Shown here: piece after piece, positions 1 through 34,769 of the stretch
How positions within the stretch are numbered: the first letter of the stretch is position 1
How the letters are laid out: the number at the start of each line of letters is the position of its first letter
Assembly: GCA_002281535.1 (NCBI GenBank)
Contig: NCGD01000010.1
Coordinates: 91,397 to 126,165 of the forward strand
Source: Sphingomonas sp. 28-63-12
GTDB lineage: Bacteria; Pseudomonadota; Alphaproteobacteria; Sphingomonadales; Sphingomonadaceae
Direction: 5' to 3'
DNA length: 34,769 bases
Translations under genes and position numbers: made by a program
The notes under the pieces: generated by a model
Database searches by the model: none
Told to the model about the DNA's origin: nothing
The model's input: only the letters and a program-made list of their open reading frames with translations

Positions 1-132
1 CTCGAAATGATAGAGCCCGTTAAACGACGCGCGGAGAATGAGGAACGACCAGCGTTCCCCCATCGCCTCAAGCGCCGCCGGGAGGCTGCACTCGGCCAAT
101 TCGCGCAAGGGTTCTCGCAGTTTTCCGTCCAT
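1..132 (-). CDS. HxlR-family transcriptional regulator, N-terminal fragment
   Basis: The reverse strand from an ATG at 132-130 reads 44 codons without a stop to the window edge, so only the N-terminus is present. The motif GERWSFLILR at about residues 25-34 matches the first helix of the HxlR winged-helix domain, whose members usually read G-x-W-x-x-x-I-L-R there. Cys15 lies where HxlR proteins keep a conserved N-terminal cysteine that in YodB/HypR-type members senses thiol-reactive compounds; that role is inferred here. The gene is divergent from the secreted-protein gene at 302, and the shared intergenic region holds a perfect 14-bp palindrome at 195-208 that could be its operator. The C-terminal part and the true target are outside the window. 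Confidence 0.8.
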   Translation of the reverse strand, partial: MDGKLREPLRELAECSLPAALEAMGERWSFLILRASFNGLYHFE

Positions 133-194
133 GCGTCCTCGATCCTGACGTAATCTAACAAAATTCACCCGTCATGCGAATGAAATATAAGTTT

Positions 195-208
195 CTAGTT
201 GCAACTAG
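195..208. promoter_or_regulatory. Perfect 14-bp palindrome, candidate HxlR operator
   Basis: CTAGTTGCAACTAG is identical to its own reverse complement. It lies 63 bp upstream of the HxlR-family start codon and about 94 bp upstream of the divergent gene at 302. HxlR regulators bind as dimers to such palindromes near their own promoters, so an autoregulatory operator is the simplest reading. No good sigma-70 hexamer pair is obvious around it, so exact promoter placement is open. Confidence 0.55.
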
Positions 209-234
209 CTACCTATCGGGGTAAGTAGTGATTC

Positions 235-252
235 GCAACCTAATTCGGTTGC
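235..252. promoter_or_regulatory. Second inverted repeat in the hxlR intergenic region
   Basis: GCAACC (235-240) and GGTTGC (247-252) are perfect inverted 6-bp arms around TAATTC. The arms share the GCAAC/GTTGC core of the palindrome at 195-208, spaced about 42 bp centre to centre, roughly four helical turns. This could be a second site for the same regulator or a second half of a looped operator. Evidence is sequence symmetry only. Confidence 0.35.
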
Positions 253-301
253 CTGTAATTTTGCACCCGACCCAATCCCCGAACCGATCATGGAGTTCAT
301 C

Positions 302-616
302 ATGACACGCATCCTCCCCATTGCCGCTGCCCTTGCCTCGTCGGCGATGCTGGTCTTCGCCACCGCCGCCTCGGCTGCGCCGAGCAGCTATTACAGTGCG
401 ACGCCCGTCACCGCGCCGACCAAGACCAATGTCATCACCGCCGGCACCCTCTGGAAGTGTGCTGACGGCGTGTGCACCGCCAAGCAGTCGACCCAGCGTG
501 ACGTGATCATGTGCCAGATGGTCGTCAAGCGCGTTGGTGCGGTCAGCGCCTTCACGGTCGCCGGTGCGCCGCTCGATGCCAATACGCTCGCCGAATGCAA
601 TGCCCGCGCGAGCTAA
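302..616 (+). CDS. CC_3452-type small secreted protein
   Basis: A 104-residue protein with a Sec signal peptide (basic MTR, hydrophobic stretch, cleavage after ASA near residue 25). The mature part reads SYYSATPV, then WKCADGVC, then RDVIMC, and ends in ECNARAS, so four cysteines are present in the exported domain. This pattern matches the CC_3452 family of short proteins found in Caulobacter and sphingomonads, whose function is unknown. The start at 302 is preferred over an in-frame ATG at 290 because GGAG at 292-295 lies six bases before it and the signal peptide then begins properly. The gene ends 11 bases before rsh. No partner is evident from context. Confidence 0.8.
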   Translation: MTRILPIAAALASSAMLVFATAASAAPSSYYSATPVTAPTKTNVITAGTLWKCADGVCTAKQSTQRDVIMCQMVVKRVGAVSAFTVAGAPLDANTLAECNARAS

Positions 617-627
617 CACGAAGTAAT

Positions 628-2757
628 ATGTTGCAAAGCAGCAGCACGCGGCCCCATCTTGGTCGCGTGCTGCGGCAATATGAACTTGTCGATCGGGTAT
701 TAAGCTACGATCCACAGGCCAATGAGGCGTTGCTCAACCGCGCCTATGTCTTTTCGCTCCAGGCGCATGGCAGCCAGAAGCGCGCCTCGGGCGACCCTTA
801 TTTCAGTCATCCGATCGAAGTGGCCGGTATTTTGACTGACCTCCATCTCGATGACGAAACGATCGCCACCGCGATCCTTCACGACACCATCGAAGACACC
901 GTCGCCACTCCCGAGGAAATCCTGCGGCTGTTCGGCCCGAATGTTGCGCGGATGGTGGATGGTGTCACCAAGCTGTCGAAAATTGAAGCGCAAACCGAAA
1001 ACGAGCGCGCGGCGGAAAATCTGCGCAAGTTCCTGCTCGCCATGTCGGACGATATCCGTGTGCTGCTCGTCAAGCTGGCCGACCGGCTGCACAACATGCG
1101 CACGCTGCATTACATCGCCAATCCCGACAAGCGCCGCCGCATCGCCCGTGAGACGATGGATATCTATGCCCCGCTCGCCGAGCGGATCGGCATGTACGAG
1201 TTCATGAAGGAGATGCAGACGCTCGCCTTTCGCGAACTGGAGCCTGAGGCGTATGATTCGATCACCAAACGGCTCGCCCAGCTCAAGGAAGGCGATGGCG
1301 ACCGGATCGACAAGATCGGCGCCAGCTTCAAGAAACTACTGTCGCGGGCCGGGGTCGAGGCCGATGTCTCGGGCCGCGAAAAACACCCCTATTCGATCTG
1401 GAAGAAGATGGCCGAGCGGCACATCAGCTTCGAACAATTGTCCGACATCATGGCGTTCCGGCTGATCGTCCCGACGATCGAGGATTGCTATACCGCGCTC
1501 GGCCTCATCCATCGCCGCTGGCCGATGGTGCCTGGCCGGTTCAAGGATTATATCTCCACGCCCAAGCGCAACGGCTATCGCTCGCTGCACAGCTCGGTCA
1601 TGCACGCCGAAAACACCCGCGTCGAAATCCAGATTCGTACGGCGGAAATGCATGCAGAGGCCGAATATGGTCTGGCCGCGCACTGGGCCTATAAACAGGG
1701 CAAAGTCCGCCCCGATACCCAGGTTCGCTGGATCGCCGACCTGATCGAGATTCTCGATACCGCCGAAAGCCCCGAGGAGCTGCTCGAGCATACCCGCATG
1801 GCGATGTATCAGGATCGGATCTTCGCCTTCACCCCGCGCGGCGAACTGATCCAGATGCCCAAGGGCGCGACGCCGATCGACTTTGCCTATGCGCTGCACA
1901 CCGATCTCGGCGACCAGGCAGTGGGCGCCAAGATCAATGGCCGGGTGGTGCCGCTGCGCACCCGGATCGACAATGGCGACCAGGTTCAGATCCTGCGATC
2001 CAAGGCGCAGGTGCCACAGCCCGGCTGGCTCAATTTCGCGATCACTGGCAAGGCGCGGGCCGCGATCCGGCGCCATTTGCGCCAGACAGAACGCAGCGAG
2101 GGCCAGGCGCTGGGCCATAAAATCTATGATGAAATCGTCCAGCGGCTGCCGGCGACATTGGCGGACGACGCGATCGACGCTGCGCTGCAACGCCTGAAGC
2201 TCCCCGATGAAGCCGCCTTGATGGCAGCGATTGCCAAGCGCCGGATCACCGATGCGGACGTGATGGAAGCGCTGATGCCTGGATCGGCCGACAAGGAGTC
2301 GCTCCGCGCGCTGCCGCCGCAATCAAGCGCGATCTCGATCCGCGGGCTCAAGCACGGCATCGCCTTCGAGCTTGCCGAATGCTGCCACCCGGTGCCGGGC
2401 GACAGGATCGTCGGGCTGCGCCACCCCGATCGGCCGATCGAAGTCCATTCGATCGACTGCAAGACGCTGATTGACGGGAATGATGCCGATTGGGTTGATC
2501 TCGCCTGGGGCGACAAGACCGAAGGTGCCACGGCCCAGATCGCCGTGGAACTGAAGAATGAGCCCGGCGCGCTGGGCGTAGTCGCGTCGATCATCGGCGC
2601 CCACAAGGCCAACATCCTTGGGCTTCGGCTCGATAATCGCGATTCGGGCTTTCACACCAATACCATCGATGTCGAGGTGCACGACCTCCACCATCTGATG
2701 CGCCTGATCGCGGCGCTGCGCGCCGCCGATGCGGTCAGTGCCGTGGAGCGGGTCTAG
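628..2757 (+). CDS. rsh: Bifunctional (p)ppGpp synthetase/hydrolase Rsh (RelA/SpoT homologue)
   Basis: Makes and degrades the alarmone (p)ppGpp; the single long RelA/SpoT protein typical of alphaproteobacteria. At 709 residues it has the full domain order: an HD hydrolase domain with the metal-binding H85-D86 pair (ILHDTIEDT), a synthetase domain with the conserved RFKDY...KRNGYRSLH segment near residues 304-321, a TGS domain beginning about residue 397 (FAFTPRGELIQMP), a conserved Cys-Cys-His segment near 584, and a C-terminal ACT domain from about 630. Intact HD and synthetase motifs argue for both activities. The ATG at 628 has a weak GAAG upstream. An in-frame GTG at 667 would start the protein exactly at VLRQYELV, where many homologues begin, and is a real alternative. 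Confidence 0.95.
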   Translation: MLQSSSTRPHLGRVLRQYELVDRVLSYDPQANEALLNRAYVFSLQAHGSQKRASGDPYFSHPIEVAGILTDLHLDDETIATAILHDTIEDTVATPEEILRLFGPNVARMVDGVTKLSKIEAQTENERAAENLRKFLLAMSDDIRVLLVKLADRLHNMRTLHYIANPDKRRRIARETMDIYAPLAERIGMYEFMKEMQTLAFRELEPEAYDSITKRLAQLKEGDGDRIDKIGASFKKLLSRAGVEADVSGREKHPYSIWKKMAERHISFEQLSDIMAFRLIVPTIEDCYTALGLIHRRWPMVPGRFKDYISTPKRNGYRSLHSSVMHAENTRVEIQIRTAEMHAEAEYGLAAHWAYKQGKVRPDTQVRWIADLIEILDTAESPEELLEHTRMAMYQDRIFAFTPRGELIQMPKGATPIDFAYALHTDLGDQAVGAKINGRVVPLRTRIDNGDQVQILRSKAQVPQPGWLNFAITGKARAAIRRHLRQTERSEGQALGHKIYDEIVQRLPATLADDAIDAALQRLKLPDEAALMAAIAKRRITDADVMEALMPGSADKESLRALPPQSSAISIRGLKHGIAFELAECCHPVPGDRIVGLRHPDRPIEVHSIDCKTLIDGNDADWVDLAWGDKTEGATAQIAVELKNEPGALGVVASIIGAHKANILGLRLDNRDSGFHTNTIDVEVHDLHHLMRLIAALRAADAVSAVERV

Positions 2758-2765
2758 CGTCGGAC

Positions 2766-2809
2766 TTGACTTACTCTGTGATACAGAGCAATTACTCTGC
2801 ATCACAGAG
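2766..2809 (+). promoter_or_regulatory. Promoter with tandem palindromic operator for the hydrolase operon
   Basis: A -35-like TTGACT sits at 2766-2771; 17 bp on lies a poor -10 candidate, CAATTA at 2789-2794. Two palindromes overlap this region: CTCTGT-GAT-ACAGAG at 2774-2788 and CTCTG-CATCA-CAGAG at 2795-2809, with centres 21 bp apart (two helical turns). The outer CTCTGTGAT and ATCACAGAG are also perfect 9-bp inverted arms of each other. The arrangement is what a dimeric repressor blocking RNA polymerase would use. The winged-helix protein encoded at 4349 is the natural candidate to bind it; this is inference. Confidence 0.6.
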
Positions 2810-2820
2810 TGAGAATCATC

Positions 2821-3810
2821 ATGACTCGATTGTTCCTACGCGCCAGCGGGTTGCTTCTGCTGGCAGGCTGCCTAGCCGTGCCGATCGCGGCCGTCGCCCA
2901 ATCCGGCGCCGGCGTAATGAGGCGCGCCGCTGCGCCTGATCCCGTCGCACCAATCGGAATATCGATACGCGCTGATGGCCTGGTCGGCACCTGGTTCCCG
3001 CCCGCCAGCGGCAGGCGCAGCCCGGCGATCCTGGTGCTTGGCGGCTCGGAAGGGGGAGAAGAGAGCAGCAAACACATCGCGACCGCGCTTGCGACCAAGG
3101 GCTATGGCGTCTTGGCGCTTGCCTATTTCAGGGCCGACGGCCTGCCCAAGGCCTTTCAGGAAATCCCGCTCGACTATTTCGAGCGTGCGATCGCCTGGCT
3201 TGTCGCCCAGCCGCTCGCCGATCGCCGTCACCTTGGCCTGTACGGCATTTCCAAGGGCGCCGAGGTCGCGCTGCTGGTCGCGTCGCGACACCCCGAATTC
3301 ACGGCCGTGGTTGCCGCCGTGCCCAGTTCCGTCATCTGGCAGGGCTTTGATCCGGCCGATTACCGCGTCGTCAAATCGGGCTTTACCGATCATGGGGTGC
3401 CGCTACCCTATGTCCCTTATGACAATAGCGCCGCCTTTTCCGGCATTCTCGATCTCTACCAGCGCAGCCTGGCGCATGCCGACCACCATCCCGATGCGAT
3501 CATCCCGGTAGAGCGGATCGGCGGCGCGCTGCTGCTGCTGTCCGCGCGTGACGATAAATTATGGCCGTCGACCTTGATGGCCGACCAGATCATGGCCCGG
3601 CTAGACGCGCATCATTTCGTGCCGGTGCACCAGCACATCGCCTATGCCGATGCTGGCCATGGCAGCGTCGGTCCTGGCGGCGACCGGGCGCCCAATGGCC
3701 CGTATGAAAATGTCGGTGGCACCATAGCGGGCAATGCCGCCGCCCATGCCGACGCCTGGCCGCAGACCATCGCCTTTTTCGATCGAAACCTCGGCCGGCC
3801 CGCGCAATGA
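2821..3810 (+). CDS. Exported alpha/beta hydrolase, BAAT C-terminal-like acyl thioesterase/acyltransferase
   Basis: Counting from the ATG at 2821 the protein has 329 residues. The N-terminus is a signal sequence that could be read as a lipoprotein signal (LLAGC around residues 13-17) or as a Sec signal cleaved after AVA. The catalytic nucleophile is Ser144 in YGISKGAE, followed by the acid D244/D245 (SARDDKLWPS) and His280 (YADAGHGS), the layout of the acyl-CoA thioester hydrolase / bile-acid-CoA:amino-acid N-acyltransferase C-terminal family. The LGGSEGG loop near residue 74 fits an oxyanion-hole segment. The substrate cannot be told. An upstream GTG at 2809 would add four residues but overlaps the operator. 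The stop overlaps the next start by four bases, so it is the first gene of a three-gene operon. Confidence 0.8.
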   Translation: MTRLFLRASGLLLLAGCLAVPIAAVAQSGAGVMRRAAAPDPVAPIGISIRADGLVGTWFPPASGRRSPAILVLGGSEGGEESSKHIATALATKGYGVLALAYFRADGLPKAFQEIPLDYFERAIAWLVAQPLADRRHLGLYGISKGAEVALLVASRHPEFTAVVAAVPSSVIWQGFDPADYRVVKSGFTDHGVPLPYVPYDNSAAFSGILDLYQRSLAHADHHPDAIIPVERIGGALLLLSARDDKLWPSTLMADQIMARLDAHHFVPVHQHIAYADAGHGSVGPGGDRAPNGPYENVGGTIAGNAAAHADAWPQTIAFFDRNLGRPAQ

Positions 3811-4349
3811 AGCAACCGACCATCGACGCCGGCGAAGCGGCGGCGGCACTGGCCACGGTCGATCAGGCACGAACGCGATCAACCCAGTTTTTCGGCTATG
3901 CCCGTTCCGGCGGCATTGTCATCGCCTGGGGCCTGGTCTGGCTGACCGCCAATGTCGCCACGCACATCGATTGGGTTACGGGCCAATATTGCTGGGCAAT
4001 CGGCATCGCCTCGGCGATCCTGTGGACCTGGCACCGATCGCGCGGCGGCCCACGCAACTGGCGGATGCCCGGACTCGTCGTGCTGGTGTTCGTCTATTTG
4101 TTGGTCAGCGAAGCGATGATCGGTGGCGTCAATGCGCGGCTGCACAATGCCATGACGTCGATGCTGGTCGCCTCGATCTATGTCGGGCTGGGCTTCTGGG
4201 CCGGCATTCGATTTGTCGTCCTTGGCCTGGCCGTCATGGCCGCCATCCTTCTTGGCTGGTTCGTCTTCCCGGCATGGCTTTATCTGTGGCTCGGCCTGGG
4301 CGGCGGCGGCGCGCTGATCATCACTGGCCTGTGGCTACGGCGCGCCTGA
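3807..4349 (+). CDS. Hypothetical multi-pass membrane protein
   Basis: A 180-residue protein starting in an ATGA overlap with the hydrolase gene. After about 35 polar residues it has five or six hydrophobic segments: roughly residues 36-55, 60-76, 88-107, 115-132 and a long final stretch 134-176 that can hold two helices, ending in LRR. No catalytic or channel motif is recognised. Translational coupling to a hydrolase upstream and a winged-helix regulator downstream suggests the three act together, perhaps in a membrane-lipid or envelope response. That role is inference from position only. Confidence 0.75.
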   Translation: MKQPTIDAGEAAAALATVDQARTRSTQFFGYARSGGIVIAWGLVWLTANVATHIDWVTGQYCWAIGIASAILWTWHRSRGGPRNWRMPGLVVLVFVYLLVSEAMIGGVNARLHNAMTSMLVASIYVGLGFWAGIRFVVLGLAVMAAILLGWFVFPAWLYLWLGLGGGGALIITGLWLRRA

Positions 4350-4657
4350 TGATCGCGCAAGCTGACGAGGTGATCCACCAATCGACCCGACTCAAGATCA
4401 TGGCCGCGCTCGACAGCGATCCCGATCGCGCGCCACTGGATTTCATGCGACTGAAGGCGGTGGCCGGCGCAACCGATGGCAATCTCGGCGCGCATCTCTC
4501 CACCTTGGAAAATGCGGGGTATATCGCGATCGAAAAGCTGCCGAACGGCAAGCGTTTTCGTACATTAGTAACGATGACCCCCACCGGGCGCGACGCCTTT
4601 CGCGGCCATATCGCCTATCTGCAGGACATCCTCGACGCGGTGCGATCCCCCGGTTAG
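4349..4657 (+). CDS. Winged-helix DNA-binding transcriptional regulator (HTH_34-like)
   Basis: A compact 102-residue regulator consisting of little more than one winged helix. RLKIMAAL begins the first helix, the LDFMRLKAVAGATDGNLGAHLSTLE segment (about 32-54) is the helix-turn-helix with the typical TDGNL-x-x-HL recognition pattern, and the wing follows at KLPNGKRFRT. This matches the short PF13601-type regulators related to MarR/ArsR. No ligand-binding domain is present. Its ATG shares one base with the stop of the membrane-protein gene (TGATG), so it is the last gene of the operon that begins at 2821, and autoregulation through the palindromes at 2774-2809 is likely but inferred. Confidence 0.88.
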   Translation: MIAQADEVIHQSTRLKIMAALDSDPDRAPLDFMRLKAVAGATDGNLGAHLSTLENAGYIAIEKLPNGKRFRTLVTMTPTGRDAFRGHIAYLQDILDAVRSPG

Positions 4658-4663
4658 GAATTG

Positions 4664-4680
4664 CTGATCATCTTGATCAG
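4664..4680. repeat. Short inverted repeat over the ribosome binding site of the DUF885 gene
   Basis: CTGATCA (4664-4670), TCT, TGATCAG (4674-4680) form a perfect 7-bp stem with a 3-base loop. The right arm reaches into the AGGGG ribosome binding site (4679-4683) of the gene starting at 4690. It is not GC-rich and has no T-run, so it is a poor terminator. It could bind a dimeric regulator as DNA or partly mask the ribosome site as RNA. Confidence 0.35.
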
Positions 4681-4689
4681 GGGATCGCC

Positions 4690-6489
4690 ATGGACCGCCG
4701 CCAGTTTCTCTCATCGACCGGCGCGATCTCCGTGCTGGCGCTTGCCCCGGCCGGGCTGAAAGCTGCCCAGCCAGACGCCGACGCCGCGCTCAACGCGCTG
4801 CTCGACGCAATTTTCCAGGAAAATATGGATGACTCGCCCGAGAGCGTCACCCAGCTCGGGCTCGACAACGGCAAGCGGGCGGCAGCGAAGGGTAAGCTGG
4901 ACGATCGGTCGCTCGCCGCGCGCACCACCGATCTGGCCCGGACCAGGAGCGCGATCGCCCGGATCGAGGCGATCGAGGCCAACAGCCTGTCCGATGCCGG
5001 CAAGCTCAACCGCGAAGTCGTGCTTTATTCGCTGCGCAGCGGAATCGTCGGGCCTGAAAAATTCGCGATCGGCAGCACGATCCGCCCCTATCGGATCTTC
5101 CAGCAGGGCGGCGCTTATTTCTCGGTTCCCGATTTTCTAAACTCGGCCCACACCCTCCAGACCAGCGCCGACGCCGAAGCCTATTGCGCGCGGCTCGCCG
5201 GCTTTGCGGTCGCGCTGGACCAGGATAGCGAGGCGCAGCGTGAAGAGGCGTCGCGCGGCTATGTCGCCCCTGATTTTGCGCTCGACCTGACGATCGGCCA
5301 GCTCCAGGCGCTGCGCGGAAAGCCCGCCGCCGACAGCGGCCTGGTCCGCTCGCTGGTCAATCGCGCCAAGACGGCCGGTATTGCCGGCGACTGGGCCGCA
5401 AAGGCCGCCGCAATCGTGGACGCCCAGGTCTATCCTGCACTCGATCGCCAGATCGCGCTGGTCAAAGCGCTCCCGCGCCGCCCGGAGGCGGGCGAATGGG
5501 CGCTGCCGCACGGCGAGGCGATCTATGCCGATGCGCTGCGAGCCGCCACAACGACAGCGTTCACCCCTGACGAGGTCCACAAGCTCGGCCTGCAACAGGT
5601 CGCCGAGATCAGCGCCGAGCTCGATACGATTCTGAAGGCGCAGGGCATGACCAAGGGATCGGTCGGCGCACGGCTGACTGCGCTCAATGCGCTTCCGGCG
5701 CAGCTCTATGCCGACACGGCAGCGGGCCGGATCGCGCTGATCGAAGGGCTGAATGTCGGGGTGGCGGCGATGCAGGCCAAGCTTGGCCGCGTCTTCCTCA
5801 ACCCACCGGCCGAGCCACTCGAAATTCGCGCGGTGCCGGCCGAGATCCAGGATGGCGCCTCGAACGGCTATTATCGCCGCGCCTCGCTCGACGGCAAACG
5901 GCCGGCAATTTATTTCATCAACCTCAAAAGCGTTGGCGACTGGCCCAAATATACGTTGCCCTCGCTCAGCTATCACGAAGGCGTACCCGGGCATCATCTG
6001 CAGCTCAGCATCGTCCAAAAGCTCGATACGCCGCTGCTGCGCCGGCTGTCGTTTTTCAGCGCCTATTCGGAAGGATGGGCGCTCTATGCCGAGCAACTCG
6101 CCAAGGAGCTGGGTGGATATGCCAACCCAATCGAACGCGCGGGCTATCTGCAGAGCTTCCTGTTCCGCGCCGCCCGGCTGGTGGTGGATACCGGCATTCA
6201 TGCCAAGCGGTGGACGCGCGAGCAGGGCACCGATTATTTCGTCGATGTGGTGGGCTTTGCCCGGCCCCGATCGCAGCGCGAGATCGAACGTTATTGCACC
6301 CAGGCCGGCCAGGCGTGCAGCTACAAGCTCGGCCATATCAGTTGGACGCGCGCACGCACCAAAGCGCAGGCGACGCTGGGTGACAGATTCGATATCAAGC
6401 AGTTCCATGAAGTGCTGCGCGAGGGCGCGGTGCCGCTGACAATCCTCGAGCGGCTCGTCGAGGCACGGGCCAAGGCGCAGCTCGGGTAG
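4690..6489 (+). CDS. Tat-exported DUF885-family putative zinc metallopeptidase
   Basis: The 599-residue protein opens with DRRQFLSS and a hydrophobic stretch to about residue 26, a twin-arginine signal, so the folded enzyme is probably sent to the periplasm. The DUF885 core is clear: H429-E430-G-V-P-G-H435-H436 is the HExxxH-type metal site and E461 in SAYSEGWALYAE is the likely third ligand. The family is thought to be made of metal-dependent carboxypeptidase-like enzymes, but the substrate is mostly unknown. AGGGG six bases before the ATG supports the start. It follows the regulator gene by 32 bp and could be read through from that operon, though a separate promoter is not excluded. Confidence 0.88.
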   Translation: MDRRQFLSSTGAISVLALAPAGLKAAQPDADAALNALLDAIFQENMDDSPESVTQLGLDNGKRAAAKGKLDDRSLAARTTDLARTRSAIARIEAIEANSLSDAGKLNREVVLYSLRSGIVGPEKFAIGSTIRPYRIFQQGGAYFSVPDFLNSAHTLQTSADAEAYCARLAGFAVALDQDSEAQREEASRGYVAPDFALDLTIGQLQALRGKPAADSGLVRSLVNRAKTAGIAGDWAAKAAAIVDAQVYPALDRQIALVKALPRRPEAGEWALPHGEAIYADALRAATTTAFTPDEVHKLGLQQVAEISAELDTILKAQGMTKGSVGARLTALNALPAQLYADTAAGRIALIEGLNVGVAAMQAKLGRVFLNPPAEPLEIRAVPAEIQDGASNGYYRRASLDGKRPAIYFINLKSVGDWPKYTLPSLSYHEGVPGHHLQLSIVQKLDTPLLRRLSFFSAYSEGWALYAEQLAKELGGYANPIERAGYLQSFLFRAARLVVDTGIHAKRWTREQGTDYFVDVVGFARPRSQREIERYCTQAGQACSYKLGHISWTRARTKAQATLGDRFDIKQFHEVLREGAVPLTILERLVEARAKAQLG

Positions 6490-6539
6490 TGCGACGCTTG
6501 GCGATTCCCTATTGGCGCAACACGCGGTAGAGGGGGCGG

Positions 6540-7625
6540 ATGAAGCGCCCCGCCCTTTCTATCGTCGTCCCCTGCTATAACGAAGCAGCCTGTCTCGACA
6601 TCCTCCACGCCCGCGTCTCGGCAGCGGCCAAAGCGGCGGTTGGCGAGGATTACGAGATCGTCTTGGTCAACGATGGATCGAAGGACGCGAGCTGGCCAAC
6701 GATGCAGCGGCTCGCCGCCGCCGATCCGCATCTCGTCGCGATCAACCTGTCGCGCAATCATGGCCACCAGCTGGCGCTGACCGCCGGGCTGGATCTGTGC
6801 TGCGGCGCGCAAATCATGATCATCGATGCCGATCTGCAGGACCCGCCCGAATTGCTTGCCGATATGCGCGCAACAATGATCGCCGAGCAGGCCGATGTCG
6901 TCTATGCGGTTCGCCGCAAGCGCGAGGGCGAGAGTGTCTTCAAGAAGCTGACCGCCGCGATCTTCTACCGAGTCCTCGATCGCGTCACCGATACCCCGAT
7001 CCCGCTTGATACCGGCGATTTCCGGCTGATGAGCCGGCGCGCGCTCGATGCGTTTCTCAGCCTGCCCGAACAGGCACGTTTTATTCGCGGGATGGTGGCG
7101 TGGATCGGTTTCCGCCAGGTGCCGTACCTCTATGACCGCGCCGAGCGCCATGCCGGCGAGACCAAATATCCGCTCGCCAAGATGATCCGCTTTGCGCTCG
7201 ATGCGGTGACTGGCTTTTCCACCGCACCCTTGCGCTTTGCCAGCCATGTCGGACTGGCGCTGACCGGGGCGTCTTTGCTGCTGTTCGTCTATATTGCGAT
7301 CGGCTTCTTCACTGGCACCGCCGTCCAGGGCTGGACCTCGACGATGCTCGTCGTGGTGTTGCTCGGCGCAGTGCAAATGTTCGTGCTGGGGATGATCGGC
7401 GAATATCTTGGCCGGCTCTATGTCGAATCAAAGCGCCGGCCGCTTTATCTGGTCGCCGATGTTGCCGGTCCGGTGCAGGGCCGCGCGACGTTGGGCTATC
7501 GCGCCGAGCCGGTGGCGATCGCCGCCCCGGTGGCGCTCCCTGAGCCAGCTTCAAAGCCTGCCACCAAGCCCGCGCCAGCAGCACGGCGCAAGCCGCGGAT
7601 CAAGCCGCCGGCGACGCCAGCGTAA
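6540..7625 (+). CDS. GtrB-like family 2 glycosyltransferase (polyprenyl-phosphate sugar transferase)
   Basis: Predicted to move a sugar from a nucleotide donor to a polyprenyl phosphate carrier on the cytoplasmic face of the inner membrane. The GT-A domain has SIVVPCYNE at the N-terminus, VNDGSKD near residue 43, the metal-binding D96-A-D98 in DADLQDPP, and the DTGDFRLMSR and HAGETKYP segments seen in GtrB/DPMS-type enzymes. Two transmembrane helices follow at about residues 235-260 and 267-287, ending in IGEYLGRLYVESKRRPLY, also typical. The last 50 residues are an Ala/Pro/Lys-rich tail that is probably disordered. GAGGGGG lies just before the ATG. Its end overlaps the convergent methyltransferase gene by 26 bp. 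A GtrA-like flippase candidate lies nearby at 8324. Confidence 0.9.
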   Translation: MKRPALSIVVPCYNEAACLDILHARVSAAAKAAVGEDYEIVLVNDGSKDASWPTMQRLAAADPHLVAINLSRNHGHQLALTAGLDLCCGAQIMIIDADLQDPPELLADMRATMIAEQADVVYAVRRKREGESVFKKLTAAIFYRVLDRVTDTPIPLDTGDFRLMSRRALDAFLSLPEQARFIRGMVAWIGFRQVPYLYDRAERHAGETKYPLAKMIRFALDAVTGFSTAPLRFASHVGLALTGASLLLFVYIAIGFFTGTAVQGWTSTMLVVVLLGAVQMFVLGMIGEYLGRLYVESKRRPLYLVADVAGPVQGRATLGYRAEPVAIAAPVALPEPASKPATKPAPAARRKPRIKPPATPA

Positions 7626-8331
7626 CGATCGACACACCGGGCGGCATCGGCATGCGGCCGACCAGATGCCGTTCCCAGCCGAAGATCGTCTCGAACAGCG
7701 TGTTGAGCGCGGCTGGTGGCGGCGAATCGTCGCTGTCGTCGCGCCCCGTCAGCCGTCCGGCGATTCGCGCGGCGGCAGCGAGCGGGAACAGCAGCGAATT
7801 GAAATAGCGCAGGCCATTATGGTCAAGCCCGGCCGCCGCAATCGCCTTGGCCAGGCTTGCCTTGGAATAGCGGCGATGATGGTGGTTGACCACGTCATGC
7901 GCGCTCCACAGCCATTGATGCGCGGGCACCGTGATCAGGATCTTGCCGCCCGGCTTCAGGCAGTCGCGCATTGCCCTGAGCGCGGCAACATCATCCTCGA
8001 TATGCTCGACGACATCGAGCACGGCGATCAGATCATAGGCGCCGCGTTCGATCCCCGGCAGCGCGGGTAGCGGCGCTGCGCTGACCGGCCGGCCGAGCCG
8101 CTCGCTGGCGATGCCACGCGCGACCGGATCGATCTCGATCGCCTCTACAGCACCGAATGTCGCCAGCATCGGCAGGTTGTGCCCGGTGCCGCAACCAATC
8201 TCCAGTATCCGCGCGCCCTTGGGCAGGCCAGCTTCGCGCGTCAGATAATCCGATAGAATCTCGCGCCGGGCGCGATACCACCAGTGCGTGGAATCATGCG
8301 CGGCCATCCGGTCATAGACGATTCTATCCAT
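7600..8331 (-). CDS. Class I SAM-dependent methyltransferase
   Basis: A 243-residue methyltransferase. Motif I is RILEIGCGTGHN near residue 40, the acidic end of strand 2 is EAIEID, and the DLIAVLDVVEHIEDD segment near residue 95 is the motif expected before a catalytic or substrate loop in methyltransferase type 11/12 folds. The HWWYRARREIL N-terminus is common among methyltransferases in polysaccharide and lipid-carrier loci. The start at 8331 is preferred over a start further upstream at 8373, which would lie deep inside the GtrA gene; the overlap with that gene is then 8 bases. It is the second gene of a gtrA-methyltransferase operon. The acceptor is unknown. Confidence 0.85.
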   Translation of the reverse strand: MDRIVYDRMAAHDSTHWWYRARREILSDYLTREAGLPKGARILEIGCGTGHNLPMLATFGAVEAIEIDPVARGIASERLGRPVSAAPLPALPGIERGAYDLIAVLDVVEHIEDDVAALRAMRDCLKPGGKILITVPAHQWLWSAHDVVNHHHRRYSKASLAKAIAAAGLDHNGLRYFNSLLFPLAAAARIAGRLTGRDDSDDSPPPAALNTLFETIFGWERHLVGRMPMPPGVSIVTLASPAA

Positions 8332-8794
8332 GTGTCGCAGCGCCCCCAAATACCCATTGACGGTTGAGCGCAAAGGTCGCGATCGGCGTGATCGTCACTA
8401 CCGGGATCAGCGCGACCCAGGCGGGCAGCCCCAGCAAGGCCGTAACGCCCCAGGTAAACCCGGCGTTGAGGGCAAGGCCAATGCCTTGCACGATCACGAA
8501 CTTGGTCTGCTGCCGGCCGCCCGGCTGGCGCGTGCCGTGCCCCTTGAAGCTCCAGCGGCTGTGCAGGAAATAGCCCGCCGTAACCGCGACGGCAAAAGCG
8601 AAGGGCACCGCATAGACCGCCTGGGCGGCGCGAAAAATATAGGCGGTGAGCGGCAGGTACACCGCTGAATAGATCACCGTCGACAGCCCGCCCGCGATCG
8701 CGAAGCGCACCAGCTGATCGACAATCTCGCGCCCGCCGAGCATTATGCCCAGCCGGTCGCCCAATCGATTGCCGAGATGGTTGAGAGATTTCAC
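8324..8794 (-). CDS. GtrA-family membrane protein (putative polyprenyl-phosphate-sugar flippase)
   Basis: GtrA proteins are small four-helix membrane proteins thought to flip polyprenyl-phosphate-linked sugars across the inner membrane. Here the core shows QLVRFAIAGGLSTVIYSAVY, a second helix ending before FAVAVTAGYFLHSRWSFKG (the diagnostic N-F-x-x-x-R-x-W-x-F-like segment, with H in place of N), then two more helices and a final FALNRQWVFGG. I chose the GTG at 8794, with AAAGGG ten bases upstream, giving 156 residues. An ATG at 8743 would also leave the whole family core, and the longest reading from 8869 collides with the divergent gene. The stop overlaps the methyltransferase start. Confidence 0.82.
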   Translation of the reverse strand: MKSLNHLGNRLGDRLGIMLGGREIVDQLVRFAIAGGLSTVIYSAVYLPLTAYIFRAAQAVYAVPFAFAVAVTAGYFLHSRWSFKGHGTRQPGGRQQTKFVIVQGIGLALNAGFTWGVTALLGLPAWVALIPVVTITPIATFALNRQWVFGGAATHG

Positions 8795-8854
8795 GTGCCG
8801 CTTGCCCTTTATGGAGGCCGCACTAGAGCGCGAGCACAGCCTAGGGAAGCATCT

Positions 8855-10642
8855 TTGAACAATCGGCACGATGGCGACACGCCGCTCGCCCTGGAAGTGA
8901 ACCGCAACTGGCGCAGCCTGACGCTGATCGCCTGGGCGCTGATCGCGCTATTTTACCTCTGGCAGCGCTGGCCAGCGATCCATTGGCTGTCGCTCGGCGA
9001 TACCGATGATAATATGCGGCTGATGCAGGTCCGCGCCCTGCTGAACGGGCAGGGCTGGTATGATCTGCGGCAATATCGGCTCAACCCGCCGCTGGGCTTT
9101 GACATGCACTGGAGCCGGATCGTCGATCTGCCGATCGCCGGCATGATCCTGGCATTCAGGCCCTTTGTCGGCACCGCGCTGGCCGAGCGATTGGCCTGCG
9201 GGATCGCGCCCTTGCTGCCGCTGTCCGTCGCGATGCTGGGGCTGGCCTTTACCGTTCGCCGGCTGGTCAGTCCGCTTGCCTGGCCGCTGGCGCTGATCTT
9301 CCTGCTAATGTGTACCGCGACGATGCTGATGTTCATGCCCGAACGCATCGATCACCACGGCTGGCAGCTCGCTTGCCTCAGCCTGACAGTCGCCGGGCTG
9401 GCCGATCCCCAGCAGCGGCGCGGCGGCATTATCGTCGGGCTGGCGAGCGCAGTGTCGCTCAGCATCGGCCTTGAAATGCTCCCCTATGCCGCCGGCGCTG
9501 GCGCGATCATGGGCCTGCGCTGGATCTGGGACCGCGCCGAGGCACCGCGCCTGACCGTCTATGGTCTGGCGCTCGCGGGCGGCAGCGCGATCGGCTATGT
9601 GCTGTTCGCGTCGAACGCCAATGCCGTGCTGCGCTGTGACGCGCTGACGCCCGTCTGGCTGAGCGTGATGATCGAGGCCGGTGCGCTGCTGTTCATCCTC
9701 GCCAGGATCAATCCTGATCTGCGCTGGGTACGTTTCGTGCTGGCGGCGGCGGCTGGCGTGGCGATCCTCACCGCCTTTGCGCTGGTCTTCCCGCAATGCC
9801 TTGGCCGGCCCGAACAGGTCTCCCCCGAACTCGCCGCCAACTGGCTCAACAATGTTCGCGAAGCCAAGCCAATCTATGCGCATCCCTGGCGTGGCGCGCT
9901 GAGCGTTGCGACCCTGCCGGTGATCGGTATGATCGGAGCGATCATCGCCACCTGGCGCGCCTGGCGGAGCGATCACTTTGCGGCCTGGGCGGCGGTGCTG
10001 CTGTTCACCCTGCTCGCCAGCGGGTTGCTGCTCTGGCAGGTCCGTGCCGGTGCCGCCGCCCAAATGCTGGCCGTCCCCGGCGCGGTCGCGCTTGGCTGGA
10101 TCGTCCTGCCCTGGTGCCTGGGCAATCGATCGGTCCTGGTGCGCGTGTTCGGTACAGTTGTCGCGTTCCTGGTCGTTTCGGGGGCTTTTGTCGGCTTCGT
10201 CGTTCAATATGCGGTGCCCGACAAACCAAGCAAGGGCACCAAGGCGGTCAACCGTGCCGGTGCTTCCTGCCCGACCATTCCGGCGCTGGCGGTGCTCGAC
10301 AAATTGCCGCCGCAGACCATCTTCACCTTTATCGATCTCGGGCCCCGGCTGATAACGCTGACGCATCATTCGGCAGTGGCCGGGCCTTATCACCGCAATG
10401 GCGATGCGATCCTCGACGTGCAGCACGCCTTTACGCGGACGGCGGATGATTTCCACGCCATCGCCCGCCGTCACGGTGCGACCCTGTTGCTGACCTGCCC
10501 CAACATGTCAGAATCAACGGTCTATACGGTCCGCTACCAAAATGGTTTCTACGCTCGGCTCGCCCGCGGCGAGACGCCGACCTGGCTCGAACCGCTGCCG
10601 CTGCCCAAGGGGTCCCCTCTCAAACTGTGGCGGATCCGATAG
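8855..10642 (+). CDS. Large integral membrane protein with STT3/GT-C-like motifs, putative glycosyltransferase
   Basis: Reading from a TTG at 8855 (AGGGAAG at 8843-8849 before it) gives 595 residues with about 11-13 hydrophobic helices and a soluble C-terminal part of about 120 residues. Similar sphingomonad proteins carry misleading AcrB/AcrD/AcrF labels, but the length and topology are wrong for an RND pump. After the first helix comes G-D49-T-D51-D52-N-M-R55, then WYDLRQYRLNPP and H85-W-S-R88, and later E-R-I-D166-H167-H168-G-W. STT3/PglB/AglB enzymes have an acidic D-x-D/D-D site plus Arg in the first loop and, in archaeal members, a D-H-H motif at a similar place. I infer a GT-C glycosyltransferase that uses a lipid-linked sugar. 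Its location beside GtrA- and GtrB-like genes agrees. Confidence 0.7.
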   Translation: MNNRHDGDTPLALEVNRNWRSLTLIAWALIALFYLWQRWPAIHWLSLGDTDDNMRLMQVRALLNGQGWYDLRQYRLNPPLGFDMHWSRIVDLPIAGMILAFRPFVGTALAERLACGIAPLLPLSVAMLGLAFTVRRLVSPLAWPLALIFLLMCTATMLMFMPERIDHHGWQLACLSLTVAGLADPQQRRGGIIVGLASAVSLSIGLEMLPYAAGAGAIMGLRWIWDRAEAPRLTVYGLALAGGSAIGYVLFASNANAVLRCDALTPVWLSVMIEAGALLFILARINPDLRWVRFVLAAAAGVAILTAFALVFPQCLGRPEQVSPELAANWLNNVREAKPIYAHPWRGALSVATLPVIGMIGAIIATWRAWRSDHFAAWAAVLLFTLLASGLLLWQVRAGAAAQMLAVPGAVALGWIVLPWCLGNRSVLVRVFGTVVAFLVVSGAFVGFVVQYAVPDKPSKGTKAVNRAGASCPTIPALAVLDKLPPQTIFTFIDLGPRLITLTHHSAVAGPYHRNGDAILDVQHAFTRTADDFHAIARRHGATLLLTCPNMSESTVYTVRYQNGFYARLARGETPTWLEPLPLPKGSPLKLWRIR

Positions 10643-10668
10643 CGCCGTTGCGCGGCATCCCCGGCGCT
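10641..10668. repeat. Inverted repeat at the meeting point of two convergent genes
   Basis: AGCGCCG (10641-10647) and CGGCGCT (10662-10668) are perfect inverted arms separated by 14 bases and overlap the stop codons of both convergent genes. A run of A follows on the plus strand rather than T, so it is not a standard intrinsic terminator in either direction; a hairpin that protects the 3' ends is possible. Confidence 0.35.
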
Positions 10669-11287
10669 AGAAAAAACTGCCGCGCAGCCCGTCGATCACG
10701 AATTGCGCCGCCAGTGCCGCAAGCAGCACGCCGAGCAGCCGGGTAATCACCGCCTCGATCTTGTCGCCGAGCACGCGCATGATCGGCCCGGCGGCGATCA
10801 GCGCCAGCAGCGTCAGCGCCAGAATTAGCCCCAATGCGGCCAGGATCACCAGGGTGCGCTCCACGCCATGTCCCTTGGACATCAGCAGCATGATCGACGC
10901 GATCGAGCCCGGCCCGGCAATCATCGGCATCGCCATCGGGAAGACAGAGACATCCTCGATCTCAGGGGTGTCGATGATCTTTTGCGCGCGGTCCTCGCGG
11001 CGCTGGGTGCGCTTTTCCAGCACCATCTCGGTCGCGATGACGAACAGCAGGATGCCGCCCGCGACCCGGAAACTGTCGAGGCTCGCGCCGATCGCCGACA
11101 GGATCGCCTGGCCGAACAGCGCGAACACCAGCAGGATAGCCCCCGCAATCAGTACCGCGCGCAGCGCCATCGCGCGCGCATGCACCGCCGGCACGCCCGC
11201 CGTCAGCCCGGCATAGATCGGCGCGCAACCGGGCGGATCGATCACCACGAAAAAGGTGATCAGCGAGGAGACGAACAGCTCAATCAT
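10667..11287 (-). CDS. MarC-family integral membrane protein
   Basis: A 206-residue membrane protein with six hydrophobic segments. [13 protein letters not shown] near the N-terminus and [19 protein letters not shown] in the middle are the paired MarC signature repeats (D-P-x-G and AGPG). The family sits in the inner membrane; a link to multiple antibiotic resistance was proposed for E. coli MarC but not upheld, and the transported substrate is unknown. The ATG at 11287 overlaps the folD stop as ATGA, so translation is probably coupled. The longer open frame to 11503 lies wholly inside folD and is not used. Confidence 0.92.
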
Positions 11288-12159
11288 AATGTCGCCATGT
11301 CCAGCTTCAGCCCGGCGCGGCGATAGGCCGATACCAAAGTGTTGCGCAGCAGGCAGGCGATCGTCATCGGCCCGACGCCTCCGGGTACCGGCGTGATCGC
11401 CCCGGCAACGCTGGCCGCGCCGTTGAAATCGACATCGCCGACCAGCCCGTCTTCGGTGCGGTTGATGCCGACATCGATCACCGTGGCCCCCGGCTTGATC
11501 CATTCGCCCCTGATCATCGCCGCCCGGCCCACCGCTGCGACGACAATGTCGGCGCGCTTGACGATGGTTGAGAGATCGCGGGTCTTGGAATGGGCAACCG
11601 TCACCGTGCAGTTCTCGCCGATGAGCAATTGCGCGAGCGGCTTGCCGACGATGTTCGACCGGCCGATGATCACCGCTTCCAGCCCAGCCAGGTCGCCCAG
11701 TTGTTCCTTGAGCAGCATCACGCAGCCAAGCGGCGTGCAGGGCACGAAGCCGTACAGCCCCGTCGCCAGCCGGCCGGCATTGACCGGGTGGAAACCGTCG
11801 ACATCCTTGTCGGGATCGATCGCCATCAGCACCACGCGCTCGTCGATCTGCGGTGGCAGCGGCAATTGGACGAGAATCCCGTCAACCGCCGGATCAGCAT
11901 TGAGGGTCTGCACCAGCGCCAGCACATCGGCCTGTTCGGCATCGGCCGGCAGGCGATATTCGAAGCTGGCCATGCCCGCCGCCAACGTCGCCTTGCCCTT
12001 GTTGCGGACATAGACCGCCGACGCCGGATCTTCGCCGACCAGTACCACCGCCAATCCGGGCGCGCGCGCGGCTGCGTCGCGAAAGGACGCGACCTGCAGG
12101 GCGATGCGGCCGCGAAGGGCTGCGGCAAAGGCTTTGCCGTCGATGATTTGTGCGCTCAT
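11284..12159 (-). CDS. folD: FolD bifunctional methylenetetrahydrofolate dehydrogenase/methenyltetrahydrofolate cyclohydrolase
   Basis: Interconverts 5,10-methylene-, 5,10-methenyl- and 10-formyl-tetrahydrofolate with NADP in the cytosol. The 291-residue sequence carries every family landmark: YVRNKGKA containing the catalytic Tyr and Lys, [43 protein letters not shown] as the nucleotide-binding loop, and PGGVGPMT at the end. Length is normal. Its ATG overlaps the stop of the DUF167 gene by four bases and its own stop overlaps marC by four, so it is an internal gene of a tight operon. Confidence 0.97.
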
Positions 12160-12464
12160 GCGGCCGGGCCATAGAGCGCAGCGGCGATTTCCGCCAGCCT
12201 TTGCGGATCGCCGCTAAGCTTCAGCCGCTTGATCCGCGCGGTCTGGCCGGCGATCAGCGAGACGTCGCGCTTGGGCAGGGCAAAGGCCTTGGCGACCAGC
12301 GCGACCAGAGCGGCATTGGCGGCGCCATCAACCGGCGGGGCTGCCAGCCGGGCGGCAAAATGCGCCGATGTGCCCGCGATCAGCGCATCGCGCCCGCCCC
12401 GGGGCGTAACGCGCACCGCGATGAAAATGCCGTCCGCCGTGGCGGTCCACGGCCGTGCCGTCAG
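12156..12464 (-). CDS. DUF167 (YggU-type) family protein, apparent CTG start
   Basis: Small conserved protein of unknown function that in many proteobacteria follows yggT. The core [11 protein letters not shown], then [34 protein letters not shown] and RIKRL, is the DUF167 signature. The first ordinary start codon in frame is a GTG at 12416, but that removes the conserved first strand ([16 protein letters not shown]), which is plainly coding. No ATG, GTG or TTG precedes that strand in frame. A CTG at 12464-12462 sits in a CTGA overlap with the yggT stop, exactly matching the ATGA overlaps of the next two junctions in this operon. I therefore place the start there (102 residues). Direct proof of the start is lacking. 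Confidence 0.8.
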
Positions 12465-12763
12465 AGCGGCGCACCGGTCTGGATCGAGGCCGCGACATTG
12501 CCCAGCACCAGCTCGAGGATTTGCAGCCCGATCAGCACCACCGCCGGCGAAAAATCAATCTGGCCGAAATCGGGAAGGATGCGGCGGATTGGGCGGTACA
12601 TCGGCGCGGTCAGCCGATCGAGCCCCTGATAGAGCGAGCGGATGAAATCATTATAGGTATTGATCACGTTGAACGCGATCAGCAGCGACAGGATGATCTG
12701 GACGACAACGATCCACCAAACCAGGTTGAGCAGGACCATGGCAATCTGAATGAGGGTGATCAA
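12461..12763 (-). CDS. YggT-family integral membrane protein
   Basis: YggT proteins are small inner-membrane proteins; relatives in plastids and actinobacteria are tied to thylakoid nucleoid/cytochrome assembly and cell division placement, but the bacterial role is unsettled. The sequence shows one long hydrophobic region (VLLNLVWWIVVVQIILSLLIAF), then NVINTYNDFIRSLYQGLDRLTAPMYRPIRRILP, the hallmark YggT loop, and a second helix near FSPAVVLIGLQILELVLG. I prefer the TTG at 12763 because GGAG lies eight bases before it and the protein then begins MITLIQI as homologues do; a GTG at 12772 has no ribosome site. About 190 bp separates this start from the end of argB. Confidence 0.85.
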   Translation of the reverse strand: MITLIQIAMVLLNLVWWIVVVQIILSLLIAFNVINTYNDFIRSLYQGLDRLTAPMYRPIRRILPDFGQIDFSPAVVLIGLQILELVLGNVAASIQTGAPL

Positions 12764-12953
12764 ACCGGGCACTCCATGTTGTTCGCAATGATATATAGGC
12801 GTTGTACTAGAGCAAAACACCCTGTCTTGTCACCCTAGACCCGATTGTCGGCTCCGCAAAGCGCGGCCGATAGCGACCCGCGGCTGGCGCCACCCATCCA
12901 TCGCCGCCCGAATTCCAGCGCCCTCCCAGGCTTCTTGCACCTTCGCAAGGGCG
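12764..12953. other. Intergenic region between argB and yggT
   Basis: No gene is seen. The half next to argB holds the nested inverted repeat at 12917-12955; the half next to yggT is locally AT-rich (ATGATATATAGG near 12788-12799), which could be a promoter for the yggT operon on the minus strand, though no clean -35/-10 pair is visible. Confidence 0.4.
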
Positions 12954-12955
12954 CT
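12917..12955 (-). terminator. Nested stem-loop at the 3' end of argB
   Basis: AGCGCCCT (12917-12924) and AGGGCGCT (12948-12955) are perfect 8-bp arms, and inside them CTTGC (12934-12938) pairs with GCAAG (12945-12949). In the argB transcript this would fold immediately at the stop codon. There is no U-run after it, so intrinsic termination is doubtful; a 3'-end stabilising or Rho-assisted structure is as likely. Confidence 0.4.
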
Positions 12956-13874
12956 AGCGATGCACCAGCGTCCCCGCCCCCGCCTGGGTGAAGATTTCCA
13001 GCAGCATCGCATGCGGCACCCGCCCGTCGAGGATGACGGCAGCGTCCACCCCGCCTTCCACCGCGGTGATGCACGTCTCCAGCTTGGGGATCATCCCGCC
13101 GGTGATCGTGCCGTCCGCGCGCAGCAGCGCGATCTTCGCGGGGTCCAGATCGGTCAGCAACTGCTTGTCCTTGTCGAGCACGCCGGCAACATCGGTCAGC
13201 AAAAACAGCCGCGATGCACCCAGCGCCGCCGCAATCGCCCCCGCCATCGTATCGGCGTTGATATTATAGGTCTGCCCGTCGGCGCCGATGCCGATCGGCG
13301 CGACCACCGGGATCATCCCCGCGTTCGATATCGTGTCGATCACCGTCCGATCGATCGATTCGGGTTCGCCGACAAAGCCCAGATCGACGACGCGCTCGAT
13401 ATTGCTGTCGGGGTCGCGCGTCGTCCGCTCCACCTTCACCGCACGCACAAAGCCGCCATCCTTGCCCGAAATGCCGATCGCGCGCCCGCCCGCCTGCCCG
13501 ATCCAGGCAACGATTTCCTTGTTGATCGCGCCCGACAGCACCATTTCCGCCACTTGGGCTGTCTGCGCATCGGTCACGCGCAACCCGTCGACAAAGCTCG
13601 ATTCGACCCCCAGTTTCTTCAGCATCGCCCCAATCTGCGGCCCGCCGCCATGCACGACCACGGGGTTGATGCCGACCGCTTTCAACAACACGACATCCTC
13701 GGCAAAATCGCGCTGCAGCTCGGGATCACCCATCGCATGCCCGCCATATTTCACGACGAAGGTCTTGCCGGCGTAACGCTGCAGATAGGGCAACGCCTCG
13801 GTCAGCGTTTCCGCCTTGGCGAGCATCGCGGGGTCGGGCGCGTGATTGGCGGCGGGGGTGGCGGGATCGGTCAT
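12954..13874 (-). CDS. argB: Acetylglutamate kinase ArgB
   Basis: Phosphorylates N-acetyl-L-glutamate, the second step of arginine synthesis. The amino-acid kinase fold is complete: [12 protein letters not shown] with the phosphate-binding Lys and Gly-Gly, [11 protein letters not shown], an RVTD segment near residue 100, [39 protein letters not shown], and [10 protein letters not shown] near the C-terminus. About 306 residues from the ATG at 13874; another ATG at 13883 would add three residues. The N-terminal extension before [12 protein letters not shown] is typical of the long, arginine-sensitive type, though feedback inhibition is inferred. No other arg gene is in the window. Confidence 0.97.
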
Positions 13875-13883
13875 GGCCACCAT

Positions 13884-14163
13884 CTAGCCAATCTGCCCCT
13901 TTAGCGAAAGCTGGGGTCTTGCAATCGGCAAGGGATGCGGCTTGAACCGGCTGATGAGAGCTGTTGCCGGAGCGACGGGCAGGGTAAGCGGCAGATTTTG
14001 CCAAATTCCGGTCATTCACGAGGGGCATATGCGCGCCTGACAGCGGCCATAAACACCTGATTCTGTCGCGCATTTGCGACTGGTGAATGCTTTGGCGTAC
14101 CTCGCATAAACTGCAGACTCTCGCAGCTGATTGAGCTATGTGTTTCGGGAGACGGAGGTGCCA
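13884..14163. other. Gene-poor, lower-GC intergenic stretch
   Basis: About 280 bp between argB and the orphan membrane protein. I see no convincing coding frame, RNA gene or repeat. Base composition drops visibly below the flanks and continues low through the next gene and to about 14750. It should contain the argB promoter on its left and the promoter for the gene at 14164 on its right, but no strong hexamers stand out. Confidence 0.5.
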
Positions 14164-14571
14164 ATGATCTACCTACTGGCCGTGCTCGCGCTATTCGCTG
14201 CAAGCCCGAATTTAACATCGTCGGTGTCCGTGGCCGTTGAAAAGTCTGTGGTAGAAGTCGCCTCCAATGCTGACATTTCCGTTGGGCAACAACCTGATGC
14301 CATCATCGACCTGCCGCCGTGCTGCCAGAAACGTGATCGCAAGGAAGAGAGGGTCGCGGTACAAGCTCCGCGCGATCGATGGCTCTTGGCTGTCGCCGTT
14401 CTTGCGCTCTCGGCTGTTCTCACGATTGCTGGTATCGGAATCTCCTTTCGGCGTCGGAAACGACCTGCGCCATTAGAACTGGATTTTCGCCGCCCCCCCG
14501 AACCGACGCTTCCTGACGAACTGTACCCCGGCTTTGTTGGCGAACCCGCCATCGAGTATGAACCGGTCTAG
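14164..14571 (+). CDS. Orphan small membrane protein, unknown function
   Basis: Not recognised. The ATG at 14164 has a strong GGAGG five bases upstream, which supports real translation and rejects the longer frame from 14131. The 135 residues show an N-terminal hydrophobic signal or anchor (about 2-16), a polar Ser/Val-rich segment with adjacent cysteines (DLPPCCQKRDRK near residue 55), a clear transmembrane helix at about 74-96 (WLLAVAVLALSAVLTIAGIGI) followed by the basic stop-transfer FRRRKR, and an acidic Pro-rich cytoplasmic tail. The topology is that of a single-pass protein with its N-terminal domain outside. It stands alone between argB and yhhQ in a lower-GC patch, which hints at recent gain. 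Confidence 0.65.
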   Translation: MIYLLAVLALFAASPNLTSSVSVAVEKSVVEVASNADISVGQQPDAIIDLPPCCQKRDRKEERVAVQAPRDRWLLAVAVLALSAVLTIAGIGISFRRRKRPAPLELDFRRPPEPTLPDELYPGFVGEPAIEYEPV

Positions 14572-14650
14572 CTGACCTAAGCCACTTATCCCGCTCCGAC
14601 ATTCATAACGATGCCAACCGCACTACCAGTCCTTGCTAGTTAGCACCCGG

Positions 14651-14678
14651 ATCAACATGCCCCTACCCGGTTGTTGAT
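14651..14678. repeat. Inverted repeat in the 180-bp gap before yhhQ
   Basis: ATCAACA (14651-14657) and TGTTGAT (14672-14678) are perfect inverted 7-bp arms around a 14-bp spacer. It lies downstream of both convergent genes (the orphan protein and yhhQ), has no T-run, and no function can be assigned. Confidence 0.3.
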
Positions 14679-14751
14679 ACATAGGACAAACTTGCCTTTC
14701 AAATGCCTTCGCCCGAATGCTGCCGGGACAGCTTCCCGCCAACCTCAGCCC

Positions 14752-15438
14752 TCACCCCTCCGCCCGATCCAGCCAGCGCCCGATCCCCACCACCGCATAA
14801 ATCAGCGGCGGCACCAGCAGGGCGGAGAGGAGGACCTTCACCACCATCTGGCCGATCAGCAGCTCGCGGATCGGGAACACGCCCAGGAAGGCGATGCTCA
14901 CGAACAGCAGCGTGTCGACGATCTGCGACAAGATGCTGGCCAGCCCCGCGCGTAGCCACAGCAGCCCGCCGCTCCCGCCTTCCCGCCCTTTGAGCGCCGA
15001 AAACACATAAACGTTCAGCGTCTGCGAAATGCCATAGGAGATGATGCCGCCCACCCAGATGCGCGGCGTTGCGCCCATCATCAGCTCGAATGCCTGGGCA
15101 CGCGCCGGGTCCATGTCGGGCGCAGCAGGGATGGCGAGCACGATCAGCGACAACACAATCGACGCAATCAGCGGCACGAAGCCAAAGCGCACCAGCCGGT
15201 TGGCGATCACCGGCCCGTGCAGCTCGGCAATCGCGCTCGATACCACCACCAGCATCAGGAAGGCGAAAATCCCCGCCTCGATCGCCAGCGGCCCCAGCCC
15301 GAGCATCGGCCCGACAGCGGAAAGCGGCCCGAGCGTCACCTGCTTGTTGCCGAGCACGCCGGCAATGCAGACCATGCCGCCGTAAAAAATCGAAAGCGCG
15401 AACAGCGAGCGCGGGATGCGGAGATCATTCTGGTTCAT
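14752..15438 (-). CDS. yhhQ: Queuosine precursor transporter (YhhQ/VUT family)
   Basis: Imports a queuosine precursor (preQ0/preQ1) across the inner membrane. The 228-residue protein has about six to seven hydrophobic helices; the landmarks of the family are NKQVTLGPL after the first helix, the AELHGPVIANRLVRFG segment, ISQTLNVYVFSALKGREG near residue 140 and LASILSQIVDTLLFVSIAFLG near 165. These agree with COG1738 membrane proteins. It stands alone with its own start (ATG at 15438), divergent from the nucleoside transporter gene. gluQ, acting later in the same tRNA-modification pathway, is about 6.6 kb away at 22002. I looked for a preQ1 riboswitch upstream and did not find its conserved core. 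Confidence 0.88.
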   Translation of the reverse strand: MNQNDLRIPRSLFALSIFYGGMVCIAGVLGNKQVTLGPLSAVGPMLGLGPLAIEAGIFAFLMLVVVSSAIAELHGPVIANRLVRFGFVPLIASIVLSLIVLAIPAAPDMDPARAQAFELMMGATPRIWVGGIISYGISQTLNVYVFSALKGREGGSGGLLWLRAGLASILSQIVDTLLFVSIAFLGVFPIRELLIGQMVVKVLLSALLVPPLIYAVVGIGRWLDRAEG

Positions 15439-15562
15439 CGCTGCGATTGGTAAGCAGATTTACGCGTCCGTCAAACGGCTCTAGCCCAAACGGCGAACCA
15501 CTGTATGGTGCGCGGCTGGCGCAGCCGGGGGGGCGCGCGTGTTTAGTGCGCAAAGGGTATCA

Positions 15563-16822
15563 ATGAACCAGACGCTTATCGGCCTTTCCGGGATCGCCGT
15601 CATCCTGCTGGCCGCGTTCCTCTTGTCGAACAACAAGCGGCTGATCCGCCCCCGCGTCGTCATCGCCGCCTTCGGGCTGCAGGTCGCGATGGCCACGCTC
15701 GTGCTCTATGTCCCCGCCGGCAAGGAAGTCATCCAGACGATGGCGCTCGGCGTGTCCGCGCTGCTCGGCTATGCCGCCGCCGGCACCCAGCTCATCTTCG
15801 GCAAGCTGGCGACCGATCCCACCTTCGGCTCGGCCTTCGCCTTTTCCGCGCTGCCGGTGATCATCTTCTTCGCGGCATTGGTGGCGGTGCTCTACCATCT
15901 TGGCATCATGCAGTTCGTCATCAAATATATCGGTGGCGGCATCGAATTCATTGTCGGCGTGTCCAAGGTCGAGGCGCTGTGCGCCGCCGCCAACATCTTT
16001 GTCGGCCAAAGCGAAGCGCCGCTGGTGATCGCCCCCTATCTGCCCGCGCTGAAGCCGCCGCAGCTATTCGCGGTAATGTCGGTCGGCATGGCCGGTGTCG
16101 CCGGGACGATCCTTGCCGCTTATGCGGCGCTACTGGGGCCGCAGGCCCTCCCTTATCTCCTTGCCGCCTCGTTCATGTCGGCCCCCGGTGGCTTGCTGAT
16201 GGCCAAGATCATCATGCCCGATGTGCCGCCAACCCCGCCCGCCGACACGGTCGACGGCGAGCCCGTCGAGATTGCCGATCCGGTCGATCCGGTGGTTGAG
16301 GTCGAACGCGCCGAGAACGTCATCATGGCTGCCGCCAATGGCGCGCAAACGGGCGTCCGCATCGCCGTCGCGGTGGCCGCGATGGTGCTGGCCTTTGTCT
16401 CGCTGGTCGCGCTCGCCAACGGCCTGCTCGGCGCGGTCGGTGGCTGGTTCGGCCATCCCGAGCTGACCTTTCAATGGATATTGGGCGTGATCCTGTCGCC
16501 CTTCATGCTGTTGCTCAACATTCCGGCAAGTGAGGCGGCCGCTGCCGGCAGCCTGGTCGGCACCAAGGTGGTGCTCAACGAATTCGTTGCGTTCATCGAT
16601 CTGGGCCAGATGAAGAACCTCTCGGCGCGCACCACGGCGGTTGTTACTTTTGCGCTATGCGGGTTTGCCAATTTCCTGTCGATCGCGATCCAGATCGCCG
16701 CCACCGGCAGCCTGGCGCCCAACCAGCGCCCGATGATCGCCAAGCTCGGCATCCGCGCGCTGGCCGCGGGCACGCTTGCCAATCTGATGAGCGCGGCGCT
16801 GGCGGGGATGCTGATCAGTTAG
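15563..16822 (+). CDS. Concentrative nucleoside transporter (NupC/CNT family)
   Basis: Sodium- or proton-driven nucleoside uptake across the inner membrane. The start at 15563 has AAAGGG eight bases upstream and gives 419 residues with many hydrophobic helices. Family motifs are present: ANIFVGQ149-S-E151-APL in the first half and NIPASEAAAAGSLVGTKVVLNEFVAF in the second, the paired re-entrant/helix regions that form the substrate and ion site of CNT proteins. Between the halves, about residues 218-250, lies an unusual acidic Pro-rich loop (PPTPPADTVDGEPVEIADPVDPVVEV, quoted only in part here by position). Cation specificity cannot be set from sequence alone. Confidence 0.93.
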   Translation: MNQTLIGLSGIAVILLAAFLLSNNKRLIRPRVVIAAFGLQVAMATLVLYVPAGKEVIQTMALGVSALLGYAAAGTQLIFGKLATDPTFGSAFAFSALPVIIFFAALVAVLYHLGIMQFVIKYIGGGIEFIVGVSKVEALCAAANIFVGQSEAPLVIAPYLPALKPPQLFAVMSVGMAGVAGTILAAYAALLGPQALPYLLAASFMSAPGGLLMAKIIMPDVPPTPPADTVDGEPVEIADPVDPVVEVERAENVIMAAANGAQTGVRIAVAVAAMVLAFVSLVALANGLLGAVGGWFGHPELTFQWILGVILSPFMLLLNIPASEAAAAGSLVGTKVVLNEFVAFIDLGQMKNLSARTTAVVTFALCGFANFLSIAIQIAATGSLAPNQRPMIAKLGIRALAAGTLANLMSAALAGMLIS

Positions 16823-16858
16823 CGCCGATAGCTAGACCTTGGGGAGGGGCAGGCACAG

Positions 16859-17515
16859 ATGAGCGGACCGGCAAATTACAACGACCAGCCCATGGCCACC
16901 CGCCATGGGCCCGAACACACGCTGGAACGGCTGATCTTCTTTTCAGACGCGGTATTTGCCATCGCGATCACGCTGCTCGTCATCGAACTCCACGTGCCCG
17001 AACTCGAACCCGGCGCGAGCAATGTGGATTTCATCAACGCGCTGCTCCGCCTGACGCCGAACTTCATCGGCTTCGTCGTCAGCTTCTACGTCATCGGCGC
17101 GTTCTGGGCCGGGCACCACCGCGCCTTTGCCTGCGCTGCGCATTACAGCGACAAGCTGCTCCCGGCGAACATCAACCTGCTGCTGACGATCGCAGCGATG
17201 CCGTTCTTCACGGCTTTTCTCAGCAATTACAGCAATCAGCGCGTACCGGTGGTGCTCTATTGCTGCTGGCTCCTGCTCACGGCGCTGCTCAATATCCGGA
17301 TGGGGCGGCTGGCCACATCGCCGCCCGTGGTTGACCCAACGGTGCCCGTCGCCACCATCGCCATGATCCGCCGGCGCGGCATCGCCACCGCGCTGGGCGC
17401 CGCCACCGCGATCATCGTCGGTCTGTTCTCGCCCTGGCCCATCCTCGCACAGGTCTCGTTGATCGCCATTCCGCTCTGGCGCGTAATGCTCGGCTGGCTG
17501 GCGAGGAGGCGCTAG
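16859..17515 (+). CDS. TMEM175-family (DUF1211) potassium channel-like membrane protein
   Basis: Bacterial TMEM175 proteins form tetrameric potassium-permeable channels with six helices per subunit. The N-terminal signature [17 protein letters not shown] lies at residues 24-40; the FSD sequence and the hydrophobic residues that follow line the pore in known members. Five further hydrophobic segments follow, and the HHRAF segment after helix 3 is common in the family. Length 218 residues is normal. It follows the nucleoside transporter gene by 36 bp with GGGGAGGGG upstream and may be co-transcribed. Its TAG stop shares the four bases CTAG with the stop of the convergent dehydrogenase gene. Confidence 0.9.
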
Positions 17516-18381
17516 CGCGTCGGCACCGGTTCGCTGCCCGAATAATCATAAAAGCCGCGCTGCACCTTGCGGCCATACCAGCCGGCTTCGACATATTTGA
17601 CGAGTAGCGGCGCAGGGCGGAATTTCGGATCGCCGGTGCCCTCGAACAGCACCCGCGTGATCTCCAGGCAGGTATCGAGCCCGATGAAATCGGCGAGCGT
17701 CAGCGGCCCCATTGGATGGTTGAGGCCGAGCATGCAGGCGGTATCGATGTCCTGCATCGTCGCCACGCCCTCGCCCAGCGCAAAACACGCCTCGTTGATC
17801 ATCGGCATCAGCACGCGGTTGACGATGAAGCCCGGCGCGTCATTGGCGTGGACGATTGTTTTGCCCAACGATTGCCCGAATGCCTCGACGCTGGCGACCG
17901 TCGCATCGCTGGTGGCAAGACCGCGGATCAGTTCGATCAACCCCATCACCGGCACGGGATTGAAGAAATGCACGCCCATGAAACGCGCCGGATCGGGCGA
18001 AGCCTGGGCAAGGCGCGTGATCGGGATCGACGAGGTGTTGGACGCCAGGATCGCCTCGGCGCCCAGCACCTTGCCGACCGTGCCGAAAATCGCGCGCTTG
18101 ATTTCCTCGCGCTCGGTCGCGGCCTCGATCACTAGCCCGCACGGCCCCATCGTCTCGACGCCAGCGACCGGCTCGATCAGCGCCAGCGCCGCATCGCGCG
18201 CTTCAGCCGCAATCTTTTCCTTGGTCACCAGCCGGTCGAGCGCCTTGGCGATGCCTGCCTTGCCCGCTTCGGCGCGGGCCAGATCAACGTCGGACAGCAG
18301 CACATGATAGCCCGCCTGTGCCGATACCTGCGCGATCCCCGCGCCCATCTGCCCTGCCCCGATTACGCCGATCGTCTTCAT
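17512..18381 (-). CDS. 3-hydroxybutyryl-CoA dehydrogenase
   Basis: Cytosolic NAD(P)-dependent oxidation/reduction between acetoacetyl-CoA and 3-hydroxybutyryl-CoA. The 289-residue protein begins at the dinucleotide-binding [13 protein letters not shown], with [10 protein letters not shown] and the catalytic-His region [11 protein letters not shown] in the middle, then [18 protein letters not shown] and [18 protein letters not shown] in the C-terminal helical domain, all diagnostic of the HBDH/HAD family. It is the stand-alone short form, not fused to an enoyl-CoA hydratase. The start at 18381 follows GGGGAAA; the longer reading to 18468 adds only low-complexity basic sequence. No other fatty-acid or PHB genes flank it. 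Confidence 0.95.
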
Positions 18382-18507
18382 GGTTTTCCCCGTCGTCCGT
18401 TCGCGCGCTGCTTGCCCCCGCCGCGCCCGGACAGCAACCCCCAACGAACATCGCTTGCCCGCTGACATGCCTCGGCTTTATGCTTGGGTTGCATAGAGGA
18501 GAGCGAC

Positions 18508-18903
18508 ATGAGCAGCGACTTGGCCACCAGCGATGCCAGCGCGCAAATCGACGCCAAGCTCGCAAAATTGGGCGACTGGCGCGGCGAGATGCTGGCCCGG
18601 CTCCGCGACATCATCCGGCGCGCCGCCCCCGCTATTGTCGAGGAGGTCAAATGGCGCAAACCCAGCAATCCTGACGGCGTCCCCGTCTGGTCGCGCAACG
18701 GCATCATCTGCACCGGTGAAATCTATAAGGACAAGGTCAAGCTCACCTTCGCCAGGGGCGCAGCGATCGATGACCCGTCGGGGCTGTTCAATTCAAGTCT
18801 TGATGGCAATACGCGCCGCGCCATCGACCTGCGCCAAGGCGATGTCATTGACGACGCGGCACTGACCGCGCTGGTGCGGGCAGCCGCCGACCTTAACGGC
18901 TGA
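18508..18903 (+). CDS. DUF1801 domain protein
   Basis: A 131-residue cytosolic protein with the DUF1801 fold: helices RGEMLARLRDIIRRAAP, then IVEEVKWRKPSNPDGVPVWSRNGIICTGEIYKDKVKLTF, where K-W-x-x-P and the final KVKLTF strand are typical. The family resembles YdhG/YdeI-type proteins and is thought to bind a small ligand; no enzymatic activity is known. GAGGAGAG upstream supports the ATG at 18508 instead of the longer reading from 18484. It is divergent from the dehydrogenase gene and convergent with egtD, ending 10 bp from it. Confidence 0.85.
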   Translation: MSSDLATSDASAQIDAKLAKLGDWRGEMLARLRDIIRRAAPAIVEEVKWRKPSNPDGVPVWSRNGIICTGEIYKDKVKLTFARGAAIDDPSGLFNSSLDGNTRRAIDLRQGDVIDDAALTALVRAAADLNG

Positions 18904-18913
18904 AAGGCTGCGG

Positions 18914-19891
18914 TTAAGGCGCCGTCCGCGGCGCCTGCGCTTCCGCCAAAATCAGCGCGAAGCGGTCGTCCGCATCGGTCCACTCCGCAATCGGCGTCCA
19001 GCCGCCGGCCCGCAGCAGGATGCGCGCATCGCGGTCGCCATATTTGTGGCTGTTCTCGGTATGGATAGTCTCGCCTGCTCCCATTGCAAAGGGCCGCTTC
19101 TCGATCGTGAAGGACACATCCTCGGTCGCCTCCAGATGCATCTCGATCCGTGCGCGCATGTCGTTCCAGATCGCGCGGTGGCGAAACGCCTCCACGGGAA
19201 TCGTCCCGTCGAGTTCGCGATTGATGCGTTCGAGCAGGTTCAGGTTGAACGCCGCCGTCACCCCTTGCGCATCGTCATAGGCGGGGACGAGCACATCCTC
19301 GCCCTTCAACCGGTCCATGCCGATCAGCAGCATCGCGCCGGTGCCGAGCCACAGCCGCATCGCGCGCAGCAGATCGACCGCCGAGGACGGGATCATGTTG
19401 CCGATCGTCGACCCGGGAAAGAATCCAAGCTTGGGCAGATCGGCAACCGCCACCGGCAGCGCGATCGGGTGCATGAAATCGGCCTCGATCGGGTGGACCG
19501 GCAGCCCGGGAAAGGCCTGCGACAGCTGCGCCGAGGATTCCCGCAGGAAATCGCCGGAAATATCGATCGGTACATAGGCGGCCGGCGCAATCGCCCGCAG
19601 CAATAGCGGCGTCTTGGCCGACGAGCCCGAGCCGAACTCGACCACCGCATGGCCGGCGCCGACGCGGTCGGCGATCGCCGGACCATTGTCACGCAGGATG
19701 CTCGCTTCGACCCGGGTGGGGTAATATTCGGGCAGATCGGTGATCGCCTCGAACAATTCCGATCCGCGCCGATCATAAAACCAGCGCGCCGGAATGGCGC
19801 GGGGACGGCTGGCGAAGCCGTTCAACACATCGGCGCGGAAGCCGGGATCGGCCAGGCTGACCTCGCCATCTTCGATTTCGGGCTTGAGCAC
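18914..19891 (-). CDS. egtD: L-histidine N(alpha)-methyltransferase EgtD (ergothioneine biosynthesis)
   Basis: Trimethylates histidine to hercynine with three SAM. The GTG at 19891 lies two bases after the egtB stop with AAGGA nine bases before it, giving 325 residues, the normal EgtD length; the longer frame to 20017 only runs back into egtB. Motifs: RWFYDRRGSELFEAITDLPEYYPTR near residue 40, which includes the histidine-binding Tyr region, then the SAM-binding EFGSGSSAKT near 83, PIDISGDFL, FFPGSTIGN near 155, and the C-terminal IHTENSHKY. All match EgtD. It forms a translationally adjacent pair with egtB. Genes for EgtA or EgtC are not in this window. Confidence 0.95.
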   Translation of the reverse strand: MLKPEIEDGEVSLADPGFRADVLNGFASRPRAIPARWFYDRRGSELFEAITDLPEYYPTRVEASILRDNGPAIADRVGAGHAVVEFGSGSSAKTPLLLRAIAPAAYVPIDISGDFLRESSAQLSQAFPGLPVHPIEADFMHPIALPVAVADLPKLGFFPGSTIGNMIPSSAVDLLRAMRLWLGTGAMLLIGMDRLKGEDVLVPAYDDAQGVTAAFNLNLLERINRELDGTIPVEAFRHRAIWNDMRARIEMHLEATEDVSFTIEKRPFAMGAGETIHTENSHKYGDRDARILLRAGGWTPIAEWTDADDRFALILAEAQAPRTAP

Positions 19892-19893
19892 GC

Positions 19894-21153
19894 TTACAAA
19901 TCCTTGGCGAGGCGCACGCCGGTGAACTGCCAGCGCTGGTGCGGATAAAAGAAATTGCGGTAGGCGGCGCGCAAATGCCCGCGCGGGGTGGCGCAGGAGC
20001 CGCCACGCAGCACACACTGGCCGCTCATGAACTTGCCATTATATTCGCCAACGGCTCCCTCGGCCGCGCGAAACCCCGGATAGGGGCGGAAAGCGCTGCC
20101 GGTCCATTCCCAGACATCGCCGAACCAGGCCGGGCCGGCGGTCGATGGCCTCGGCTCGACCGGTCCTGCCCGATCGAGCTGATTGCCGCTTTCAGGATCT
20201 TGCGCTTGTGCTGCCGCCTCCCATTCGGCCTCAGTCGGCAGCCGCGCCCCGGCCCAACTGGCATAGGCATCGGCCTCGTAAAAGCTGACATGGGTGACGG
20301 GCGCCGCCGGATCGATCGCGCGTCGGCCATCGAGCCCAAAGCGCGTCCAGCCGCCATCCCGTTCTGCCCAATAAAGTGGTGCGGTGATGCGCTGCGCCTT
20401 CACCCACGCCCAGCCGTCGGACAGCCAGTGGCGCGGATCGCGATAACCGCCCTCGGCAATGAAGGCGGCCCATTCGCCATTGGTGACGGTCCGGTCGGCC
20501 AGCGCATGGGGCGTGAGCAAAGTCTGGTGCCGCGGCCCCTCTGCATCAAAGGCAAAGCCCTCGCCGTTATGGCCGATGTCGACGATCCCGCCGGCATGGC
20601 AGATCCAGCCGATCGGCCCCGGCATTTCGACCGGCACCTTGCGCGGCGCGGGCCAAATCGCAGGTTCGGTCGGGTTCTGCGCAAACAGGTGCAGAATGTC
20701 GGTGATCAGCAACTCCTGGTGCTGTTCCTCATGATGGCAGCCGAGCGCCACCAGCTCGAGGGCGGCGGCCGGCAGCGCGGGCAGCGCCGCGAGCAGCGCG
20801 GCATCAACGGCAGCCCGATAGGCAAGCACTTCGGCCAGGCTGGGCCGGGTGATCAGCCCGCGTCGCCCGCGCGCTTGGCGTTCGCCCTCGGCCTCGTAAT
20901 AGCTGTTGAACAGGAAGGGGTAGCGCGCATCGTGTAGCTGATAGCCGCCGACATAATCGCGCAGGATGAAGGTTTCGACGAACCAGGTCGTATGGGCAAG
21001 GTGCCATTTGGCTGGCGACGCATCGTCCATCGATTGCACGCTGGCATCGGCATCAGACAGCGGCGCGACCAGCGCAACGCTCAACGCCCGCACATCGGCG
21101 TACCGCGTCGACAGCAGTGCCGGATCGGCAACCGGACTGGGCTTGGTCTGCAT
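19894..21153 (-). CDS. egtB: Ergothioneine biosynthesis sulfoxide synthase EgtB
   Basis: Iron(II)- and oxygen-dependent enzyme that joins a thiol donor to hercynine as a sulfoxide. The N-terminal DinB-like domain holds W50-H51-L-A-H54-T and H140-H141-E-E-Q-H145-Q-E, which together supply a three-histidine iron site. The C-terminal half is the formylglycine-generating-enzyme-like (FGE-sulfatase) domain: VTNGEW, PVTHVSFYEADAYASWAGARLPTEAEWE, WFGDVWEWTGSAFRPYPGF, VLRGGSCATPRGHLRAAYRNFF and the final RWQFTGVRLA. The 419 residues are complete. Whether cysteine or gamma-glutamylcysteine is the donor cannot be told from sequence here; absence of EgtA/EgtC nearby is only weak evidence. It starts 22 bp after the adenosyltransferase gene. 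Confidence 0.95.
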   Translation of the reverse strand: MQTKPSPVADPALLSTRYADVRALSVALVAPLSDADASVQSMDDASPAKWHLAHTTWFVETFILRDYVGGYQLHDARYPFLFNSYYEAEGERQARGRRGLITRPSLAEVLAYRAAVDAALLAALPALPAAALELVALGCHHEEQHQELLITDILHLFAQNPTEPAIWPAPRKVPVEMPGPIGWICHAGGIVDIGHNGEGFAFDAEGPRHQTLLTPHALADRTVTNGEWAAFIAEGGYRDPRHWLSDGWAWVKAQRITAPLYWAERDGGWTRFGLDGRRAIDPAAPVTHVSFYEADAYASWAGARLPTEAEWEAAAQAQDPESGNQLDRAGPVEPRPSTAGPAWFGDVWEWTGSAFRPYPGFRAAEGAVGEYNGKFMSGQCVLRGGSCATPRGHLRAAYRNFFYPHQRWQFTGVRLAKDL

Positions 21154-21175
21154 TATCGTCCCCTCGATCAGGCCG

Positions 21176-21745
21176 CTAGCGCGACGCCCCGGGCACCCAT
21201 AATATGTCGCCTTGCGCGGTGATGTTCACCAAACGCGCGCAGACGAACAGAAAATCGGACAAGCGGTTGAGGTACGAGACCGCTTGTGGATTGATCGGCA
21301 CGCTGGCCGCCGCCGCCACCGCCGCCCGTTCGGCACGGCGGACAATCGCGCGGGCGAGGTGTAACGATGCCGCGCCCGAAGTGCCGCCGGGCAGAATAAA
21401 GCTGGTCAGCGGCGGCAGATCGATATTCATCGCATCGATCTCGGCCTCGATGCGGGCAACCTGATGCGGGATGATCCGCAAGACCATTTCCGAGGGTGCG
21501 AAATCTTCACCCGGCGTGGCCAGGTCGGCACCCAGATCGAACAGATCATTCTGGATTCGCGTCAGCGCCGCTGCCACGGGCCCTGCCCCCAGCGCAGCGA
21601 TGGCAACGCCGATCGCGCTATTGGCTTCATCGACATCGCCGATCGCGGCCAGTCGCAAATCGGTCTTGGCGACGCGCGAGCCATCGACCAGGCCAGTCGT
21701 GCCATCGTCACCGGTGCGGGTATAGATTCGGTTAAGTTTTACCAC
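21176..21745 (-). CDS. PduO-type corrinoid adenosyltransferase (cob(I)yrinic acid a,c-diamide adenosyltransferase)
   Basis: Transfers adenosyl from ATP to cob(I)alamin or its precursor, giving coenzyme B12. The N-terminal YTRTGDDGTTGLVDGSRVAKTDLRLAAIGDVDEANSAIG carries the ATP-binding T-x-x-G-D-x-G-x-T loop and the DE-x-N segment, and FILPGGTSGAASLHLARAIVRRAER near residue 120 is the second signature with the R-x-x-x-R helix. The 189 residues are the usual size of the trimeric PduO type. The start is a GTG at 21745. It is the middle gene of a probable operon with gluQ upstream and egtB downstream. No other cobalamin genes are present, so it may serve salvage. Confidence 0.93.
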   Translation of the reverse strand: MVKLNRIYTRTGDDGTTGLVDGSRVAKTDLRLAAIGDVDEANSAIGVAIAALGAGPVAAALTRIQNDLFDLGADLATPGEDFAPSEMVLRIIPHQVARIEAEIDAMNIDLPPLTSFILPGGTSGAASLHLARAIVRRAERAAVAAAASVPINPQAVSYLNRLSDFLFVCARLVNITAQGDILWVPGASR

Positions 21746-21764
21746 GGGCGCTGGCCCGACATCG

Positions 21765-21992
21765 TCAGGTGCGGCCGGTGACGAACAGGATGGCCACCAC
21801 GATCAAAATTGCCAGCGCCTGAAAGAAAATGCGCTGCTGCATCATCTTGTTTGACCGGGCGCTCGCCACGCTCGGGCCGGTGCCTTTCAGATCGGCCTCC
21901 GTTGCCTGCAAAAAGCTGATGATGCCGCGAACCAGCGCGACCAGCGTCGCGATCATTGCGGCGACGAGCAAAATGGCGAGGAAAACTGTCAT
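21765..21992 (-). CDS. Twin-transmembrane protein, HIG1-like
   Basis: A 75-residue protein with two hydrophobic helices (about residues 3-26 and 53-73) joined by a polar loop ending in SNKMMQQRIFFQALAIL. The loop-plus-helix motif S-N-K-x-M-x-x-R-x-x-x-Q-A resembles the HIG1 domain, whose mitochondrial members associate with cytochrome oxidase and respiratory supercomplexes. Alphaproteobacteria carry many such short copies. A respiratory role is inference. It lies nine bases after gluQ and 19 bases before the adenosyltransferase gene, so it is almost certainly co-transcribed with both. Confidence 0.8.
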   Translation of the reverse strand: MTVFLAILLVAAMIATLVALVRGIISFLQATEADLKGTGPSVASARSNKMMQQRIFFQALAILIVVAILFVTGRT

Positions 21993-22001
21993 GGGCGCTA
22001 T

Positions 22002-22871
22002 TTAGGGAGTCATCGCGGCAATGCCAATGGGCAGCTGGCCGCGACGCAGCATTTGGGCCAATTCGGCACCCTCTACGCCCTGTGCGCGCAACGATGCGAG
22101 CGTCGGCGCACCGTCGCGCTTGGCCAGGCGCCTCCCCTCGGCATCCAGCAGCAGTGCATGGTGATGATAGACCGGTGTCGGCAGCCCCAGCAGCGCCTGG
22201 AGCAGCCGATGAACATGCGTCGCGGCGAACAGATCGGCGCCGCGCACGACATGCGTCACCCCTTGCGCTGCATCGTCGATCGTGACGGCGAGGTGATAGC
22301 TCGCCGGCGCATCCTTGCGCGCGAGCACGACATCGCCATGCGCCAGCGGATCGGCAATCATCCGGCCGGCGCGCGCATCGACCCAGTCAAGCGGCCCGGC
22401 CAGCGCGGCTGCGCGCGCCATGTCGATCCGCCAGGCATGCAGTTCAGCGCCGATCCGGGCATTCCGTTCGACCCTTGGCAGATCCCGGCAAACCCCCGGA
22501 TAGATCATCCCGTCCGGCCCGGCATGCGGCGCGCTCAGCCGCGCGGCAATATCGGCGCGCGTACAGAAACAGGGATAGAGCAGGCCACGGTCCTGCAGCT
22601 GCTCCAGCGCCGCCTGATAGACAGGCGCACGGTCGGACTGGCGCAGGACCGGCCCGTCCCAGCTGAGCCCAAGCCAGGCCAGATCCGCGATGATCCCGGC
22701 GATATGCTCAGGCCGGCAGCGGGCTCCGTCGATGTCCTCGATCCGCAACAGAAAGCGTCCCCCGCCGGCGCGCGCGCGATCATGCGCCTGGATCGCCGAC
22801 CAGGCATGGCCAAGATGCAGCGGCCCCGTCGGGCTGGGGGCAAACCGGGTGACCATCATCTGATCGGGCAT
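22002..22871 (-). CDS. gluQ: Glutamyl-Q tRNA(Asp) synthetase
   Basis: Attaches glutamate to the queuosine base in the anticodon of tRNA-Asp. It is a 289-residue protein, roughly the catalytic half of glutamyl-tRNA synthetase with the anticodon-binding domain missing. RFAPSPTGPLHLGHAWSA contains the HIGH-like motif, FLLRIEDID follows, and RRLAKRDGAP replaces KMSKS. The zinc-binding C-F-C near residue 101, Tyr near 123 and Cys near 127 (MIYPGVC) are present as in E. coli YadB. The first ATG (22871) is used; ATGs at 22859 and 22856 are possible. It leads the five-gene operon running to egtD. Confidence 0.94.
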   Translation of the reverse strand: MPDQMMVTRFAPSPTGPLHLGHAWSAIQAHDRARAGGGRFLLRIEDIDGARCRPEHIAGIIADLAWLGLSWDGPVLRQSDRAPVYQAALEQLQDRGLLYPCFCTRADIAARLSAPHAGPDGMIYPGVCRDLPRVERNARIGAELHAWRIDMARAAALAGPLDWVDARAGRMIADPLAHGDVVLARKDAPASYHLAVTIDDAAQGVTHVVRGADLFAATHVHRLLQALLGLPTPVYHHHALLLDAEGRRLAKRDGAPTLASLRAQGVEGAELAQMLRRGQLPIGIAAMTP

Positions 22872-22879
22872 CTGCGCCG

Positions 22880-22892
22880 GCCTGTTTCAGGC
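22880..22892. repeat. Small inverted repeat just upstream of gluQ
   Basis: GCCTG (22880-22884), TTT, CAGGC (22888-22892) form a perfect 5-bp stem with a 3-base loop, nine bases before the gluQ start. It could be a leader hairpin near the ribosome site; significance is low because such short stems arise by chance. Confidence 0.25.
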
Positions 22893-22974
22893 TCTTGACC
22901 GCGAGTCGCGCGTTCTGTCATCATGCCGTCATCCTAGTCGGCGAAAGGCGGCGGGGAGAAGTCTGGGAGGTGAC

Positions 22975-23559
22975 ATGTATCATCCCGATCTTATCCGGCA
23001 TCCGGATATGGTCCGTCATCCGGACGGGTGCCCCGCGCTTGTCCTCAACGCCGATTATACCCCGCTCAGCTATTACCCGCTGAGTGTCTGGCCCTGGCAG
23101 ACGGCGGTCAAGGCGGTGTTTCTCGACCGCGTCGACATCGTCGCTAATTATGAACGCGAGGTCCGAAGTCCCACCGCGAGGCTGAAGCTCCCTTCGGTCA
23201 TCGCACTCAAGCAATTCGTCAGACCCTCTCAATTCCCTGCCTTTACCCGCTTCAATCTGTTCCTTCGCGACAAATTCACCTGCCAATATTGCGGTTCGGG
23301 TCGCGACCTCACCTTTGATCACGTTGTCCCCCGCGCCCAGAAAGGGCGCACCACCTGGGAAAATGTCGTCACCGCCTGTGCGCCCTGCAACCTGAAAAAG
23401 GGCGGGCGCACCCCCAAGCAAGCGCATATGCCGCTCCACATCCAGCCGATCCGCCCGACGAGCTGGCACCTGCAGGAACATGGCCGCCGCTTTCCGCCCA
23501 ATTATCTGCATGAAACCTGGCACGACTGGCTCTATTGGGATGTCGAGCTGGAGGCGTGA
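22975..23559 (+). CDS. HNH endonuclease domain protein
   Basis: The 194-residue protein is well conserved in alphaproteobacteria and its biological role is unknown. The HNH module is intact: zinc ligands C103-x2-C106 (CQYCG) and C135-x2-C138 (CAPCN), the catalytic D115-H116 in TFDHVVPR, a central Asn in TTWENVV, and Asn139. The region before it, PALVLNADYTPLSYYPLSVWPWQTAVKAVFL, is typical of this subgroup. The first 16 residues contain three HPD units (HPDLIR, HPDMVR, HPDG) encoded by nearly repeated DNA. GGGAGG six bases upstream supports the ATG. Its last 28 bases overlap the convergent LysR gene. Ubiquity argues for housekeeping, not mobile-element function. Confidence 0.9.
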   Translation: MYHPDLIRHPDMVRHPDGCPALVLNADYTPLSYYPLSVWPWQTAVKAVFLDRVDIVANYEREVRSPTARLKLPSVIALKQFVRPSQFPAFTRFNLFLRDKFTCQYCGSGRDLTFDHVVPRAQKGRTTWENVVTACAPCNLKKGGRTPKQAHMPLHIQPIRPTSWHLQEHGRRFPPNYLHETWHDWLYWDVELEA

Positions 23560-24470
23560 AGTCCCTCCTTGGCGGCGACGTCGCGCAGCAGCTGGCGTAG
23601 CCAGCCCAACATCGGATCCGCGCGGCGATGGCTGGCCCAGACCGTCACCACGCCAAGCCGCTTGTTGAGCAGTGGCGGATCGATCAGCGTCAATCCCAAC
23701 GGCCCCGCCAGTCGTGCCGCAAACAAGTGCGAAATGGTCGTCACGCCATCGGTGGCGGCAACGATGCCGGCGGCAGCGCGAAAACTGGGCACAACGGCGC
23801 CAATCGGGCGATCGAGGCCAGCGGCGGCGAGTTCGGCATCCATGTCGGAGGCGCGATCCCCCAGCAACGAGACGATGATGCTCGGATAGACAGCGTAATC
23901 GGCCTTCGTCCAGCGGCCACCGCACGGATGGCCATTGCGCACCACGACCGCCAGGCTATCCGTCATCAACGGTTCGGATGCGGCGCCACGCGGTAGCGGC
24001 GTGGTATCGAGCGCGAAGGTCAGGTCGATCTCGCCGGACAGCATCTGTGCTGGCAGGCCCGGGCCGATCGGGACCCATTCGAGCATCACCCCGGGGGCGG
24101 CCATCCTGATCCGCCGGACGAGCGGCGCCAGGATCAGTTCGGCCTGGGCGTCGGTCATCGCCAGCCGCAGTGTCCGCCGTTCGGCCGCCGGGTCGAACGG
24201 CGGCTCGACCAGCAGCGCGCTGACATCGGCGAGGAGCGCTGCCAGCGGCTGGCGCAGCGCCTGCGCGCGCGGGGATAGCAACTGCCCGCCCGGGCCGCGG
24301 ACCAGCAGCGGATCATCGAGCAGATGGCGCAATCGGCCGAGCGCCCGACTCATCGCCGGCTGGCTCAAACCCACCTCCGCCCCGGCACGCGTCGCATTGC
24401 GGTGGCGCAACAGCGCCTCAAGCACCGGCAGCAGGTTCAGGTCGATGGCGCGAAGATGCTTCTCATGCAT
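23532..24470 (-). CDS. LysR-family transcriptional regulator
   Basis: A 312-residue regulator from the ATG at 24470. The N-terminal helix-turn-helix reads LRAIDLNLLPVLEALLRHRNATRAGAEVGLSQPAMSRALGRLRHLLDDPLLVR, a textbook LysR start of the NodD/SyrM-like branch (I-D-L-N-L-L at the front). The C-terminal effector domain is complete, with IDLTFALD and VTTISHLFAARLA segments. It is divergent from the NAD-dependent epimerase-type gene at 24545, the usual layout of a LysR protein and its target, so it probably controls that gene with an unknown ligand. An ATG at 24482 would add four residues. Confidence 0.92.
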   Translation of the reverse strand: MHEKHLRAIDLNLLPVLEALLRHRNATRAGAEVGLSQPAMSRALGRLRHLLDDPLLVRGPGGQLLSPRAQALRQPLAALLADVSALLVEPPFDPAAERRTLRLAMTDAQAELILAPLVRRIRMAAPGVMLEWVPIGPGLPAQMLSGEIDLTFALDTTPLPRGAASEPLMTDSLAVVVRNGHPCGGRWTKADYAVYPSIIVSLLGDRASDMDAELAAAGLDRPIGAVVPSFRAAAGIVAATDGVTTISHLFAARLAGPLGLTLIDPPLLNKRLGVVTVWASHRRADPMLGWLRQLLRDVAAKEGLHASSSTSQ

Positions 24471-24477
24471 GGTGAAT

Positions 24478-24501
24478 ATCATGAACTTGCATTTTTATGA
24501 T
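24478..24501. promoter_or_regulatory. AT-rich inverted repeat between divergent lysR and epimerase genes
   Basis: ATCAT (24478-24482) and ATGAT (24497-24501) are inverted 5-bp arms 14 bp apart, in an AT-rich stretch that is the only such stretch in this 74-bp divergent region. LysR proteins bind imperfect palindromes of the T-N11-A type in exactly this position. The arms are short, so the call is tentative. Confidence 0.35.
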
Positions 24502-24544
24502 GGTCAAGACCGAAGTAGAAAATGGGCATCGAAGGAGACAAATG

Positions 24545-25468
24545 ATGACCAAGGACATTCTGATCGTCGGTTGCGGCCCCGTTGGCCGGGCGACTCTGGC
24601 CCTGCTACAGGCGCGCGGTACACCAGTGCGGGTTGCGCAACGATCGCGCCCCGCCAACCTGCCCGAAGGCGTCGGCTTTACCCAATGCGATGTGCTCGAC
24701 GCGGCCGCAGTCCGCGCTGCCGTCGACGGGGCGGCACAGATCGTGGTCGCAATCGGGTTCGACTATTCCGGCAAGGCCTGGGCCCGGATGTGGCCGGTGG
24801 CGATGCGCAACCTGCTCGATGCCTGCGCCGCTGCGGGCGCACGGATGGTCTTCCTCGACAATCTCTACATGTACGGCCCGCAGCATGCACCGCTGCTCGA
24901 GACGATGGCGCTCAGCAACCAAGGCCGCAAACCGGCGGCGCGGGCGCAGATCACGCGGATGTGGCAGGCGGACCGCCGGGTGAAGGTCGCGGCGCTGCGC
25001 GCCCCCGATTTCTACGGGCCCGGCGTGCGGCTGTCGCATCTGGGTGACACCGGACTTGCGGCAATCGCCCGGGGCAAGGCAGCGATCTTTCTGTTTTCGC
25101 CCGATCAGCCGCATGATTATGCCTATGTGCCCGATATCGGCCGCGCGGTGGTGACGCTGCTCGATGCCGACGACGATGCCTTTGGCCAAGCCTGGCACAT
25201 GCCATGCGCGCCGACGCTCAGCTCGCGCGCGATCCTGGCGATCGGCGCGCGACACGCGGGGGCAAAGCTGCGGCTGACGGTGATCCCGGCCTGGCTGCTG
25301 GCGTTGCTGGCTCCGATCGTGTCGTTCGTCAGCGAAATGCGCGAAATGCACTTTCAATGGGACCGGTCCTATAAGGTCGATGCCAGCAAATGGTCGCAGC
25401 GCTTCTGGTCCGACGTCACGCCGTTAGAGGATGGCGTAGCGGCCACGATCCGGTCATTCGCCGAATGA
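24545..25468 (+). CDS. NAD(P)-dependent epimerase/dehydratase-family (extended SDR) protein
   Basis: A 307-residue Rossmann protein. ILIVGCGPVGRATLALL at the N-terminus is an unusual G-x-G-x-x-G loop (GCGPVGR), and VFLDNLYMYGP near residue 100 occupies the place of the catalytic Y-x-x-x-K region, but the Lys is not in the standard position, so classical epimerase chemistry is uncertain; atypical SDRs that act as NADP sensors or isoflavone-reductase-like enzymes are alternatives. APDFYGPGV and HDYAYVPDIGRAVVTLLD are typical extended-SDR segments. GGAG seven bases before favours the second of two adjacent ATGs (24545 over 24542). It is divergent from lysR and likely under its control. Confidence 0.85.
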   Translation: MTKDILIVGCGPVGRATLALLQARGTPVRVAQRSRPANLPEGVGFTQCDVLDAAAVRAAVDGAAQIVVAIGFDYSGKAWARMWPVAMRNLLDACAAAGARMVFLDNLYMYGPQHAPLLETMALSNQGRKPAARAQITRMWQADRRVKVAALRAPDFYGPGVRLSHLGDTGLAAIARGKAAIFLFSPDQPHDYAYVPDIGRAVVTLLDADDDAFGQAWHMPCAPTLSSRAILAIGARHAGAKLRLTVIPAWLLALLAPIVSFVSEMREMHFQWDRSYKVDASKWSQRFWSDVTPLEDGVAATIRSFAE

Positions 25469-25529
25469 AACCCGGGCGGGGATGGAACCAACCCACGGGT
25501 CCAGGACTTGAGCGCCTCGGAGAAAAATC

Positions 25530-25775
25530 ATGGCGTTCCAGCAGCTAGACCCCACTATTCCCGTCATTGTGCTCGACAAAGGGCCCGGTTTCGCTTTCGC
25601 CGTGATCGACTACGGCCAGGAGCATAACCTGATCTGGGTGACCGCGATCGACGAGACCGGCGAAATCTGGTGCGCGCCCAACCCGCAGGTACGGCTCCAG
25701 GGCAATTGGACCATGGGCCGCGCGCGACCGGCAGGCGCTGCGAACCGAAGCGATGCTTGCACGCCCACCGGATAG
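25530..25775 (+). CDS. Conserved small protein of unknown function
   Basis: An 81-residue protein with GGAG eight bases before the ATG. The segment PVIVLDKGPGFAFAVIDYGQEHNLIWVTAIDETGEIWCAPNPQVRLQGNWTMGR looks like a compact beta-rich domain, and I recall similar short proteins in other proteobacteria that end soon after the WTMGR-type sequence. No function is known to me. The last 18 residues (Arg/Ala/Pro rich) look less conserved in character and may be a strain-specific extension. It ends five bases from the convergent gene at 25781. Confidence 0.65.
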   Translation: MAFQQLDPTIPVIVLDKGPGFAFAVIDYGQEHNLIWVTAIDETGEIWCAPNPQVRLQGNWTMGRARPAGAANRSDACTPTG

Positions 25776-25780
25776 CCGGA

Positions 25781-26098
25781 TCAGAATGGAATCTTCACCG
25801 TCAGCAGAATTTGCCCTTCGCCCAGGCGCCCTTGCGCGATATTGGGCGAAACGGTTGCGCTTCCCCCAATCGGTACAACCACGCGCGTCGGCTGCCGGTA
25901 TTTTTCGGGTAGCGGGCGCAGCCGAAATTGCGCGTTCTGATCGACCGACTGGCACACGACAATCTCTCCGTCAGCAGTTGCCGGGCAGGACGGGGTGCGG
26001 ATCGGCTTGATCGGCACTGGCTGGAACGGTGCCGGCTGCATCGCGGCGGGTGGCCCAACCGTCGTGACGGCCTGCAACAGCAAGAGCATCGAGAACAT
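25781..26098 (-). CDS. Hypothetical secreted small protein
   Basis: A 105-residue protein with a short hydrophobic N-terminus (FSMLLLLQAVTTV) that may be a signal peptide, then a Pro-rich linker and the core TPSCPATADGEIVVCQSVDQNAQFRLRPLPEKYR. Short sphingomonad exported proteins often carry this C-P-x(4-8)-EIVVC pattern followed by an arginine/leucine/proline segment, with the two cysteines likely paired. Function is unknown. No clear ribosome site precedes the ATG. It is divergent from ppc across 143 bp. Confidence 0.6.
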   Translation of the reverse strand: MFSMLLLLQAVTTVGPPAAMQPAPFQPVPIKPIRTPSCPATADGEIVVCQSVDQNAQFRLRPLPEKYRQPTRVVVPIGGSATVSPNIAQGRLGEGQILLTVKIPF

Positions 26099-26241
26099 CT
26101 GCCAAGCCTCTCAAATCAACAGCCGATCCGCGATCAGGGTGGCGTCGAACGATGGCACGATAGGGGCAACGCGACGCCGAATGCCACGCCCGGCGGCCTT
26201 TCATCGTTGACCCCGCCTCTGCCGCAGCGCAGCATGCCGCC

Positions 26242-28929
26242 ATGGCCAGCCTCCCCGCGATCACCAACAATACCGACATCCGATTCCTCGGCAAATTGCT
26301 GGGCGATGTGATCCGCGATTATGGGGGGCCTGCGCTGTTCGAGCGGGTCGAGGCGATCCGATCAGCCTCGGTCGAGCGACATCGCGGGCGCGGCGACGAC
26401 AGCGCGACCGACATGGCACTCGACCGGCTGAGCCTTGATGAAACGCTCGATTTCACGCGCGGCTTCATGCTGTTCTCGATGCTCGCCAATCTGGCCGAGG
26501 ATCGCCAGGGCGTTGCCGTTGAGCCCGGCGCCGACATGGCCGCCGCGCTCGAACGGCTGCGCGCCGACGGGATCGGCACCGATGCCACGCTGACACTGCT
26601 GGAGCACGCCCTCGTCGCCCCGGTGCTGACCGCGCACCCGACCGAGGTGCGGCGCAAGAGCATGATCGATCACCGCAATCGCATCGCCGAGTTGATGAAG
26701 TTGCGCGATGCCGGCCTGACGACGACGCCGGATGGCGATCATGTCGATGAGGCAATCACGCGCCAGATCGCCCTGTTGTGGCAAACCCGCGTCCTGCGGC
26801 GTGAGCGGCTCTATGTGACCGACGAGGTAGAGACCGCGCTCAGCTATCTGCGCGAAGTCTTTTTGCCGACGCTGCCCGCGCTGTATCAGCGTTGGGACCG
26901 GGTGCTCGGCAAGCGGTGCCCAAGCTTTCTGCGCCCCGGCAGCTGGATCGGCGGCGATCGCGACGGCAATCCCTTTGTCGTGGCCGATTCGATGCGCACC
27001 GCGCTAGGCCGGGCAAGCGAGGCGGTGCTCGGCTATTATCTCGATGCGGTCCATCTGCTCGGCGCCGAACTGTCGATTTCCAGCGAACTGGCCAATGTCG
27101 ATGCGGAGGTTGCCGCGCTGGCCGAAGCCAGCGGTGACGCAGCGCTGTCACGCAGCGACGAACCCTATCGACGCGCGCTCTCCGGCGTTTATGCCCGACT
27201 CGCCGCGACCCATTTCGCGCTGACCGGCAAGCCCGCGCCCCGCCCGGGCCACCTCTCCGGCCCAGCCTATCAGACGCCGCAGGAATTCAGGGCCGATCTC
27301 GTCGCAATCGCGTACGGACTGGCGCGCGATCATGGCGGTGTGCTCGCCACCGGCGGTGCGCTGGGACGGCTGATCCGGGCGATCGAAACCTTTGGCTTCC
27401 ATCTTGCCACGCTCGACATGCGCCAGAACAGCGCGGTCCATGAGCGCGTGGTGGCCGATCTGTTCAAGGGTGCCGGGGTCGAGGCCGATTATCTGGCGCT
27501 AAGCGAGCCGGCGCGGATCGCACTGCTGCGCCGTGAACTGGCCAGCCTGCGCCCGCTGACCAGCCCTTATGCGACCTATGCCGACGAGACGGTGTCGGAA
27601 ATCGCGATCCTGCACGAAGCCGCCCGGTCGCATGCCGCTTATGGCCCGGCCTGCATCACCAACTATGTCGTCTCGATGGCGCAATCGGTTTCCGATCTGC
27701 TCGAGGTCAATCTGCTGCTCAAGGAAGCCGGGCTGTATCGCCCCGGTCAGGGTCAGGACGATCGGCCGTACGCCGCGATTATGGCGGTGCCGTTGTTCGA
27801 GACGATCGGCGATCTCGAAGCCGCGCCCGGCGTGATGGCCGATTATTTCACGCTGCCGGAGGTTGCCGCTGTCGCCGCCGCACGCGGCTATCAGGAAGTG
27901 ATGATTGGCTATTCGGACAGCAACAAGGACGGCGGCTATCTGACCTCGACCTGGAGCCTTAGCCGTGCTTCGACCGCGCTGGCCCCGGTCTTTGCCCGCG
28001 CGCAGGTGGCGATGCAGCTGTTCCACGGCCGTGGCGGTGCGGTCGGGCGTGGGGGTGGTTCTTCCTTTTCAGCGATTCTCGCGCAGCCGCCCGGCACGGT
28101 GCAGGGCCGAATCCGCATCACCGAACAGGGCGAGGTGATTGCCGCCAAATATGGCACGCGCGAGAGCGCCGCGACCAATTTGGAAGCGATCGCGGCGGCC
28201 ACCTTGCTCGCCAGCCTGGAGCCCGAGCGGCTGTCGGCGCGCGATTATCAGCGTTTCTCGGCGGCGATGGATCAGCTCTCCGCCACCGCCTTCGCCGCCT
28301 ATCGCGATCTCGTTTATGGCACCGACGGCTTTCGCACCTTTTTCCGCCAGATGACGCCGATCGCAGAAATTTCGGGCCTCAAGATCGGGTCGCGCCCCGC
28401 CAGCCGGACCAAATCCGACCGGATCGAGGATCTGCGCGCCATTCCCTGGGTGTTCAGCTGGGCGCAGGCGCGGGTGATGCTGCCCGGCTGGTACGGCGTC
28501 GGCACCGCGATTGCGACGTTCGAGGACAAGGCGTTGCTCAGGGAAATGGCCACAGGCTGGCCGTTCTTTGCCGCCACGCTGGCGAACATGGAACAGGTGA
28601 TCGCCAAGGCCGATATGGGCATTGCCGCGCGCTATGCCGCCCTGGTCCAGGATCGGGCACTGAGCGAGACCATCTTCGGGCGGATCAGCGATGGCTGGCA
28701 CCGGAGCCGTGACGGCCTGTTGCTGGCCACCGACCAAGCGCATCTCCTCGCCGCCAGCCCCGCGCTCGATGCCTCGATCCGACTGCGGCTGCCCTATATC
28801 GAGCCACTCAATCTGCTCCAGATCGAACTGATCAAGCGCAGGCGTGCGGGCGAGACGGACGAGCGCATCGGCGAGGGCATTTTGCTGTCGATCAACGCGA
28901 TCGCGACAGCGCTCAGGAACAGCGGCTAG
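26242..28929 (+). CDS. ppc: Phosphoenolpyruvate carboxylase
   Basis: Carboxylates PEP with bicarbonate to oxaloacetate, refilling the TCA cycle. The 895-residue protein has all catalytic motifs: TAH132-PTEVRRKS, VPLFETIGDL near residue 515, GYSDSNK562-DGGY, and FH595-G-R597-GGAVGRGGG, ending in TALRNSG where the family normally has R-N-T-G. LGXYLDAV-like and FHLATLDMRQNS segments near residues 260 and 392 are also typical. It is the bacterial type, lacking the plant-type N-terminal phosphorylation segment. Its ATG at 26242 has no strong ribosome site. It stands alone; allosteric control by acetyl-CoA and aspartate is a family property. Confidence 0.97.
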   Translation: MASLPAITNNTDIRFLGKLLGDVIRDYGGPALFERVEAIRSASVERHRGRGDDSATDMALDRLSLDETLDFTRGFMLFSMLANLAEDRQGVAVEPGADMAAALERLRADGIGTDATLTLLEHALVAPVLTAHPTEVRRKSMIDHRNRIAELMKLRDAGLTTTPDGDHVDEAITRQIALLWQTRVLRRERLYVTDEVETALSYLREVFLPTLPALYQRWDRVLGKRCPSFLRPGSWIGGDRDGNPFVVADSMRTALGRASEAVLGYYLDAVHLLGAELSISSELANVDAEVAALAEASGDAALSRSDEPYRRALSGVYARLAATHFALTGKPAPRPGHLSGPAYQTPQEFRADLVAIAYGLARDHGGVLATGGALGRLIRAIETFGFHLATLDMRQNSAVHERVVADLFKGAGVEADYLALSEPARIALLRRELASLRPLTSPYATYADETVSEIAILHEAARSHAAYGPACITNYVVSMAQSVSDLLEVNLLLKEAGLYRPGQGQDDRPYAAIMAVPLFETIGDLEAAPGVMADYFTLPEVAAVAAARGYQEVMIGYSDSNKDGGYLTSTWSLSRASTALAPVFARAQVAMQLFHGRGGAVGRGGGSSFSAILAQPPGTVQGRIRITEQGEVIAAKYGTRESAATNLEAIAAATLLASLEPERLSARDYQRFSAAMDQLSATAFAAYRDLVYGTDGFRTFFRQMTPIAEISGLKIGSRPASRTKSDRIEDLRAIPWVFSWAQARVMLPGWYGVGTAIATFEDKALLREMATGWPFFAATLANMEQVIAKADMGIAARYAALVQDRALSETIFGRISDGWHRSRDGLLLATDQAHLLAASPALDASIRLRLPYIEPLNLLQIELIKRRRAGETDERIGEGILLSINAIATALRNSG

Positions 28930-28956
28930 CGTCGATTTCGCTCAGGTTGAACCAGC

Positions 28957-28972
28957 GCTTGGGCCCCCAAGC
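28957..28972. terminator. GC-rich hairpin between convergent ppc and thioesterase genes
   Basis: GCTTGGG (28957-28963), CC, CCCAAGC (28966-28972) is a perfect 7-bp inverted repeat 28 bp after the ppc stop and 45 bp from the end of the opposite gene. It is placed where a bidirectional terminator is expected. The loop must open by a base pair or so, and no good T-run follows on either strand. Confidence 0.4.
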
Positions 28973-29016
28973 AGCCGCTTTCGCAGAAGAACGATGCCAC
29001 CAAAAGGAAAACCTCT

Positions 29017-29409
29017 CTAGCTCAGAAACGGCGCAGCAATTTCGTCGCGCACCCGCAGCAGCCGTCCCGTTACGCGGTCAAGCAGCGCCCAGGTCGTAAC
29101 CGCCTCTACCTTCACCTTGCCGTCCACGCCGGTGAAGCGGACATGCCGGTCGAACCGCGCGCCATAAGGTTTGCCGGGCACCCAGGTTTCGCCGACCACG
29201 CTGTCGCCGACCCTGACATTGCCGCGATAGTCGATCTCATGCCGGGTCACGACCCAGATATAGGCGGCGATATGCTCAGGGCTTGCGACAGCCTGCCAAT
29301 GCGCGACGGCGATGTCCTGAATCCACCGCACCCAGACCGCATTATTGACATGGCCGAGCTCGTCGATGTCGGCGGGTTGGGCGGTAAAGGGGCGGGTGAA
29401 GCGGGTCAG
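29017..29409 (-). CDS. 4-hydroxybenzoyl-CoA-type (hotdog) acyl-CoA thioesterase, apparent CTG start
   Basis: Hydrolyses acyl-CoA thioesters; single hotdog domain of the YbgC/4HBT type. The catalytic segment A-D-I-D-E-L-G-H-V-N-N-A-V-W lies upstream of the first ordinary start codon in frame (GTG at 29331), so a gene beginning there would lose its active-site Asp. Reading back from it, the frame is open to a TGA at 29442-29440 and contains no ATG, GTG or TTG. A CTG at 29409-29407 is preceded by AGGAG at eight bases and gives a 130-residue protein starting TRFTRPF, which looks like the normal family N-terminus. I place the start there. It follows the oligopeptidase gene by 26 bp and may be co-transcribed. 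Confidence 0.82.
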   Translation of the reverse strand: MTRFTRPFTAQPADIDELGHVNNAVWVRWIQDIAVAHWQAVASPEHIAAYIWVVTRHEIDYRGNVRVGDSVVGETWVPGKPYGARFDRHVRFTGVDGKVKVEAVTTWALLDRVTGRLLRVRDEIAAPFLS

Positions 29410-29435
29410 CTGCCTATCTCCTGCAAGAAAGCGGG

Positions 29436-31511
29436 CTAATCACGCTCCACCCCCAGCTGCCACAGCACAAAGGCATGTTCCTCGGCTGATTCGCGCAGGC
29501 TCTCGAACCGGCCCGATTTGCCACCATGCCCCGCGCCCATATTGGTCTTGAGCAGCAGCACATTGTCGTCGGTCTTCACGTGCCGCAGCTTGGCGGCCCA
29601 TTTGGCGGGCTCCCAATAGGTTACGCGAGGGTCGTTCAAGCCGCCCGAGATGAACATTGGCGGATAGGCCTGGGGCTTTACGTTGTCGTAAGGCGAATAG
29701 CCCCGGATCAGCTCGAACGCCGCCTTGTCCTCGATCGGGTTGCCCCATTCGGGCCATTCGCCCGGGGTCAGCGGGAGTTCCGCGTCGAGCATCGTGTTGA
29801 GCACGTCGACAAAAGGCACATCGGCGATGACCGCGCCCCACAGTGCAGGATCGCTGTTGACGACCGCCCCCATCAGCTCGCCGCCCGCCGAGCGCCCCGC
29901 GATCGCGATCTTGCCAGCGCTCGTCCAGCCCTGCGCAATCAACCCCTTCGCCACATCGACGAAATCGTTGAAGGTGTTGATCCGCTTCTCCAGCTTGCCG
30001 TCGAGATACCATTGCTGGCCGAGATCGTCGCCGCCGCGAATATGCGCGATGGCATAGGCAAAGCCCCGATCGAGCAGCGACAACCGCCCGGTCGAAAAGC
30101 CCGGCGGGATCGCATAACCATAAGCGCCATACGCATAGAGGAAGAGCGGGCGCGATCCATCTTTCGGGAAGTCCTTTGGATAGACGATCGACACCGGCAC
30201 CTCGGTACCGTCGCGCGCGGTGATCTTCAGCCGGTCGGTGCCATATTGGCTGGCGTCATAGCCGCTCGGGATTTCCTGGACCTTCAGCACGGTCATGTCG
30301 CCGCTCGCAACGTCGTAATCATAGACCGTGCCGGGCGTGACCATCGATTCATAGCCGAGCCGAAGCACGCTCATGTCATATTCGGGATTGTCGCCGAGCC
30401 CGGCATCATAGCTCGCCTCGGGAAAGGCGATCCGCTTCGGCGCGCCGCCGTCGTACGAATGGATCTCGATCTGATCGAGCCCCTCTTCGCGCCCGTCGAC
30501 GATGAAGAAGCGCGCGAAACAGCTGACGCCGGTCATGTAGAAATCGGGCGAAGCGCCGATCAGCTCGGTCCAGCTGCCGGGGTCGCTGATCGGTGCGGTG
30601 CAAAGCCGGAAATTGGGATCGGTATCATTGGTGTGGATGAACAAGGTGTCGCCATGCGCGTCGACATCATATTCGCGCTCAACCTTGCGCGGCGATACGC
30701 AGACCGGCTTGGCGAGCGGATCGGTGGCGGGCAGCAGCCAGACTTCGCTCGTGACATGGTCGCCGGTCGCAATGACGATCCATTGCCGGTCGCTGGTTTC
30801 CGAAACACCGACGCGAAAGCCTTCGTCTGCTTCCTTGAACAGCTCGATATCGTCGCTGACCGGGGTGCCGAGCCGATGGAAACGGGCATTGTCGGTACGC
30901 CATTGATCATTGGCGAGGCCGTAGAGAAAGCCGCTGTCATCGGCCGCCCAAACGATTTCGGACAGCATGCCAGGAATGATTTCGGGCAGATGCTCGCCCG
31001 TCGCGATCACCTTGACCCGGACTTCGAACCGCTCCGATCCATTATCGTCGATCGCATAAGCGAGCAACCTGCCGTCATTGCTGACCGACAGCGCCCCCAG
31101 CCGGAAATATTCCTTGCCCTCGGCCAGTGCCGGCTCGTCGAGCAGCAATTCATCCGCAGTCTCATCGTCTTTGGCCGCCACCGGCTTGCGCCACCATTTG
31201 CGATATTGTCCGCCGGTCTCGAACGCCGTCCAGTAGAGCCAGTCGCCATCCTTTTGCGGGACCGAGGATTCGTCTTCCTTGATCCGCCCCTTCATCTCTT
31301 CATAGAGCCGGTCGGTAAGCGGCTTGAGCGGGGCCATCACGCCTTCGAAATAGGCATTCTCTGCCTCGAGATAGCCAAGGATATCCTTGTCAGCCACCGC
31401 CGGGTAACCGGGGTCCTTCAGCCAGGCATAGGGGTCGTCGATCGTCTGGCCATGGGCGGTAAAGCTATATTGGCGGCGATCTGCGCGCGGCGGCGTGGTG
31501 CTGGTTTTCAT
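29436..31511 (-). CDS. ptrB: S9 family serine peptidase, oligopeptidase B type
   Basis: Cleaves short peptides after basic residues in the family prototype. The 691-residue protein has a seven-bladed propeller N-terminal part (TIDDPYAWLKD at the start, typical of S9A) and an alpha/beta hydrolase C-terminal part. The catalytic triad can be read as S541 in GRSAGGEL, D627 in GGLNDPRVTYWEP and H662 in NMGAGHGGKSGR. RGGDDLGQQWYLDGK near residue 500 and the NDPRVTYWEPAKW segment are characteristic of oligopeptidase B rather than prolyl oligopeptidase. No signal peptide, so cytosolic. It is divergent from the Xaa-Pro aminopeptidase gene across 109 bp. Confidence 0.92.
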   Translation of the reverse strand: MKTSTTPPRADRRQYSFTAHGQTIDDPYAWLKDPGYPAVADKDILGYLEAENAYFEGVMAPLKPLTDRLYEEMKGRIKEDESSVPQKDGDWLYWTAFETGGQYRKWWRKPVAAKDDETADELLLDEPALAEGKEYFRLGALSVSNDGRLLAYAIDDNGSERFEVRVKVIATGEHLPEIIPGMLSEIVWAADDSGFLYGLANDQWRTDNARFHRLGTPVSDDIELFKEADEGFRVGVSETSDRQWIVIATGDHVTSEVWLLPATDPLAKPVCVSPRKVEREYDVDAHGDTLFIHTNDTDPNFRLCTAPISDPGSWTELIGASPDFYMTGVSCFARFFIVDGREEGLDQIEIHSYDGGAPKRIAFPEASYDAGLGDNPEYDMSVLRLGYESMVTPGTVYDYDVASGDMTVLKVQEIPSGYDASQYGTDRLKITARDGTEVPVSIVYPKDFPKDGSRPLFLYAYGAYGYAIPPGFSTGRLSLLDRGFAYAIAHIRGGDDLGQQWYLDGKLEKRINTFNDFVDVAKGLIAQGWTSAGKIAIAGRSAGGELMGAVVNSDPALWGAVIADVPFVDVLNTMLDAELPLTPGEWPEWGNPIEDKAAFELIRGYSPYDNVKPQAYPPMFISGGLNDPRVTYWEPAKWAAKLRHVKTDDNVLLLKTNMGAGHGGKSGRFESLRESAEEHAFVLWQLGVERD

Positions 31512-31539
31512 CGCCTATCCCTAACCGGTCGCATCAAGC

Positions 31540-31571
31540 GAAGTCGAGAGGCAGCACCGCGCCTCGACTTC
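31540..31571. repeat. Inverted repeat with GAAGTCGAG arms, REP-like
   Basis: GAAGTCGAG (31540-31548) and CTCGACTTC (31563-31571) are perfect inverted 9-bp arms around a 14-base spacer in the divergent ptrB-pepP region. The arm sequence resembles short intergenic palindromes built on CTCGACTTC that I recall as common in sphingomonad genomes. Only one copy is seen in this window, so a REP family cannot be shown here. A shared operator for the two divergent genes is the alternative. Confidence 0.45.
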
Positions 31572-31620
31572 ACCGGGTACGACGGGGTAAGATGGTTGAT
31601 CACATTATTCAGGATCAGCC

Positions 31621-33414
31621 ATGTCCACTCATGCCGACCGCCTTTCCGCGCTGCGCGACCAGCTCAAGCGCGACCGTCTCGACGGCTTTGTCGTGCCGCT
31701 AACCGATGAACATATGTCCGAATATGTCGGGGGCTATGCACAGCGGCTTGCCTGGCTGACCGGGTTTCAGGGATCGGCAGGCACGGCGGCGGTGTTGCCG
31801 GAAGCGGCAGCGATCTTTACCGACGGGCGCTATACGCTGCAGGTGCGCCAGCAGGTCGATGGCGAGAATTGGGCCTATGTCGGCGTGCCGCAGACCAGCG
31901 TCGCCGAATGGCTGGGGGCGCATGCCGCAAAGGGTGCGCGCATCGGCTATGATGCCTGGCTCCACAGCCGCGCCTGGGTGCTCGAAGCGAGTAAGGCGCT
32001 GGCCGAGTCTGGCGCCGTGCTGGTGCCCGTCGATACCAATCCGGTCGATGCCGTGTGGCCAGATCGCCCGGCCCCGTCCGTTGCGATGCTTGAGGTTCAT
32101 CCCGACGATCAGGCGGGGCAATCTTCGGCCGAAAAGCGCGCCAGCATCGCCGACTGGCTCGCCGCGCGCAAAGCAGATGCGGTGGTGCTGACCGCACTTG
32201 ATTCGATCGCTTGGGCACTCAATATCCGGGGTCGGGATGTCGATCACACGCCAGTCGCGCTTGCTTATGCGATCGTCCAGGCAGATGGCACCGCCGATCT
32301 GTTTATCGCCGCCGAAAAGCTGACCGATCCGGTCCGCCTGCATCTCGGCAACGCGGTCCGGGTGCATGATCGCAGCAGCTTTACCCAGGCGCTGGCGGGA
32401 TATGCCGGCAAGCGCGTCGCCGCCGATCCTGAGCGCGCGGTAGCGGCGATCTTCGACGCGCTGGATGCGGGCGGGGCCATCATCCTCGCGCAACGCGATC
32501 CCGTCGTGCTCGCCAAGGCGCTCAAAAACCCGGTCGAGATTGCCGGCCATCGCGCCGCATCGGCCCGCGACGGCGCGGCGCTTGCACGCTTCCTGCGCTG
32601 GGTCGAGGCCGAGGCTCCCAAGGGCGGCCAGACCGAATTGTCCTGCGCTGCCAAACTGCTCGAATTTCGTCAGGCCTCGGGATTGCTGCTTGATACCTCG
32701 TTCGATACCATTTCGGCGACTGGCGGGCATGGCGCCTCGCCGCACTACCGCGTCGACGAAGCGTCCAACGCACCGCTTGAATATGGCCAGCTCTATCTGG
32801 TCGATTCGGGCGGGCAATATCAGGACGGCACCACCGATGTGACGCGCGTCCTGCCGATCGGCGAACCGACGCGCGAGATGCGGGACCGCTTCACACGCGT
32901 GCTCAAGGGGCATATCGCGCTCGCCACGGCGGTATTCCCGCACGGCACCAATGGCGGCCAGCTCGACGGCTTTGCGCGGCGGCCCTTGTGGGAAGCCGGG
33001 CTGGATTACGCGCATGGCACCGGCCACGGCGTTGGCGCCTATCTGGCGGTGCATGAAGGGCCCCAGCGCATCGCCACGCCCAGCTATCCCGGCGGCGGCC
33101 CGGGCGAACCGCTGCGCGCCGGCATGATTATCTCGAACGAACCCGGTTATTATAAGGCCGGCGAATATGGCATCCGAATCGAAAACCTGATCCTGGTCGA
33201 GGATCGCATCATCAATGGCGCCGAATCGCCGATGCTGGGTTTCGAAACACTGACCTTCTGCCCGATCGAGCGCAGCCTGATCATCGCCGAGATGTTGACC
33301 GACGCGGAAATGCGTTGGCTTGACGCCTATCATGCCGATGTCTTCGCCGTACTTGCCCCGCAAATGCAGGGTGACGAGCTTCACTGGCTAGAGGCAAAAT
33401 GCGCACCGATTTGA
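31621..33414 (+). CDS. pepP: M24B family Xaa-Pro aminopeptidase
   Basis: Removes an N-terminal residue linked to proline; cytosolic, two-metal enzyme. The 597-residue protein is the long three-domain form seen in alphaproteobacteria and eukaryotes, with two creatinase-like N-terminal domains (ALRDQLKRDRLDGFVVP at the start) and a C-terminal pita-bread catalytic domain. Metal ligands can be placed at D395 (DSGGQY), D406 (TTDVTR), H469 in HGTGHG, E507 (NEPGYY) and E521 (RIENL), with H465 as a proton-shuttle candidate. AGGA lies just upstream of the ATG. The gene symbol follows common usage; E. coli PepP itself is shorter. It is back to back with oligopeptidase B, suggesting shared peptide catabolism. 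Confidence 0.92.
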   Translation: MSTHADRLSALRDQLKRDRLDGFVVPLTDEHMSEYVGGYAQRLAWLTGFQGSAGTAAVLPEAAAIFTDGRYTLQVRQQVDGENWAYVGVPQTSVAEWLGAHAAKGARIGYDAWLHSRAWVLEASKALAESGAVLVPVDTNPVDAVWPDRPAPSVAMLEVHPDDQAGQSSAEKRASIADWLAARKADAVVLTALDSIAWALNIRGRDVDHTPVALAYAIVQADGTADLFIAAEKLTDPVRLHLGNAVRVHDRSSFTQALAGYAGKRVAADPERAVAAIFDALDAGGAIILAQRDPVVLAKALKNPVEIAGHRAASARDGAALARFLRWVEAEAPKGGQTELSCAAKLLEFRQASGLLLDTSFDTISATGGHGASPHYRVDEASNAPLEYGQLYLVDSGGQYQDGTTDVTRVLPIGEPTREMRDRFTRVLKGHIALATAVFPHGTNGGQLDGFARRPLWEAGLDYAHGTGHGVGAYLAVHEGPQRIATPSYPGGGPGEPLRAGMIISNEPGYYKAGEYGIRIENLILVEDRIINGAESPMLGFETLTFCPIERSLIIAEMLTDAEMRWLDAYHADVFAVLAPQMQGDELHWLEAKCAPI

Positions 33415-33430
33415 TGGGCAGCACCCGGTA

Positions 33431-33820
33431 ATGCCGTCGCTGCTGACCACGCCTATTCATCTCGGCCTTGGGGCAAGGGCCGAGGTCCAGCCAACCTTTA
33501 CTGGCATGGACTGGTATGCCGATTATGCGACGCGCACCGATGAAGATGGCGCCGAAGGCCGGCTCGTGACGATGTCTCGATTTACCGAAAGCTGGAGCTC
33601 CTGGGAAATGCACCCACATGGTGACGAAGTCGTGGTCTGCCTCAGCGGGACGATGACGATCCATCAGGAAATGGCCGACGGCTGCACGTCAACCATGACA
33701 ATCGGCGCGGGCGACTATGCGATCAACCCGCCCGGAGTATGGCACACGGCCGACATTAATGGCGCGGCGACGGCGTTATTCATTACCGTCGGGCTGGGGA
33801 CGGCACATCGTCCGCGTTGA
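33431..33820 (+). CDS. Cupin-domain protein
   Basis: A 129-residue single-domain cupin. Motif 1 is WEMHPHGDEVVVCLSGTMTI near residues 59-78 (His, His, Glu ligands) and motif 2 is AGDYAINPPGVWHTADI near 95-111 (His ligand), so a metal site is likely complete. Substrate and reaction are not predictable; many such proteins are sugar or small-molecule isomerases, dioxygenases or binding proteins. It starts 16 bp after the aminopeptidase stop and may be read with it. Its last 38 bases overlap a small gene on the opposite strand. Confidence 0.85.
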   Translation: MPSLLTTPIHLGLGARAEVQPTFTGMDWYADYATRTDEDGAEGRLVTMSRFTESWSSWEMHPHGDEVVVCLSGTMTIHQEMADGCTSTMTIGAGDYAINPPGVWHTADINGAATALFITVGLGTAHRPR

Positions 33821-33920
33821 GCGGTGGCGCATCCGCCTCCCGCGCGCGGGCCTTCCGCTTCTTCAGATTTTCGCGCAGGCTGGCGGCCAGTCGCTCGGCG
33901 CGGTTGTCCTTTTCGATCAT
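33783..33920 (-). CDS. Small basic protein, 45 residues
   Basis: An ATG at 33920 opens a 45-codon frame whose product starts IEKDNRAERLAASLREN and continues LKKRKARAREADAPP before a short tail and TAA. It is a single charged amphipathic helix rich in Lys, Arg and Glu. Very short proteins of this composition, with an R-x-x-R-L-A-x-x-L-R-x-N-L-x-x-R-K pattern, are to my recollection common in sphingomonads and have no known function; a nucleic-acid-binding or structural role is only a guess. GGA about 12 bases upstream is a weak ribosome site. It overlaps the 3' end of the cupin gene by 38 bases. Confidence 0.5.
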   Translation of the reverse strand: MIEKDNRAERLAASLRENLKKRKARAREADAPPLNADDVPSPARR

Positions 33921-33949
33921 CGGTGCGGCTTATCCGGGCAAGCCCTGCC

Positions 33950-33979
33950 TTGACAAGCGCCGCCGCGTCAGACCATAGG
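33950..33979 (+). promoter_or_regulatory. Sigma-70-type promoter for tRNA-Thr
   Basis: TTGACA at 33950-33955 is a perfect -35, and CATAGG at 33974-33979, 18 bp later, is a weak -10. It is about 29 bp upstream of the tRNA gene, giving a short leader, the usual layout for a stand-alone tRNA promoter. Placement is by sequence only. Confidence 0.55.
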
Positions 33980-34007
33980 CTCGCTCCCGCTCGAAAAGCG
34001 GCGAAAT

Positions 34008-34082
<75 letters not shown>

Positions 34083-34147
34083 TTTTTTCTAGTAAAATCA
34101 ACGATTTATATCACTGCCTTCGGGCAGCCACAGCCCCTTGCTGGAAG

Positions 34148-34166
34148 TTGGACACGCATTGGACAC
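34148..34166. repeat. Tandem 8-bp direct repeat between tRNA-Thr and the IS21 element
   Basis: TTGGACAC occurs at 34148-34155 and again at 34159-34166, 11 bp apart (one helical turn), in the 137-bp stretch between the tRNA gene and the IS left end. Repeats of this kind are arm-type binding sites in some tyrosine-recombinase attachment regions, so this could be a relic of an element once integrated at the tRNA; no integrase gene is visible. The rest of the stretch holds no recognised gene. Confidence 0.35.
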
Positions 34167-34219
34167 AGTGCGCAGCAAACGCTGGCGTCGGCTGGCGCAA
34201 AATCGGCACCCGCCGAACG

Positions 34220-34769
34220 TGTTGATTTCCGCTGAGAGTTGACCCGGGAGGCGCATAATTTCCACTGAGAAGTGACCCATGTTTTGACCTTCCCCCTGGC
34301 TGCCTGGTCGGGGGACACTGGAGTGATCGACATGGCTTTATTGAGCGTTATCCGGCGCTGGCATTTCCGCGATCAGATGCCGATCCGAGAGATCGAGCGT
34401 CGCACGGGATTGTCGCGCAACACGATCCGCAAGTACCTGCGCGCCGGGACGGTTGAGCCCAGCTTCAAGGTTCCCGAGCGACCGAGCAAGCTCGACCCTT
34501 TTGCCGAGAAGTTGTCGGGTTGGCTGCGGACCGAGGTGGCCAAGTCGCGCAAGCAGCGACGCACGGCCAAGCAGATGCACGCCGATCTCGTGGTGTTGGG
34601 CTACGACGGCTCGTATAACCGCGTGGCCGCCTTCGTCAGGGCCTGGAAGGCCGAGCGGCAGCGCGAGGCGCAGACCAGCGGGCGCGGTACTTTCGTGCCG
34701 CTGGTGTTCGCCGCAGGCGAAGCATTCCAGTTCGACTGGAGCGAGGACTGGGCGATGCTGGGCGGTCGG
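34220..34769 (+). mobile_element. IS21-family insertion sequence, left end (continues past the window)
   Basis: The element is judged to begin at TG 34220 with a terminal repeat (34220-34245) that recurs as an imperfect direct copy at 34255-34278. Both contain ATTTCC-x-CTGAGA and end in GACCC, as do the multiple terminal transposase-binding repeats of IS21 elements. istA follows at 34332. The right end, istB and the target duplication are outside the window. The bases before 34220 (such as GCCGAACG) would be the duplicated target if the boundary is right. Confidence 0.82.
34332..34769 (+). CDS. istA: IS21-family transposase IstA, N-terminal part
   Basis: 146 codons run open to the window edge. 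The N-terminal helix-turn-helix is MPIREIERRTGLSRNTIRKYLRAG (about residues 16-39), which matches the IstA DNA-binding domain. A basic linker with AKSRKQRRTAKQMHADLVVLGYDGSYNRVAAFVRAWKAER follows, and FQFDWSED near residue 135 carries the first Asp of the DDE integrase core. GGAG eight bases upstream supports the ATG; a GTG at 34323 is in frame. The catalytic C-terminal half and the helper ATPase IstB lie beyond the window, so whether the element is intact cannot be judged. Confidence 0.92.
   Translation, partial: MALLSVIRRWHFRDQMPIREIERRTGLSRNTIRKYLRAGTVEPSFKVPERPSKLDPFAEKLSGWLRTEVAKSRKQRRTAKQMHADLVVLGYDGSYNRVAAFVRAWKAERQREAQTSGRGTFVPLVFAAGEAFQFDWSEDWAMLGGR

Follow-up and report, generated by a model that had tools for sequence, protein, structure and literature searches.

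A four-gene locus of Sphingomonas sp. 28-63-12 probably encodes a resident sugar-transfer system of three components, with a methyltransferase as tailoring enzyme, acting in the order GtrB, methylation, GtrA and transfer by a protein of STT3 fold. With a nucleotide sugar as donor, GtrB would load polyprenyl phosphate with a monosaccharide (probably a hexose) at the cytoplasmic side; the methyltransferase would O-methylate the lipid-linked sugar or its precursor; GtrA would carry the lipid-P-sugar across the inner membrane; and a GT-C enzyme of 595 residues with an AglB/STT3-type metal active site would pass the sugar to an extracytoplasmic acceptor, which is probably not an N-X-S/T sequon. We infer the type of donor, the order of the steps, the methylation of the sugar and the use of a divalent metal. 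For euryarchaeal AglB a monophosphate lipid-linked donor is described (PMC8342417), which fits the GtrB product as donor.

All four genes are present in the window (the whole stretch of 34,769 nucleotides that was analysed). Gene calls and family profiles bear out this gene set, which the original prediction had read from the sequence:

6540..7625, + strand: GtrB-like polyprenyl-phosphate glycosyltransferase (GT2 plus membrane helices), 361 aa; PF00535, E 1.1e-28
7600..8331, − strand: class I SAM methyltransferase, 243 aa from ATG; PF13489, E 1.3e-21 (longer TTG form)
8324..8743, − strand: GtrA-like small membrane protein, putative flippase, 139 aa from ATG; PF04138, E 5.5e-18 (longer GTG form)
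8744..8854, no strand: divergent intergenic region between GtrA and transferase, from sequence a candidate promoter region
8855..10642, + strand: STT3/AglB-fold GT-C protein, candidate transferase, 595 aa with TTG start; AlphaFold and Foldseek

The GtrB and methyltransferase genes are convergent with an overlap of 26 bp; on the minus strand, the GtrA and methyltransferase genes share 8 bp; and GtrA is divergent from the large gene, 111 bp apart. The single operon looked for in a three-component GtrA/GtrB/GT-C system was not found, the window genes being on both strands. The original prediction had set this two-stranded arrangement against that of phage gtr genes; it is true for the window, but it is one layout of several, as a locus from another genus (L142) has a GtrA-GtrB-methyltransferase tandem divergent from the transferase. 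The locus is flanked by DUF885, MarC, FolD-type and amino-acid-kinase (ArgB-like) genes.

The nearest solved structure to the window GtrB is the GtrB protein sll0501 (E 1.7e-76, aligned over 6-310). Its active-site residues D94, D96, R122, D157 and R200 (PMC4728340) all align to identical letters in the window protein, using a chain-number offset of 23 that was itself inferred, which identifies a polyprenyl-phosphate glycosyltransferase with GtrB active-site residues. The best-scoring NCBIfam model was PgfS (E 2e-73), below its cut-off (247 of 500 bits). GtrA matched PF04138 with 65.7 bits against a cut-off of 26.1.

The large protein could also start from an ATG at 8777, giving 621 instead of 595 aa. 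The TTG and the AGGGAAGC stretch just upstream are kept in four of five relatives (L004-L007; absent in L009), so the start at 8855 chosen in the original prediction looks right. No Pfam or NCBIfam model reaches its cut-off with this protein, including the STT3/AglB/PglB profiles (PF02516, NCBIfam STT3) and PF13231 (ArnT/PMT_2); the own genome has no match to PF02516, and its five PF13231 matches lie elsewhere. Pfam also gave nothing above cut-off for 63 family members, and eight of these 63 matched NCBIfam archaeo_STT3 far below cut-off (best E 0.0067). Profile-profile comparison with six bacterial STT3-like proteins, using shallow profiles, yielded E 0.028 and 0.14 (probability <2%), and PDB sequence searches with the single protein and the 63-sequence profile returned chance-level matches only. 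Only the predicted fold and the AglB-like succession of candidate active-site residues suggest kinship with STT3.

An AlphaFold model of the large protein (pLDDT 86.8, pTM 0.87) predicts a GT-C fold of STT3 type. Its top Foldseek match was archaeal AglB (7e9s; E 4.6e-11, prob 1.00, TMq 0.66), followed by STT3 chains (4.6e-10 to 2.5e-8), DPY19 (1.8e-7) and PglB (9.8e-7 to 3.0e-5). ArnT (3.9e-5 and 5.4e-5, TMq 0.40-0.43) ranked below AglB, STT3 and DPY19, and one PglB entry (3.0e-5) stood barely above it. The 23 matches with E ≤0.001 are all chains which we take, in part from their titles, to be GT-C enzymes; transporters reached a probability of at most 0.18 among the 50 matches listed. Thus the structure prediction proposed earlier as a check places the protein within the GT-C superfamily, nearest to AglB and ahead of ArnT. 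Model confidence is lower in the motif-bearing loops (10-residue pLDDT means 63-78). The C-terminal part (about residues 460-595) is modelled as mixed helix-strand and may be read as a soluble domain.

Candidate active-site residues were followed in two sets: alignment A1, comprising the window protein and 62 of 80 loci (the best 80 of 212 confirmed, and therefore close relatives), and a diverse set of 23 homologues, window included.

8999..9019, + strand: first external loop motif D49-T-D51-D52-N-M-R55, 63/63 identical in A1
9350..9358, + strand: D166-H167-H168, each 63/63 in A1; letters of the AglB second DXD motif
9860..9862, + strand: E336, invariant acid in an EL5-like loop (23/23); candidate counterpart of AglB Glu360 by loop order
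10043..10045, + strand: R397, invariant (23/23); candidate phosphate-binding Arg, inferred
10334..10342, + strand: D494-L-G496, taken by eye as the OST WWDYG position, both Trp absent; Asp in 17/23

The original prediction had likened D49, D51, D52 and R55 and the D166-H167-H168 motif to STT3/AglB. The motifs are present, each of the four loop residues being found in 63/63 sequences of A1, and the likeness holds for the predicted fold and the order of the candidate active-site residues; no significant sequence match places the protein in STT3. D49 and D52 vary among the diverse homologues (D51 23/23, D166 22/23). The catalytic Asp of the first loop is most likely D51, not D49 or D52. D51, D166-H167-H168, E336 and R397 follow an AglB-like order and are kept in 22 or 23 of the 23 homologues. 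In AglB, the second DXD motif is Asp-His-His, the metal ligands are Asp47, Asp161 and His163, and Glu360 is nearby (PMC8342417); D51, D166, H168 and E336 are candidate counterparts of Asp47, Asp161, His163 and Glu360. The spacing from D51 to D166 is 115 residues, compared with 114 in AglB. PglB and AglB have an Arg seven residues ahead of their second motif (PMC7226087); it is not retained here, position 159 being Met. The WWDYG sequon motif is likewise missing: the window protein has FIDLG, with the Asp position kept in 17 of 23 homologues. We rejected an N-sequon oligosaccharyltransferase as a reading.

The acceptor may be a sphingomonad glycolipid or surface polysaccharide (glycosphingolipid or exopolysaccharide), much as in serotype-converting gtr systems, and we give this a little less than an even chance. 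In sphingomonads, glycosphingolipids replace much of the LPS. Both Gtr and pentofuranose three-component systems are described as acting on O antigen (PMC11127046). However, most of the nearest folds belong to enzymes that modify proteins, and the flanking DUF885, MarC, FolD-type and ArgB-like genes form no glycan cluster. A protein acceptor is rather less likely; the enzyme would then be a sequon-independent bacterial glycosyltransferase that attaches a single sugar, perhaps methylated, to exported proteins. AglB, STT3, DPY19 and PglB all modify polypeptides, and the putative soluble domain carries conserved H513 and R514 (63/63 in A1) and Cys472 and Cys548 (22/23 and 23/23 diverse homologues). 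Against this reading stand the absence of WWDYG, a C-terminal region far shorter than the 370 residues given for AglB (PMC8342417), the presence of ArnT-like enzymes with lipid acceptors in the same superfamily, and the lack of a linked acceptor gene.

The gene arrangement recurs in related genomes and is therefore not due to chance. Of the 80 best loci out of 212 confirmed, 79 have a GtrA divergent from the transferase, 78 have the methyltransferase adjoining GtrA, and 59 have a convergent GtrB; in these 59 the GT-C transferase is encoded beside GtrA and GtrB with the four genes in register. Such co-occurrence was the synteny that the original prediction had proposed to examine, and together with the GT-C fold it supports a candidate glycan-modification locus. 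MarC lies at most 1.3 kb downstream in 60 of these best 80 of 212 loci, and a search of 50,697 phage records (E 1e-5) gave no match. Both results agree with the resident chromosomal system proposed earlier, and a phage serotype-conversion cassette was rejected. Plasmid records with a match numbered 12, mostly partial.

We further sampled 119 genomes of the family, with thresholds of E 1e-3 for the transferase, 1e-25 for the methyltransferase, 1e-45 for GtrB and 1e-100 for the flavoprotein described below. The transferase occurs in 81 of the 119 genomes (96 places kept, six fragment rows merged or dropped), including all 29 that have the methyltransferase (hypergeometric 1.9e-6, relatedness ignored). 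The methyltransferase tracks GtrB more closely (beside it in 27/29) than the transferase (within 8 kb in 24/29). Within 8 kb, 14 of the 35 closest transferases of this sample lack an above-threshold methyltransferase and 14 an above-threshold GtrB. GtrA lies no more than 4 kb away from at least 30 of the 35; GtrA numbers in this sample are lower bounds, from at least 150 matches.

In the same family, divergent copies of the transferase are found with a flavoprotein related to UDP-galactopyranose mutase (UGM) instead; 47 of the 50 flavoprotein genes lie at most 4 kb away. This protein of a second branch, encoded outside the window, has UGMs as its nearest solved chains (E 3e-23); it stays below the cut-off of NCBIfam UGM TIGR00031 (47.1 of 303.75 bits), and NF005545, a model for a hypothetical protein, scores best for it in NCBIfam. 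By profiles from close relatives, no GtrA, GtrB or methyltransferase neighbour was found for twelve divergent copies (L126-L137), of which one is the second copy of the own genome and the other 11 come from other families, in part on short stretches. It looks as if the tailoring enzyme had been exchanged between the branches, methyltransferase in one and flavoprotein in the other, which suggests modular diversifying of one surface sugar. A wider reading, which we consider improbable, is an undescribed alphaproteobacterial STT3-fold family that transfers polyprenyl-P-monosaccharides to exported proteins without a sequon, with exchangeable tailoring by the methyltransferase or the UGM-related flavoprotein (perhaps to a furanose).

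The methyltransferase might instead be a bystander or act on something other than the sugar, for example the acceptor, the core being GtrA and the transferase with GtrB in trans. The 14 of 35 closest transferases without it, compared with GtrA near at least 30, and the divergent copies with a flavoprotein in its place are in line with this. We nevertheless think it unlikely, as 27 of 29 methyltransferase genes adjoin GtrB and 78 of the close loci (best 80 of 212) have it next to GtrA. The one named annotation met with for a close copy, 'AcrB/AcrD/AcrF family protein' (ABDZ99_RS08850, 62% identical), implies an RND transporter. We rejected this reading of the large protein as having practically no chance of being true, since no transporter family scored above cut-off in Pfam or NCBIfam and the model, with its 23 matches taken as GT-C enzymes, contradicts an RND fold. 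Because no Pfam or NCBIfam cut-off is reached and a close copy is named as an efflux pump, the transferase is easily overlooked. None of the titles and abstract openings listed describes the locus; subscription papers lay outside this search, so one may be in print.

The preferred reading, a resident sugar-transfer system with a tailoring methyltransferase, would bring together two known designs within an alphaproteobacterial family: a gtr-type lipid-P-sugar supply and an enzyme of oligosaccharyltransferase type. Like GtrA/GtrB/Gtr(type) O-antigen glucosylation, the locus combines a polyprenyl-phosphate sugar synthase, a GtrA-family flippase candidate and one GT-C protein; unlike it, the locus is two-stranded, is conserved next to housekeeping genes and has an extra methyltransferase. 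Its GT-C protein is predicted to be of STT3 shape. With STT3/AglB/PglB, A. fulgidus AglB being nearest, the large protein would have in common the fold, the first-loop Asp, the DHH motif, a later-loop acid and an Arg in matching order. It differs in having no significant sequence-family match, FIDLG for WWDYG, a shorter C-terminal region and linkage to a monosaccharide-lipid synthase. The Citrobacter pentofuranose systems (GT136; PMC11127046) are likewise described with a lipid-P-sugar synthase, a flippase, a GT-C protein and sugar-varying auxiliary enzymes, whereas their MATE flippase and PRPP-based donor are unlike those proposed for the window locus. Resemblance to the Pgf protein glycosylation of Streptococcus mutans (PgfS, PgfM1; PMC5856776) concerns GtrB, which resembles PgfS below cut-off. 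DPY19 C-mannosyltransferase, matched by the model at E 1.8e-7, is an STT3-like GT-C enzyme with a lipid-P-monosaccharide donor, described as metal-independent and with no obvious metal residues (PMC10154233). In contrast, the window protein keeps the AglB-like set, and a DPY19-type metal-free enzyme was rejected on the conservation of the putative metal ligands D51, D166 and H168.

The locus, on an assembly of 3.48 Mb in 54 contigs, consists of four genes:

6540-7625, plus strand, GtrB-like protein
7600-8331, minus strand, class I methyltransferase
8324-8743, minus strand, GtrA-like protein
8855-10642, plus strand, large membrane protein of 595 residues (the transferase)

It is flanked by a DUF885 gene on one side and by a run of MarC, tetrahydrofolate dehydrogenase/cyclohydrolase (FolD-type) and amino-acid-kinase (ArgB-like) genes on the other. 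The GtrA and methyltransferase genes share 8 bp, an overlap suggestive of translational coupling. The transferase start codon is TTG; together with the preceding AGGGAAGC stretch, it is conserved in four of the five relatives printed.

Searches with 63 transferase members (that of the window and 62 from other loci) yielded only chance-like matches in Pfam, the best being Zip (E 0.0069). The archaeal STT3 model of NCBIfam gave a weak signal for eight of the 63 (best E 0.0067), the window transferase itself reaching 7.9 bits where the cut-off is 450. Its structure was predicted by AlphaFold using the 63-sequence alignment (pLDDT 86.8, pTM 0.87). A Foldseek search of the PDB placed A. fulgidus AglB first (E 4.6e-11, TMq 0.66), followed by STT3 chains (4.6e-10 to 2.5e-8), DPY19 (1.8e-7), PglB (9.8e-7 to 3.0e-5), ArnT (3.9e-5 and 5.4e-5) and AftA (3.9e-4). 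Judged by title and chain identity, all 23 matches with E ≤ 0.001 are GT-C enzymes; transporters, among the matches listed, had a probability of at most 0.18. This structural comparison was originally proposed as a check, and its outcome supports the view of the large protein as a GT-C member with an STT3/AglB shape. A 62%-identical copy from Sphingomonas parapaucimobilis (locus L167:6067-7836) is publicly annotated as ‘AcrB/AcrD/AcrF family protein’, a name for which we found no support and which is apparently wrong.

The available text of PMC8342417 describes Asp47 of the first DXD motif and Asp161 and His163 of the Asp-His-His motif as metal ligands of AglB, and Glu360 of the EL5 TIXE motif as near the metal. 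Assigned by order, loop and conservation, the candidate residues of the transferase are D51, located in the first loop, the D166-H167-H168 motif, E336, whose loop lies between predicted helices 290-311 and 345-368 of the AlphaFold model, and R397. The distance from D51 to D166 is 115 residues versus 114 in AglB. Among 23 diverse proteins, some of them encoded in other families of Alphaproteobacteria, D51, H167, H168, E336 and R397 are invariant and D166 is found in 22. D49 and D52 of the first-loop motif, in contrast, vary. As H85, E207 and C548 are equally constant, constancy alone singles out no active-site residue. The WWDYG motif binds the Ser/Thr of the sequon. At its expected place the window transferase has FIDLG, in which both Trp are missing, and only about 130 residues make up its C-terminal region; for these reasons, the protein should not be classed as an N-glycosylation enzyme. 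Its donor and metal side looks like that of an oligosaccharyltransferase.

Residues 6-310 of the window GtrB align with Synechocystis GtrB (E 1.7e-76; nearest ArnC, 1.1e-43), for which the accessible part of PMC4728340 gives undecaprenyl-P-glucose as the demonstrated product. D94, D96, R122, D157 and R200 of the Synechocystis protein correspond to identical letters in the alignment, assuming a chain-number offset of 23. This makes a lipid-P-hexose a plausible product, glucose specifically not being proven. GtrA is a clear member of PF04138. In Pfam, the methyltransferase hit nothing more specific than general SAM-methyltransferase models; in NCBIfam, no model among the matches listed exceeded its cut-off.

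The proposed association of the four genes was borne out in the best 80 of 212 loci, most of which lie in records bearing the title Sphingomonas. GtrA adjoins the transferase divergently in 79 (the exception, L058, is truncated by a contig end), the methyltransferase is next in order in 78, and GtrB is convergent with it in 59 and present in the fetched DNA in 72. Loci of Sphingomonas type also occur in two records titled Arthrobacter sp. and Bacillus sp. (L067 and L070), apparently through mislabelling or mixing of assemblies.

In a sample of 119 Sphingomonadaceae genomes, 81 contain the transferase and 29 the methyltransferase; all 29 also carry the transferase (24 of them within 8 kb), and 27 of the 29 methyltransferases adjoin GtrB. 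GtrA lies within 4 kb of at least 30 of the 35 closest transferases and of at least 59 of all 96, while methyltransferase and GtrB are each found within 8 kb of 21 of the 35. Judging by these counts, GtrA with the transferase makes up the more frequent core. The methyltransferase follows the distribution of GtrB, suggesting that it acts on the sugar donor. Seven window-type GtrBs are 64-80% identical to that of the window and two others 54 and 49%; none of the remainder exceeds 43%, including those of tandem arrangements, for example G059 (41%). From these identity classes, GtrB seems to have been exchanged, which could account for the two-strand layout.

Most likely, GtrB would load the sugar, the methyltransferase would tailor, GtrA would flip, and the STT3-fold enzyme would transfer, its predicted activity using a divalent metal. 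A lipid donor with a single phosphate would suit an AglB site, since Euryarchaeota use one with AglB (PMC8342417, available text). DPY19, as far as the accessible text of PMC10154233 goes, takes lipid-P-monosaccharide with an STT3-like fold, although without the metal residues. The acceptor may be protein, glycolipid or polysaccharide.

More divergent transferases of the family occur in a flavoprotein-GtrA-transferase run (L139:10305-14218, L168:2361-6239, also L140 and L143). The nearest solved relatives of the flavoprotein are UDP-galactopyranose mutases (E 3e-23); it remained far below the cut-off of the NCBIfam mutase model, its best model being an unnamed family. The 119 genomes carry 50 flavoprotein genes, 47 of which have a transferase no more than 4 kb away; the flavoprotein accompanies 48 of 61 divergent transferases versus none of the 35 close ones. 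The run probably represents a sister system for a different sugar. With the flavoprotein in the divergent and the methyltransferase in the close branch, the tailoring enzyme seems to have been swapped, flippase and transferase remaining constant. On L168, a Novosphingobium plasmid, the run faces a GtrA-fused membrane protein of 615 residues, accompanied by a methyltransferase and a GtrB (44 and 37% identical to those of the window). This chain (L168:6282-8129) joins a GtrA domain to about 490 residues of unassigned membrane protein; the transferase profile gave no match to it, and it is possibly a one-chain flippase-transferase.

At order level, a single-sequence search found the transferase in 22 of 26 Sphingomonadaceae genomes and in none of 73 others; at class level, a profile search found it in 23 of 192 genomes, several matches being short or weak. 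No system neighbours were found around twelve divergent copies (L126-L137), and the four examined (L127, L128, L130, L131) have mixed neighbours such as ThiC, adenosine deaminase and pantoate ligase, with two other flavoproteins at L127. The interpretation as a system is therefore limited to Sphingomonadaceae. A second copy in the same genome (contig C12, 35% identical) adjoins a 540-residue membrane protein without Pfam or NCBIfam family (L126:7005-10544), and the two may be a pair.

Elsewhere in the window, the long ORF at 3734-4657 looks partly spurious: residues 219-299 at its end form a winged-helix domain (PF13601), and its first part resembles, by eye, an out-of-frame stretch of an earlier gene. 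At 29436-31709, a 727-residue plus-strand ORF is probably spurious, since it has no Pfam match and overlies a 691-residue prolyl-oligopeptidase gene on the minus strand (PF02897, PF00326). The region 19894-21153 encodes one protein with DinB-like and sulfatase-modifying-factor-like domains, an architecture which we take to be that of ergothioneine EgtB-like proteins.
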